DNA of 41,123 bases from Chloroflexota bacterium (GTDB lineage: Bacteria > Chloroflexota > Limnocylindria > Limnocylindrales > Limnocylindraceae): positions 1 to 41,123 of the forward strand of contig JAPLHQ010000062.1 of the NCBI GenBank assembly GCA_026389555.1. Reading direction: 5' to 3'. The position numbers and the translations under genes are program-made. The notes under the pieces are model-generated. The model was not told the origin of the DNA. It saw only the letters and a list, made by a program, of their open reading frames with translations, and did no database searches. Below are positions 1 through 41,123 of the stretch, piece after piece (the stretch's first letter is position 1; every line of letters starts with the position of its first letter).

Positions 1-9
1 ATCACGCTG

Positions 10-351
10 ATGAGTGGCGGCTTCACCGCAGCGGAGAGCACCGCAGCGAGTGGCACGCTGATCGATGCGCAGATCGTAGAGGTCTACGTCTTCTTGCTCG
101 CTGCGTTCACCGGATTCCAGATCATCACCAAGGTGCCGCCGCTCCTGCACACGCCACTGATGGCGGCCACCAACGCCATCTCCGCGATCAGCTTGGTGGC
201 GAGCATCGTCATTGCTGGATCTGAGCGACCGCTCTACATCAACATCATGGGGGCAATCGCCGTAGCCGCAGCTACCGTCAACGTGGTCGGCGGATTCGTT
301 ATTACCGACCGCATGCTGAAGATGTTCAAGAAGACGGAGGCGCCAAAGTGA
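10..351 (+). CDS. pntAB: NAD(P) transhydrogenase alpha subunit, membrane part (split type)
   Basis: This is the small membrane subunit of proton-translocating transhydrogenase, which moves hydride between NADH and NADP+ using the proton gradient. The 113-residue protein has about three hydrophobic helices (near residues 25-45, 52-70 and 76-100) and the family segment 'GFQIITKVPPLLHTPLMAATNAIS'. Its length fits the separate alpha-2 chain of three-subunit enzymes, so the NAD-binding alpha-1 gene is expected just upstream, outside the window. Its stop overlaps the GTG start of pntB by 4 nt (GTGA), which indicates coupled translation. The ATG at 10 is the first start visible; an earlier one cannot be excluded. 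Confidence 0.88.
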   Translation: MSGGFTAAESTAASGTLIDAQIVEVYVFLLAAFTGFQIITKVPPLLHTPLMAATNAISAISLVASIVIAGSERPLYINIMGAIAVAAATVNVVGGFVITDRMLKMFKKTEAPK

Positions 352-1775
352 ACCCGCAGATCGGCGCGCTCTTCGTTCAGGTTGCCTACATCGCCGCATC
401 GGCGGCGTTCATCCTTGGTCTGCGCGGACTAACCAAGCCAGACACCGCGCGTCGCGGCATGCAGCTCGCCGCGGCGGGCATGCTCCTCGCCATCATCGGC
501 ACGCTGCTGAACCACGAGATCATCACCTACGAGTTCATCATCATCGGACTTGTTGTTGGCTCAGCGATCGGCCTCCCAATGGGCCTACTCGTCCCAATGA
601 CCGCCATGCCGCAACGCATCGCCGTCAGCCACATGTTCGGCGCACTCGCCGTCACCCTCGTTGGCATCGCCGAGTTCCTGCACTACCGCGATCTCCCTGG
701 TGGACCGGGGGTGGTGAAGATGGTGGCGCTCGGCTTTGAAACGATCTTCGGTGCACTCACCATCACGGGATCCTTCATGGCGTTCGGGAAGCTGCAGGGG
801 ATCATTTCAGGGAAGCCGATCACCTTCCCGGGCCAGAAGATCATCAATGCGGCGATCTTTGTTGGCGCGATCGGACTCTGGATCTTCTTGATCGCCACGC
901 AGTCTGGCGGCCCTGGCGCAGGTGCCGATAACGGGGTCCTCCTCTTCGGGCTTATGACCCTCCTCGCCCTCGTGATCGGCGTCACACTCGTGCTGCCGAT
1001 CGGCGGCGCAGACATGCCGGTCGTGGTCTCCCTCCTCAACTCGTATGCGGGACTTGCGGCGAGCGCCACCGGCTTTGCGATCGGCAACAACATCCTCATC
1101 GTCGCAGGCGCGCTGGACGGCGCGAGCGGCTTCATCCTCTCGATCCTCATGTCAAAGGCGATGAATCGCAGCTTCGCCAACGTCCTCTTCGGCGCCTTTG
1201 GCGGCGAGAAGGCGGCCGCCTCCGTGAAGAGCGCCGAGGGTCTCACCACACGCAGCATCAGCGCCGAAGATGCCGCAATGCGGATCGGCTACGCGCGCAA
1301 CGTGATCGTCATTCCTGGATACGGTATGGCGGTTGCGCAGGCGCAACATGCGGTACGCGAGCTTGCTGAACTGATTGAGAAGCGCGGCGGTCGTGTGCGA
1401 TTCGCCATTCACCCGGTTGCTGGTCGCATGCCAGGACACATGAATGTGCTCTTAGCCGAAGCGAACGTTCCGTACGATCACCTCTTCGACCTTGAAGAGA
1501 TCAACGAAGAGTTCCGCTCCTGCGACGTTGCACTCGTCATTGGCGCGAATGACGTCACAAACCCCGCCGCAAAGAGCGACCCTGCCTCACCGATCTACGG
1601 CATGCCAATCCTCAACGTGCAGGATGCGGAGCAGGTGATCGTGGTGAAGCGCGGCATGGCCACCGGCTTCGCCGGCATTGAGAACGAGCTCTTCTACCTT
1701 GAGAAGACCTCCATGCTCTTCGGCGACGCGAAGGGTGTCCTCTCGCAGGTGGTCTCCGAGATCAAGGGGCTCTAG
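348..1775 (+). CDS. pntB: NAD(P) transhydrogenase beta subunit
   Basis: This is the beta subunit, 475 residues and full length for the family. It has a long N-terminal membrane domain (about eight or nine helices, residues 1-270) and a C-terminal NADP(H)-binding domain. Diagnostic motifs in the latter are 'VIPGYGMAVAQAQHAV' (dinucleotide fold, near residue 325), 'HPVAGRMPGHMNVLLAEANVPYD' and 'GANDVTNPAA'. It starts with GTG inside the end of the alpha-2 gene. Its TAG stop shares one base with the next GTG start, so the operon continues downstream. The enzyme sits in the cytoplasmic membrane and probably supplies NADPH. Confidence 0.96.
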   Translation: MNPQIGALFVQVAYIAASAAFILGLRGLTKPDTARRGMQLAAAGMLLAIIGTLLNHEIITYEFIIIGLVVGSAIGLPMGLLVPMTAMPQRIAVSHMFGALAVTLVGIAEFLHYRDLPGGPGVVKMVALGFETIFGALTITGSFMAFGKLQGIISGKPITFPGQKIINAAIFVGAIGLWIFLIATQSGGPGAGADNGVLLFGLMTLLALVIGVTLVLPIGGADMPVVVSLLNSYAGLAASATGFAIGNNILIVAGALDGASGFILSILMSKAMNRSFANVLFGAFGGEKAAASVKSAEGLTTRSISAEDAAMRIGYARNVIVIPGYGMAVAQAQHAVRELAELIEKRGGRVRFAIHPVAGRMPGHMNVLLAEANVPYDHLFDLEEINEEFRSCDVALVIGANDVTNPAAKSDPASPIYGMPILNVQDAEQVIVVKRGMATGFAGIENELFYLEKTSMLFGDAKGVLSQVVSEIKGL

Positions 1776-2464
1776 TGAACCCTGTCGCACGGGTGGTCTC
1801 CACCGTTGCGCTCGCAGCAACCGCCTTCTTCACGCTTACCGCCTTCCAAACACTCCCAGCAGATGCACAACTCGCCATTCACTGGAACGTTGACGGCATC
1901 GCTGACGGCTTTGCCGGACGCGAGGCGCTCCTCCTCCTCCCAGCCATCTTTGGTCTCACGGCACTGTTGACTGCGCTCGCGATCCGCTTTGATCCGAAGC
2001 GCGACAACATCGTGCGCAGCGCCGAAGCGCTCGGCTACGTTGCGATGGGGCTCGTCCTGCTCTTTGCTGTCACGCAGTCGGCGATCATTAACTCAGGCTA
2101 CGGCGAAGCGGCGCGACTCGATCACGCCGTACCCGTTGTTCTCGGTGCACTCTTCGTGTTGCTCGGGTACGCGGCGCCGCAGATCAAACAGAACTACACG
2201 ATTGGCGTGCGCCTTCCGTGGACGCTGGAGAGCGTTGGAGCGTGGGATGCGGCGCACATCACCGTTGGACGCGCGTGGATCGTGACCGGCACAGTGACGG
2301 CGCTACTCGGCCTGATTCCTACAGAAATCGTTGATCTTGGTGCTGCGCCACTCCTCGTCTTCTTCTCCGGCCTTGCCGCCTCACTTGTTGCAACCACGTA
2401 CGTTGCTTACAGCACCTTCAGCGCAGGGAAGCGACCAGGGAAGCGACCGCGGCGGAAGCGGTGA
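1775..2464 (+). CDS. SdpI/DUF1648-family membrane protein
   Basis: A 229-residue integral membrane protein with about six hydrophobic segments. The N-terminal region has the DUF1648 signature ('LAIHWNVDGIADGFAGR', residues about 33-49). The middle has the SdpI signature ('LLGYAAPQIKQNYTIGVRLPWTLES'), matching the usual G-x-x-x-P-x-I-x-x-N-Y-x-I-G-I-R-x-P-W-T-L. Bacillus SdpI is an immunity protein and signal transducer for the SdpC toxin. No SdpC-like toxin or SdpR repressor is visible here, so an immunity role is not supported and the function is open. The tail is very basic (KRPGKRPRRKR). It starts with GTG overlapping the pntB stop by 1 nt and overlaps the next gene by 4 nt. Confidence 0.8.
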   Translation: MNPVARVVSTVALAATAFFTLTAFQTLPADAQLAIHWNVDGIADGFAGREALLLLPAIFGLTALLTALAIRFDPKRDNIVRSAEALGYVAMGLVLLFAVTQSAIINSGYGEAARLDHAVPVVLGALFVLLGYAAPQIKQNYTIGVRLPWTLESVGAWDAAHITVGRAWIVTGTVTALLGLIPTEIVDLGAAPLLVFFSGLAASLVATTYVAYSTFSAGKRPGKRPRRKR

Positions 2465-3255
2465 TCGGCGCGTCAGAGCTCGCCGCTGCACAGGGCGCCT
2501 ACACCTTTATGGCCGGCGCCCTCATCACGCTCGTTGTGGGTGGCGTCATCATCGCGCGTAGGCTCGGCGGCGGACTCGCACCGTGGGCGTGGGGCGGAGT
2601 CGCATTCGTCTTGAGTCAGGCGGCGCGCCTTCCAGCACTCACGCTGATCAGCGCGCTGGTCATTGGAAGTGCAGCGCCAGAGAGTGGCAGCGCCACATGG
2701 GTGCTCTCCGTGGTTGTTGCTTCACTCACCGCTGGCATCTTTGAAGAGGGGAGTCGCGCACTAATCCTCTCGACCGCCGCAAAGCGCGTGCGCAGCGAAG
2801 GTTCAGGGATCGCCTTTGGACTCGGCCACGCTGGGATTGAGGCGCTGATCTTCACCCTGCTGCCGTCACTCGCGGCGATCGCGCTACTCAGCGGCGCCGC
2901 AGACGGGAGCATCTACGCGAACCTGCCGGCCGACTCCAGCGAGTCGCTCAACACCGCCGTCACCTTCCTCTCCGGACAGAGTTTCGCCGTCGCCACCCTC
3001 TCCATCACGGAGCGCATCTTCGCCACGGTGCTGCACATCACGCTGACGCTCTTCGTCCTTCGCGCCGTGCAGCAGGGGGGCGGAAGGCGCGAACTTGCGC
3101 GGCGACTCGTCCTGCCGATCGCCCTCCACACGGTTGCCAACCTCAGCACCGTGCTCCTCCTCCCGGTCATCGGGATCCTTGGTGCCGAGGCCCTCTTCGC
3201 CGCCGTGACGCTCGGCGTGGTCGCCTATTACCGCCGCACCCGCCCTAGGGAGTAG
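2461..3255 (+). CDS. YhfC-family putative intramembrane protease
   Basis: A 264-residue polytopic membrane protein with about seven hydrophobic segments. The stretch 'GIFEEGSRALILSTAAKRV...GIAFGLGHAGIEALIF' carries the E-E-x-x-R and G-x-G-H-x-G-x-E-A motifs typical of YhfC, a relative of glutamic-type (Abi/CPBP-like) intramembrane proteases. The paired glutamates and the histidine are the likely catalytic residues by family analogy. It starts with GTG inside the previous stop (GTGA overlap), so it is probably translated with the pnt operon. Its substrate is unknown. Confidence 0.75.
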   Translation: MIGASELAAAQGAYTFMAGALITLVVGGVIIARRLGGGLAPWAWGGVAFVLSQAARLPALTLISALVIGSAAPESGSATWVLSVVVASLTAGIFEEGSRALILSTAAKRVRSEGSGIAFGLGHAGIEALIFTLLPSLAAIALLSGAADGSIYANLPADSSESLNTAVTFLSGQSFAVATLSITERIFATVLHITLTLFVLRAVQQGGGRRELARRLVLPIALHTVANLSTVLLLPVIGILGAEALFAAVTLGVVAYYRRTRPRE

Positions 3256-3276
3256 CCCTACGGAGTAGCCCTACGG
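3251..3276. repeat. Tandem 13-bp repeat (2 copies) across convergent stops
   Basis: AGTAGCCCTACGG occurs twice head to tail with no spacer. The first copy carries the stop of the YhfC gene and the second carries the stop of the VanY gene on the other strand. It looks like a small local duplication. Confidence 0.7.
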
Positions 3277-3283
3277 CGTAGGG
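3269..3283. terminator. Possible hairpin between convergent genes
   Basis: CCCTAC-ggc-GTAGGG forms a perfect 6-bp stem with a 3-nt loop between two convergent genes. There is no T tract, so termination is only suggested by position. Confidence 0.3.
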
Positions 3284-4299
3284 GTTGGCGTCGGCTCTGG
3301 GCTTGGGCTCACCACCGGTTCGCAGGCATCGCCGATTCCGTTCGCATCGCTATCGAGCTGATCAGGATTGAAGACGTCAGGACAGTTGTCCACCTCGTCC
3401 AACACTCCGTCGCCATCTGCGTCGCCATCAACCGGGTAGCCCTCTGGAACCTGCAGCGCACCGCAGTTCTCGCCGATCACGCGCTCGCCGCCGTATTGCC
3501 TATTCCAGAGGAAGATGCGCGGCACCTGCTCGCTGCAGACGATCTCATACGCAAGGTTGAGCCCCACGTAGCGCCAGTGCCACGGCTCACTCCCGTAACA
3601 GCTCAGCGCCACGCGCTTCGCTCCAGCTGGGTACGAACGGACGAATCCAAACTTGTACGCGTTCTCCGTGAGCCAGATTGCAGTGGGCGACGTAGCAAAT
3701 GAGGCGCTCCCCCACGGCGCACCAGCACCAAGGGTCCCAAGATCTACCGCCGTCCCAAGTTGGTGTTCTGAGTGTCCAGGAATCGCACTGTACTTTCTCG
3801 CGAGCTGCAGTCCAGACTGCGCCACCCAGTAGGCAAACGTTGTCTTCTGCGTCTGGTAGGAGCGATATGCGGAGATGATGCGCAGCTGAACCTCCGCCTC
3901 ACGCGCAGCAAGGAACATGCTGCGTAGCGCTGTCGCAGCGCTACGACGCAGCAGGAAGACGCCCTTCGTTGGTGAGGCAACCGCCTGCGTCGTGATCCAG
4001 GTCAGCGTTGTCGGAACATAGTTGGACGGGAGTCGGTGCATCGGATCGAGTACCGATGTTGCCCACTGCTTGCGCAGCCGTTCCTTGGTGAGCTGCTCGC
4101 CATCAATGGAAACTGTCGTTGCGTTGAAGGTCACCTTGCGCGCCAAGAGGGTTGCGCAGCTTGGGATCTCTGGGATCGCGTTGTCGGCCGCCGCAACAGG
4201 GAGAGGCGAGGCGCCGCTCACAGCAAGACCCCCAGCAGCAAGGAGCAGGGCGAGCGCAAGTGAGCGGAGACGAGTCTGCAGGGGCAGCGTCTGATTCAT
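3271..4299 (-). CDS. VanY-type D,D-carboxypeptidase with calcium-repeat tail
   Basis: A secreted peptidase that trims D-Ala-D-Ala from peptidoglycan stems. The peptidase M15B/VanY domain spans about residues 110-260. Zinc ligands and catalytic residues by family analogy are H179 and D186 ('SEHQLGTAVDL') and E238/H241 ('EPWHWRY'). After it comes a thrombospondin type 3-like segment ('DGDADGDGVLDEVDNCPD', residues 291-327) and a Pro-Thr tail (PSPEPTPTPTP), perhaps a wall-spanning stalk. I chose the ATG at 4299 rather than the 410-aa ORF start. It gives a clean signal peptide (LRSLALALLLAAGGLAVSGASPLPVAAA) and avoids overlap with terC. It also has CAAACT 6 nt upstream, the leaderless promoter pattern seen across this window. 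Confidence 0.87.
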   Translation of the reverse strand: MNQTLPLQTRLRSLALALLLAAGGLAVSGASPLPVAAADNAIPEIPSCATLLARKVTFNATTVSIDGEQLTKERLRKQWATSVLDPMHRLPSNYVPTTLTWITTQAVASPTKGVFLLRRSAATALRSMFLAAREAEVQLRIISAYRSYQTQKTTFAYWVAQSGLQLARKYSAIPGHSEHQLGTAVDLGTLGAGAPWGSASFATSPTAIWLTENAYKFGFVRSYPAGAKRVALSCYGSEPWHWRYVGLNLAYEIVCSEQVPRIFLWNRQYGGERVIGENCGALQVPEGYPVDGDADGDGVLDEVDNCPDVFNPDQLDSDANGIGDACEPVVSPSPEPTPTPTP

Positions 4300-4305
4300 G
4301 GGGTG

Positions 4306-4311
4306 AGTTTG
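4306..4311 (-). promoter_or_regulatory. Leaderless -10 element of the VanY gene
   Basis: CAAACT on the minus strand ends exactly 6 nt before the ATG at 4299. It matches the (T/C)ANNNT-N6-ATG arrangement seen at many starts here. No convincing -35 box is seen. Confidence 0.45.
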
Positions 4312-4355
4312 GCGCATCGGATCAGGCGGCGAGACGCTAACCGTAACGTCGAGCG

Positions 4356-5303
4356 TTACGAACGCTTTGCGTGTCGGCGTGAGTGCAAGAGCGAGGCGAC
4401 GATGGAGATGGTCAGGATGGAGATCACGATGACAAGGCTCACGAGCGGTGGAACCTTCCAGTCGTGATTGATCGCTGGAAGGATCATCTTGACGCCGATC
4501 CACATCAAGACAAACGCCAAGCCTGAGCCAAGGTAGTGGAACTGATCTCGCGCGTTTGCCAGTAAGAAGTACATGTTTCGAAGACCGAGGATCGCAAACG
4601 CGTTTGAGGTGAAGACGATGAATGGATCAAGCGTGATGCCGAAGATGGCGGGGATGCTGTCCACCGCAAAGATGAGGTCAATGATGCCGATGACGACAAT
4701 GGTGAGAAAGATTGGCGTGAACTTCTTGACACCGTTGACGGTGACACGGAAGCGCTCCTCGTTGTAGTCCTCAGTGACGTGGATGAAGCGCTTGGCAAAC
4801 TTCACCGCCGAAGGCTCCCCTTCACCCGCATGGCCCCCAGATCGCAACATGGCGACACCGGTCCAGAGCAGGAAGGCGCCAAAGACCCAGATGATCCATT
4901 CGAACTGCGCGATCAGCGATGCGCCGATCAAGATCATGATGCCGCGGAGTACGAGCGCAATCATGATCCCCCACATCAGTGCGAGCTGTTGCAGCTTCTT
5001 CGGAGTCTTTAGTGAGGCGAAGATGATGGTGAAGACGAAGATGTTGTCTACCGAGAGCGACTTCTCTACGAGATAGCCAACGAAGTACTCGGTGGTCTTG
5101 GTCCCGTTGCCCCAATAGAGCTGCATGCCGATGCCGAAGAGGATGGCGAGGACAATCCAGACGAGTGTCCAGGCGGCCGCCTCCTTGACCGGGACCACAT
5201 GTGTCCCCTTGCGGCGAAGGAGGCCAAAGTCAATGGCGAGGGCGCCAATGATGAAGATGCCGAAGCCGAGACCAACTGGAGTGAAGAGTTCGTTCCCGCC
5301 CAC
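4356..5303 (-). CDS. TerC/Alx-family membrane protein
   Basis: A 315-residue TerC family protein, related to E. coli Alx and to tellurium resistance TerC. Members are now linked to manganese export or metal loading of secreted proteins. It has about eight or nine hydrophobic segments and the hallmark stretches 'VEKSLSVDNIFVFTIIF' (residues about 80-96) and 'IIDLIFAVDSIPAIFGIT' (about 205-222), whose acidic residues are conserved. The GTG start at 5303 is well supported by an AGGAGGGG Shine-Dalgarno about 6 nt upstream. It lies 77 nt downstream of tRNA-Thr on the same strand. No room exists for a yybP-ykoY riboswitch. Confidence 0.92.
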   Translation of the reverse strand: MGGNELFTPVGLGFGIFIIGALAIDFGLLRRKGTHVVPVKEAAAWTLVWIVLAILFGIGMQLYWGNGTKTTEYFVGYLVEKSLSVDNIFVFTIIFASLKTPKKLQQLALMWGIMIALVLRGIMILIGASLIAQFEWIIWVFGAFLLWTGVAMLRSGGHAGEGEPSAVKFAKRFIHVTEDYNEERFRVTVNGVKKFTPIFLTIVVIGIIDLIFAVDSIPAIFGITLDPFIVFTSNAFAILGLRNMYFLLANARDQFHYLGSGLAFVLMWIGVKMILPAINHDWKVPPLVSLVIVISILTISIVASLLHSRRHAKRS

Positions 5304-5380
5304 GCGCCCCTCCTACTTCAACGGCAATACGCCCGTCCTTAGATGGTAGCGGAGGGGGCGTACGGGGGCTGAAGGGAGGC

Positions 5381-5455
5381 TGGAGCCGATGGTGAGGATT
5401 GAACTCACGACCTGCTGTTTACGAAACAGCTGCTCTACCACTGAGCTACATCGGC
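5381..5455 (-). tRNA. tRNA-Thr (anticodon CGT)
   Basis: On the minus strand the sequence folds as a standard cloverleaf. The acceptor is GCCGATG/CATCGGC, the D stem GCTC/GAGC, the anticodon stem GCTGT/ACAGC with loop TTCGTAA, and the T arm GTGAG-TTCAATC-CTCAC. CGT at positions 34-36 reads the threonine codon ACG. The discriminator base is U and the CCA end is encoded. The gene is 75 nt including CCA. Confidence 0.96.
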
Positions 5456-5466
5456 GCCGGAGGGGG

Positions 5467-5472
5467 ATTGTA
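5467..5472 (-). promoter_or_regulatory. -10 element of tRNA-Thr
   Basis: TACAAT (5 of 6 to TATAAT) on the minus strand lies 11 nt upstream of the tRNA 5' end, suitable spacing for a tRNA promoter. The -35 box is not clear. Confidence 0.5.
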
Positions 5473-5505
5473 GCGGAGCGCCGTGTGGCAATGCCGAATC
5501 CACCA

Positions 5506-5548
5506 GGTGTTGTATTCCTACAACACCCGTGCTATTGTACTAATACAA
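5506..5548. promoter_or_regulatory. Two tandem operator palindromes (TTGTA-N4-TACAA)
   Basis: Site 1 (5506-5527) is a perfect 9-bp inverted repeat, GGTGTTGTA-ttcc-TACAACACC. Site 2 (5535-5548) is TTGTA-ctaa-TACAA with the same core and the same 4-nt spacer. The centres are 25 bp apart, roughly two and a half helical turns. They lie just upstream of the membrane-protein/Xre gene pair and probably overlap its promoter. The Xre protein encoded at 6335 is the natural candidate to bind them (inference). Confidence 0.72.
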
Positions 5549-5582
5549 CAGCCCGCCGGGCTGGGTAGTGCAGGAGAGCATC

Positions 5583-6338
5583 ATGGTTGAGCAGTGGGTT
5601 CCGTTCGCAGTCGTATCGTTCATTGTGCTGTTGAGCTTCCTCACCAATGTGGCGTTCGGATCAAAGGTCGCCGATTGGACTAACAGCGCTCCCGTTGAGA
5701 TCAACAGCCCGTGGAAGCGACCACGCCTTCTTGCCGGCAAGAGCCTCGTGGCGCTCTGGTTCGTCACCGCGCTGCTCTACATCGCGACGCTGCCCGGAGC
5801 AATCGTCGTTGACGGAGTCGTGCTTCAGATCTCGTCGCTTCCGGCACTCCTCCTCTTAGCAGGACTGACGGTCGCGGTGATCACATATAAGCGTTCACTT
5901 GCACAACAGCCAAACGGCGCGCTCGATGAGCGCGAGCGTGGTATTCGCGACACCCTCTATCTCACGTCATATCGGATCGCAGTCAGCATCATTGCTGGGG
6001 TCTTCCTTGCAGGGTTCATGGCGAAGTTCATTGCCGAGCTCGAAGTCAACCTGGATCAAATCCCAACCGATACCGCCCTTGGGATCGCGATCACAGCCGC
6101 CATGTTCCTCTGGGTGTTGCCGAGCCTGGTGCACGCATGGACCGATCCCATCCCTGACGAGGTGAGTGATGAAGTTCGCGATGGCTGGAAGACGGCGAAG
6201 CGAGAGATCAAGAGGGAGATCGCCGAGATCCGTAAGGATCTGCCTAAGAGCGAGAAGGTCGCACTGGCCGAGCTGCGCAAGGCAGATCGCAAGCTAGGCC
6301 GAACCCGCACCAAAAAGAAGACGGGGAAGCGTTCATGA
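5583..6338 (+). CDS. Membrane protein paired with Xre regulator, function unknown
   Basis: I do not recognise the family with confidence. The 251-residue protein has about five hydrophobic segments (near residues 5-23, 47-70, 73-95, 125-147 and 155-182). It ends in a highly charged tail of about 65 residues ('KREIKREIAEIRKDL', ending KKKTGKRS) that is probably helical and cytoplasmic. Membrane proteins of about this size are commonly encoded next to small YozG-like Xre regulators, as here. The track starts at GTG 5568, but ATG 5583 has an AGGAG Shine-Dalgarno 6 nt upstream and is preferred. Its stop overlaps the regulator start by 4 nt (ATGA). Confidence 0.75.
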   Translation: MVEQWVPFAVVSFIVLLSFLTNVAFGSKVADWTNSAPVEINSPWKRPRLLAGKSLVALWFVTALLYIATLPGAIVVDGVVLQISSLPALLLLAGLTVAVITYKRSLAQQPNGALDERERGIRDTLYLTSYRIAVSIIAGVFLAGFMAKFIAELEVNLDQIPTDTALGIAITAAMFLWVLPSLVHAWTDPIPDEVSDEVRDGWKTAKREIKREIAEIRKDLPKSEKVALAELRKADRKLGRTRTKKKTGKRS

Positions 6339-6583
6339 CCGGCCGAAAGTCGAGCGAGGATGCGCCGATCCCTAACCGCATCGCCGAGTTGCGGGAGAAG
6401 GCCAAATTGAGCCGCGTGGAGCTCGCTGAGCGCGTTGGGGTGAACTCGCAAACAATTGGCTATCTGGAGCGGGGCGAGTACAACCCCTCGCTTGCTCTCG
6501 CATTCCGATTCTCTGAGCTCTTTGGTCTACCCGTCGAGAAGATCTTCGTACGGAAACAGAAGAAGCGAGGGAGTAGCGCATAA
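6335..6583 (+). CDS. Xre-family HTH regulator (YozG-like)
   Basis: An 82-residue DNA-binding protein that is almost only a helix-turn-helix. The pattern is 'RIAELREKAKLSRVELAERVGVNSQTIGYLERGEYNPSLALAFRFSELFGLPVEKIF' (residues about 13-70), a textbook Xre/Cro fold with recognition helix near 'NSQTIGYLERG'. The last 12 residues are basic. It is translationally coupled (ATGA) to the membrane protein before it. Two matching palindromes precede the pair, so autoregulation is likely. The membrane protein may modulate the regulator, but that is inference. Confidence 0.9.
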   Translation: MTGRKSSEDAPIPNRIAELREKAKLSRVELAERVGVNSQTIGYLERGEYNPSLALAFRFSELFGLPVEKIFVRKQKKRGSSA

Positions 6584-6633
6584 AGGAGCACGCACAAGAA
6601 CTCCACGGTGAGCCAAAGGCCTTAAAGGTAAAG

Positions 6634-6639
6634 TAGAAT
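6634..6639 (+). promoter_or_regulatory. Leaderless -10 element
   Basis: TAGAAT ends 6 nt before ATG 6646, so transcription would begin at or next to the start codon. No Shine-Dalgarno is present. Confidence 0.55.
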
Positions 6640-6645
6640 GCACTC

Positions 6646-7263
6646 ATGAGTGACAAGAGAGTTGCTGGGTTAAATCCGCGCGTTGCCCGTGTGGCAGTAT
6701 TGACCGCTGCCGCGTTGGCTGGAGTGATCTTTTATGGGGCATTTGTGGGGCCTCAGAAGACACTTGCCTTTAGTCCAGTCCCTACGGCTGTCACGTCGTC
6801 ACAACTTGCGGCGGCAGACGCTGCATGTAGAGCTCCAGTTGAAGGCTATCCTGACTACCCCGTACCATTTGCTGGGAGCACATTGATTAACCTTGAACTC
6901 TTTGGTAACGGTGGCGTTGCAATCTATTCAAATGGCGTGACTACGGGTGCTTGCATGGTACTTATTGACGGCGAGACCGCAGTCGCAGGAATTCGGGCGG
7001 ATCAAGTCTCATCCAAAGAATTCATAAACACGGGCGGAAGCACAGAATTTGCTGGCCAGAGGGTCAGCATGCTTACTGGCGTGACTCCGGCTGGCGCAGT
7101 TCGCGTTGATGTTGAAGGGATTGATGGAGCCTATGCTACTGTGGTGGACGGGCTCTATGGGCTGTGGCTGCCACAGGAAGTATTCGGTCAAAACCTCGAG
7201 CTCGTGCTCGTGGCGCGAGACGAAAGCGGAAACGAGTTGAAGCGACAGGCAATTTCCTTGTAG
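6646..7263 (+). CDS. Hypothetical membrane-anchored extracellular protein
   Basis: Not recognised. The 205-residue protein has a basic N-terminus and one hydrophobic helix (residues about 15-35), either a signal anchor or an uncleaved signal. An extracytoplasmic domain follows, rich in Gly, Val and Thr and probably beta. It holds two cysteines (in 'DAACRAP' and 'TGACMVL') that could form a disulfide. Repeated phrases such as 'GDGETAVAG', 'RVDVEGIDGAY' and 'ELVLVARDESGNEL' suggest an immunoglobulin-like beta sandwich. Codon use is visibly more AT-rich than in its neighbours, so it may have been acquired. The ATG is supported by a -10 element 6 nt upstream. Confidence 0.7.
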   Translation: MSDKRVAGLNPRVARVAVLTAAALAGVIFYGAFVGPQKTLAFSPVPTAVTSSQLAAADAACRAPVEGYPDYPVPFAGSTLINLELFGNGGVAIYSNGVTTGACMVLIDGETAVAGIRADQVSSKEFINTGGSTEFAGQRVSMLTGVTPAGAVRVDVEGIDGAYATVVDGLYGLWLPQEVFGQNLELVLVARDESGNELKRQAISL

Positions 7264-7352
7264 GCAGAACCGAACCGATTGCGCACGGTAGAGAAACCTG
7301 AGCGGCTGCCACTGCGGTAAAGCGAGCGCCAATGCGCAGAAAGCGAGGGGCT

Positions 7353-7832
7353 ATGGCAAAACACATCCCAGTCCGAACCATGGCGAACGTCAAGGAGCCG
7401 CTCGTGCTCTTTTTAATCGGCATGCGCATCAACACGTTCTGGCGCGTGTGGGAGTGGCTCCCGTCGTTCTTGGCGATGGGGCCAATGATCGTCGAGCTTT
7501 ACAAGAACCCCGAGCTCGGTTTCTTGAGCGCGCGCACCGAGATGGCCGGCCGCACCATCACGGTGATCCAGTACTGGAAGTCATTCGAGGCGCTCGAAGC
7601 CTATGCGTCACAAGGCGATCGAAAGCATCGTCCGGCATGGACCGCGTTCTACAAGCGCGCGACCAGCGGTACGGGTGCCGTGGGAATCTTTCATGAGACG
7701 TATGTCGTGCGGCCTGGCGAAGTGGAGTCGCTCTATGCCGACATGCCTAATGATTTTGGGCTTGGCGGCGCCGTGGGGACTGCGCAGGTTGGGGCACGTA
7801 CCGAGAGCGCGCGGCAGCGAAAAGAGAGCTAG
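7353..7832 (+). CDS. DUF4188-family protein
   Basis: A 159-residue cytoplasmic protein with the features of DUF4188, a dimeric alpha-beta barrel relative of antibiotic monooxygenases and of unknown function. Seen motifs are 'VLFLIGMRINTFWRVWEWLP', 'MGPMIVELYKNPELGFLSA', 'ITVIQYWKSFEALEAYA' and 'HRPAWTAFYKRA'. Family members usually begin 'MAK.IPGR', so I chose the ATG at 7353 (MAKHIPVRT). The track's ATG at 7332 adds seven residues and cannot be excluded. The short basic, Ser-rich tail is not part of the domain. Confidence 0.75.
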   Translation: MAKHIPVRTMANVKEPLVLFLIGMRINTFWRVWEWLPSFLAMGPMIVELYKNPELGFLSARTEMAGRTITVIQYWKSFEALEAYASQGDRKHRPAWTAFYKRATSGTGAVGIFHETYVVRPGEVESLYADMPNDFGLGGAVGTAQVGARTESARQRKES

Positions 7833-7835
7833 GCG

Positions 7836-8339
7836 CTACTTCGTACTCTCGTCGTAGAGCGTCCAGACATCAATCGCATCGAGATCAATCGCGGTGATCC
7901 CGTGTGCGGCGAGTGAGCCAGCGATCTGCGCGCGGTGCTCCGTGGCGTGATGAACGGCCTGATTCACGAGCACCCAGCGCGGGAAGCTCATCGGCTCACC
8001 GTTAAACGAGATCCAGTTCAGCGCCTCCTCTCCGGGCAGTTGGGCAGCGCTGCGAAGCTTCGCGTCAGCGGTAGCGAGGGCTGCGCGTAGTTCGCTGAAT
8101 CCGGCGCTGCTCGTTGGAATCTCTCGCTCTGGCGCGCGAGACTCGCCATGCAGTCGCTGCGCGTAGTTCTCTGCGGCGGTCACAAGATGGTGCGCGATCG
8201 CTCCAACGCTCCACTCGCTTCCAGGTGCGGTGTGCTCGAGTGCTGCGTCAGGAAGTTTGGTAAGGCGCTCAAAAAGATCGGCGTTCGCCCATGCCATGTG
8301 CTGGAGCAACCGATCGAGCGTCTCGTTGCGTGCGGTCAC
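7836..8339 (-). CDS. DinB-family putative metal-dependent hydrolase
   Basis: A 167-residue four-helix DinB/YfiT-like protein. The family uses three histidines to bind a divalent metal. Here H50/H51 ('IAHHLVTAAENYAQRL') and H131/H135 ('NQAVHHATEHRAQIAGSL') supply them. Characterised relatives are thiol S-transferases acting with bacillithiol or mycothiol, or hydrolases; the substrate cannot be told from sequence. It starts with GTG at 8339, overlapping the isochorismatase stop by 4 nt (GTGA), so the two are cotranslated. Confidence 0.85.
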   Translation of the reverse strand: MTARNETLDRLLQHMAWANADLFERLTKLPDAALEHTAPGSEWSVGAIAHHLVTAAENYAQRLHGESRAPEREIPTSSAGFSELRAALATADAKLRSAAQLPGEEALNWISFNGEPMSFPRWVLVNQAVHHATEHRAQIAGSLAAHGITAIDLDAIDVWTLYDESTK

Positions 8340-8848
8340 GTGAAAGAGACCTCTGCTGTTGTGGCGAGCGGCACGAGTGCGCCGAGCGCCTCGTTCTGCG
8401 CCTGGATGATCGCCGCAGCTGGCTCCTCGGTAAACGAGAAGGTGCTGTGCGCGTCAGAGATGAGCGTGACGTTGAAGCCTTCTGCGACGGCGCGGCGCGT
8501 GGTGGCGTCAATGCAGTAGTTCGATTGCATCCCTGCAATCACGAGATCCGTGACGCCCGCGGCGTGCAGATCTTCCAGTAGGCCGGTTTTGTAAAACGAG
8601 TCAGTGGTCGTCTTTCGGTAGACCTTCTCGCTCCCTGCCGGGAGCAGCTCTGGGTGGAGCGCCCAGCCGGGCGTGCCAGGGAGATCGGGGTCAGCCTCGC
8701 CACCATCATTCTGAATAAAGGCAACTGGCACGTTCGCGGCGCGTGCGCGCGCAACGAGGCTCTTTAATCGCGTAAGGATTTCGGGGCCGTCATGCACCGC
8801 CATCGGCGGCTCGAATTGGTTCACCTGGGCATCAACGATGAGCAACAT
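8336..8848 (-). CDS. Isochorismatase-family cysteine hydrolase
   Basis: A 170-residue cytoplasmic hydrolase of the isochorismatase/nicotinamidase superfamily. The catalytic triad can be placed as D6 ('MLLIVDAQ'), K79 ('VYRKTTTDSF') and C112 ('GMQSNYCIDATTRRA'). The 'SNYCID' context is typical of the single-domain, YecD-like members whose natural substrate is uncertain. It is the first gene of a two-gene operon with the DinB protein. Its ATG has TAGTCT exactly 6 nt upstream and no Shine-Dalgarno, so it is probably leaderless. Confidence 0.88.
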   Translation of the reverse strand: MLLIVDAQVNQFEPPMAVHDGPEILTRLKSLVARARAANVPVAFIQNDGGEADPDLPGTPGWALHPELLPAGSEKVYRKTTTDSFYKTGLLEDLHAAGVTDLVIAGMQSNYCIDATTRRAVAEGFNVTLISDAHSTFSFTEEPAAAIIQAQNEALGALVPLATTAEVSFT

Positions 8849-8854
8849 GCTGGC

Positions 8855-8860
8855 AGACTA
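8855..8860 (-). promoter_or_regulatory. Leaderless -10 element of isochorismatase-DinB operon
   Basis: TAGTCT on the minus strand ends 6 nt before the ATG at 8848. Confidence 0.55.
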
Positions 8861-8877
8861 GCAAATCAGAATGAGCG

Positions 8878-9453
8878 CTAGATCTGGCCGATCCCCTCTC
8901 TGATCAGCAAGAGTCCGAAGATCACAAACGATATCGCCGCGAACGCCTTGATTGCGTTCGGCGAAACGCGCCGTGCAATGACGGCACCAGCGCCAACGGC
9001 GAGCGCGTCGGCGGCGACCATGCCAACGGTTGAGCCGAGCCAGGTGCCGATCGGCTCATGTGTTGTTGCAAGCGTCACCGTGGCGAGCATCGTCTTGTCG
9101 CCGAGCTCCGCCAAGAAGAAGGCGGTGCCAATTGCAAGCACCGCCCAGCGACCTTCACGCTGCGCTCGTTCTTCGTCGTCAGCGCCAAGCTCATCACCGC
9201 GGATTGTCCAGGTGGCGAAGGCGAGGTAGGCGAGCCCAGCAGCGATGTTGATCGGTCCAACAGGGAGCGCCGCCGCGGCGATGCGGCCGATTGCAACGGA
9301 GCCGGCATGAACCAGCAGCGTCGCCAAGAAGATGCCGAGCATCGTTGGCCAGAAGCGGTAGCGCGTGGCAAAGGCGAGCGCCATGAGCTGGCTCTTGTCG
9401 CCGAGCTCCGCCACGAAGATGAGCGCCGCGGAGAGGAGGAAGGCGTTGTCCAT
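8878..9453 (-). CDS. GDT1/UPF0016-family cation exporter (MneA-like)
   Basis: A 191-residue membrane protein with six predicted helices in two homologous halves. Each half carries the family motif E-x-G-D-K-S/T: 'ELGDKS' at 16-21 and 'ELGDKT' at 116-121, exactly 100 residues apart. Characterised bacterial members export Mn2+, and eukaryotic relatives (Gdt1, TMEM165) move Ca2+ or Mn2+. The two acidic motifs form the transport site. With TerC 4 kb away, this window holds two likely manganese-handling proteins. The start is leaderless (TAAGGT 6 nt upstream). Confidence 0.92.
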   Translation of the reverse strand: MDNAFLLSAALIFVAELGDKSQLMALAFATRYRFWPTMLGIFLATLLVHAGSVAIGRIAAAALPVGPINIAAGLAYLAFATWTIRGDELGADDEERAQREGRWAVLAIGTAFFLAELGDKTMLATVTLATTHEPIGTWLGSTVGMVAADALAVGAGAVIARRVSPNAIKAFAAISFVIFGLLLIREGIGQI

Positions 9454-9459
9454 TGCACA

Positions 9460-9504
9460 ACCTTAGCGCCATGGGTGGCAGTTCGACGCCTTCCGCGCTA
9501 ACGT
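9460..9504. promoter_or_regulatory. Divergent, symmetric leaderless promoters
   Basis: On the minus strand GCGCTAAGGT precedes the GDT1 start and on the plus strand GCGCTAACGT precedes the nucleoside hydrolase start. In each case the hexamer (TAAGGT or TAACGT) ends 6 nt before the start codon. The shared TTAGCGC...GCGCTAA forms an inverted repeat across the 57-bp gap. Confidence 0.6.
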
Positions 9505-9510
9505 TTAGCC

Positions 9511-10449
9511 ATGGCAACCGCGCGACGCTTCTGGATTGATACGGATACGGCCTCTGATGACGCCGTGGCGATGGTGATGGCGTTCAAGAACCCAGCCGTT
9601 GAGGTGGTGGGAATCTCCGTGGTTGCGGGGAATGTCCCGCTCGATCAGGCAACCCAGATTGCGCTCTACACGGCAGAGATCTGTGGCGCCAAGGTGCCGA
9701 TCCATGCTGGCGCAGATCGAGCGCTCGTTCGGTCGTTCGTCACCGCGCAGAACGTGCACGGCAGTGACGGCATGGGTGATATTGGCCTTCCGCTCGGCGG
9801 ACGCACGCCAACATCAACAGACGGCGTGCAGGCGCTGATCAACGCCTTCCGTGCGAATCCGGGCACGATGGATCTCGTCACCCTCGGGCCGCTCACCAAC
9901 GTTGCGCTCGCGATTCGCGCCGAGCCAAAGTTCGCCTCGTGGGTGCGCCGCTGCGTGATGATGGGTGGAACTGGCGTGCTCCCTGGCAACATCACGCCGC
10001 TCGCTGAGTTCAACTTCTGGGTTGATCCGGAGGCGGCGCAGATCGTCTTTGAGTCAGGGATGCCGCTAGAGATGGTCGGTTGGGACGTCTCCGTAGCCGA
10101 CGCGGTGATCTCTGATGCGCTCGCTGCGGAGATCCGTGCGCTCGGCCCACTCGGCGCATTCTGCGTGGATATTCAGAAGGTGCTGCGCGAGTTCTGCAGA
10201 AACGAGACGAAGCTTGACGGATTTGATCTCCCTGATCCAATTGCGATGGCGGTGGCGATTGAGCCAGACATGGTCACGAGCGAAGCGAACCTGCGCGTGG
10301 AAATCATGCTCGGCGAAGGACACGTGCGCGGCCAGTCAATGGTGGATCATCTCGGCGGCACAAAGCGCGAGCCGAACTGCCGTGTGGTGTATCGCGTAGA
10401 CCGCGAGCGATTTGTTGGAGCGTTGAAGGCGGCGTGTAGCTCGCGCTAG
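9511..10449 (+). CDS. Inosine/uridine-preferring nucleoside hydrolase
   Basis: A 312-residue enzyme that cleaves the N-glycosidic bond of ribonucleosides to base and ribose in salvage. The Ca2+-binding signature 'DTDTASDDAVAM' (residues 10-21) is intact. The later blocks 'VTLGPLTNVALAIR', 'MMGGTGVLPGNITPLAEFNFWVDPEAAQIVF' and 'DPIAMAVAI' are all family-typical. The length matches the family. Base preference cannot be set by eye. It has a leaderless start (TAACGT, 6-nt gap). Its 3' end is overlapped on the other strand by the VanZ-like ORF. Confidence 0.93.
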   Translation: MATARRFWIDTDTASDDAVAMVMAFKNPAVEVVGISVVAGNVPLDQATQIALYTAEICGAKVPIHAGADRALVRSFVTAQNVHGSDGMGDIGLPLGGRTPTSTDGVQALINAFRANPGTMDLVTLGPLTNVALAIRAEPKFASWVRRCVMMGGTGVLPGNITPLAEFNFWVDPEAAQIVFESGMPLEMVGWDVSVADAVISDALAAEIRALGPLGAFCVDIQKVLREFCRNETKLDGFDLPDPIAMAVAIEPDMVTSEANLRVEIMLGEGHVRGQSMVDHLGGTKREPNCRVVYRVDRERFVGALKAACSSR

Positions 10450-10975
10450 ATCCTTCGTGCCACGCTATCAATAAACCCACGGATGCCGTACTGACGCGAA
10501 CGGACGCCAACGCGCCAGACAAGATGTCGTGGATATCTACGCGAAATGGTGGGATCGGGCCACTCAGCACATTTGTTGCCGCCTGGCTGATCTCAAGGCC
10601 GAGCGCCATGATTCCCAAGACCGCAATAAGTGCGCGTCGAGCGTCTCCATAGAGTGCGAGCGCGGCGAGGAAGTACGTCGCCCCGCCAATCAGAATCTGC
10701 ATTGGGAGCCATGCCGTCTTGAGAAGCGCTGGGTCAAACTGGATGAAGGGGATCAGGCGAATCACATCGGTTCCTAGCGGCGCGCGCGCCCACTCTGAGT
10801 TTGGAAAGCCGATGGGGGCCCAGATGTATGTCACAAGGATGGCAAACGCGATGGTGCTGAGCTGTGTGCCACGGCTCTTGATGATGCGCTGTTGCCTTTG
10901 CACATAAACGATGACAAGGAAGCTCGTGAGCCCCCCGAAGATCCCCATCCAATCCAACGTGCCAACGTTAAACAT
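10304..10975 (-). CDS. VanZ-like membrane protein, probably frameshifted at its end
   Basis: A 223-residue ORF with about four or five hydrophobic segments and a VanZ-like C-terminal motif ('ALGLEISQAATNV', then 'FRVDIHDILSGALA'; compare the family E-x-x-Q and D-x-x-D). In this frame it runs 146 bp antisense into the nucleoside hydrolase gene with a low-complexity, Arg/Ser-rich tail that looks non-coding. Another frame right after 'DIHDIL' would end '...QYGIRGFIDSVARRI' at 10446, next to the hydrolase stop, and looks more like a real tail. A frameshift near 10490-10520 is suspected, real or from assembly. VanZ proteins are linked to glycopeptide resistance in some species, but most have unknown roles. 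Confidence 0.6.
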   Translation of the reverse strand: MFNVGTLDWMGIFGGLTSFLVIVYVQRQQRIIKSRGTQLSTIAFAILVTYIWAPIGFPNSEWARAPLGTDVIRLIPFIQFDPALLKTAWLPMQILIGGATYFLAALALYGDARRALIAVLGIMALGLEISQAATNVLSGPIPPFRVDIHDILSGALASVRVSTASVGLLIAWHEGSSASYTPPSTLQQIARGLRDTPHGSSARALCRRDDPPLTGRARVLRRA

Positions 10976-10981
10976 GAGCCG

Positions 10982-10987
10982 ATCTTA
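10982..10987 (-). promoter_or_regulatory. Leaderless -10 element of the VanZ-like gene
   Basis: TAAGAT on the minus strand ends 6 nt before the ATG at 10975. Confidence 0.55.
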
Positions 10988-11017
10988 CAGGTGTTCAGAT
11001 CAGCGCGGAACCTTGGG

Positions 11018-12385
11018 TTAGTGAGAGCCGAGCGCGCTGGCGTCGGCGTTGCCGACCACGAAGAAGCCGAGTGCACCCTTCCCTACGTTGGCGAACTTGT
11101 GGGTGACGAAGGGGTAGAGGCCATCTTCGGCGAAGGTGAACTCAACGAAGCCCCCCTGTGACGGCTGCAGGTCGAGCGCTTGGGACCCGCCATGCGTTGC
11201 GTTCGGACGGAGTAGGTAGGCGCCCTCCTTGTAGACGGTGTCAAAGATGGTGCCAACAATATGGAATGCTGCGTTCTCGCTTGGGCCGTCGTTCAAGACC
11301 CACATCCTGTAGCGCTTCCCCGGCAACACCTTGATTGGGCTGAACTTGTACTGGTTGAAGTAACCGTTGAAGACCACCGCATCCCACTGCTCGTTCACCA
11401 TCTTGGTGAGGTCGCCTGGTTGACCTTGTGGCCCAAGGTAGAGCTCCGATTGCGTAACGAAAAACTCTTCTTCAACTGCGGGGAGGTTGGGCGGATTGAT
11501 GATAATTACGCCGAACATTCCGTTCCCAATATGGTGGAGCGCTGGCGCGGTTCCACAGTGGTACATGAAGGCTCCAGCGAACTGCGCCTTGAACTCATAG
11601 ACGAGTGATTCGCCAGGCTGAATCGTTCGCATCTCATCGCTCCATGCCACCTTGCTGGCGTGGAAGTCAATTGAGTGGCCCATCTTCCCCTTGTTTGTTA
11701 GCGTGATCCTGAAGGTGTCACCAATCTCTCCACGAAGCACAGGGCCCGGAGCGGTGCCGTTGAAGGTCCACATCTCTTGCGTCACACCCGGAGCAACCTC
11801 AATGATTGACTCCATGGCGTCAAACGCAACTTCATGAAGCTTGCCGCCGCTCGCGGCGGGGAGAATCGGACTTCGTCCAATCCATTCATGGGCTGGCATC
11901 GCCGCGGCATCAATCTTTGCATTAAGGTCAGCCATTGGTGCGGCTGAAGGGGCGCTTGACGCGCCAGCAGTAGCGCCGCCAGTGACAACGATTGCAAGGT
12001 TCATCCCCGCCTGCTTATGCCCAGCGATGGTGCACCAAGCGGCGTTGCTCGCGGTGATCGGGCCAACGGTGAGATCAGATGATGCGCCAGGGCTGATCAG
12101 AGGAGTCGCAGCGCCACCCTCAGTCCTGAAGTCGTGCGGCATGACGCCGGCATTGGTGATGTGCAGCACCACGTTTGCGCCGTTCGGCACGGTGATGGTG
12201 GCCGGCTTGATGTACATGTCTCCGAGTTCAATATCAAAAGAGACGCTCGCTGGTGAAGCAGTGGCGACTTGGGGAGTTGTTTCACCCGGTGCGTGCGTTG
12301 CGCCGCTAATGACGAGCACCATGGAGATGAAGAGGGCCATGCCAGCGGTTACGGCGGTTAAACATCCGAACCCTGACTTCCACAT
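11018..12385 (-). CDS. Cupredoxin fused to NirK-like copper oxidase
   Basis: A 455-residue exported copper protein with an N-terminal membrane anchor or signal (residues 9-28). A plastocyanin-like domain (about 45-135) has type 1 ligands H84, C118, H123 and M128. A two-domain NirK-like core (about 170-446) follows. In the core, type 1 ligands are H237, C277, H285 and M290. Type 2 ligands are H242, H276 and H375, with the catalytic Asp as D240. By eye, the residue at the place of the second catalytic NirK residue (His255 in Alcaligenes numbering) is N365. Nitrite reductase activity is therefore uncertain. An N-terminal cupredoxin is known in Hyphomicrobium NirK. TAGGGT lies 6 nt before the ATG. 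Confidence 0.82.
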   Translation of the reverse strand: MWKSGFGCLTAVTAGMALFISMVLVISGATHAPGETTPQVATASPASVSFDIELGDMYIKPATITVPNGANVVLHITNAGVMPHDFRTEGGAATPLISPGASSDLTVGPITASNAAWCTIAGHKQAGMNLAIVVTGGATAGASSAPSAAPMADLNAKIDAAAMPAHEWIGRSPILPAASGGKLHEVAFDAMESIIEVAPGVTQEMWTFNGTAPGPVLRGEIGDTFRITLTNKGKMGHSIDFHASKVAWSDEMRTIQPGESLVYEFKAQFAGAFMYHCGTAPALHHIGNGMFGVIIINPPNLPAVEEEFFVTQSELYLGPQGQPGDLTKMVNEQWDAVVFNGYFNQYKFSPIKVLPGKRYRMWVLNDGPSENAAFHIVGTIFDTVYKEGAYLLRPNATHGGSQALDLQPSQGGFVEFTFAEDGLYPFVTHKFANVGKGALGFFVVGNADASALGSH

Positions 12386-12391
12386 ATCAGC

Positions 12392-12412
12392 ACCCTATGG
12401 TTGGTTCACCAA
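12392..12412 (-). promoter_or_regulatory. Leaderless -10 and small palindrome of the copper oxidase gene
   Basis: TAGGGT (12397-12392, minus strand) ends 6 nt before the ATG. Directly upstream lies TTGGT-tc-ACCAA (12401-12412), a 5-bp inverted repeat positioned to act as an operator. That role is a guess. Confidence 0.45.
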
Positions 12413-12473
12413 AATAGGTAATCCATACTCAGCGTCTGGGAGTTACGAGGCTTACTCACGAGTGGCGGCAGGG

Positions 12474-12479
12474 TAGAAT
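12474..12479 (+). promoter_or_regulatory. -10 element of mini-ORF and ABC exporter
   Basis: TAGAAT lies 7 nt before ATG 12487, the start of a 14-codon ORF that runs into the ABC exporter. The sequence GTAGAATGCAC is the same as at the promoter of the 6646 gene. Confidence 0.5.
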
Positions 12480-12486
12480 GCACCCG

Positions 12487-12531
12487 ATGAGACCCCACCC
12501 CTTCTCTCTGCGCCAACGTATGCCGCGCTGA
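12487..12531 (+). CDS. Putative 14-codon leader ORF coupled to the ABC exporter
   Basis: ATG 12487 opens a 14-residue reading frame, MRPHPFSLRQRMPR. Its TGA stop overlaps the exporter ATG by one base (TGATG). It has a TAGAAT box 7 nt upstream. The exporter start has no Shine-Dalgarno of its own and no earlier in-frame ATG, GTG or TTG. Leaderless initiation on this mini-ORF followed by termination-reinitiation would explain how the exporter is translated. The peptide is basic, with three arginines in its last six residues. No homology is known to me. Confidence 0.4.
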   Translation: MRPHPFSLRQRMPR

Positions 12532-14399
12532 TGGGTGGCGGGATGGGTCCGGGGCGGGGTGGCGGACACCCGTTCGGTGGTGACGATACGGGGCCAACAA
12601 AGCCGGTTGGCGCTGCACTCCCGCTCCTGCGCCGCGCAACACACTTCTTCGGACCGTATCGCGGGAGGCTCGCCGTTATTGGCATCGCAATCCTTGGGTC
12701 GAGCATCCTCGGTCTCGCCAACCCGTACCTACTGAAGCTGCTCATCGACGAAGCGATCCCAAAGAGAGATATCGGCCTCCTCGCCATCTACGCAGGGCTG
12801 ATGGTGATCGTCCCCATCATCAACGGCGGGATCGGTCTGGCCCAGGCGTGGCTCACCGCATCGGTAGGTCAGTTTGTGATGCGCGACTTGCGCAATGCGC
12901 TCTTCACCCATGTGCAGTCGATGCCGATCCGCTTCTTTGCGGAGACGCGCACTGGCGAAATCCAGAGCCGACTGACCAACGATGTTTCTGGCGTGCAGTC
13001 GGTCGTCTCAGATGCGGCGGCGAACCTCGCCTCCAGCATCGCGGTGGTGCTCTCCACGCTCGTTGCGATGACGCTCATCGATTGGCGTCTGACGGCGGTG
13101 AGCCTCTCTGTTGCGCCGATCTTCCTCTACTTCACGTCAAAGGCATCTGCGGCGCGGCGCAAGGCGAGCGCCGAGGTGCAGGGTGCGCTTGCCGACCTCA
13201 CCTCGATCGCCGAAGAGCACCTCTCCGTTGGCGGCGCGCTCCTGGCAAAGTCGTTCGGTCGCGCTGAGGCGGGGGCCGAGCGCTTTACGCAACGTTCGGG
13301 CGATCTTGCAACGCTGCAGCTGCGCCAAGCGCTCACCGGCCGCTGGGTCGGCGTGGTGGTGCAGGTCGTCTTCAGCGGCATTCCGGCGCTCGTCTACTTT
13401 GTAGCCGGAACGCTGGCCGCTACTGGGGCGCCGGACGCGCCAACCATTGGCGACATTGTTGCCTTCACCACGCTGCAGAGCCGCCTCTTCTTCCCACTTG
13501 CGTCGCTCCTCGGCCTTCAGGTTGAGATCGGCGGAAGCCTCGCACTCTTTGAGCGCATCTTTGCCTACCTCGATCTTGTGCCGGAGATTGTTGATGCGCC
13601 TGACGCTGCACAGCTGCAACGCGCCTCAGTGCGTGGCGGAGTGGAGTTACGCAACGTCTCGTTCCGATATCCGCAGCCGCCAGGCGCCGACACGTCAGCC
13701 CGTCGCGACACCTTTGCACTGCAAGAGATCAGCTTCAGCGCCGAGCCCGGGAGTTTAACGGCGCTCGTTGGGCCATCGGGTTCCGGAAAGAGCACCATCC
13801 TCAGCCTGATTCCGCGATTCTGGGATACGAAGAGTGGCAGCGTGCTGATTGATGGACGCGACGTGCGGCAGATCAAGCTTTCGTCCCTCGGCGAGATGAT
13901 CGGCGTGGTGACACAGGAGACGCACCTCTTACACGCGAGCATCGGCGACAACCTGCGCTACGCGCGACCCGATGCAACGGACGAACAGCTCTGGGCGGCA
14001 CTTCAGGGTGCGTCACTTGATGGCCGTGTTCACGAGCTACCCCAGGGACTCGAGACAATTGTTGGAGAGCGCGGCTACAAGCTCTCTGGTGGAGAGCGAC
14101 AACGCTTGGCCATTGCGCGCGTGCTCTTGAAAGACCCGCCGATCTTGCTCCTTGACGAAGCAACTTCTGCGCTCGACTCCGTATCCGAGCGCCACGTACA
14201 AGAGGCGCTCGAGCGCGCCATGAACGGTCGCACCACCATTGCCGTTGCGCACCGCCTCAGCACCGTTGCCTCTGCAGATCAGATTCTCGTCCTTGACCAC
14301 GGTGTGATCGTGGAGCGCGGCCGCCATGACGAGCTGCGCCGCGCCGGTGGCCTCTACGCCTCGCTCGCCGCGATGCAGTTTGGCGTCACAAAGGAGTAG
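12531..14399 (+). CDS. ABC exporter, fused membrane and ATPase domains
   Basis: A 622-residue half-transporter of the ABCB/MsbA-like multidrug or lipid exporter type that should work as a homodimer in the cytoplasmic membrane. A Gly-rich N-terminus is followed by six helices (about residues 45-345). The ATPase domain has Walker A 'GPSGSGKST' (414-422), a Q-loop near 462, the signature 'LSGGERQRLAIAR' (518-530), Walker B 'ILLLDEATSALD' (538-549) and the switch His574. The substrate cannot be inferred. The start lies within a TGATG overlap with a mini-ORF. Confidence 0.93.
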   Translation: MGGGMGPGRGGGHPFGGDDTGPTKPVGAALPLLRRATHFFGPYRGRLAVIGIAILGSSILGLANPYLLKLLIDEAIPKRDIGLLAIYAGLMVIVPIINGGIGLAQAWLTASVGQFVMRDLRNALFTHVQSMPIRFFAETRTGEIQSRLTNDVSGVQSVVSDAAANLASSIAVVLSTLVAMTLIDWRLTAVSLSVAPIFLYFTSKASAARRKASAEVQGALADLTSIAEEHLSVGGALLAKSFGRAEAGAERFTQRSGDLATLQLRQALTGRWVGVVVQVVFSGIPALVYFVAGTLAATGAPDAPTIGDIVAFTTLQSRLFFPLASLLGLQVEIGGSLALFERIFAYLDLVPEIVDAPDAAQLQRASVRGGVELRNVSFRYPQPPGADTSARRDTFALQEISFSAEPGSLTALVGPSGSGKSTILSLIPRFWDTKSGSVLIDGRDVRQIKLSSLGEMIGVVTQETHLLHASIGDNLRYARPDATDEQLWAALQGASLDGRVHELPQGLETIVGERGYKLSGGERQRLAIARVLLKDPPILLLDEATSALDSVSERHVQEALERAMNGRTTIAVAHRLSTVASADQILVLDHGVIVERGRHDELRRAGGLYASLAAMQFGVTKE

Positions 14400-14440
14400 A
14401 TCGGCAGAGTCGCGCGCCTGCCTCGTGAGCCGCGCTCGTG

Positions 14441-14496
14441 TTGACGCAGTTAAGTCACGCCTTCAGAGTCTTGCTAGGCATCTAGCAGGGGAGGGG
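14441..14496 (+). promoter_or_regulatory. pckG upstream region: promoter, palindrome and strong RBS
   Basis: A TTGACG box (14441-14446) is followed after 17 nt by CAGAGT, a weak but possible promoter. A perfect palindrome TGCTAG-gcat-CTAGCA (14472-14487) then sits against a GGGGAGGGG ribosome-binding site (14488-14496). The palindrome could be an operator or a short 5'-UTR hairpin. Unlike many neighbours, this gene has a leader. Confidence 0.45.
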
Positions 14497-14498
14497 CT

Positions 14499-16349
14499 GT
14501 GAGCGAATTCGATCAGGCGCTTTCCAGCACTCAACTGAAGAACGAGCCTGCCATCAACTTCATCCGCGAGTGGGCCACACACGTTGGCGCCGCGGATTTG
14601 CAAATCATTGACGCGACCGATGATGCACGCCTCACGCGCGAAGCGCTCGACGCTGGGGAGGTGCTCCCTGTGAGCGGTGGCAGGATCTACGCAAGATCTC
14701 ATCAGAAGGACACGGCGCGTACAGAGGAGCGCACCTTTGTTGCTACTGCAGATCCAGCTGATCGTGGCGCGTATAACAATTGGCGCCCGAGCTCTGAGCT
14801 GAAGCCACGCGTAACGGCGCTGATGAAGGGTGCCGCAAAAGGGAAGACGCTCTACGCCATCCCCTACACCATGGCGCCGGAAGGTTCGCCGCTTGCGCCG
14901 TGGGCGGCAGGCCTTGAGCTCACCGATAGCCGCGTTGTTGCGCTTCACATGATTCGCATGACACGAGTTGGCGTGCGCTACATGAATGAACTCAAAGATC
15001 CTGCATTGTTTGTGCGCGGTGTCCACATCACGGGCGATCTAGATAGCCTGAAGCAGGGGACGCCAGAAGATCAGCGTCACTTTGTGACGATTGCCGACGA
15101 GCGGCTCATTCTGCACTTCGGATCTGCCTATGGTGGCAACGCACTGCTCGCAAAGATCGCGCATGGGTTGCGCCAGGGATCATATGACGGCTGGAAGAGC
15201 GGTCGATTCCTCGCCGAGCAGTTCATGCTGATCAGCATTCACGACCGAGAGACTGGCGAAACGAAGCACATCTGCGGTGGATTCCCGAGCGCATCTGGGA
15301 AGACGAACCTTGCCATGATGGTGCCACCTGCTGGACTGAACGGAAGATACGACGTGCGCTTCTTTGGCGACGATGTGATCTGGCTCTACGTTGATGATCG
15401 CTCTGGACAGTTGATGGGCTTTAATGCGGAGGCGGGCGTCTTCGGCGTGGCACGGAATTCAAATCCGGAAACGAATCCGAATGCGATTGCAGCGGTTGGC
15501 GCAGGGAGCGGCGCTCTTTTCACGAATGTTGGCTACAACGAGATCAGCCAGGAGGTCTGGTGGGAGGGGCTCACCCCGCAGCCGCCAGAAGACCTCGCCG
15601 GCTGGCGTGACTGGCGCGGCGTACTGATCAGTGAACGTCCCAAAGCGGAGCAGCGTAGCGGCGCACCCGGTGCTGAGTGGGCGCACCCGAACAGCCGCTT
15701 TACAACGGCGCTTGCAAACGTCCCAAATATCAGCGATGAGGTGAACCTCGCCGCCGGCGTGCCGATCGACGCGATCATCTTTGGTGGTCGCGTTCGCGAT
15801 CGTGAACCACTCATCCGCGCCATGCACGGCCTCGCTGACGGCGTCTATGACGGCCTGACACTCGGCGCCGAAGCGACCTCTGCGGCGGAGGGGAAGGAGG
15901 GGCTGCTGCGTTACGACCCAATGTCACTCCGCCCCTTCATGTCATACGGAGAGGGCGACTACGCGCGCCACTGGCTGAAGACGCTCGGCACACTTGCGCA
16001 CCCTCCCGTCTTCGCGCACGTTAATTGGTTCCGCCAACAGCAGGGGAGATACTTATGGCCTGGCTATGGCGAAAACCTTCGCCCACTGCTCTGGCTTCTT
16101 GAGTACGCCGCTGGGCGAGTGACAGGTCACGAGGGCCCGGTTGGTGCGATACCGCTTGCTAGTGAGTTGAACCTCAGCGGACTAGAGATCTCCGCTGCAG
16201 ATCTTGACGAGTTGCTCACCGTTGACCCGCTACGTTGGGAGCGCGAGATGCATGAGCGCACGACGCACCTCGCCCAACTCCCTGGACTCCCTGCAGAGAT
16301 CACCGCCGCACACGAGCGTGCCGTGCACCGATTTGGTGCCCTCCCCTGA
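14499..16349 (+). CDS. pckG: Phosphoenolpyruvate carboxykinase (GTP)
   Basis: A 616-residue cytoplasmic enzyme that converts oxaloacetate and GTP to PEP, CO2 and GDP, the entry step to gluconeogenesis. Family blocks are 'YNNWRPSSELKPRV', 'MAPEGSPLAPWAAGLELTDSRVVALHM', 'SAYGGNALLAK' (209-219), the P-loop 'GGFPSASGKTNLAMM' (260-274) and 'FGDDVIWLYVDD'. The full length matches the GTP-type family. The P-loop residue that is the hyper-reactive cysteine of most GTP-PEPCKs (FPSACGKTN) is Ser266 here. It starts with GTG behind a strong Shine-Dalgarno. It is followed after 32 nt by potA with its own promoter motif. Confidence 0.96.
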   Translation: MSEFDQALSSTQLKNEPAINFIREWATHVGAADLQIIDATDDARLTREALDAGEVLPVSGGRIYARSHQKDTARTEERTFVATADPADRGAYNNWRPSSELKPRVTALMKGAAKGKTLYAIPYTMAPEGSPLAPWAAGLELTDSRVVALHMIRMTRVGVRYMNELKDPALFVRGVHITGDLDSLKQGTPEDQRHFVTIADERLILHFGSAYGGNALLAKIAHGLRQGSYDGWKSGRFLAEQFMLISIHDRETGETKHICGGFPSASGKTNLAMMVPPAGLNGRYDVRFFGDDVIWLYVDDRSGQLMGFNAEAGVFGVARNSNPETNPNAIAAVGAGSGALFTNVGYNEISQEVWWEGLTPQPPEDLAGWRDWRGVLISERPKAEQRSGAPGAEWAHPNSRFTTALANVPNISDEVNLAAGVPIDAIIFGGRVRDREPLIRAMHGLADGVYDGLTLGAEATSAAEGKEGLLRYDPMSLRPFMSYGEGDYARHWLKTLGTLAHPPVFAHVNWFRQQQGRYLWPGYGENLRPLLWLLEYAAGRVTGHEGPVGAIPLASELNLSGLEISAADLDELLTVDPLRWEREMHERTTHLAQLPGLPAEITAAHERAVHRFGALP

Positions 16350-16368
16350 GCGTCGCACAGCCTCCTGA

Positions 16369-16374
16369 TACGCT
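16369..16374 (+). promoter_or_regulatory. Probable leaderless -10 of the pot operon
   Basis: TACGCT ends 7 nt before ATG 16382, one base longer than the usual 6-nt spacing here. No Shine-Dalgarno is present. Confidence 0.4.
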
Positions 16375-16381
16375 CTCCGCC

Positions 16382-17455
16382 ATGGGAGCCACAAGTCACG
16401 GCGTGCCAGCGATTCGGCTGGAGGGGATCACGAAGCAATTCGGCGGAGCGAGTGACGCTGCCGCGGTTGCTGGGATTGACCTTGAGGTGAGGGACGGCGA
16501 GTTCTTCTCGCTGCTCGGCCCATCCGGTTCCGGAAAGACGACCACGCTGCGCATGATCGCTGGCTTTGAGCGACCAACCTCTGGTCGCATCTTCCTTCAC
16601 GGCGAAGATGTCACCGACCTTCCACCATTCGATCGCGACGTCAACACCGTCTTCCAGGATTACGCCCTCTTTCCGCACATGAGCGTTGCGGAGAATGTTG
16701 CCTACGGGCTTGAGGTGCGCCACGTTCCATCCTCCGAACGCGCGGTGCGCGTCAAGGAGGCGCTGCGCATGGTGCGCCTTGAGGGGTACGACTCGCGCCG
16801 CCCAGCACAGCTCTCCGGCGGCCAACGCCAGCGCGTTGCGCTTGCGCGCGCGCTCGTCAATCGTCCGCGCGTCCTACTTCTGGACGAACCACTCGGCGCG
16901 CTTGATCTGAAGTTGCGTGAAGAGATGCAGATTGAGCTGAAGGCGATCCAGAGTGAGGTCGGCATCACCTTCATCTACGTCACCCACGATCAGCAGGAGG
17001 CGCTGACGATGAGTGATCGGCTCGCCGTCTTCAACCGCGGCCGTATTGAACAGATCGGTGCGCCGGCTGAGGTGTACGAGCATCCTCTCACCGCCTTCGT
17101 GGCTGGATTTGTGGGGAGCTCCAACCTGATCGCCGCGGAGGCGGCCCAGGCACTCCTCGGCCAGAGTGGGCGCTTTGCGATTCGGCCAGAGAAGATCCGC
17201 CTCGGCGAACCTACGGACAAGGTGGGGGCGGACGAGCATTCTGCGCTCGGCAAGATCAAAACGGTGGTCTATCTCGGAGCCGAGACACGCTTTATCATTG
17301 CCTTAGACATGGGCGGCGACCTGATGGTGACCCAGCAGAACCTGAAGGAGTCGTCAATGGAGGCGCTCTCCGCGCAGGGTCGGGCGGTCCGACTCACGTG
17401 GAAGCGGGGACACGTGCTGACCCTTGCGGATGATCCGCACGCTGTATCGGCATAA
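16382..17455 (+). CDS. potA: Polyamine-type ABC importer, ATP-binding subunit
   Basis: A 357-residue ATPase energising a spermidine/putrescine-type importer. It has Walker A 'GPSGSGKTT' (46-54), Q-loop Q92 ('VFQDYALFPHMSVAENVAYGL'), the signature 'LSGGQRQRVALARAL' (144-158), Walker B 'VLLLDEPLGALD' (164-175) and the switch motif 'VTHDQQEALTMSDRLAV'. A C-terminal TOBE-like region (about 280-355, 'RPEKIRLGE') is typical of PotA and related uptake ATPases. It is the first gene of potA-potD-potB-potC. The substrate is polyamine by family resemblance only. Confidence 0.88.
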   Translation: MGATSHGVPAIRLEGITKQFGGASDAAAVAGIDLEVRDGEFFSLLGPSGSGKTTTLRMIAGFERPTSGRIFLHGEDVTDLPPFDRDVNTVFQDYALFPHMSVAENVAYGLEVRHVPSSERAVRVKEALRMVRLEGYDSRRPAQLSGGQRQRVALARALVNRPRVLLLDEPLGALDLKLREEMQIELKAIQSEVGITFIYVTHDQQEALTMSDRLAVFNRGRIEQIGAPAEVYEHPLTAFVAGFVGSSNLIAAEAAQALLGQSGRFAIRPEKIRLGEPTDKVGADEHSALGKIKTVVYLGAETRFIIALDMGGDLMVTQQNLKESSMEALSAQGRAVRLTWKRGHVLTLADDPHAVSA

Positions 17456-17482
17456 CAACAAGCAAAAGATTAGGAGGAGCAC

Positions 17483-18679
17483 ATGAAGCGAGCAAAAGGA
17501 TTCGCGCTGATGGCAGGGCTCGCGCTCTTGGTTGCCGCATGTGGCGGCAGCAGCACGAGCAGCGAGCCAGCATCGAGCGAAAAGCCAGCCGGTTGGTTGG
17601 AGAGCGTGGGCGCCGGTGAAGGCGCACTCAACCTGATCATCTGGGAGGGCTACGCCGAGCGCGGCGCCGTTGACCCAGCCTATGACTGGGTCACAGGCTT
17701 TGAGGCCGAGACCGGGTGCATGGTGAACACCACATCAATGACCGATTCTGCAAACGGCGTGCAGCTGCTCCAGTCCGGCGAATATGACGGCGGATCCTTC
17801 TCGGGTGACGCCTCTGTCCGCCTGATGAAGGCTGGCGACGTTGCACCGGTCAACGTTGGTCTGCTTGCAAATTATCCGAACGTCTTTGGCGGCCTGAAGG
17901 ACAAGGCGCACAACTCCATGGACGGGATGCCGTACGGCGTGCCACATGGTCGTGGTGCGAACGTTCTGATGTGGAACACCGCTGCGGTAACCACTGCGCC
18001 AACTAGCTGGGATCCAGTGTGGGAGGGCGGCGCTGCTTACAAGGGGAAGATCAGCGTCTACGACTCGTCCATCTACATTGCTGACGCAGCAATTCACTTG
18101 ATGGCAACCAAGCCTGAGCTTGGCATCAAGGATCCGTATCAGTTGAACGACGAACAGTTTGCGGCTGCGATCGCGTTGCTCGAAGTGCAGCGTGACAACG
18201 GTGCCGTCTACTGGGGTACCGCCGCCGACCAGATCACGAGCTTCGCTTCGGGCGACCTTGTGGTTGGAACCACGTGGCAGTATCAGGCGAACATGCTCGC
18301 CGCAGAGCCAGCAATCAAGGTTGACACCACCCTTCCTGCTGAGGGGTCAACCGGTTGGTCGGACACGTGGATGATGGCCACCAAGGCAGCACATCCAAAC
18401 TGCATGTACCTCTGGATGGATCACATGATGTCTGCCGAAGCGAACGCGCAGGCAACCGTCTGGTTCGGCGAGGCGCCAACCAGCGAGGCAGCATGTGAAG
18501 CGGCCGAGGCGCTCTCGCCTGGACACTGCGATCAGTTCCATGCGACCGACGAGGCCTACTTCGACAAGGTTTGGTACTGGTCAACGCCACAGGCTGACTG
18601 CGCCGATGACGACGCAGCCACCGCGTGCAAGGACCAGGACGCCTGGGTTGAAGCGTGGACCACGCTGCGCGGCAACTGA
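17483..18679 (+). CDS. potD: Polyamine-type ABC importer, substrate-binding lipoprotein
   Basis: A 398-residue extracellular solute-binding protein of the PotD/PotF class. The lipoprotein signal 'MKRAKGFALMAGLALLVAAC' gives lipid attachment at C20, followed by a Ser-rich linker. The mature part has family phrases: 'LNLIIWEGYAERG', 'FEAETGCMVNTT', 'PYGVPHGRGANVLMWNT' and 'TWMMATKAAHPNCMYLWMDHMMS'. Six cysteines in the C-terminal third (for example 'EAACEAAEALSPGHCDQF' and 'QADCADDDAATACKD') suggest disulfides, consistent with an extracytoplasmic place. A strong Shine-Dalgarno (TAGGAGGAG) precedes the ATG, suggesting high expression relative to the permeases. Confidence 0.88.
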   Translation: MKRAKGFALMAGLALLVAACGGSSTSSEPASSEKPAGWLESVGAGEGALNLIIWEGYAERGAVDPAYDWVTGFEAETGCMVNTTSMTDSANGVQLLQSGEYDGGSFSGDASVRLMKAGDVAPVNVGLLANYPNVFGGLKDKAHNSMDGMPYGVPHGRGANVLMWNTAAVTTAPTSWDPVWEGGAAYKGKISVYDSSIYIADAAIHLMATKPELGIKDPYQLNDEQFAAAIALLEVQRDNGAVYWGTAADQITSFASGDLVVGTTWQYQANMLAAEPAIKVDTTLPAEGSTGWSDTWMMATKAAHPNCMYLWMDHMMSAEANAQATVWFGEAPTSEAACEAAEALSPGHCDQFHATDEAYFDKVWYWSTPQADCADDDAATACKDQDAWVEAWTTLRGN

Positions 18680-18704
18680 CCGTAGCGGCGTAACCGGAAA
18701 CTCT

Positions 18705-18744
18705 GCGAGGCCCTTCGAGGATGTCGATCCCCGAGGGGCCTCGC
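18705..18744 (+). promoter_or_regulatory. Long hairpin enclosing the potB start codon
   Basis: GCGAGGCCCTTCGAGGAT pairs with ATCCCCGAGGGGCCTCGC across a 4-nt loop (GTCG). The stem has 18 positions with one G-U wobble and one A-C mismatch. The A and U of the potB ATG (18721) are in the top of the stem. It lies between the binding-protein and permease genes, where an mRNA structure can reduce permease output or stabilise the upstream message. No T tract follows. Confidence 0.7.
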
Positions 18745-19632
18745 GCTAACCTCCCGCAGCGGCGAAGCCTCAGCCGCCGCGTCACCAGCTGGTTCAATGC
18801 GCACCCGCGCGCAACTCTTCGCACCCTCCTGGCCGGACCACTCGGCTGGATTGGACTTGTCTACCTCGGCTCCCTTCTCGTGCTGCTCCTTCACGCCTTC
18901 TGGGCGAAGGATTCGTTCACAGGGAAGGTTGAGCCGTTCAACTGGACACTGGACGCCTTTATTCAGATTGCGAGCAATCCTGTCTATTCCACGATCGCGC
19001 TGCGCACCATTGGCATCGCGCTCCTTGTGACGATCACTGACGTCCTCCTTGCACTACCGATCGCCTACTACATGGCGCGCATCGCATCGCCGCGGAAACG
19101 CGGGCTCCTCTTGGTCGCCGTTACGATGCCGCTCTGGGCGTCGTACCTGGTGAAGGTGTATGCCTGGCGCACCATTCTTCAGGGGAACGGGTTCCTAGGG
19201 TGGGCGCTTGCGCCGTTCGGCATTGAGGGACCCGGCCTCAGTGAAATCACCAACGCCTGGATTGTGCTGAGCTATCTCTGGCTCCCGTACATGATCCTGC
19301 CGATCTACGCCGGACTCGAGCGCATCCCAAACTCGCTCCTTGAGGCCTCCGCCGATCTTGGTGGGCGCGCCGGCATGACCTTCCGTCGCGTGATCTTCCC
19401 GCAGTTGATCCCGGCTCTTGCGGCGGGCTCTATCTTCACCTTCTCACTCAGTCTCGGCGACTACATCGTCCCCGACCTTGTGGCCGACGCGAAGTTCATC
19501 GGCAATGTGATCTATGACAACTCCGCGCTCGGCAACTTCCCTGTGGCCGCTGCTTTCTCCATCCTTCCGGTGGTAGTGATGATCGGCTACCTGCTTGTGA
19601 CGCGCCGACTCGGCGCGTTCGATTCACTCTGA
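18721..19632 (+). CDS. potB: Polyamine-type ABC importer, permease 1
   Basis: A 303-residue inner-membrane permease with six predicted helices and a longer cytoplasmic N-terminus. The EAA loop that contacts the ATPase is 'EASADLGGRAGMTFRRVIFPQLIPALAAG' (about 215-243). The segment 'LSLGDYIVPDLV' is typical of PotB/PotH. The only usable start is ATG 18721, because no other ATG, GTG or TTG occurs in frame before the first helix. That ATG lies inside a strong predicted hairpin and lacks a well-spaced Shine-Dalgarno. It forms a heterodimer with PotC. Confidence 0.88.
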   Translation: MSIPEGPRANLPQRRSLSRRVTSWFNAHPRATLRTLLAGPLGWIGLVYLGSLLVLLLHAFWAKDSFTGKVEPFNWTLDAFIQIASNPVYSTIALRTIGIALLVTITDVLLALPIAYYMARIASPRKRGLLLVAVTMPLWASYLVKVYAWRTILQGNGFLGWALAPFGIEGPGLSEITNAWIVLSYLWLPYMILPIYAGLERIPNSLLEASADLGGRAGMTFRRVIFPQLIPALAAGSIFTFSLSLGDYIVPDLVADAKFIGNVIYDNSALGNFPVAAAFSILPVVVMIGYLLVTRRLGAFDSL

Positions 19633-19665
19633 TGTTCACGCTGTTCGCGCTATCGGAGGTCGCGC

Positions 19666-20469
19666 GTGGTTGAGTCACCGCTCGTACGAGCGCTGCTGCG
19701 CGCCGCAACTGCGCTCGTGCTCGCCTTCATCTATCTGCCGCTGATCATCCTTGCGGTCTACGCCTTCAACGAGAGCAAGCTCGCCGCCTGGCCGCCAACC
19801 GGCTTTACGTTGGACTGGTTCGGTGAGGCGGCGGCGAATCCTGCGATCCGCACTGCACTGCTCAACTCTCTCGTTGCCGCCACCGCCGCCACGTTGATTG
19901 CGCTGGTGCTCGGCACGCTCGCCGCGCTTGCGGTGCAGCGATATGACTTCTTCGGCAAGAACACCGTCTCGTTCCTCTTTGTTCTGCCGATCGCGCTCCC
20001 TGGCGTTGTCACTGGCATTGCGCTGCAGAGCAGCTTCAAGCTCTTCGGCGTTGGCCTTGGCCTCCCTACGATCATCATTGCGCACGCCACCTTCTGCGTG
20101 GTGGTGGCGTACAACAACATCGTGGCGCGCCTGCGCCGCCTCCCGCGTAGCCCAGAAGAGGCGTCCGCCGACCTTGGCGCCGACTCTTGGATGACCTTCC
20201 GTCGCATCACGCTCCCGGGAGTGCGCACCGCGCTCCTCTCCGGCGGCCTCCTCGCCTTCGCCCTCTCCTTTGACGAAGTGATCGTCACCCTCTTCGCCGC
20301 TGGTGCTGGCACCAAGACGATCCCCGTCTGGATCTTCAACGCCATGCAGCGTCCCAACGAACTCCCCGTCGTCAACGTGGTCGCGCTACTGCTTGTGCTG
20401 ATCTCCGTGATCCCTGTCTGGATCGCGCAGCGTCTTAGCGGCGGTGAGATCGCGCGCGGCGGGCGCTAG
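19666..20469 (+). CDS. potC: Polyamine-type ABC importer, permease 2
   Basis: A 267-residue permease with six helices and the EAA loop 'EEASADLGADSWMTFRRITLPGVRTALLSGG' (about 162-192). The motifs 'FALSFDEVIVTLF' and 'TIPVWIFNAMQ' are typical of PotC/PotI. It starts with GTG at 19666, preceded by GGAGG about 7 nt upstream. It is the last gene of the pot operon; the next gene encodes a sulfotransferase 57 nt later. Confidence 0.9.
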   Translation: MVESPLVRALLRAATALVLAFIYLPLIILAVYAFNESKLAAWPPTGFTLDWFGEAAANPAIRTALLNSLVAATAATLIALVLGTLAALAVQRYDFFGKNTVSFLFVLPIALPGVVTGIALQSSFKLFGVGLGLPTIIIAHATFCVVVAYNNIVARLRRLPRSPEEASADLGADSWMTFRRITLPGVRTALLSGGLLAFALSFDEVIVTLFAAGAGTKTIPVWIFNAMQRPNELPVVNVVALLLVLISVIPVWIAQRLSGGEIARGGR

Positions 20470-20526
20470 GAGTCATACATCACGTAGCCTTATCTCCAAG
20501 ATATTCGCTGAGAGGTGTAACCGCAG

Positions 20527-21660
20527 ATGAGCATCATCGAAGAGCAGATTCAGGCCATACCCCGTGGCAGCATTCTGCTGCACATTGGCCCACATAAAAC
20601 AGGGACCACCAGCCTGCAGGCAGCCCTACGCGAAAACAGTGCAGCCCTGAAGGCACACGGCGTTGAATACATCGCGCAAGATGGCAAGCCCGCCGCAAAT
20701 CGTGTTGCGCGCTCACTCCTCCGACTTCCGTTCATTGGCAAGGAGGTTGTGCCATACGCGGAATGGGAGCAGTTCGCTCAAAAAGTTAATCAATCAGACG
20801 CCCCCCGCATCATCTTGAGCGGAGAGGAGTTTTCTTTTTGTGGCAGCAAAGAGATTCATGAGCTTGCACGAGTGTTTGGACGAGATCGTCTGCATGTGGT
20901 CATAACCATCCGGCCGATAGCGCGAATACTTCCCTCTCAATGGCAACTAGACCTTAAATCTGGTGCGATGATCCAAAGTTTTGATAAATGGCTTCATAAA
21001 GTACTGGATCCATCGCTCGCCTGGCGATGTGCGTCTTTACTTGGCTTTCAACATCCATTCTGGTTTCGGCATCACCATGATGAGCTCTATCAGCGATGGG
21101 CCAAGGTGCTCTCCCAAAACAAGGTGACATTGGTGATGGTTGATGAAGCAAACCCTAATGCACAGTACGAAGCGTTTGAAAGAATACTAGGTGTCCCAAG
21201 CGGAGTCATCCGGGCGAGCGAGGTCCGAAACACCTCCATGAAGCAGCTGCAAGCTGATATCTCACTAGAGGCGCGTAGAATTCTAAGGGCAGAGGGGTGG
21301 ACGGCGCCGAAAATCAAGAGGGCAGAGCTCATCGAATATTTGAAGCGGGCTGGATACAACCCTGATCTAGACGTGCCGGTGTTGCTCCCAGAATGGGCAC
21401 GGCTTGAGGTGGGAAAGATTTCTGAATCTATAGCGGCAGCATTCCAGCGACCTGGAGTCCGACTCATTGGTGATTTGAGCTTGCTTGATTCTAAACATAT
21501 ACGAACAGTCAGCCCATGCAACGAGGCAGATAACTCCGCAAGTGTGTTAGCGAGAAAAATTGTGGATGAAATTAAAGCAAATCGTGTCTTAAGGCGGCGA
21601 GATCATTTTGATTCGATATCAAGTATTTATCACAAAGTTATCACGAAGCTCAGAAGATAA
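20527..21660 (+). CDS. Sulfotransferase-like protein 1
   Basis: A 377-residue protein with the PAPS-binding signatures of the sulfotransferase fold. The 5'-phosphosulfate loop is 'LLHIGPHKTGTTSLQAAL' (17-34). The 3'-phosphate region is 'RLHVVITIRPIARILPSQWQ'. It is clearly related to the second sulfotransferase at 23114; both share the 'FDKWLH/FDQWLH' and 'VVMVDE/LVMVDE' blocks. The acceptor is unknown, and a sugar or polysaccharide is likely from the neighbouring EPS genes. The gene is visibly more AT-rich than its surroundings, especially the last 250 bases, which suggests recent transfer. A GAGAGGTG box lies upstream as a possible RBS. Confidence 0.82.
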   Translation: MSIIEEQIQAIPRGSILLHIGPHKTGTTSLQAALRENSAALKAHGVEYIAQDGKPAANRVARSLLRLPFIGKEVVPYAEWEQFAQKVNQSDAPRIILSGEEFSFCGSKEIHELARVFGRDRLHVVITIRPIARILPSQWQLDLKSGAMIQSFDKWLHKVLDPSLAWRCASLLGFQHPFWFRHHHDELYQRWAKVLSQNKVTLVMVDEANPNAQYEAFERILGVPSGVIRASEVRNTSMKQLQADISLEARRILRAEGWTAPKIKRAELIEYLKRAGYNPDLDVPVLLPEWARLEVGKISESIAAAFQRPGVRLIGDLSLLDSKHIRTVSPCNEADNSASVLARKIVDEIKANRVLRRRDHFDSISSIYHKVITKLRR

Positions 21661-21679
21661 GCATGTAGCGCCACTAATG

Positions 21680-22540
21680 TTACTTTCTCTCGTTGCGAAT
21701 ACTAGAAACCACAGAGGCAACCGCTAGTGACCAGGCAGCAACAAGTACCACGTACGCATAGAAGAATGGATCGCCCTTGATGCCTGCGGCAGAGAGGAGG
21801 ACACGCGCATTGGTGAAGCAGATGAAGCCACCAACAATGACGCCGAGAAGTCGTGGGTTGAGGTGACGAACAAGATACGCAGCAATTGGCGCAGCAATCA
21901 GCCCGCCGGCAAGAAGAGCCGCAACAAACTCTAGCCGCACTGCTTCACCGCCGAGCGCGGTGAAGAATCCTGCTGAAGCTGAGAGCGCCACAATAAACTC
22001 GCTTGCGCTCACGGTTCCAATGACACGGTTTGGCGCAAGGCGGCCGTCTGCCAGCAGCGTTGGCGTGGTGACAGGGCCCCAACCGCCACCTCCAGTTGCG
22101 TCTACGAAGCCACCGATCAGCCCAAGTGGCGCCAAGAAGCGCAGCCCTGGGCGCCCCTTGCGTTGCACTCGAGCCTTTCCAAGAAGGAAGCGGAGCAAGA
22201 CATAGATGCCAAGCGTGAAGAGGAGTGTGCTTGCAAGTGGCTTAGCAGATTCAGTTGAAAGAGAGGAGAGGAGCGTTGCGCCAAGGAATGCGCCAATGCC
22301 ACCAGGGATCGCGATGCGGCGGACCGCATGCCAGTCAACGTTGCCGAATCGATGATGCGCAATACCAGAGAGCGCCGTGGTGCCAACCTCTGCGAGATGT
22401 ACCGATGCGGAGGCGGCGGCGGGCGAGAGGCCGGCGAAGATGAGCAGTGTGGAAGAGGTGAGGCCGTAGCCCATGCCGAGCGAGCCATCAACAAGCTGTG
22501 CCGCGAGTCCGGCAATGGCGATCACGATCAGTGTCTGCAT
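21680..22540 (-). CDS. TauE/SafE-family sulfite/organosulfur exporter
   Basis: A 286-residue membrane protein with about eight helices and the internal symmetry of the TauE/SafE family. Seen motifs are 'LIDGSLGMGYGLTSSTLLI'-like ('QLVDGSLGMGYGLTSSTLL', residues 16-34), 'GLIGGFVDATGGGGWGPVTTPTLL' (about 138-161) and 'NRVIGTVSASEFIVALSASAGF'. The family exports sulfite, sulfonates or related anions. The position inside a sulfur-assimilation block supports sulfur-anion transport. GGGAGG lies 6 nt before the ATG. Two inverted repeats precede it, a possible Rrf2 operator and a 5'-UTR hairpin. Confidence 0.9.
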   Translation of the reverse strand: MQTLIVIAIAGLAAQLVDGSLGMGYGLTSSTLLIFAGLSPAAASASVHLAEVGTTALSGIAHHRFGNVDWHAVRRIAIPGGIGAFLGATLLSSLSTESAKPLASTLLFTLGIYVLLRFLLGKARVQRKGRPGLRFLAPLGLIGGFVDATGGGGWGPVTTPTLLADGRLAPNRVIGTVSASEFIVALSASAGFFTALGGEAVRLEFVAALLAGGLIAAPIAAYLVRHLNPRLLGVIVGGFICFTNARVLLSAAGIKGDPFFYAYVVLVAAWSLAVASVVSSIRNERK

Positions 22541-22555
22541 TTACTGCCTCCCTTA

Positions 22556-22573
22556 GAGCGGGGAGACCCGCTC
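22556..22573. promoter_or_regulatory. GC-rich hairpin upstream of the TauE gene
   Basis: GAGCGGG-gaga-CCCGCTC is a perfect 7-bp stem with a 4-nt loop. It lies between the promoter-proximal palindrome and the ribosome-binding site. It could be a leader hairpin or an rrf2 terminator lacking a T tract. Confidence 0.5.
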
Positions 22574-22574
22574 G

Positions 22575-22601
22575 TATTCTCACTAAACTTGGGTGAGAAT
22601 A
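22575..22601. promoter_or_regulatory. Candidate Rrf2 operator
   Basis: TATTCTCAC-taaacttgg-GTGAGAATA is a perfect 9-bp inverted repeat with a 9-nt spacer, 27 bp in all. This size suits an Rrf2 dimer. It lies between the rrf2 gene and the TauE gene, near the expected TauE promoter. Confidence 0.6.
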
Positions 22602-22642
22602 GAGGGTGGTCTGGGCGGCGTCAAGCGCGGCAGCTCACCTCG

Positions 22643-23092
22643 CTAGCGCCACGCCTTCGGGTCGTCGAGGAGGCGCTTCACGCGGGCTGGGAATCGTTCG
22701 GCGACCGCGTCGGCCAGCGAGATCCCCTCAAGGATTTCGCGTTCGGCGGCACGCACGGCGATCAGGGCGGTCCGCAGCCCCTTCGCTGCCCCCTTGTATG
22801 AGAGCTTCTCTGGGCGCGTCCCGGCCACATTGGCGAGGGTCCCGTCCACGGCACGGATCACGTCGGCGAGGCTGATCTCGCGTGCGCTCTTCGCTAGCGT
22901 CCAGCCGCCATCAACGCCACGTCGCGCCTTCACGATCCCACCGCGGCGAAGTTCGGCGAGTACCGCCCCAAGATAGGTGGCTGGGATCCCCTGCCCCTTG
23001 CCGAGTTCGCTCGTGGTCAGCGGGTGCTCGCCCGCTGCGGCCAACTCCATGGCCGCCCGCAGGGCATAGTCCGTTCGGCTCGTCAGGCGCAT
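22643..23092 (-). CDS. Rrf2-family regulator without cluster cysteines
   Basis: A 149-residue winged-helix regulator. The N-terminal pattern 'MRLTSRTDYALRAAMELAA...LTTSELGKGQGIPATYLGAVLAELRRGGIVKARRGVDGGWTLAKS' is classic Rrf2. The three cysteines that hold an iron-sulfur cluster in IscR, NsrR and RsrR are absent, and the protein has no cysteine at all. CymR, the cysteine-metabolism repressor, is a known clusterless member. A sulfur-sensing role fits the surrounding genes but is inference. I chose ATG 23092 over the track start because the Rrf2 family begins 'MRLT..' and TATGCT lies 6 nt upstream. Confidence 0.88.
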   Translation of the reverse strand: MRLTSRTDYALRAAMELAAAGEHPLTTSELGKGQGIPATYLGAVLAELRRGGIVKARRGVDGGWTLAKSAREISLADVIRAVDGTLANVAGTRPEKLSYKGAAKGLRTALIAVRAAEREILEGISLADAVAERFPARVKRLLDDPKAWR

Positions 23093-23098
23093 GGGTGC

Positions 23099-23106
23099 AG
23101 CATACT
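23099..23106. promoter_or_regulatory. Overlapping divergent -10 elements
   Basis: The 8-bp AGCATACT reads as TATGCT on the minus strand, 6 nt before the rrf2 ATG. It also reads as CATACT on the plus strand, 7 nt before the sulfotransferase ATG. The two start codons are separated by only 21 bp, so RNA polymerase could serve only one gene at a time. Confidence 0.55.
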
Positions 23107-23113
23107 TGTTGCC

Positions 23114-24379
23114 ATGGGAGAAGCGGCGCATCTAGTCACGCGTGAGGGAGGGGCGGCGATTCAGCCGCTCCCAGAGGGTGGCGTGCTGCTGCACATTGGA
23201 CCCCCGAAGACTGGGACGAGTGCACTGCAGGGTGCCTGCCACGCCTGTCGCGATGAGATGCGCACACAAGGGGTTCGGTATGCAGGCCGCACACAGCAAG
23301 TGGGAAGCGCGGCATATGCGGTCCTTGGGCGCGAGCATCCAACACTTGGCGAGGCGCCATCTGCGCATCACTGGAAACGTTTGGTTAGCGAGGTGCGCAG
23401 TGCGAAGGAGCCCCGCATCTTTATCTCGAGCGAATTCTTTGCTGGCGCAGATGATGCACAGGCGGCGCGGATCATCAACGAGCTCGGCGGCGACCGGGTG
23501 CATGTCGCCCTAACCCTCCGCCCCGTCTCGCGTATTCTCGCTTCGCGTTGGCAGCAGAATGTGCAGGAGGGGGCTCGCTACTCGTTTGATCAGTGGCTGC
23601 ACTGGGTCTTTGAGCAGCCGAGCGAAGGGAAGGGTGCAACCTTCTGGTCCCGTCAGCGTCACGACCGGCTTGCCGCACGTTGGGCGTCAATCGTTGGGCC
23701 AGAGCGACTCAGCGTGGTGATGGTCGACGAACAGAACAAGTCGGCGATCTACCAGGCCTTTGAGGCACTCCTTAAGCTTCGGGCTGGAACGCTTGAGCCG
23801 CAGAACGACACAGCGAATCGATCAATGACCGCGGAAGAGATTGAGCTTATCCGTGGACTGAATGAGCAATTTTCTGAAGCTGGGATCACGCGGCCACTCC
23901 TCTACAAGATGATTACGCGCGGAACTGCGCTCTACATGAAGGGTCGAACGATCGGGGCAAACGAACGAAAACAGCAGACGCCAGGCTGGGCCATTAACCG
24001 CGCCGATTTGATCGGCTGGGAGAGCGCCGCGGCGATTCGCGCACTCGGGGCGCAGGTGATTGGCAACCTTGATGCGCTTGGCGGCACTACCCCGCAGGGT
24101 CAGTCAGCGGCGCAGATTCCTCCACTGGCGACGTCACCCGCAGACGTCAGTGGCGCTGCTGCTCGCCAAGTTCCAGAAGAGGTTGCGACTCGTGCGGCGA
24201 TGGGGATGCTCTTTGCGAGCGGCGCAGCCCGCGAAGATGGATCTGGCCGCCCCGGCGTTGATGTGCGAGTAGAGCCTCAGGTCTTACAGCGGGTGCACAC
24301 GCTTGACCTGCTGCGTGTTGTGGCGCAGCGCCTCCTCTGGTCGGTTACCTCGCGTATCAGAAAGATCACGCGCCGCTAA
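23114..24379 (+). CDS. Sulfotransferase-like protein 2
   Basis: A 421-residue paralogue of the protein at 20527. The 5'-phosphosulfate loop is 'LLHIGPPKTGTSALQGA' (25-41). The 3'-phosphate region is 'RVHVALTLRPVSRILASRWQ'. A variable C-terminal extension of about 80 residues ends in a basic stretch (RIRKITRR). Its base composition matches the local genome, unlike the first copy. ATG 23114 is preferred to the longer track ORF because the extra residues are antisense to rrf2. The start lies 21 bp from the rrf2 start. The acceptor is unknown. It converges on cysC with a 1-bp gap. Confidence 0.82.
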   Translation: MGEAAHLVTREGGAAIQPLPEGGVLLHIGPPKTGTSALQGACHACRDEMRTQGVRYAGRTQQVGSAAYAVLGREHPTLGEAPSAHHWKRLVSEVRSAKEPRIFISSEFFAGADDAQAARIINELGGDRVHVALTLRPVSRILASRWQQNVQEGARYSFDQWLHWVFEQPSEGKGATFWSRQRHDRLAARWASIVGPERLSVVMVDEQNKSAIYQAFEALLKLRAGTLEPQNDTANRSMTAEEIELIRGLNEQFSEAGITRPLLYKMITRGTALYMKGRTIGANERKQQTPGWAINRADLIGWESAAAIRALGAQVIGNLDALGGTTPQGQSAAQIPPLATSPADVSGAAARQVPEEVATRAAMGMLFASGAAREDGSGRPGVDVRVEPQVLQRVHTLDLLRVVAQRLLWSVTSRIRKITRR

Positions 24380-24380
24380 C

Positions 24381-25580
24381 TCAGCGAGCGATCCTCTTCA
24401 GCCGCTCCTTCACGAGCTCTGCAGCGTCTTTGGCGCTCACCGTAGAGGCGTCAATAGTGAGGTCTGCGTCAAGAGGGGCTTCATATGGTGATGAGATACC
24501 GGTGAAGTCGCTGATCTCGCCAGCACGCGCCTTCGCATAGAGCCCCTTTCGGTCTCGCTGCTCGCAGACCTCGAGCGGCGTGTTGATGTGTACGAGGAGG
24601 AAGGGGAGCCCAGCCGCCGCCTCGCGTGCCAACGCACGCCCTTCGACAAACGGCGCGATCGGCGCGGCGATTCCGATGCCTCCCGCTCGGGCAACCTCAG
24701 CCGCCGCCACGCCAAGTCGCTGCACGTTCGTGTTGCGCGAAGCTCGGTCGAAGCCGAGGCCCGCGGAGATGCTGCGCCGCATCGCATCGCCATCCAGCAG
24801 CGTGACACCGCGCGCCCCCTCATCCCGAAGGAGCTCTGCGAGCGCCGCCGCAACAGTGGACTTTCCGGATCCCGAGAGACCGGTAAAGAAGACAACAGCC
24901 CCCTTATTCCATTCGGTGTTTCGTGCACGCTCAATCTCTGCCGCGGAACTCGCGGGATACCCTTTTGGAGCATCGGCGGAGTATCGCTCTGCGCCAGTCG
25001 TGATCTCTGTTGCACCGTAGGTGCGCGCAAGGTCTTCAGGGTCCAGCTCACCTTTTGGCCATGGGAGTGCAAGGAGCATGATCTGGCATGTTGGGAGTGA
25101 GCGCTTCAGTTGCTCCGCGGCGGATGTGAGTGCGCGGAGAAGTCCAGACGGCTGCACCTCGCCGTCTACTGCTGGTGAACGGGAGACGAGTGCGCAGAGT
25201 AAGAGACTCTTCGCACCGACCTCCTTTGCGCGTGTGACAAGCGCATCCAGTTCTGCGTTGGAAGGCGGGAGGTGCGCGATCAGTGCCAGGGTTGGGCCGG
25301 CGTGTTGCGCAACGGATGCGACAGGCAGGCGCAGCTCTTGGCTCCATGCAAGCCCCACTCCTGTTGCAAGTGGTCGTAGGTGTTTCAGCCCAGCGCGGGA
25401 GAGCTCACTGAGCGGCGTGTTCTCCTCGTCGCAGAGGAGCACCGTCGTATCGTCAGTGAGGTAGCGGTGTAGCGCGCTGCTCGGTTGCGCGCCGAGTCGC
25501 ACCAGCTCCAGCAGGTCGACCCCTGCTGAATTAAGGATGATGTGCGCTGGGCTCCCTTCACGGCGCTGCTCTTCTCGCAT
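24381..25580 (-). CDS. cysC: Adenylylsulfate kinase with N-terminal sulfurylase-like domain
   Basis: A 399-residue two-domain protein. Residues about 225-399 are APS kinase, which makes PAPS from APS and ATP. Walker A is 'GLSGSGKST' (234-242), followed by 'LLDGDAMRRSISAGLGFDRASRNTNVQRLG', 'VHINTPLEVCEQRDRKGLYAKAR' and 'YEAPLDADLTIDAS'. Residues 1-215 look by eye like a decayed ATP sulfurylase. 'LTDDTTVLLCDEENTPLSEL' recalls its PUA-like start and 'ARTYGATEITTGAE' its 'YGCTHFIVGRDHA'. The catalytic QTRNPxHRAH is not found. CysDN nearby supplies the real sulfurylase. It has a leaderless start (TAATCT, 6-nt gap), divergent from cysQ. Confidence 0.88.
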   Translation of the reverse strand: MREEQRREGSPAHIILNSAGVDLLELVRLGAQPSSALHRYLTDDTTVLLCDEENTPLSELSRAGLKHLRPLATGVGLAWSQELRLPVASVAQHAGPTLALIAHLPPSNAELDALVTRAKEVGAKSLLLCALVSRSPAVDGEVQPSGLLRALTSAAEQLKRSLPTCQIMLLALPWPKGELDPEDLARTYGATEITTGAERYSADAPKGYPASSAAEIERARNTEWNKGAVVFFTGLSGSGKSTVAAALAELLRDEGARGVTLLDGDAMRRSISAGLGFDRASRNTNVQRLGVAAAEVARAGGIGIAAPIAPFVEGRALAREAAAGLPFLLVHINTPLEVCEQRDRKGLYAKARAGEISDFTGISSPYEAPLDADLTIDASTVSAKDAAELVKERLKRIAR

Positions 25581-25586
25581 CTCGTC

Positions 25587-25603
25587 AGATTACCCCCTAA
25601 CCT
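25587..25603. promoter_or_regulatory. Back-to-back divergent promoters of cysC and cysQ-cysD-cysN
   Basis: TAATCT (minus) ends 6 nt before the cysC ATG. TAACCT (plus) ends 5 nt before GTG 25609 or 8 nt before ATG 25612. Only five cytosines separate the two hexamers, so the two transcription units share a tiny control region. Confidence 0.55.
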
Positions 25604-25608
25604 GACCC

Positions 25609-26466
25609 GTGATGATGAGAACGCAGCCCGACGCAGCAATCGGAATCCAGGCAGCCTCCCTCGCTGGCGAGCTGCTGCTAAGACTTCGCCAGGGCGCCGC
25701 AATGGGTGAAGGAGCGAGAGCAGCCCTAGATGCCGATGCGCTTCGGGCCGCTGGAGACCGCGATGCGAACCACGCCATCATGAAGCTCCTCGCGAACGAG
25801 CGGCCAGAAGATAACCTCCTCTCAGAAGAGGCGGCAGATGATCCGCGTCGACTCATCGCCGATCGCGTCTGGATCATTGATCCGCTTGACGGCACGCGTG
25901 AGTTTGGCGAACGAGATGCCGCTGGAGTCTGGCGTGACGACTTCGCCGTGCACGTTGCGCTCTGGGAGCGCGGTCAAGGACTGACGCTCGGTGTTGTGGG
26001 GCTCCCTGCACGTGGTGTGATCTACAGCAGTGACGCGCCACCTGAGGTTCCAGCTAGTCCTCCAGGAAAGCTGCGCATTGCGGTGAGCCGCACGCGACCA
26101 CCAGCCTTTATTGCGGCGCTGGAGGCGGCGGGTTCGGCATCGCTCGTGCCGATGGGCTCTGCCGGCGTCAAGGTGATGGCGGTGGTGAGCGGTGAGGCCG
26201 ACGCCTATATCCATGCTGGCGGTCAGTATCAGTGGGACTCGGCGGCACCAGTTGCGGTGGCGCTCGCGGCGGGTCTCGTTGCTACGCGGCTCGACGGTTC
26301 GCCGCTCAGATACAACGTCCCAGAGCTCCTCCTCCCAGACCTTGTTGTCTGCCATCCAGATCGTGCCAACGAGGTACGGGCACTCCTCGACGCGGCGGGC
26401 TTTGGGCCGGACGGTGCGAGCGGCGCAGGTGCGACTGGCGCGAGTGCGGCAGAATCAGCGGGATGA
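25609..26466 (+). CDS. cysQ: 3'(2'),5'-bisphosphate nucleotidase
   Basis: A 285-residue enzyme of the inositol monophosphatase superfamily. It should dephosphorylate PAP, the by-product of PAPS use by sulfotransferases, and/or PAPS. Metal-binding motifs are 'LSEEAADDP' (71-79), 'WIIDPLDGTREFGE' (88-101) and the C-terminal 'QWDSAAPVAVALAAG'. The 'DPLDGTREF' form is typical of CysQ rather than inositol phosphatases. The start is ambiguous between GTG 25609 and the ATGs at 25612 and 25615. The C-terminus has a low-complexity Gly-Ala stretch. It leads the cysQ-cysD-cysN operon with a 10-nt gap to cysD. Confidence 0.88.
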   Translation: MMMRTQPDAAIGIQAASLAGELLLRLRQGAAMGEGARAALDADALRAAGDRDANHAIMKLLANERPEDNLLSEEAADDPRRLIADRVWIIDPLDGTREFGERDAAGVWRDDFAVHVALWERGQGLTLGVVGLPARGVIYSSDAPPEVPASPPGKLRIAVSRTRPPAFIAALEAAGSASLVPMGSAGVKVMAVVSGEADAYIHAGGQYQWDSAAPVAVALAAGLVATRLDGSPLRYNVPELLLPDLVVCHPDRANEVRALLDAAGFGPDGASGAGATGASAAESAG

Positions 26467-26476
26467 GGAGCGCACG

Positions 26477-27379
26477 ATGAAGAGCCACGTGATGAGCCAG
26501 CTCGCCGCCCTTGAGGCGGAGAGCATCCATATCTTCCGCGAAGTTGCGGCGGAGATGGAGCGTCCATGCCTTCTCTTCTCCGGCGGGAAGGACTCCATCG
26601 TCATGCTGCATGTGGCGCGCAAGGCGTTCGCCCCCGCGCCGATCCCGTTCCCGGTGATGCACGTTGACACTGGGCTCAACTTTGCCGAAGTGATTGCATA
26701 CCGTGATCGCTGGGCGGCACAGCTCGGGCTGCGACTCGTTGTTGCCTCCGTACAAGATGCGATTGAGCGTGGTGTGGTGAAAGAGGAGCCGAACGGCTCA
26801 CGTAACCGCATCCAGACGCCAGTTCTATTGGAGGCGGCGGCGCGCGAGAAGTTCGACGCGCTCTTCGGCGGCGGTCGTCGCGACGAAGAGAAGGCCCGCG
26901 CCAAGGAGCGCGTCTTCTCCTTCCGTGATGAGTTCGGTCAGTGGGATCCAAAAAACCAACGCCCAGAGATCTGGAGCCTCTACAACGGCAGGGTCTTTCC
27001 GGGTGAGAGCATTCGCGTCTTCCCACTCTCTAACTGGACCGAGCTCGACATCTGGTCGTACATCGCCGAAGAGGAGATTGAGATCCCATCGCTCTACCTT
27101 GCATCTGAGCGCGAGGTGGTGGAGCGCGACGGCATGCTTTATGCCGTCAATGAGTTTGTGGCGCTGAAGTCTGGCGAGACCTCACAGAAGATGAGCGTGC
27201 GATATCGCACCATGGGTGATGCGAACCTCACCGCCGCCGTTGAGTCTGTTGCCGACACGGTGGCGAAGGTTGTCGAAGAGATCGCCGCGGTGCGCATCAC
27301 CGAGCGCGGCGCAACGCGCGGCGATGACAAGGTCTCTGAGGCAGCCATGGAAGACCGGAAGAAGGAGGGCTACTTCTGA
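26477..27379 (+). CDS. cysD: Sulfate adenylyltransferase subunit 2
   Basis: The 300-residue catalytic subunit of ATP sulfurylase, which joins sulfate to ATP to form APS with energy from the CysN GTPase. The PP-loop is 'LLFSGGKDSIVMLHVARKAF' (SGGKDS at 35-40). Other CysD blocks are 'FPVMHVDTGLNFAEVIAYRDRW', 'FDALFGGGRRDEEKARAKERVFSFRD' and 'RVFPLSNWTELDIWSYI'. The track ORF begins far upstream inside cysQ. ATG 26477 is chosen from its GAGGAG site 6 nt upstream and from homologue length. Its stop overlaps the cysN start by one base (TGATG). Confidence 0.96.
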   Translation: MKSHVMSQLAALEAESIHIFREVAAEMERPCLLFSGGKDSIVMLHVARKAFAPAPIPFPVMHVDTGLNFAEVIAYRDRWAAQLGLRLVVASVQDAIERGVVKEEPNGSRNRIQTPVLLEAAAREKFDALFGGGRRDEEKARAKERVFSFRDEFGQWDPKNQRPEIWSLYNGRVFPGESIRVFPLSNWTELDIWSYIAEEEIEIPSLYLASEREVVERDGMLYAVNEFVALKSGETSQKMSVRYRTMGDANLTAAVESVADTVAKVVEEIAAVRITERGATRGDDKVSEAAMEDRKKEGYF

Positions 27380-28644
27380 TGGAGGCCGACCTTCTCCGGT
27401 TCGCAACTGCAGGATCCGTTGACGACGGAAAGAGCACGCTGATCGGGCGACTCCTCTTTGACTCAAAGTCGCTCTTCTCCGATCAGCTCGAATCTGTTGA
27501 GCGTGTGAGCCGCGAACGCGGTGATGAGTACACCGACCTCTCGCTCTTGACTGACGGCTTACGCGCCGAGCGCGAGCAGGGGATCACGATTGACGTTGCC
27601 TATCGCTACTTCGCCACCCCACGCCGCAAGTTCATCATTGCCGACACCCCTGGTCACACGCAGTACACCCGCAACATGGTCACTGGAGCGTCAACAGCAG
27701 ACGTTGCCCTCGTCTTGGTTGATGCGCGAAAAGGGATGACGGAGCAGAGTCGCCGACACGCATTCATTGCCACACTCCTTGGTGTGCCGCACATGGTGGT
27801 CTGCGTCAACAAGATGGACCTTGTGGACTGGTCGGAAGAGATCTTTGAAAACATTCGCCGCGAGTTCACTGAGTTTGCCGCGCGCCTCCGCTTGCGCGAT
27901 CTCACCTTCATCCCGCTCTCTGCACTGAGTGGCGACAACGTGGTGACTCGCTCAACCAACATGCCCTGGTTCGACGGCGCGCCGCTGCTGAGTCACCTTG
28001 AGCGGCTCCACGTTGCGAGCGACCGCAACCTTGTGGACGTGCGCTTCCCCGTGCAGTACGTGGTGCGGCCGCAGTCGCACGAGAACCGCGACTTCCGAGG
28101 ATATGCGGGAACAGTGGCCTCAGGAATCCTGAAGCCTGGCGACCGTATACGCGCACTTCCTGCAGGCCTGGAGACCGAGATCGCAACGATTGAGACTGCA
28201 GACGGTCCAGTGAGCGAGGCATATCCACCCATGGCGGTGACGATCACGCTCAAAGATGAGATTGATATCAGCCGCGGTGACATGCTCTGCCGCCCAAACA
28301 ACGTGCCAGCGGTGATGCAAGACATTGACGCGCAGGTCTGCTGGATGGACGAGAGCGCGCCGCTGACGGCGGGGAAGACGTATGCGATCAAGCACACCAC
28401 GCGCTGGGCACGCGCGGTGGTGAAGCAGATTGACTACCGCATCGACATCAATACGCTCCACCGCGTGGAGGGGGTTGAGGGCCTCGCCCTCAACGAGATC
28501 GGGCGCATCCGCCTCCGCTCCACCAAGCCGCTCTTCGTTGACCCCTACCTCTCCAATCGCCAGACGGGCGCCTTCATCCTCGTGGACGAGTCCACCAACC
28601 GCACCGTTGCGGCGGGCATGATCGTGCGCGAATCAGGGAGCTAG
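27379..28644 (+). CDS. cysN: Sulfate adenylyltransferase subunit 1 (GTPase)
   Basis: The 421-residue regulatory GTPase of ATP sulfurylase. G motifs are 'GSVDDGKST' (12-20), 'GITIDVAYRYF', 'DTPGHTQYTRNM' (89-100) and 'NKMDLVDW' (144-151). Two EF-Tu-like beta-barrel domains follow. The length shows that no APS kinase domain is fused to it, unlike CysNC proteins; that activity is supplied by the divergent cysC. GGAGGG lies 8 nt before the ATG inside cysD. Its 3' end converges on the beta-helix gene with a 7-bp gap. Confidence 0.96.
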   Translation: MEADLLRFATAGSVDDGKSTLIGRLLFDSKSLFSDQLESVERVSRERGDEYTDLSLLTDGLRAEREQGITIDVAYRYFATPRRKFIIADTPGHTQYTRNMVTGASTADVALVLVDARKGMTEQSRRHAFIATLLGVPHMVVCVNKMDLVDWSEEIFENIRREFTEFAARLRLRDLTFIPLSALSGDNVVTRSTNMPWFDGAPLLSHLERLHVASDRNLVDVRFPVQYVVRPQSHENRDFRGYAGTVASGILKPGDRIRALPAGLETEIATIETADGPVSEAYPPMAVTITLKDEIDISRGDMLCRPNNVPAVMQDIDAQVCWMDESAPLTAGKTYAIKHTTRWARAVVKQIDYRIDINTLHRVEGVEGLALNEIGRIRLRSTKPLFVDPYLSNRQTGAFILVDESTNRTVAAGMIVRESGS

Positions 28645-28651
28645 TAGCGGC

Positions 28652-30262
28652 TCATCCTGGTGGTGGTGGTTCGGCGTAGCACTCCACTGGGAGCCGCCCA
28701 CCGCGGTTCTGGCGGAAGGTGTTCCCCCTCCAGTCGCGTGCCGTCCGCCGGGAGACCGTACGGGAACAGCGCTCAGTTGCTACCGCAACCGCGGAGCCAA
28801 TCGGCGCGCGGTTCCACGTAAACCGATTCCCACGCGCAACTCCATCGGCGCTCCACCCTGAAATCGCTCCGCCCTGGTCCGCTGCAATGTTCCGGGTGAA
28901 CGTGTTGCGCGTCAAGGTTAGGTCGTCCCCAAACAATCCTTGAATCATGATTGCGCCACCAGTTGATGCAGAATTCTGGAGAAACTTTGACTTCGTAAGT
29001 GTTAATCCTCCACTTACATATAGAGCTCCGCCATCGCCATCATCATCAGCATAGTTCTCAGTGAACGAGCTGTTCGTGATGACCACATTTCCGACGGCCG
29101 CAATCGCGCCACCCGAACCGTTAGCATGGTTCCCATTAAATGAAGTTTCAGTGACGGTGAGCCACGGATCGTCTGTGCTGGCACTGTCAGCCCATGCACT
29201 TGTTGCCTCTGAAAGCCAAGATGATTCAGATAGGCCTTCATCAAGTTCAATTGCCAGGGCGATAAGCATCAACGCGCGAGAATCTAGCGATACGATTGCG
29301 CCGCCACCTGTGTCGCCGAAGTACACCCCACCTTCTGCGGACTCTGAAAAGTTTCCGTCAAATAGAGACCCAGAGATCTCGAGTGGCCCGGGATTCTGAC
29401 AGGCGAGGTATGAAAGTAGGTCCCAACCAGCAGGGAATTCTCCCTCACCCGAAATGACGGCACCCGCCCCTGCAATAGCTCCGCCTAGAAACGCCGAATT
29501 GTTCCTGAATGTCGTTTCACTGATCAGACTGTGGTTGGTCGTATCAAAAGCCGAGATAGCGTTTAGCGCCTCCTCTGGAGTTGGGGCTTCGCCAAGTCCA
29601 TCAAGGAAGGTTGTGCTCGACGTTGCTATCGTCCATCCGTAAAGTGCGATCGCTCCGCCGCAGATCCCAACGTTGTCGCTGAACTCAACGTGCTCGGTAG
29701 CGATGAGCGGAGCCGTGACGGCACCACCGATTGCGAGGCCCTCGTACTCCCCTTCTGTAGCATCTCCACCGGTTAACGTGAGGTCCTTGAGCGTCAGCAC
29801 ATTGAAGTTGCTTGGGCAGACCACGTCATCTCCCTCCCCAGGGCAAACGGGCACCATAACTAGCAGTGGATGAGAGTCGCCGGCTGCGCCGCTAATGATC
29901 GTTTCGCCGATACCATCGCCTTGAATGGTAATTGAGCCAAGGTTGTCAAACACAATGGAGTCATCAGTTAGATACTCTCCCGCGCAGAGGTGAATCACAC
30001 CGAAGTTTTCGTCGTAGGCGAAGTCGATAAGATCTTGGAGCACCGTTGCAACGTTTACTCCGTCCCCAATAGCGTCGCCTGGATTACGGCATGAAGTGTT
30101 GAAATCAGAGTCGGGACTCTCGGCTGCGCCAGCTGGTAAGTCAAGGGTGATGTACAACGTGTTGGATGGCTCGATTTCGTTGACTGGCCCAAAATTCCCC
30201 GTGCCGCCGCAAGCAGAACCGACCAGCGCTGCGATCAAGGCAATGACGCTCAACTTCTTCAT
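28652..30262 (-). CDS. Secreted parallel beta-helix lipoprotein
   Basis: A 536-residue surface protein. 'MKKLSVIALIAALVGSAC' is a lipoprotein-like signal (C18), although the lipobox is not ideal. From about residue 55 to 520 there are many turns with N-N-S, G-G-A-I and 'ITNSSFTEN'-like phrases, typical of right-handed beta-helix proteins (pectate-lyase fold, polymorphic-membrane-protein-like GGAI repeats). No catalytic residues can be assigned, so adhesin, scaffold and polysaccharide-active roles are all possible. The track's upstream Met (30289) is less likely. ATG 30262 begins the signal and has GAAAGG about 10 nt upstream. The middle of the gene is more AT-rich than its neighbours. Confidence 0.72.
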   Translation of the reverse strand: MKKLSVIALIAALVGSACGGTGNFGPVNEIEPSNTLYITLDLPAGAAESPDSDFNTSCRNPGDAIGDGVNVATVLQDLIDFAYDENFGVIHLCAGEYLTDDSIVFDNLGSITIQGDGIGETIISGAAGDSHPLLVMVPVCPGEGDDVVCPSNFNVLTLKDLTLTGGDATEGEYEGLAIGGAVTAPLIATEHVEFSDNVGICGGAIALYGWTIATSSTTFLDGLGEAPTPEEALNAISAFDTTNHSLISETTFRNNSAFLGGAIAGAGAVISGEGEFPAGWDLLSYLACQNPGPLEISGSLFDGNFSESAEGGVYFGDTGGGAIVSLDSRALMLIALAIELDEGLSESSWLSEATSAWADSASTDDPWLTVTETSFNGNHANGSGGAIAAVGNVVITNSSFTENYADDDGDGGALYVSGGLTLTKSKFLQNSASTGGAIMIQGLFGDDLTLTRNTFTRNIAADQGGAISGWSADGVARGNRFTWNRAPIGSAVAVATERCSRTVSRRTARDWRGNTFRQNRGGRLPVECYAEPPPPG

Positions 30263-30354
30263 GTGACACAACCTTTCATTACCCCACAAATGACGCAGGA
30301 ATTAATGGATGCTACTTGAAGGCGACCAATCGTGGAGGCGATGCCCCTCAGGGG

Positions 30355-30360
30355 TACACT
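30355..30360 (+). promoter_or_regulatory. Leaderless -10 of the EPS operon
   Basis: TACACT ends 7 nt before ATG 30368. It is directly preceded by CCCCT-c-AGGGG (30344-30354), a small perfect inverted repeat that may be an operator. Confidence 0.45.
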
Positions 30361-30367
30361 CGCCCCT

Positions 30368-31801
30368 ATGGGTAAGGCGAGCAGGCGGAAGCAGGAGCTC
30401 TACCAGGGGGTGGACGGCCAAGGGAGGCCGCTCTTCCCTCAGGAGGGCTCGGCTTCGGTGAGCCTCCTTGGGGTCCCTGTTTCGTGGGTCCTTGCTGTTG
30501 TTGCCGCCTCTCTTTGGGTCGGCGCGCATCTTCCTGAGCCGATTGCGCCACTCGCCGGCGTTGGATATCTCATCAGCGCCATCGCGCTCGGCTTGCTTAA
30601 TCCTGCGCTCGGTGCGGGGTTTGCGATCGTCCTCGTGCCGTACCTTGGCGGCAACGTTTCTCAAGGGCTCGGCGAACTGCTTCGCACTGCGCCGATTATT
30701 GGCGCTGCGATTCGTCTCCTGGTTGATCGGTTCAGCCAACGGAGCGGTGCAGGGACGCCTTGGGCGCCAGATTGGCGAATTGTTGTTGCTGCTATCGCCG
30801 CCATGCTGCTCTACCCGCTGACGCGCCTGACGGCCAATGGATCTGAGTGGGCAACCTCCAGCACACTGCTTGATGACACCCTCTTTCTCATCGGTGCGCC
30901 AGTCGCAATGTATGCGGCATGGGTGACCTTCTCCCATCTCCCTCGCAGCGCAATCGATCGGGTGCTCTCGTATCTGCCGGCCGCGCTCACCGTTGCGCTT
31001 GTTGTTGCACTTGCCGCATGGGTTGGGATCTCACTCGTTGAGCCATTAACGTTCCGCGGCGTTGTGTACGGGAGGCTTGCCGGACTTGGCTTCCCAACGC
31101 CAACCGCAATGGGTGTGGCCATTGCACTCCCACTCGCCGTTGGCCTCCTCTGGGGCACGTCGCGCCGTTGGGCTGCGGGCCTTGCCCTCATCGGCGTTCT
31201 TGTGATTGTGCTGACAGAGTCGCGCGGGCCACTCCTTGCGCTCTTTGCCGCAAGTGCCGCTGCACTTCTGCTGCTCCGTGACGTTCAGCGCCGAACACTC
31301 ATTGCAGCGCTTACTTTGGCGGTTGCTGCCCTTATTGCGTTGCTCATGGTTCGCTATCCAGATCTGATTGGTCGTCTCAGCAGTGGGACGCTGCCAAACT
31401 TAGAGGGCGATGCACTTCGGGTGATCTCTTGGGTTGCTGCAATTCAGATTGCCCTGGCGCATCCACTTACAGGTGGCGGTTGGATGAGTGTTCGTGGTTG
31501 GAATGATCGTGAGCTTGGCAGCAAGAATGTCAATCTCAGCCATAACGTGTTTCTCCAAGGACTTGCAGATGGCGGAGTCCCACTCGGCGTCGCGGTTGGT
31601 ACCGTGCTGCTGAGTTCAGCGCGATCAGCTTGGATGAGACGTCACAAAGTCCCTGTCTACTGGGTTGCAGCCGCGGTTGCCCTCTTTGTCTGCGGGGCGT
31701 GGGATATGCCGCAGCTACGCTCGTTTGCGGCGGTGATGGGGGGGCTTGCCCTCGGTCTCGTCTCACGGCACGATGTGCCTGATGAACCGGAAGTGTTCTG
31801 A
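30368..31801 (+). CDS. O-antigen ligase / Wzy-type polymerase family membrane protein
   Basis: A 477-residue polytopic protein with a short basic N-terminus and about 11 or 12 helices. The Wzy_C-type block 'IGVLVIVLTESRGPLLALFAASAAALLLL' is followed by a large loop with 'AHPLTGGGWMSVRGWN...NLSHNVFLQGLADGGVPLG', the usual H-N-x-x-L pattern of O-antigen ligases and polymerases. With the sugar transferase and glycosyltransferases downstream it most likely polymerises or ligates a surface polysaccharide. The track starts at 30332, but ATG 30368 (MGKASRRKQ) has the -10 element just upstream. Its stop shares one base with the next ATG. Confidence 0.85.
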   Translation: MGKASRRKQELYQGVDGQGRPLFPQEGSASVSLLGVPVSWVLAVVAASLWVGAHLPEPIAPLAGVGYLISAIALGLLNPALGAGFAIVLVPYLGGNVSQGLGELLRTAPIIGAAIRLLVDRFSQRSGAGTPWAPDWRIVVAAIAAMLLYPLTRLTANGSEWATSSTLLDDTLFLIGAPVAMYAAWVTFSHLPRSAIDRVLSYLPAALTVALVVALAAWVGISLVEPLTFRGVVYGRLAGLGFPTPTAMGVAIALPLAVGLLWGTSRRWAAGLALIGVLVIVLTESRGPLLALFAASAAALLLLRDVQRRTLIAALTLAVAALIALLMVRYPDLIGRLSSGTLPNLEGDALRVISWVAAIQIALAHPLTGGGWMSVRGWNDRELGSKNVNLSHNVFLQGLADGGVPLGVAVGTVLLSSARSAWMRRHKVPVYWVAAAVALFVCGAWDMPQLRSFAAVMGGLALGLVSRHDVPDEPEVF

Positions 31802-33009
31802 TGAGTAATCAGCGAAAGAGCCCAGCTCCACTGATTGGGCGTGCCGGTGTTGTGCTTGTGGCAACCGACATCCTTGCTGGCGTGCTGGTGTTGCCGGTTG
31901 CTGCGCTGCTGCGGGAGCACCTCATCCCGAGCGGACTTCCGTTCGCCGCCCCTGAGCAGCAGATCAACGAACTCGGGCGGCTCGCCCTCTGGGTCAGCGC
32001 GGCGCTTTCAGGAGTCCTCTGGCCGATCGCCCTCCGCGCGGTTGACCCTGGCTACCCGTCAGCGCTGCTCCCAGTGCGACGCGTGCTGATTGCAGCAGTC
32101 ACATGGCTCCTCTCCATCTCAGGGACGATCTACCTCCTTGATAAGAGTCTTGAGAGCCGCGCCTTGGTTGTGCTCGCAACGCTGTTGATCCTTGCGGCAT
32201 CTCTCGTGGCTAGGCAGCGCACACATGGAACTACACGCGGCTCTGACGTTCCAGAGGCGGCACTCCCGTCTCTCGGCGCTGCCGCAGAGGCGGCGCTGAT
32301 TCGTGGCGAGCCAATCGCGATCTCTGTTGAGCGACTGAGAGGTGCGCTCGCTAGGCCAACGATCGTCTATGAAGGCGAGCGGATCTGGATCTACCCAAGC
32401 GCCCTCAGTCCCGCCGAGCGGCTAACAAAGCGGCTGCTTGACGTGGTCCTCGCGAGCCTGTTGATCGTGCTGCTCTCGCCAGTGATGCTCCTTGTGACCC
32501 TACTCCTTCTCGTTCGAGACGGACGCCCCATCATCTTCTCTGATGCCCGTGCGGGGCTTTTCGGTCGCCCATTTAGGGTGCGCAAGTTTCGAACCATGAG
32601 AGTTGGCGCCGATGCGGAGCGGGCCGCGCTCTGGGATCAGCGTGAGACGAAAGGTCCCGCATTCAAGATTGCAGATGATCCGCGCATCACGCCGCTTGGC
32701 CGAATCCTTCGGAAGTTCAGCCTTGACGAGCTCCCGCAGCTCTTTGATGTGGTTGCAGGTCGCATGAGCCTTGTTGGCCCGCGGCCAGCAGGACTTGATG
32801 AGCTCACCCATTACGAGGATCGGCACCGCCTGCGCCTCACCGTGCGCCCCGGGGTTACCGGTCTGTGGCAGGTGCGGCGCACAATGGATGAGGATTTTGA
32901 GCAGCGCATGAGCGATGACCTGGAGTACATCCAGCGCTGGTCAATCCTTCTCGATCTTATGATTGTTCTTCGAACTGTTCGCGTTGTCCTCTCTGGTCGC
33001 GGGGTTTAG
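31801..33009 (+). CDS. Polyprenyl-phosphate sugar-1-phosphate transferase (WbaP/WcaJ-like)
   Basis: A 402-residue initiating transferase that loads the first sugar phosphate onto undecaprenyl phosphate for repeat-unit synthesis. The N-terminal half has about four helices. The C-terminal catalytic domain (about 210-402) contains '[22 protein letters not shown]', '[10 protein letters not shown]', '[41 protein letters not shown]', and '[10 protein letters not shown]'. All are hallmarks of the bacterial sugar transferase family. The full-length, WbaP-like layout lacks an obvious intact CoA-binding-type middle domain. It overlaps the upstream stop (TGATG). The sugar used cannot be told. Confidence 0.93.
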
Positions 33010-33017
33010 CAGATCGG

Positions 33018-34244
33018 ATGGATGACCCTAACGGCTCTTCGTCAGTTCAGCACTACATTGCGATCAACGATTTACTCGTTTATGGTGCTGTTCTCACACG
33101 TCCAACTGGCATCCAGCGCGTAGCGCTTAACCTTGCGCTTGCGCTTCACGAGCGCTACGGATACCAGAGCGTGCGAGTGCATCACTCTGCCGCGCGACAT
33201 GCATCAATACCGCGTAGTGACGCTCGCTCACTCCTCGCAACGCTCGCCGATCCGCTCTTGCGCCTTCTCTCCCATGCGCCGCGCGTGGTGCAGGAGCGCC
33301 TCCGTAGTACGGCGCGAGGCCTACTCTCTCGCTTCACCGGCGGCGGGGGAGACGCGGTGGTGTTCCAGCGCGGCGATTGGCTCCTCGTGTTGGGGGCACC
33401 ATGGATTGCCCCCGGAGCGGCAACCGCGATCGTGCAGGTGCATGAACGGACCGGAGTCCGTATTGCGCTGCTTGTTCATGATCTACTCCCTGCAACTTCA
33501 CCCGCCTGGTTCACGGATGCGCAGGGACTTACTGCAAAGCACGACATTGAGGTGCTGATTGGGGCCGCAGAGAAGATCTTCACCGTCTCTAAGGAAGTTG
33601 GAGTTGAGCTCTCTGAACGCTACGGACGGGCATCTGCTCTCTTGAACCCTGCTGATCCGATCATCACGACAGCACGTTCGCTTCAGTCTTCTAGTGAGCG
33701 CACCATCGTCAGCGTGGGGACACTCCACCCACGAAAAAATCTTGCAGCGCTCGTGCGAATTTGGGAGGCCTGGGCGATGGAGGTGGAGGCTACAACTGGG
33801 AGCTTTGCAAGCCTTCCCACGCTCGTGCTGGTTGGGCGTCGCCACCCACAAGACGGTGAACTGTTTTCGCTCCTTGCAACACATCGCAGGGCGGCGAGCA
33901 AGATTCGTCTCGTCCATACCGCGAGTGATGCAGAGCTTGCTGACCTCTATGCCACCTCACGATTCCTTGTGATGCCTTCACTCGCAGAGGGTTGGGGGCT
34001 TCCCGTTCGAGAGGCGCTCGTTGCGGGGAGGCCGTCGATCGTGACAGACGCGGTCCCCGCCGCATCGGGACTGCCGTACTGCGAGGTGGTGCCAGCTGGA
34101 GATGAAGTGGCGCTTGGTGAAGCAATTCGACGCTGGTGGAGCGGGGGCACCCCGGAGCTCCTGTCGGAGCGCATTCGTGAAGAGTTCACACCGCGAACGT
34201 GGGAGAGCGTTGCTGCAGACGTCTCGTCGCAGCTACGTAGCTAA
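33018..34244 (+). CDS. Glycosyltransferase family 4-like
   Basis: A 408-residue GT-B-fold glycosyltransferase. The donor-binding half has 'TIVSVGTLHPRKNLAALVRIWE' and 'LPSLAEGWGLPVREALVAGRPSIVTDAVPAASG' (recorded as 'MPSLAEGWGLPV'), the E-x7-E type nucleotide-sugar site. The N-terminal half has 'RPTGIQRVALNLALAL', typical of acceptor-binding loops. It starts 8 nt after the sugar transferase stop with no clear Shine-Dalgarno, so it probably relies on coupled translation. Its stop overlaps the convergent glycosyltransferase stop by 4 bp (CTAA). It likely adds the second or a later sugar of the repeat unit. Confidence 0.88.
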   Translation: MDDPNGSSSVQHYIAINDLLVYGAVLTRPTGIQRVALNLALALHERYGYQSVRVHHSAARHASIPRSDARSLLATLADPLLRLLSHAPRVVQERLRSTARGLLSRFTGGGGDAVVFQRGDWLLVLGAPWIAPGAATAIVQVHERTGVRIALLVHDLLPATSPAWFTDAQGLTAKHDIEVLIGAAEKIFTVSKEVGVELSERYGRASALLNPADPIITTARSLQSSSERTIVSVGTLHPRKNLAALVRIWEAWAMEVEATTGSFASLPTLVLVGRRHPQDGELFSLLATHRRAASKIRLVHTASDAELADLYATSRFLVMPSLAEGWGLPVREALVAGRPSIVTDAVPAASGLPYCEVVPAGDEVALGEAIRRWWSGGTPELLSERIREEFTPRTWESVAADVSSQLRS

Positions 34245-35080
34245 GGGGCAAGCGTTTCGCGAATCACCTGTTGAATCTCCGCCCACGGGCGACGGTCAAG
34301 GCGCTGCCAGAGCTGCCCGGTCCGTAGCGCGTACCAGGGGGTATTGTGCTGGCCCCAGAGTCCGTGATGTGTCACAAGGCGTACTGGAAGGCCAATCAGC
34401 GGGATTCCAGCTGAACGCCAGGCGAGCTCTCGGATGCGGTCTTGGCTTGTGCCCTGCGGCGCACTTACGTTGAACCCCTTCGCAACTTGAGCACTCCACG
34501 CAGCGATTCCCTGATGGTCGCGCGCACCGTACGCGCCTTCTCGCTCCGCTCCGTCAAGGTGAAACCGCTCGATGTAATCACTCAGGAGTGCCCGAGACGC
34601 ACGATGCGCCTCTGCGCTCACCAGCAAGGCCTGGTGCTCAAGGCTTCCGTCCCGATGTGTTGGGCTTGCCCCAATGACGTGGCCTGGTGATGAGGTCATG
34701 CGTGATGCGGCCAAGAGCGCCGTGAGCGCGGTAGGGGCTAGCTCAACGTCATCCTCAACACAGATCACTCGACTGATGCCCTTTCGGCTGAAGACCTCAT
34801 CAAGCGTTTGAATGAGGTGTGCAGGAAGTCCGCGATTACGCTGCTGCACTCGAACCTCTGCGCTTGGTAGCTCCGTTCGACTGATTCGCTCAACCTCTGC
34901 AGCGGTCTGCTGTGACCCCGCATCGCTTCGTGGCCCATCAATTGCAATGACGAGTGGCGCACGTGCGTCGCTTGGCGAAGTGGCGGCGAGCGTCTCGAGT
35001 GCCACATGCAGTGAGCGGATCGTTCGTCGTAGGGCGGCGGGCCTGTTGTATGCGAAGAGGACGATTGCCGCGTCGCTCAC
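34241..35080 (-). CDS. GT-A-type glycosyltransferase
   Basis: A 279-residue transferase. The N-terminus 'SDAAIVLFAYNRPAALRRTIRSL' begins a GT-A Rossmann-like fold. 'VICVEDDVELAPTALTALLAAS' carries the metal-binding acidic cluster (EDD), resembling GT2 and GNT-I-like enzymes. The track ORF is longer (start 35242), but that part is antisense to real ugd sequence. GTG 35080 is 4 nt after the ugd stop and starts exactly at the conserved fold. It is cotranscribed with ugd. Its donor may be UDP-glucuronate, but that is speculation from the neighbour. Confidence 0.8.
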   Translation of the reverse strand: MSDAAIVLFAYNRPAALRRTIRSLHVALETLAATSPSDARAPLVIAIDGPRSDAGSQQTAAEVERISRTELPSAEVRVQQRNRGLPAHLIQTLDEVFSRKGISRVICVEDDVELAPTALTALLAASRMTSSPGHVIGASPTHRDGSLEHQALLVSAEAHRASRALLSDYIERFHLDGAEREGAYGARDHQGIAAWSAQVAKGFNVSAPQGTSQDRIRELAWRSAGIPLIGLPVRLVTHHGLWGQHNTPWYALRTGQLWQRLDRRPWAEIQQVIRETLAP

Positions 35081-35084
35081 TGGA

Positions 35085-36407
35085 TCAGCTCTCTCCTCGG
35101 CCAATCCCCGAGTAGGTGATACCAGCAGCTGCCATCGCGGCCGGATCAAAGAGGTTCCTTCCGTCAACCACCACTCGCTCGGAGAGGGTGCCGGCAAGCT
35201 CGCTAGGGGAGGCAGAGCGGAACTCTGGCCAATCTGCCGCAATCACAAGTGCGTCAGCACCCTGGGTTGCCTCAGCAGCAGTGCCTACTACCGTCACGTC
35301 CTTCTCTGCCGCGTAGTGGCGACGCGCAGCCTCTCCCGCTGCAGGGTCAAACGCCTGGACCTTGGCGCCCGCATCAACAAGATCCTGGATAAGGATGTGA
35401 CTCGGCGCGTCGCGCATATCGTCAGTTCCGGCCTTGAAGGCGATCCCCCACACCGCAACCGTGCGCCCGGCAAGGTCGCCAAGATGCCGCTCTAACTTTT
35501 CAGTGATGCGGTGTGCTTGGACACTGTTCACTTCGGCAACGGCCCGTGCAACCCCCATGGTGACGCCAGCAACCTCTCCTACGGAAATGAGTGATGCAAC
35601 ATCCTTCGGCAAGCAGGAGCCGCCGTACCCCATCCCTGGCTGGAGGTACTCCTTGCCGATCCGTGGATCTGCGCCGATCCCGCGCTGCACTTCGGCAACA
35701 TCTGCGCCAACTGCCTCGGCGAGATTAGCGAGTTCATTCATGAAGCTGATCCGCGTCGCAAGCATGGCATTCGCGGCGTACTTCACCAGCGCCGCAGATG
35801 CGGCATCCATGCGCAAGATCTTCTCTGGCGGGACGAAGGAGGCATAGAGCGACGCTACGGTAGCGACTGAATCAGCGTCATCTCCTCCAACCACAACACG
35901 GTCTGGCTCAAGGAAGTCCTTTACAGATGATCCAGCGCGCAGGAACTCTGGATTCACAACAACCTGCGCAGCGTATGGAACAGCACGCAGTGAGAACTCA
36001 TGACGAACTTCATCGAGCACGCGCTCTGCAGCGCCGACTGGGGCGGTGCTCTTCACCACGACGATCACGTTGTTTGCGGCGCCGCGTCCAATTGCATGCG
36101 CAACGCTGATCAGTTGTGACTCGTCAGTACTCCCGTCTGCACTCGATGGCGTTCCAACCGCAAGCACATGCATCGTGCCGTGGCTCGCGGCTACCTCCGG
36201 GTCGCCGGAGAAGGTGAGCTTCCCTGAAGCGACCCCCTTCGCAACAAGTGCGTCAAGACCCGCTTCAACAAACGGGACTCGCCCCTGCTGAAGTGCCTGA
36301 AGTCGCTCTGGATTCGGATCAACTGTGAGCACCTCATGTCCCGCCTCTGCAAAGCATGCGGCGGCAACAAGGCCAACGTAGCCTGCTCCATAGACGGTGA
36401 TCTTCAT
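35085..36407 (-). CDS. ugd: UDP-glucose 6-dehydrogenase
   Basis: A 440-residue enzyme that oxidises UDP-glucose to UDP-glucuronate with NAD+. The NAD-binding loop is 'MKITVYGAGYVGLVAAACFAEAGHEV'. Further motifs are 'VVKSTAPVGAAERV', 'VVNPEFLRAGSSVKDFLEPDRVVVG', and the catalytic block 'QPGMGYGGSCLPKDVASL' with C265 as nucleophile. ATG 36407 is chosen rather than the longer track ORF because it starts the Rossmann fold. It lacks a good Shine-Dalgarno and overlaps the stop of a 23-codon ORF (ATGA). It provides a uronic-acid donor for the polysaccharide locus. Related GDP-mannose or UDP-ManNAc dehydrogenases are less likely. Confidence 0.93.
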   Translation of the reverse strand: MKITVYGAGYVGLVAAACFAEAGHEVLTVDPNPERLQALQQGRVPFVEAGLDALVAKGVASGKLTFSGDPEVAASHGTMHVLAVGTPSSADGSTDESQLISVAHAIGRGAANNVIVVVKSTAPVGAAERVLDEVRHEFSLRAVPYAAQVVVNPEFLRAGSSVKDFLEPDRVVVGGDDADSVATVASLYASFVPPEKILRMDAASAALVKYAANAMLATRISFMNELANLAEAVGADVAEVQRGIGADPRIGKEYLQPGMGYGGSCLPKDVASLISVGEVAGVTMGVARAVAEVNSVQAHRITEKLERHLGDLAGRTVAVWGIAFKAGTDDMRDAPSHILIQDLVDAGAKVQAFDPAAGEAARRHYAAEKDVTVVGTAAEATQGADALVIAADWPEFRSASPSELAGTLSERVVVDGRNLFDPAAMAAAGITYSGIGRGES

Positions 36408-36475
36408 AGACGCTTCTTGATGAACGCCGTAAGCCAGGAGACGAGCACCGCTGGCAGGTTGATTGATTCGAACAT
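36404..36475 (-). CDS. Putative 23-residue leader ORF coupled to ugd
   Basis: The minus strand encodes MFESINLPAVLVSWLTAFIKKRL, ending in a TGA that overlaps the ugd ATG by 4 nt (ATGA). An AGGGGG Shine-Dalgarno lies 4 nt before its ATG, whereas ugd itself has no good site. The peptide has a hydrophobic middle and a basic end, like a small membrane-associated peptide. Upstream, TTAGGGG is repeated 12 nt apart on this strand, with an inverted CCCTAA copy beyond. The ORF is too short for the track. It may be a genuine micropeptide or just a ribosome loading device. Confidence 0.42.
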   Translation of the reverse strand: MFESINLPAVLVSWLTAFIKKRL

Positions 36476-36554
36476 AGATCCCCCTAAAAGCGCCCCTAAG
36501 CAAGGTCAGTGCCGATTAGGGTAGCGCCCCCCTGCGTCAGCGTCGCCGCTCCCT

Positions 36555-36560
36555 CACAAT
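36555..36560 (+). promoter_or_regulatory. Possible leaderless -10 of the serine hydrolase gene
   Basis: CACAAT ends 6 nt before ATG 36567. The intervening CAGGGG could alternatively act as a short-spaced Shine-Dalgarno. Confidence 0.4.
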
Positions 36561-36566
36561 CAGGGG

Positions 36567-39308
36567 ATGATCCGAATCGCCCGTTTTACGCTTGCCCTCC
36601 TCCTGGCTGCCGGGGGGCTATCGGCGCAGCTCGGCACGCCGAGCAGTGCCCGCGCGGCGAGCGGAGGCTGGGAGGCTTGTGCCGCGCGACCCGTCCCACT
36701 CCCTTCTCCCCGCGTACTCGACCCCGCCCTGCAAGACCGCATCCAACAGCGCGTCTCAACCTGGCGAGAGAACCGTCGCACTCGCTATCCAGGGCTCTCG
36801 GTTGCGCTCCGTTGGGATGACGGCAGGGCGGCGACGGCGGTCAGCGGTGTTGCAGACAGCAACAGTGGCCGAAAGGTGGCGCCAGCCACACCCTTTGCAC
36901 TTGCAAGTGTCAGTAAGCCGTTCACTGCGGCGCTTGCGCTACTCCTCGATGCCTGCGGCGTAATGCCGCTCAGTACACGTGCCGCGTCACTCGTTCCATA
37001 TGCTGACGTTCGCCCCGAGGCCACCATTGAAGACCTCTTGCGTCACGAAGGTGGAATGAGTGACTGGCTAACCGACAAGTACACCCGCATGAACTGGCTC
37101 ATTCAACATCCGAACGGCAAGGTTGGCCCGAAGACTGCCGTTCAGAACCTGCTGCCGCGTGGAGAGATTGGCGACTTTGATTACTCCAATTCCAGCTTTA
37201 CCTTGATCACGCTTGCGGCGGAGAAGGCAACGGGAGTGAGCTGGCGCGAACTGCTGCAGGAGTTAATCATCAAGCCACTCGGGCTAAAGGAGACTGCGTT
37301 CGGTCCTGTTGCTGGTGCGTCGCGTACGCACATCTGGTCGCGCGGCAAGATGCGACCATTCGGTCAGCCAGGCTGGGGCCCAACTCGCTCAGCGGCGGCG
37401 ATCCTGCGCGGTGCTGGCGATCTCTTCGCAACGCCACGCGATCTTGCGAAGTTTGGCGAGCTTCTTTGGGGTGACAGGCTGCTAGAGGGGAGCCAGACGC
37501 AACTTATCAACGGGATTGCAAGCTTGACGGGCCTCCCATGGTCATACACGGTGGGCACGATGATGGATCGAAGCTGGCTTGGCACCTTGCGGACCTACGG
37601 ACACACAGGTGGATACAGCGGCGCAAGCACCACACTGCGCCGCATCCCTGAGCTTGGCGTCACGGTTGCCGTCACGGCGAATGGAATGGGTACGCCCGGA
37701 AACTACGCTGATGATCTTGCGGTCAATCTGATTGACCTGCTTGACGTTGCAGCCCCTAGTTCCGCACAGGCGATCGCTGGCGTGAGTGGCGTCGGACTCA
37801 CCGCCGCTTCACGCGCAAATCCAGAGCCGTTTCCCGTTGTGACTCCTGCAGCACTCCTTGTATGCGGCGACGGAAGCGCGGCGAGTGGCAGCGCGACGAC
37901 TGGCGGCACGCTCGGTTGGCAGGACCTCTCCTCTGGCGGAGATGGCAGCGAAGTCGGCGAATGGTCTGGACGCGCCACGGCGCTCGCCGAACTCCCGGAC
38001 GGCCGCCTCCTTGCTGGTGGCGTTGCGTTGACGCGCGCTGGTGGCGTTGCGGTGAAGGGGCTTGCGGTTCGCGATCCAAAGAGCGGCGCGTGGAGCCCCT
38101 TCGCATCTCTGACGCGTGCGGACGGCACGGTGGCAACCGTGACGGCGATCAGCGTTGACAGCGCACGTCAGCGTCTCTTCGTTAGCGGAGATTTCACTAC
38201 GGTTGCCACAAAAGCTCGGCGTACGGCAGCGAAGGGGATCACGATGCTCAACCTGAAGAGTGGACGCTGGTCGGCGCTAAGCGGTGGCTTGCGTGGGAGC
38301 GTGCTGGTGCGCGCGATCTCCCTTGACACAGCGAGCGGTCGCATCGCCGTCGGCGGAAAGTTCACTGTTCCTGGGAAGGCGAAGGGCGTCAACGTTGGCC
38401 TTTGGGATCCAGCAGGTGGCTGGACCCAGCTCGTGGCGAGCTCTCCGAGCGCGGCGATCAGTGGCCTTGTTGAATCCGTTGCCCTCACAACGTCAGGTGT
38501 GGTGCACGCCGGCGGGCATCTTCTTATTGGCGATAGTGAGGCGTTGATGGCTCGCTGGAGCACCGCAGCTGGCGGTTGGAGCGCGAGTGCAACGAGCTCA
38601 ACGCTCGGTGATGCGCCGCGCGCTCTCGCGGTTGACGCAGGTGGCGCACTGATTGCGGGAACGGGAATCGGCTGGTATGGCAGTCCGCTGGTGCGCGAAA
38701 GCGCGCTCAGCGGCTACGGATGGGAGCGCGTGGGTGGTGGTCTTACCCTCTCGCGCCGAACCGCATGGATCTCAGCGCTCGCTCAGGGGCCAGACGGACG
38801 CGTTGCCGTTGGCGGAGCGTTTAGCACTTCCGGCAGCACGAGTTTGCAGAACGTTGCGATCTGGGACCCAGCGAATCAGGGGCTCACTGGGCTTGGCGGC
38901 GGACTTCCAGCTGAGCCCGATGCACTCGCAAGCTCAGCGCACTCCCTTGCCTACGCAACGCTTCGACTCCGCAGTACCGCACCTGGTGGCACTGGTCGAA
39001 CCTGCGTCACCGCGTGGGGTGTACCAGTCCCTGCAGCACCAGCAACACCCACGCTGACCGCAACGCGCCGCAGCATCACCGTTCGCTGGGCAGCAGCATC
39101 ATCTGGAAGCGCACCGACCGGCTGGGTCGCGGAGGCGCGCGCAAGTGGCCACGCCACACGCTCGTGCGTTGCCGCCGCGCCGCTCCTCACCTGTGCGATA
39201 AGCGGACTCGACGCCGCTACGAAGTACAGCGTGCGCCTGCGCGCCTACACCGTTCCTGCTGGCCCTTCGCCCAACTCTGCCGCCGTGAAGGTGACGACAA
39301 AGCGCTAG
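36567..39308 (+). CDS. Secreted class C beta-lactamase-like serine hydrolase with propeller and Fn3 regions
   Basis: A 913-residue exported protein with a signal peptide 'RFTLALLLAAGGLSAQLGTPSSARA' (about 5-30). The serine hydrolase domain (about 50-390) has the catalytic S-x-x-K 'SVSK' (S114, K117), the Y-x-N 'DYSNSSFTLI' and the H-x-G-type 'HTGGYSG'. This is the penicillin-binding/class C/esterase family; antibiotic hydrolysis is not implied. Next comes about 400 residues of repeats such as 'DGRLLAGGVAL', 'RIAVGGKFTVPG' and 'RVAVGGAFSTSGSTSLQNVAIWDP', probably a beta-propeller (delta-60/Rax2-like). The last 90 residues resemble fibronectin type III ('TPTLTATRRSITVRWAAAS'). A surface role in cell-wall or polysaccharide binding is likely. 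Confidence 0.85.
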   Translation: MIRIARFTLALLLAAGGLSAQLGTPSSARAASGGWEACAARPVPLPSPRVLDPALQDRIQQRVSTWRENRRTRYPGLSVALRWDDGRAATAVSGVADSNSGRKVAPATPFALASVSKPFTAALALLLDACGVMPLSTRAASLVPYADVRPEATIEDLLRHEGGMSDWLTDKYTRMNWLIQHPNGKVGPKTAVQNLLPRGEIGDFDYSNSSFTLITLAAEKATGVSWRELLQELIIKPLGLKETAFGPVAGASRTHIWSRGKMRPFGQPGWGPTRSAAAILRGAGDLFATPRDLAKFGELLWGDRLLEGSQTQLINGIASLTGLPWSYTVGTMMDRSWLGTLRTYGHTGGYSGASTTLRRIPELGVTVAVTANGMGTPGNYADDLAVNLIDLLDVAAPSSAQAIAGVSGVGLTAASRANPEPFPVVTPAALLVCGDGSAASGSATTGGTLGWQDLSSGGDGSEVGEWSGRATALAELPDGRLLAGGVALTRAGGVAVKGLAVRDPKSGAWSPFASLTRADGTVATVTAISVDSARQRLFVSGDFTTVATKARRTAAKGITMLNLKSGRWSALSGGLRGSVLVRAISLDTASGRIAVGGKFTVPGKAKGVNVGLWDPAGGWTQLVASSPSAAISGLVESVALTTSGVVHAGGHLLIGDSEALMARWSTAAGGWSASATSSTLGDAPRALAVDAGGALIAGTGIGWYGSPLVRESALSGYGWERVGGGLTLSRRTAWISALAQGPDGRVAVGGAFSTSGSTSLQNVAIWDPANQGLTGLGGGLPAEPDALASSAHSLAYATLRLRSTAPGGTGRTCVTAWGVPVPAAPATPTLTATRRSITVRWAAASSGSAPTGWVAEARASGHATRSCVAAAPLLTCAISGLDAATKYSVRLRAYTVPAGPSPNSAAVKVTTKR

Positions 39309-39321
39309 CGGCTCGTACGCA

Positions 39322-39693
39322 CTACTTGATCGTGATCGTGAAGGTGAGCACCTCACCACTGGTGCCGTTTGTCAGCGTGATCGTGACGCTTCCGGCTGCG
39401 AGTGCCGCGGCGCCTGGGTTAAACGTTGCGCCATCAAGTTCGCCGCCTGGCGTTAGCTCCACAAGATCCGCTGGATCAGCGGCCATCGTCCAGGCACCAG
39501 GATCCTCCACGTTGAATACCACCGTTCGCCCAACGGTAACTTCTGCGCTGGCCTGCGTTGGCTCCAAGATCACCGGCCCAATCACCTGTGTGCTGCCGCT
39601 TGGTGATTCGCTTGCGCCGCCGCCACATGCTGCGGCACCGCCAACCAGTGCTGCGCTAAGAAGGAGAAGCTGGAGTGACGTTGAACCGCGCAT
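39322..39693 (-). CDS. Small hypothetical lipoprotein
   Basis: Not recognised. The 123-residue precursor has a lipoprotein signal 'STSLQLLLLSAALVGGAAAC' with lipid attachment at C23, then a Gly-Ser linker. One compact beta-rich domain of about 90 residues follows ('EVTVGRTVVFNVEDPGAWTMAADPADLVELTPGG...AGSVTITLTNG'). This recalls Ig-like or chagasin-type inhibitor folds with a W-x-x-x-x-D pattern, but I would not assign a family. ATG 39693 is preferred to 39705 because GAGGTG lies 5 nt upstream. It is convergent with the serine hydrolase. Confidence 0.72.
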   Translation of the reverse strand: MRGSTSLQLLLLSAALVGGAAACGGGASESPSGSTQVIGPVILEPTQASAEVTVGRTVVFNVEDPGAWTMAADPADLVELTPGGELDGATFNPGAAALAAGSVTITLTNGTSGEVLTFTITIK

Positions 39694-39785
39694 ATGACAC
39701 CTCATCTATGGGGCGGAACAGAGCCGCCGACCTCACCATAACGCCGTGCCGCTTTACGGAGTTCCCAAGCACGACGGGCGTGGAC

Positions 39786-39791
39786 TAGGCT
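39786..39791 (+). promoter_or_regulatory. Leaderless -10 of the GH18 gene
   Basis: TAGGCT ends 6 nt before ATG 39798. Confidence 0.5.
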
Positions 39792-39797
39792 GAGGCA

Positions 39798-40733
39798 ATG
39801 CTCACCACAAAGGCGATCAGTGTCCTCCTCTGCGGCGCCCTCCTTGCAGGGTGCACTGGCGCATCAAACGAACAGCCTGCTGCATCGCGCAGCTTCCGGA
39901 TCGTAGGCTACGTAACTGCGGCGGCAGTCCTTGACGTGATCGACTTCTCACGCCTGACACACGTGAACTACGCCTTCCTCCTCCCAAAGAAGAGTGGCGA
40001 GCTAAAGACGTTCGGCTCACCTACGCAGCTTCGCCGCGTCGTGGAGATTGCGCATGCTAGCAACGTGAAGGTGCTCATCTCTGTCGGTGGCTGGGGTTGG
40101 GATGACGAGTTTGAGACGCTTGCGGCGGCAGCAGATCGGCGCGCACGATTTGTAAGCGCGGTGGTTGACTTCGTTGCGGAGTACCAACTTGATGGTGCTG
40201 ACATTGACTGGGAGTATCCCGACGCCGGTGCGTCAAGTGAACACTTCGTTGCGCTGATGCGCGAACTTCGTGCCGCGCTACCGTCAGGGAGTCTGCTAAC
40301 AACAGCGGTCGTCTCCGATGCAACGCACGCTGACGGTATTGACCCCGTCATCTTCGAGATTGTGGACTTCGTCAACGTGATGGCCTATGACGGCGGGCCC
40401 GCCAACCACTCGCCACTCAGCCTTGCAGAGCAGGCGCTCACCTCGTGGAACGCCAAGGGTCTACGCAAAGATCAGCGTGTTCTCGGTGTGCCGTTCTATG
40501 CGCGCCCAGGGGACATCTCCTATCGCAAGCTCTTCGAATCTGATCCGGCGACGGCAGATGGGGATCGCGTCTTCTACTTCAGCGAAGAGCAGAACTACAA
40601 CGGTCCCGCCACGCTGCGCGCAAAGGTGGCGCTCGCCAAGGAGGAGGCGTCAGGGGTCATGATCTGGGAGCTCTCCCAAGACGCGCTCGGCGACGACTCA
40701 CTCCTGAAGGTGATCTGGGAGGCGAGTCAGTAG
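39798..40733 (+). CDS. GH18-family glycosidase lipoprotein (chitinase-like)
   Basis: A 311-residue lipoprotein with signal 'MLTTKAISVLLCGALLAGC' (lipid at C19). The glycoside hydrolase 18 barrel is complete. It has 'RIVGYVTAAAVLDVIDFSRLTHVNYAFLLP' (beta 1-2), 'VKVLISVGGWGWDDEF' (the S-x-G-G motif) and the catalytic D-x-x-D-x-D-x-E as 'DGADIDWE' (132-139, acid E139). 'VDFVNVMAYDGG' and 'GVMIWELSQDALGDDSLL' complete it. It should cleave beta-1,4-N-acetylglucosamine links in chitin, peptidoglycan or a GlcNAc-containing exopolysaccharide. Its anchored position suits nutrient scavenging or wall turnover. Confidence 0.92.
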   Translation: MLTTKAISVLLCGALLAGCTGASNEQPAASRSFRIVGYVTAAAVLDVIDFSRLTHVNYAFLLPKKSGELKTFGSPTQLRRVVEIAHASNVKVLISVGGWGWDDEFETLAAAADRRARFVSAVVDFVAEYQLDGADIDWEYPDAGASSEHFVALMRELRAALPSGSLLTTAVVSDATHADGIDPVIFEIVDFVNVMAYDGGPANHSPLSLAEQALTSWNAKGLRKDQRVLGVPFYARPGDISYRKLFESDPATADGDRVFYFSEEQNYNGPATLRAKVALAKEEASGVMIWELSQDALGDDSLLKVIWEASQ

Positions 40734-40751
40734 CAGGGCGTAGGTTCGTGG

Positions 40752-40757
40752 CAGACT
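40752..40757 (+). promoter_or_regulatory. Possible leaderless -10 of the terminal partial gene
   Basis: CAGACT ends 6 nt before ATG 40764, matching the variant CANNNT-N6 seen also at 4299 and 36567. Confidence 0.35.
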
Positions 40758-40763
40758 TCTCCC

Positions 40764-41123
40764 ATGGGTGACCAGTGGTGTACGGGCCAGACTGGACGTG
40801 ACGGGGGTGATCTACCAGTCACGCGCGGAGATCGCCCAGCGAGTCTTGGTGAGGGCTACGAGCCGTTTGTGGCGAGTCACGGCTTTCCGGCTACATATGC
40901 GCGCGGACTCGCGCGTGGACTCGGGGACCGCCTTGGCGCAACGCTCGTTGTGACGCAACCAGAAGCATGGGCGATCGTTTCTCCACACTTTGGCGCAGCG
41001 CCTCAAGCGATTCTGATGACCTCAACACTTGATCAGTCCACGCTTGACGACCTTGCGCGTTCCGCACCAGACGGCGTCACCGTGCTTGGCGTTGGTGGCG
41101 GAACGGCGATGGATGTTGCGAAG
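40764..41123 (+). CDS. Iron-containing alcohol dehydrogenase superfamily protein (partial)
   Basis: This ORF is open to the window end (120 codons visible) and is not in the ORF track. The translation ends 'DGVTVLGVGGGTAMDVAK', the NAD(P)-binding G-G-G-x-x-x-D motif of the superfamily that holds iron alcohol dehydrogenases, glycerol dehydrogenase and glycerol-1-phosphate dehydrogenase. The preceding part ('GLGDRLGATLVVTQPEAWAIV') fits the first beta strand. The catalytic domain is missing, so the substrate cannot be told. ATG 40764 is the first in-frame start after the GH18 gene. Confidence 0.7.
   Translation, partial: MGDQWCTGQTGRDGGDLPVTRGDRPASLGEGYEPFVASHGFPATYARGLARGLGDRLGATLVVTQPEAWAIVSPHFGAAPQAILMTSTLDQSTLDDLARSAPDGVTVLGVGGGTAMDVAK

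What the first reader, a model, noticed from the sequence alone, without database searches (positions are those of the whole stretch)
18705..18744. Start codon of the pot permease buried in an 18-position mRNA hairpin
GCGAGGCCCTTCGAGGAT/ATCCCCGAGGGGCCTCGC with a GUCG loop surrounds the only usable potB start, with the AUG at the stem top. There is no well-placed Shine-Dalgarno. Such a structure between a binding-protein gene and its permease would lower permease translation. It could also be a regulated switch (temperature, ligand or ribosome coupling).
Basis: seen in the sequence. Interest (0 to 1): 0.6.

Follow-up and report, generated by a model that had tools for sequence, protein, structure and literature searches.

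The report
Binding-protein gene's 3' hairpin covers permease start
The hairpin is real and conserved, but it belongs to the end of the binding-protein gene, where many bacteria put such a hairpin to make more binding protein than permease; only in this one genome has the permease's start codon ended up inside it.

Summary
The hairpin (18705-18744, MFE about -35 kcal/mol) is real and conserved. ATG 18721 at its apex is the only canonical in-frame potB start. The window is from a freshwater Limnocylindrales MAG (Chloroflexota, genus of Ca. Aquidulcis).

The evidence points to a 3' element of the binding-protein (SBP) cistron, not a potB switch. Six same-genus operons keep the pairing through compensatory changes, about 23 nt after the SBP stop, but start potB after the hairpin. 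Across 92 related operons, 71 have a perfect helix of at least 10 bp just after the SBP stop, against 5/89 after potB and 7/440 coding windows. Its position tracks the SBP stop (sd 14 nt), not potB (sd 50 nt). In this genome 7/13 SBP genes but 2/171 other genes carry one.

This matches known SBP-downstream internal terminators or mRNA protectors (Clostridia; E. coli malE-malF).

Peculiar to this genome: the relatives' potB ATG is lost, and the out-of-frame loop ATG has come into frame. Opening the start would cost about 31 kcal/mol, against 7.5-18 in relatives. Low potB translation follows, but a regulated switch has no support. The lost start rests on one unverified MAG sequence.

The parts
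16382..17455 (+). potA-like ABC ATPase, first gene of the operon
   Evidence: Pfam ABC_tran + TOBE_2; NCBIfam TIGR01187 potA 376 bits, above its cut-off of 355.6
17483..18679 (+). lipoprotein substrate-binding protein (YdcS/PotD type), stop TGA 18677-18679; strong SD AGGAGG
   Evidence: SBP_bac_8 1.8e-20; NCBIfam YdcS 1.5e-89 but below its cut-off; sequence
18705..18744 (+). 3' hairpin of the SBP cistron: 17 pairs, one A.C mismatch, GUCG loop; 25 nt after the SBP stop; no U tract after it (GCTAACCT)
   Evidence: fold and shuffles; inverted repeat; conserved with compensatory changes in six sequences of the genus; position locked to the SBP stop
18721..18723 (+). ATG at the hairpin apex, only canonical in-frame start of potB in this genome; same ATG present but out of frame in relatives
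18769..18771 (+). CTC codon at the place where all genus relatives have the potB start ATG
   Evidence: alignment
18721..19632 (+). potB/ydcU-like permease, 303 aa, under purifying selection (dN about 0.10, dS 1.1-1.4 to relatives)
   Evidence: BPD_transp_1; NCBIfam PotB 1e-35, below its cut-off; dN/dS
19666..20469 (+). potC/ydcV-like permease, GTG start with a strong SD GGAGG

Best explanation
The hairpin is the 3' element of the binding-protein cistron. Transcription of potA-SBP-potB-potC partly ends at it, and/or exonucleases trimming the mRNA from the 3' side stop at it, so that SBP mRNA exceeds permease mRNA (mechanism inferred from known systems). In the window's species the ancestral permease ATG downstream of the hairpin was lost, and a net 2-nt shift brought the hairpin-loop ATG into frame. 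The sole canonical potB start is now inside the stem, which should lower permease translation further as a side effect. Shown here: structure, conservation, position, association with SBP genes, start relocation in the sequence. Inferred: termination or protection, and the effect on translation.
For: Six distinct sequences of the genus, at synonymous divergence mostly 0.3-1.4, keep the stem (-33 to -40 kcal/mol; 5 pairs with changes on both sides; covariation score reached by 0 of 500 shuffles), and swapping arms between species weakens it in nearly every pairing with G000. A perfect helix of at least 10 bp within 85 nt of the SBP stop occurs in 71/92 related operons, against 5/89 after the potB stop and 7/440 coding windows. 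Hairpin centre: sd 14 nt from the SBP stop, 50 nt from a fixed potB residue. Own genome: 7/13 SBP genes against 2/171 other genes have a compact hairpin at or below -27; those 2 are a groEL-like gene and a gene directly upstream of permeases. Known precedents: PMC9045158 and PMC5927463.
Against: No RNA data for these uncultured bacteria. The window's hairpin lacks a U tract, so termination may be weak here; relatives have 3-6 T in the first 8 nt. Six of 13 SBP genes in this genome lack such a hairpin, at least one of them directly upstream of its permease with a short (26-nt) gap.
Confidence: 0.8

Rival explanations
1. The hairpin functions chiefly as a translational lock on the permease start: the ribosome must open it to start potB, and this sets permease level in this species.
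For: Sole in-frame start is at the apex; opening -18..+12 costs about 31 kcal/mol, against 7.5-18 in relatives and 7-21 for other window genes. Hairpin and potB ORF are both intact.
Against: In all six relatives the same hairpin does not contain the presumed start; hairpin position does not follow potB. A lock this strong would nearly abolish initiation, yet potB is under purifying selection.
Confidence: 0.15
2. The buried start is not real: the true start codon is non-canonical, or the MAG consensus is wrong around 18760-18775.
For: Only one genome has it; every same-genus relative has a normal ATG there. Contig from a fragmented MAG (127 contigs).
Against: The stretch differs from relatives by several substitutions plus a 2-nt gap, not by one error; no near-cognate start (CTG, ATT, ATA) in frame between the hairpin and TM1 (read).
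Confidence: 0.2
3. The loop ATG starts a conserved 17-codon leader ORF whose stop overlaps the permease ATG (ATGA), coupling permease translation to it; in the window's species leader and permease are fused.
For: In all six relatives, including the divergent G001, the loop ATG opens exactly 17 codons ending in TGA that overlaps the potB ATG; GATG is invariant in the apex.
Against: Peptide sequence not conserved beyond the hairpin; five of the relatives are close kin, two of them identical here; constant spacing alone could give this; the loop ATG has no accessible SD.
Confidence: 0.08
4. A regulated RNA switch (thermometer, riboswitch or ribosome-coupled switch).
For: Conserved structure at a start codon in this one genome.
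Against: Stem is GC-rich at about -35 kcal/mol with no alternative fold seen; no Rfam family reaches threshold; apex and flanks not conserved beyond GATG; same type of hairpin follows unrelated SBP genes.
Confidence: 0.03

Closest known systems
Internal transcription terminators downstream of SBP genes in ABC-importer operons of cellulolytic Clostridia and E. coli (PMC9045158)
   Same: Single stem-loop directly after the SBP gene and before the translocator genes; long GC-rich stem, few U after it; energies -38 to -10 kcal/mol; gives SBP excess.
   Different: Here in Limnocylindrales and other Chloroflexota/Actinomycetota; the window's copy has no U tract; the permease ATG lies inside the stem; termination untested.
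malE-malF protective hairpin and other decay-reshaped operons of E. coli, incl. polyamine potD (PMC5927463)
   Same: Stable hairpin between binding-protein gene and permease genes; binding-protein mRNA is the stabilised segment.
   Different: RNases and half-lives unknown here; whether the sequence is repeated elsewhere in the genome (as REP elements are) was not searched.
Start-codon/SD-sequestering hairpins and RNA thermometers (e.g. ROSE, cyanobacterial hsp17)
   Same: Start codon within a hairpin.
   Different: Far too stable and GC-rich to melt; start is inside only in this one of the seven genomes of the genus compared.

Membership tests
SBP-downstream internal terminator (PMC9045158) | Stem-loop in the gap between SBP gene and cognate translocator gene | tested here: met
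   25 nt after the SBP stop, before the body of potB
SBP-downstream internal terminator (PMC9045158) | Folding energy within -38.3 to -10.1 kcal/mol and long GC-rich stem | tested here: met
   -35.1 kcal/mol isolated, 14-bp outer helix
SBP-downstream internal terminator (PMC9045158) | 3' U-rich tract (may be short: types II-IV have few U) | tested here: inconclusive
   2 T in the first 8 nt in the window; 3-6 in genus relatives; the terminator scan does not report it
SBP-downstream internal terminator (PMC9045158) | Premature transcription termination in vivo | not testable with these tools
   needs RNA data
malE-type 3' protective hairpin | Stable hairpin at the 3' side of the SBP cistron, conserved | tested here: met
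malE-type 3' protective hairpin | Slower decay of SBP mRNA than permease mRNA | not testable with these tools
   no RNA half-life data
RNA thermometer | Marginal stability, melting in the physiological range | tested here: not met
   31 kcal/mol to open the initiation region
Riboswitch or other Rfam family | Match to a curated covariance model | tested here: not met
   no match near any gathering score

The most novel reading that the evidence does not exclude
The apex ATG is itself a conserved element: in the genus it opens a 17-codon leader ORF that overlaps the permease start, and in the window's species leader and permease have fused, so permease synthesis depends on initiation inside a 3' hairpin, combining transcript stoichiometry control and translational gating in one structure.
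Probability: 0.08. Interest if true: 0.55.

Novelty: new member of a known kind. Interest (0 to 1): 0.3.

Why it matters
It extends the SBP-downstream hairpin strategy to streamlined freshwater Chloroflexota and, by position, to many Actinomycetota, with a quantitative test (position locked to the SBP stop) that separates a 3' element of the upstream gene from a 5' regulator of the downstream gene. The start-codon relocation, if real, is a natural case in which translation would have to begin inside a very stable stem.

Tried and rejected
Riboswitch, thermometer or known sRNA: Rfam scan empty above threshold. Canonical U-tract terminator in the window: not reported by the terminator scan. Frameshift from the SBP into potB: TAA at 18691-18693 closes the potB frame upstream. 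Leaderless start from an internal promoter: no promoter-like site found near 18700. Alternative start downstream: none before TM1. A literature query for malE-malF returned mostly unrelated papers because 'male' matched; one useful hit was read.

Full report
Observation. The sequence at 18705-18744 is as described. It folds alone into 17 pairs with one A.C mismatch and a GUCG loop, MFE -37.1 kcal/mol in a 71-nt context, z -4.76, none of 200 dinucleotide shuffles as stable. Among the inverted repeats of the 41-kb window it is the longest stem-loop of high complementarity that is not a short palindrome. ATG 18721 is the only ATG/GTG/TTG in the potB frame between the in-frame TAA at 18691-18693 and the first transmembrane segment.

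Setting. The window is contig C74 of a 1.16-Mb, 127-contig MAG; its same-genus relatives include Ca. Aquidulcis frankliniae, freshwater Limnocylindrales, Chloroflexota. The operon is potA-like ATPase, YdcS/PotD-type binding protein, PotB-type and PotC-type permeases. The substrate is not settled: only potA passes a subfamily cut-off.

Genus comparison. Six same-genus genomes hold the same 5' region of potB (two of them identical over the hairpin), giving six distinct hairpin sequences with the window. All keep the hairpin about 23 nt after the SBP stop. Pairing is kept through change: five pairs show changes on both sides in at least one sequence, with 0 of 500 column shuffles matching the covariation score, and sliding the partner by one column lowers paired cells from 86% to 61-67%. 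The inner four pairs are drawn differently in relatives, by a bulge instead of a mismatch, so they count as unpaired in that table; folding each alone gives a full stem in each, -33.5 to -40.3 kcal/mol. Chimeras of one species' 5' arm with another's 3' arm are mostly weaker. The permease coding sequences differ at dS 1.1-1.4 between the window and those relatives that could be compared, so the pairing was kept over substantial divergence.

Where the start lies. In all six relatives the permease ATG lies after the hairpin, exactly 50 nt downstream of the loop ATG, with starts that cost 7.5-18 kcal/mol to open. In the window this position reads CTC and the distance is 48 nt, so the loop ATG, out of frame in the others, is now in frame. 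Opening the window's start costs about 31 kcal/mol, the highest of all starts tested. The permease is still under purifying selection (dN about 0.10). Thus start burial is peculiar to this genome, and the hairpin most likely predates it.

Wider comparison. In 92 non-redundant related operons from Chloroflexota and Actinomycetota, 71 have a perfect helix of at least 10 bp within 85 nt after the SBP stop; 5 of 89 have one after the potB stop; 7 of 440 coding windows do. Between distant groups the hairpin sequences look unrelated. Among the 68 with a stem score of at least 11, the hairpin centre varies with sd 14 nt from the SBP stop but 50 nt from a fixed potB residue. In 49 of 68 a potB start lies downstream of the hairpin; in most of the rest (mainly Actinomycetota with short gaps) the hairpin falls in the first codons of potB with a start before it. 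This is what a 3' element of the SBP gene predicts, and not what a regulator of the potB start predicts.

Own genome. Of 13 SBP genes with readable 3' flanks, 7 have a compact hairpin of -30 kcal/mol or stronger; of 171 other gene ends, 2 reach -27 (a groEL-like gene and an unclassified gene directly upstream of permeases) (Fisher p = 3.8e-6 at the -24 threshold, 7/13 against 7/171). Gene calls were simple ORF calls, so the control is approximate. In the other permease operons with a hairpin, the next gene's called start lies after the hairpin by gap length.

Mechanism. Wu et al. (PMC9045158) showed that stem-loops after SBP genes in Clostridia terminate part of the transcripts (20.7-96.1%) and affect SBP mRNA stability, with few U and long GC stems. 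In E. coli, malE and other SBP mRNAs, including polyamine potD, are the stabilised segments, and the malE-malF hairpin protects malE (PMC5927463). The window's hairpin fits both; lacking a U tract, protection or weak termination is the likelier share here. That it lowers permease relative to binding protein is therefore likely. That it is a switch has no support.

Uncertain. Use of ATG 18721 is inferred. One MAG supports the lost downstream ATG. The conserved 17-codon frame from the loop ATG in relatives is an unexplained regularity that could be coincidence of spacing.

Noticed in passing
L002-L006, L010: loop ATG to potB ATG (relatives): In six same-genus relatives the hairpin-loop ATG opens exactly 17 codons ending in a TGA that overlaps the permease ATG (ATGA), although the peptide sequence is not conserved.
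   Followed up: partly
L044, L049, L051, L053, L054, L059, L063-L065: In Solirubrobacterales/Thermoleophilia relatives a 16-17 bp near-perfect hairpin containing GAGGTC lies inside the first codons of potB, encoding a conserved RRS-x-G-rich stretch; L059 has no ATG/GTG/TTG in the potB frame between the SBP stop and the hairpin.
   Followed up: partly
L108 (hairpin at 39-87 nt after the SBP stop): Possible second case of a start (GTG) at a hairpin apex: the only other in-frame start lies far upstream inside the SBP gene.
   Followed up: no
L024 (G022): potB frame has no canonical start in or before the hairpin, and only one very late ATG.
   Followed up: no
L159 (G000:C106:22205-23830): groEL-like gene ends in a hairpin of -29.7 kcal/mol without a clear U tract, so U-poor GC hairpins may be a general 3' end in this genome.
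   Followed up: no
window 20527-21660: 377-aa ORF directly downstream of the pot operon with no Pfam or NCBIfam match at E 0.001.
   Followed up: no
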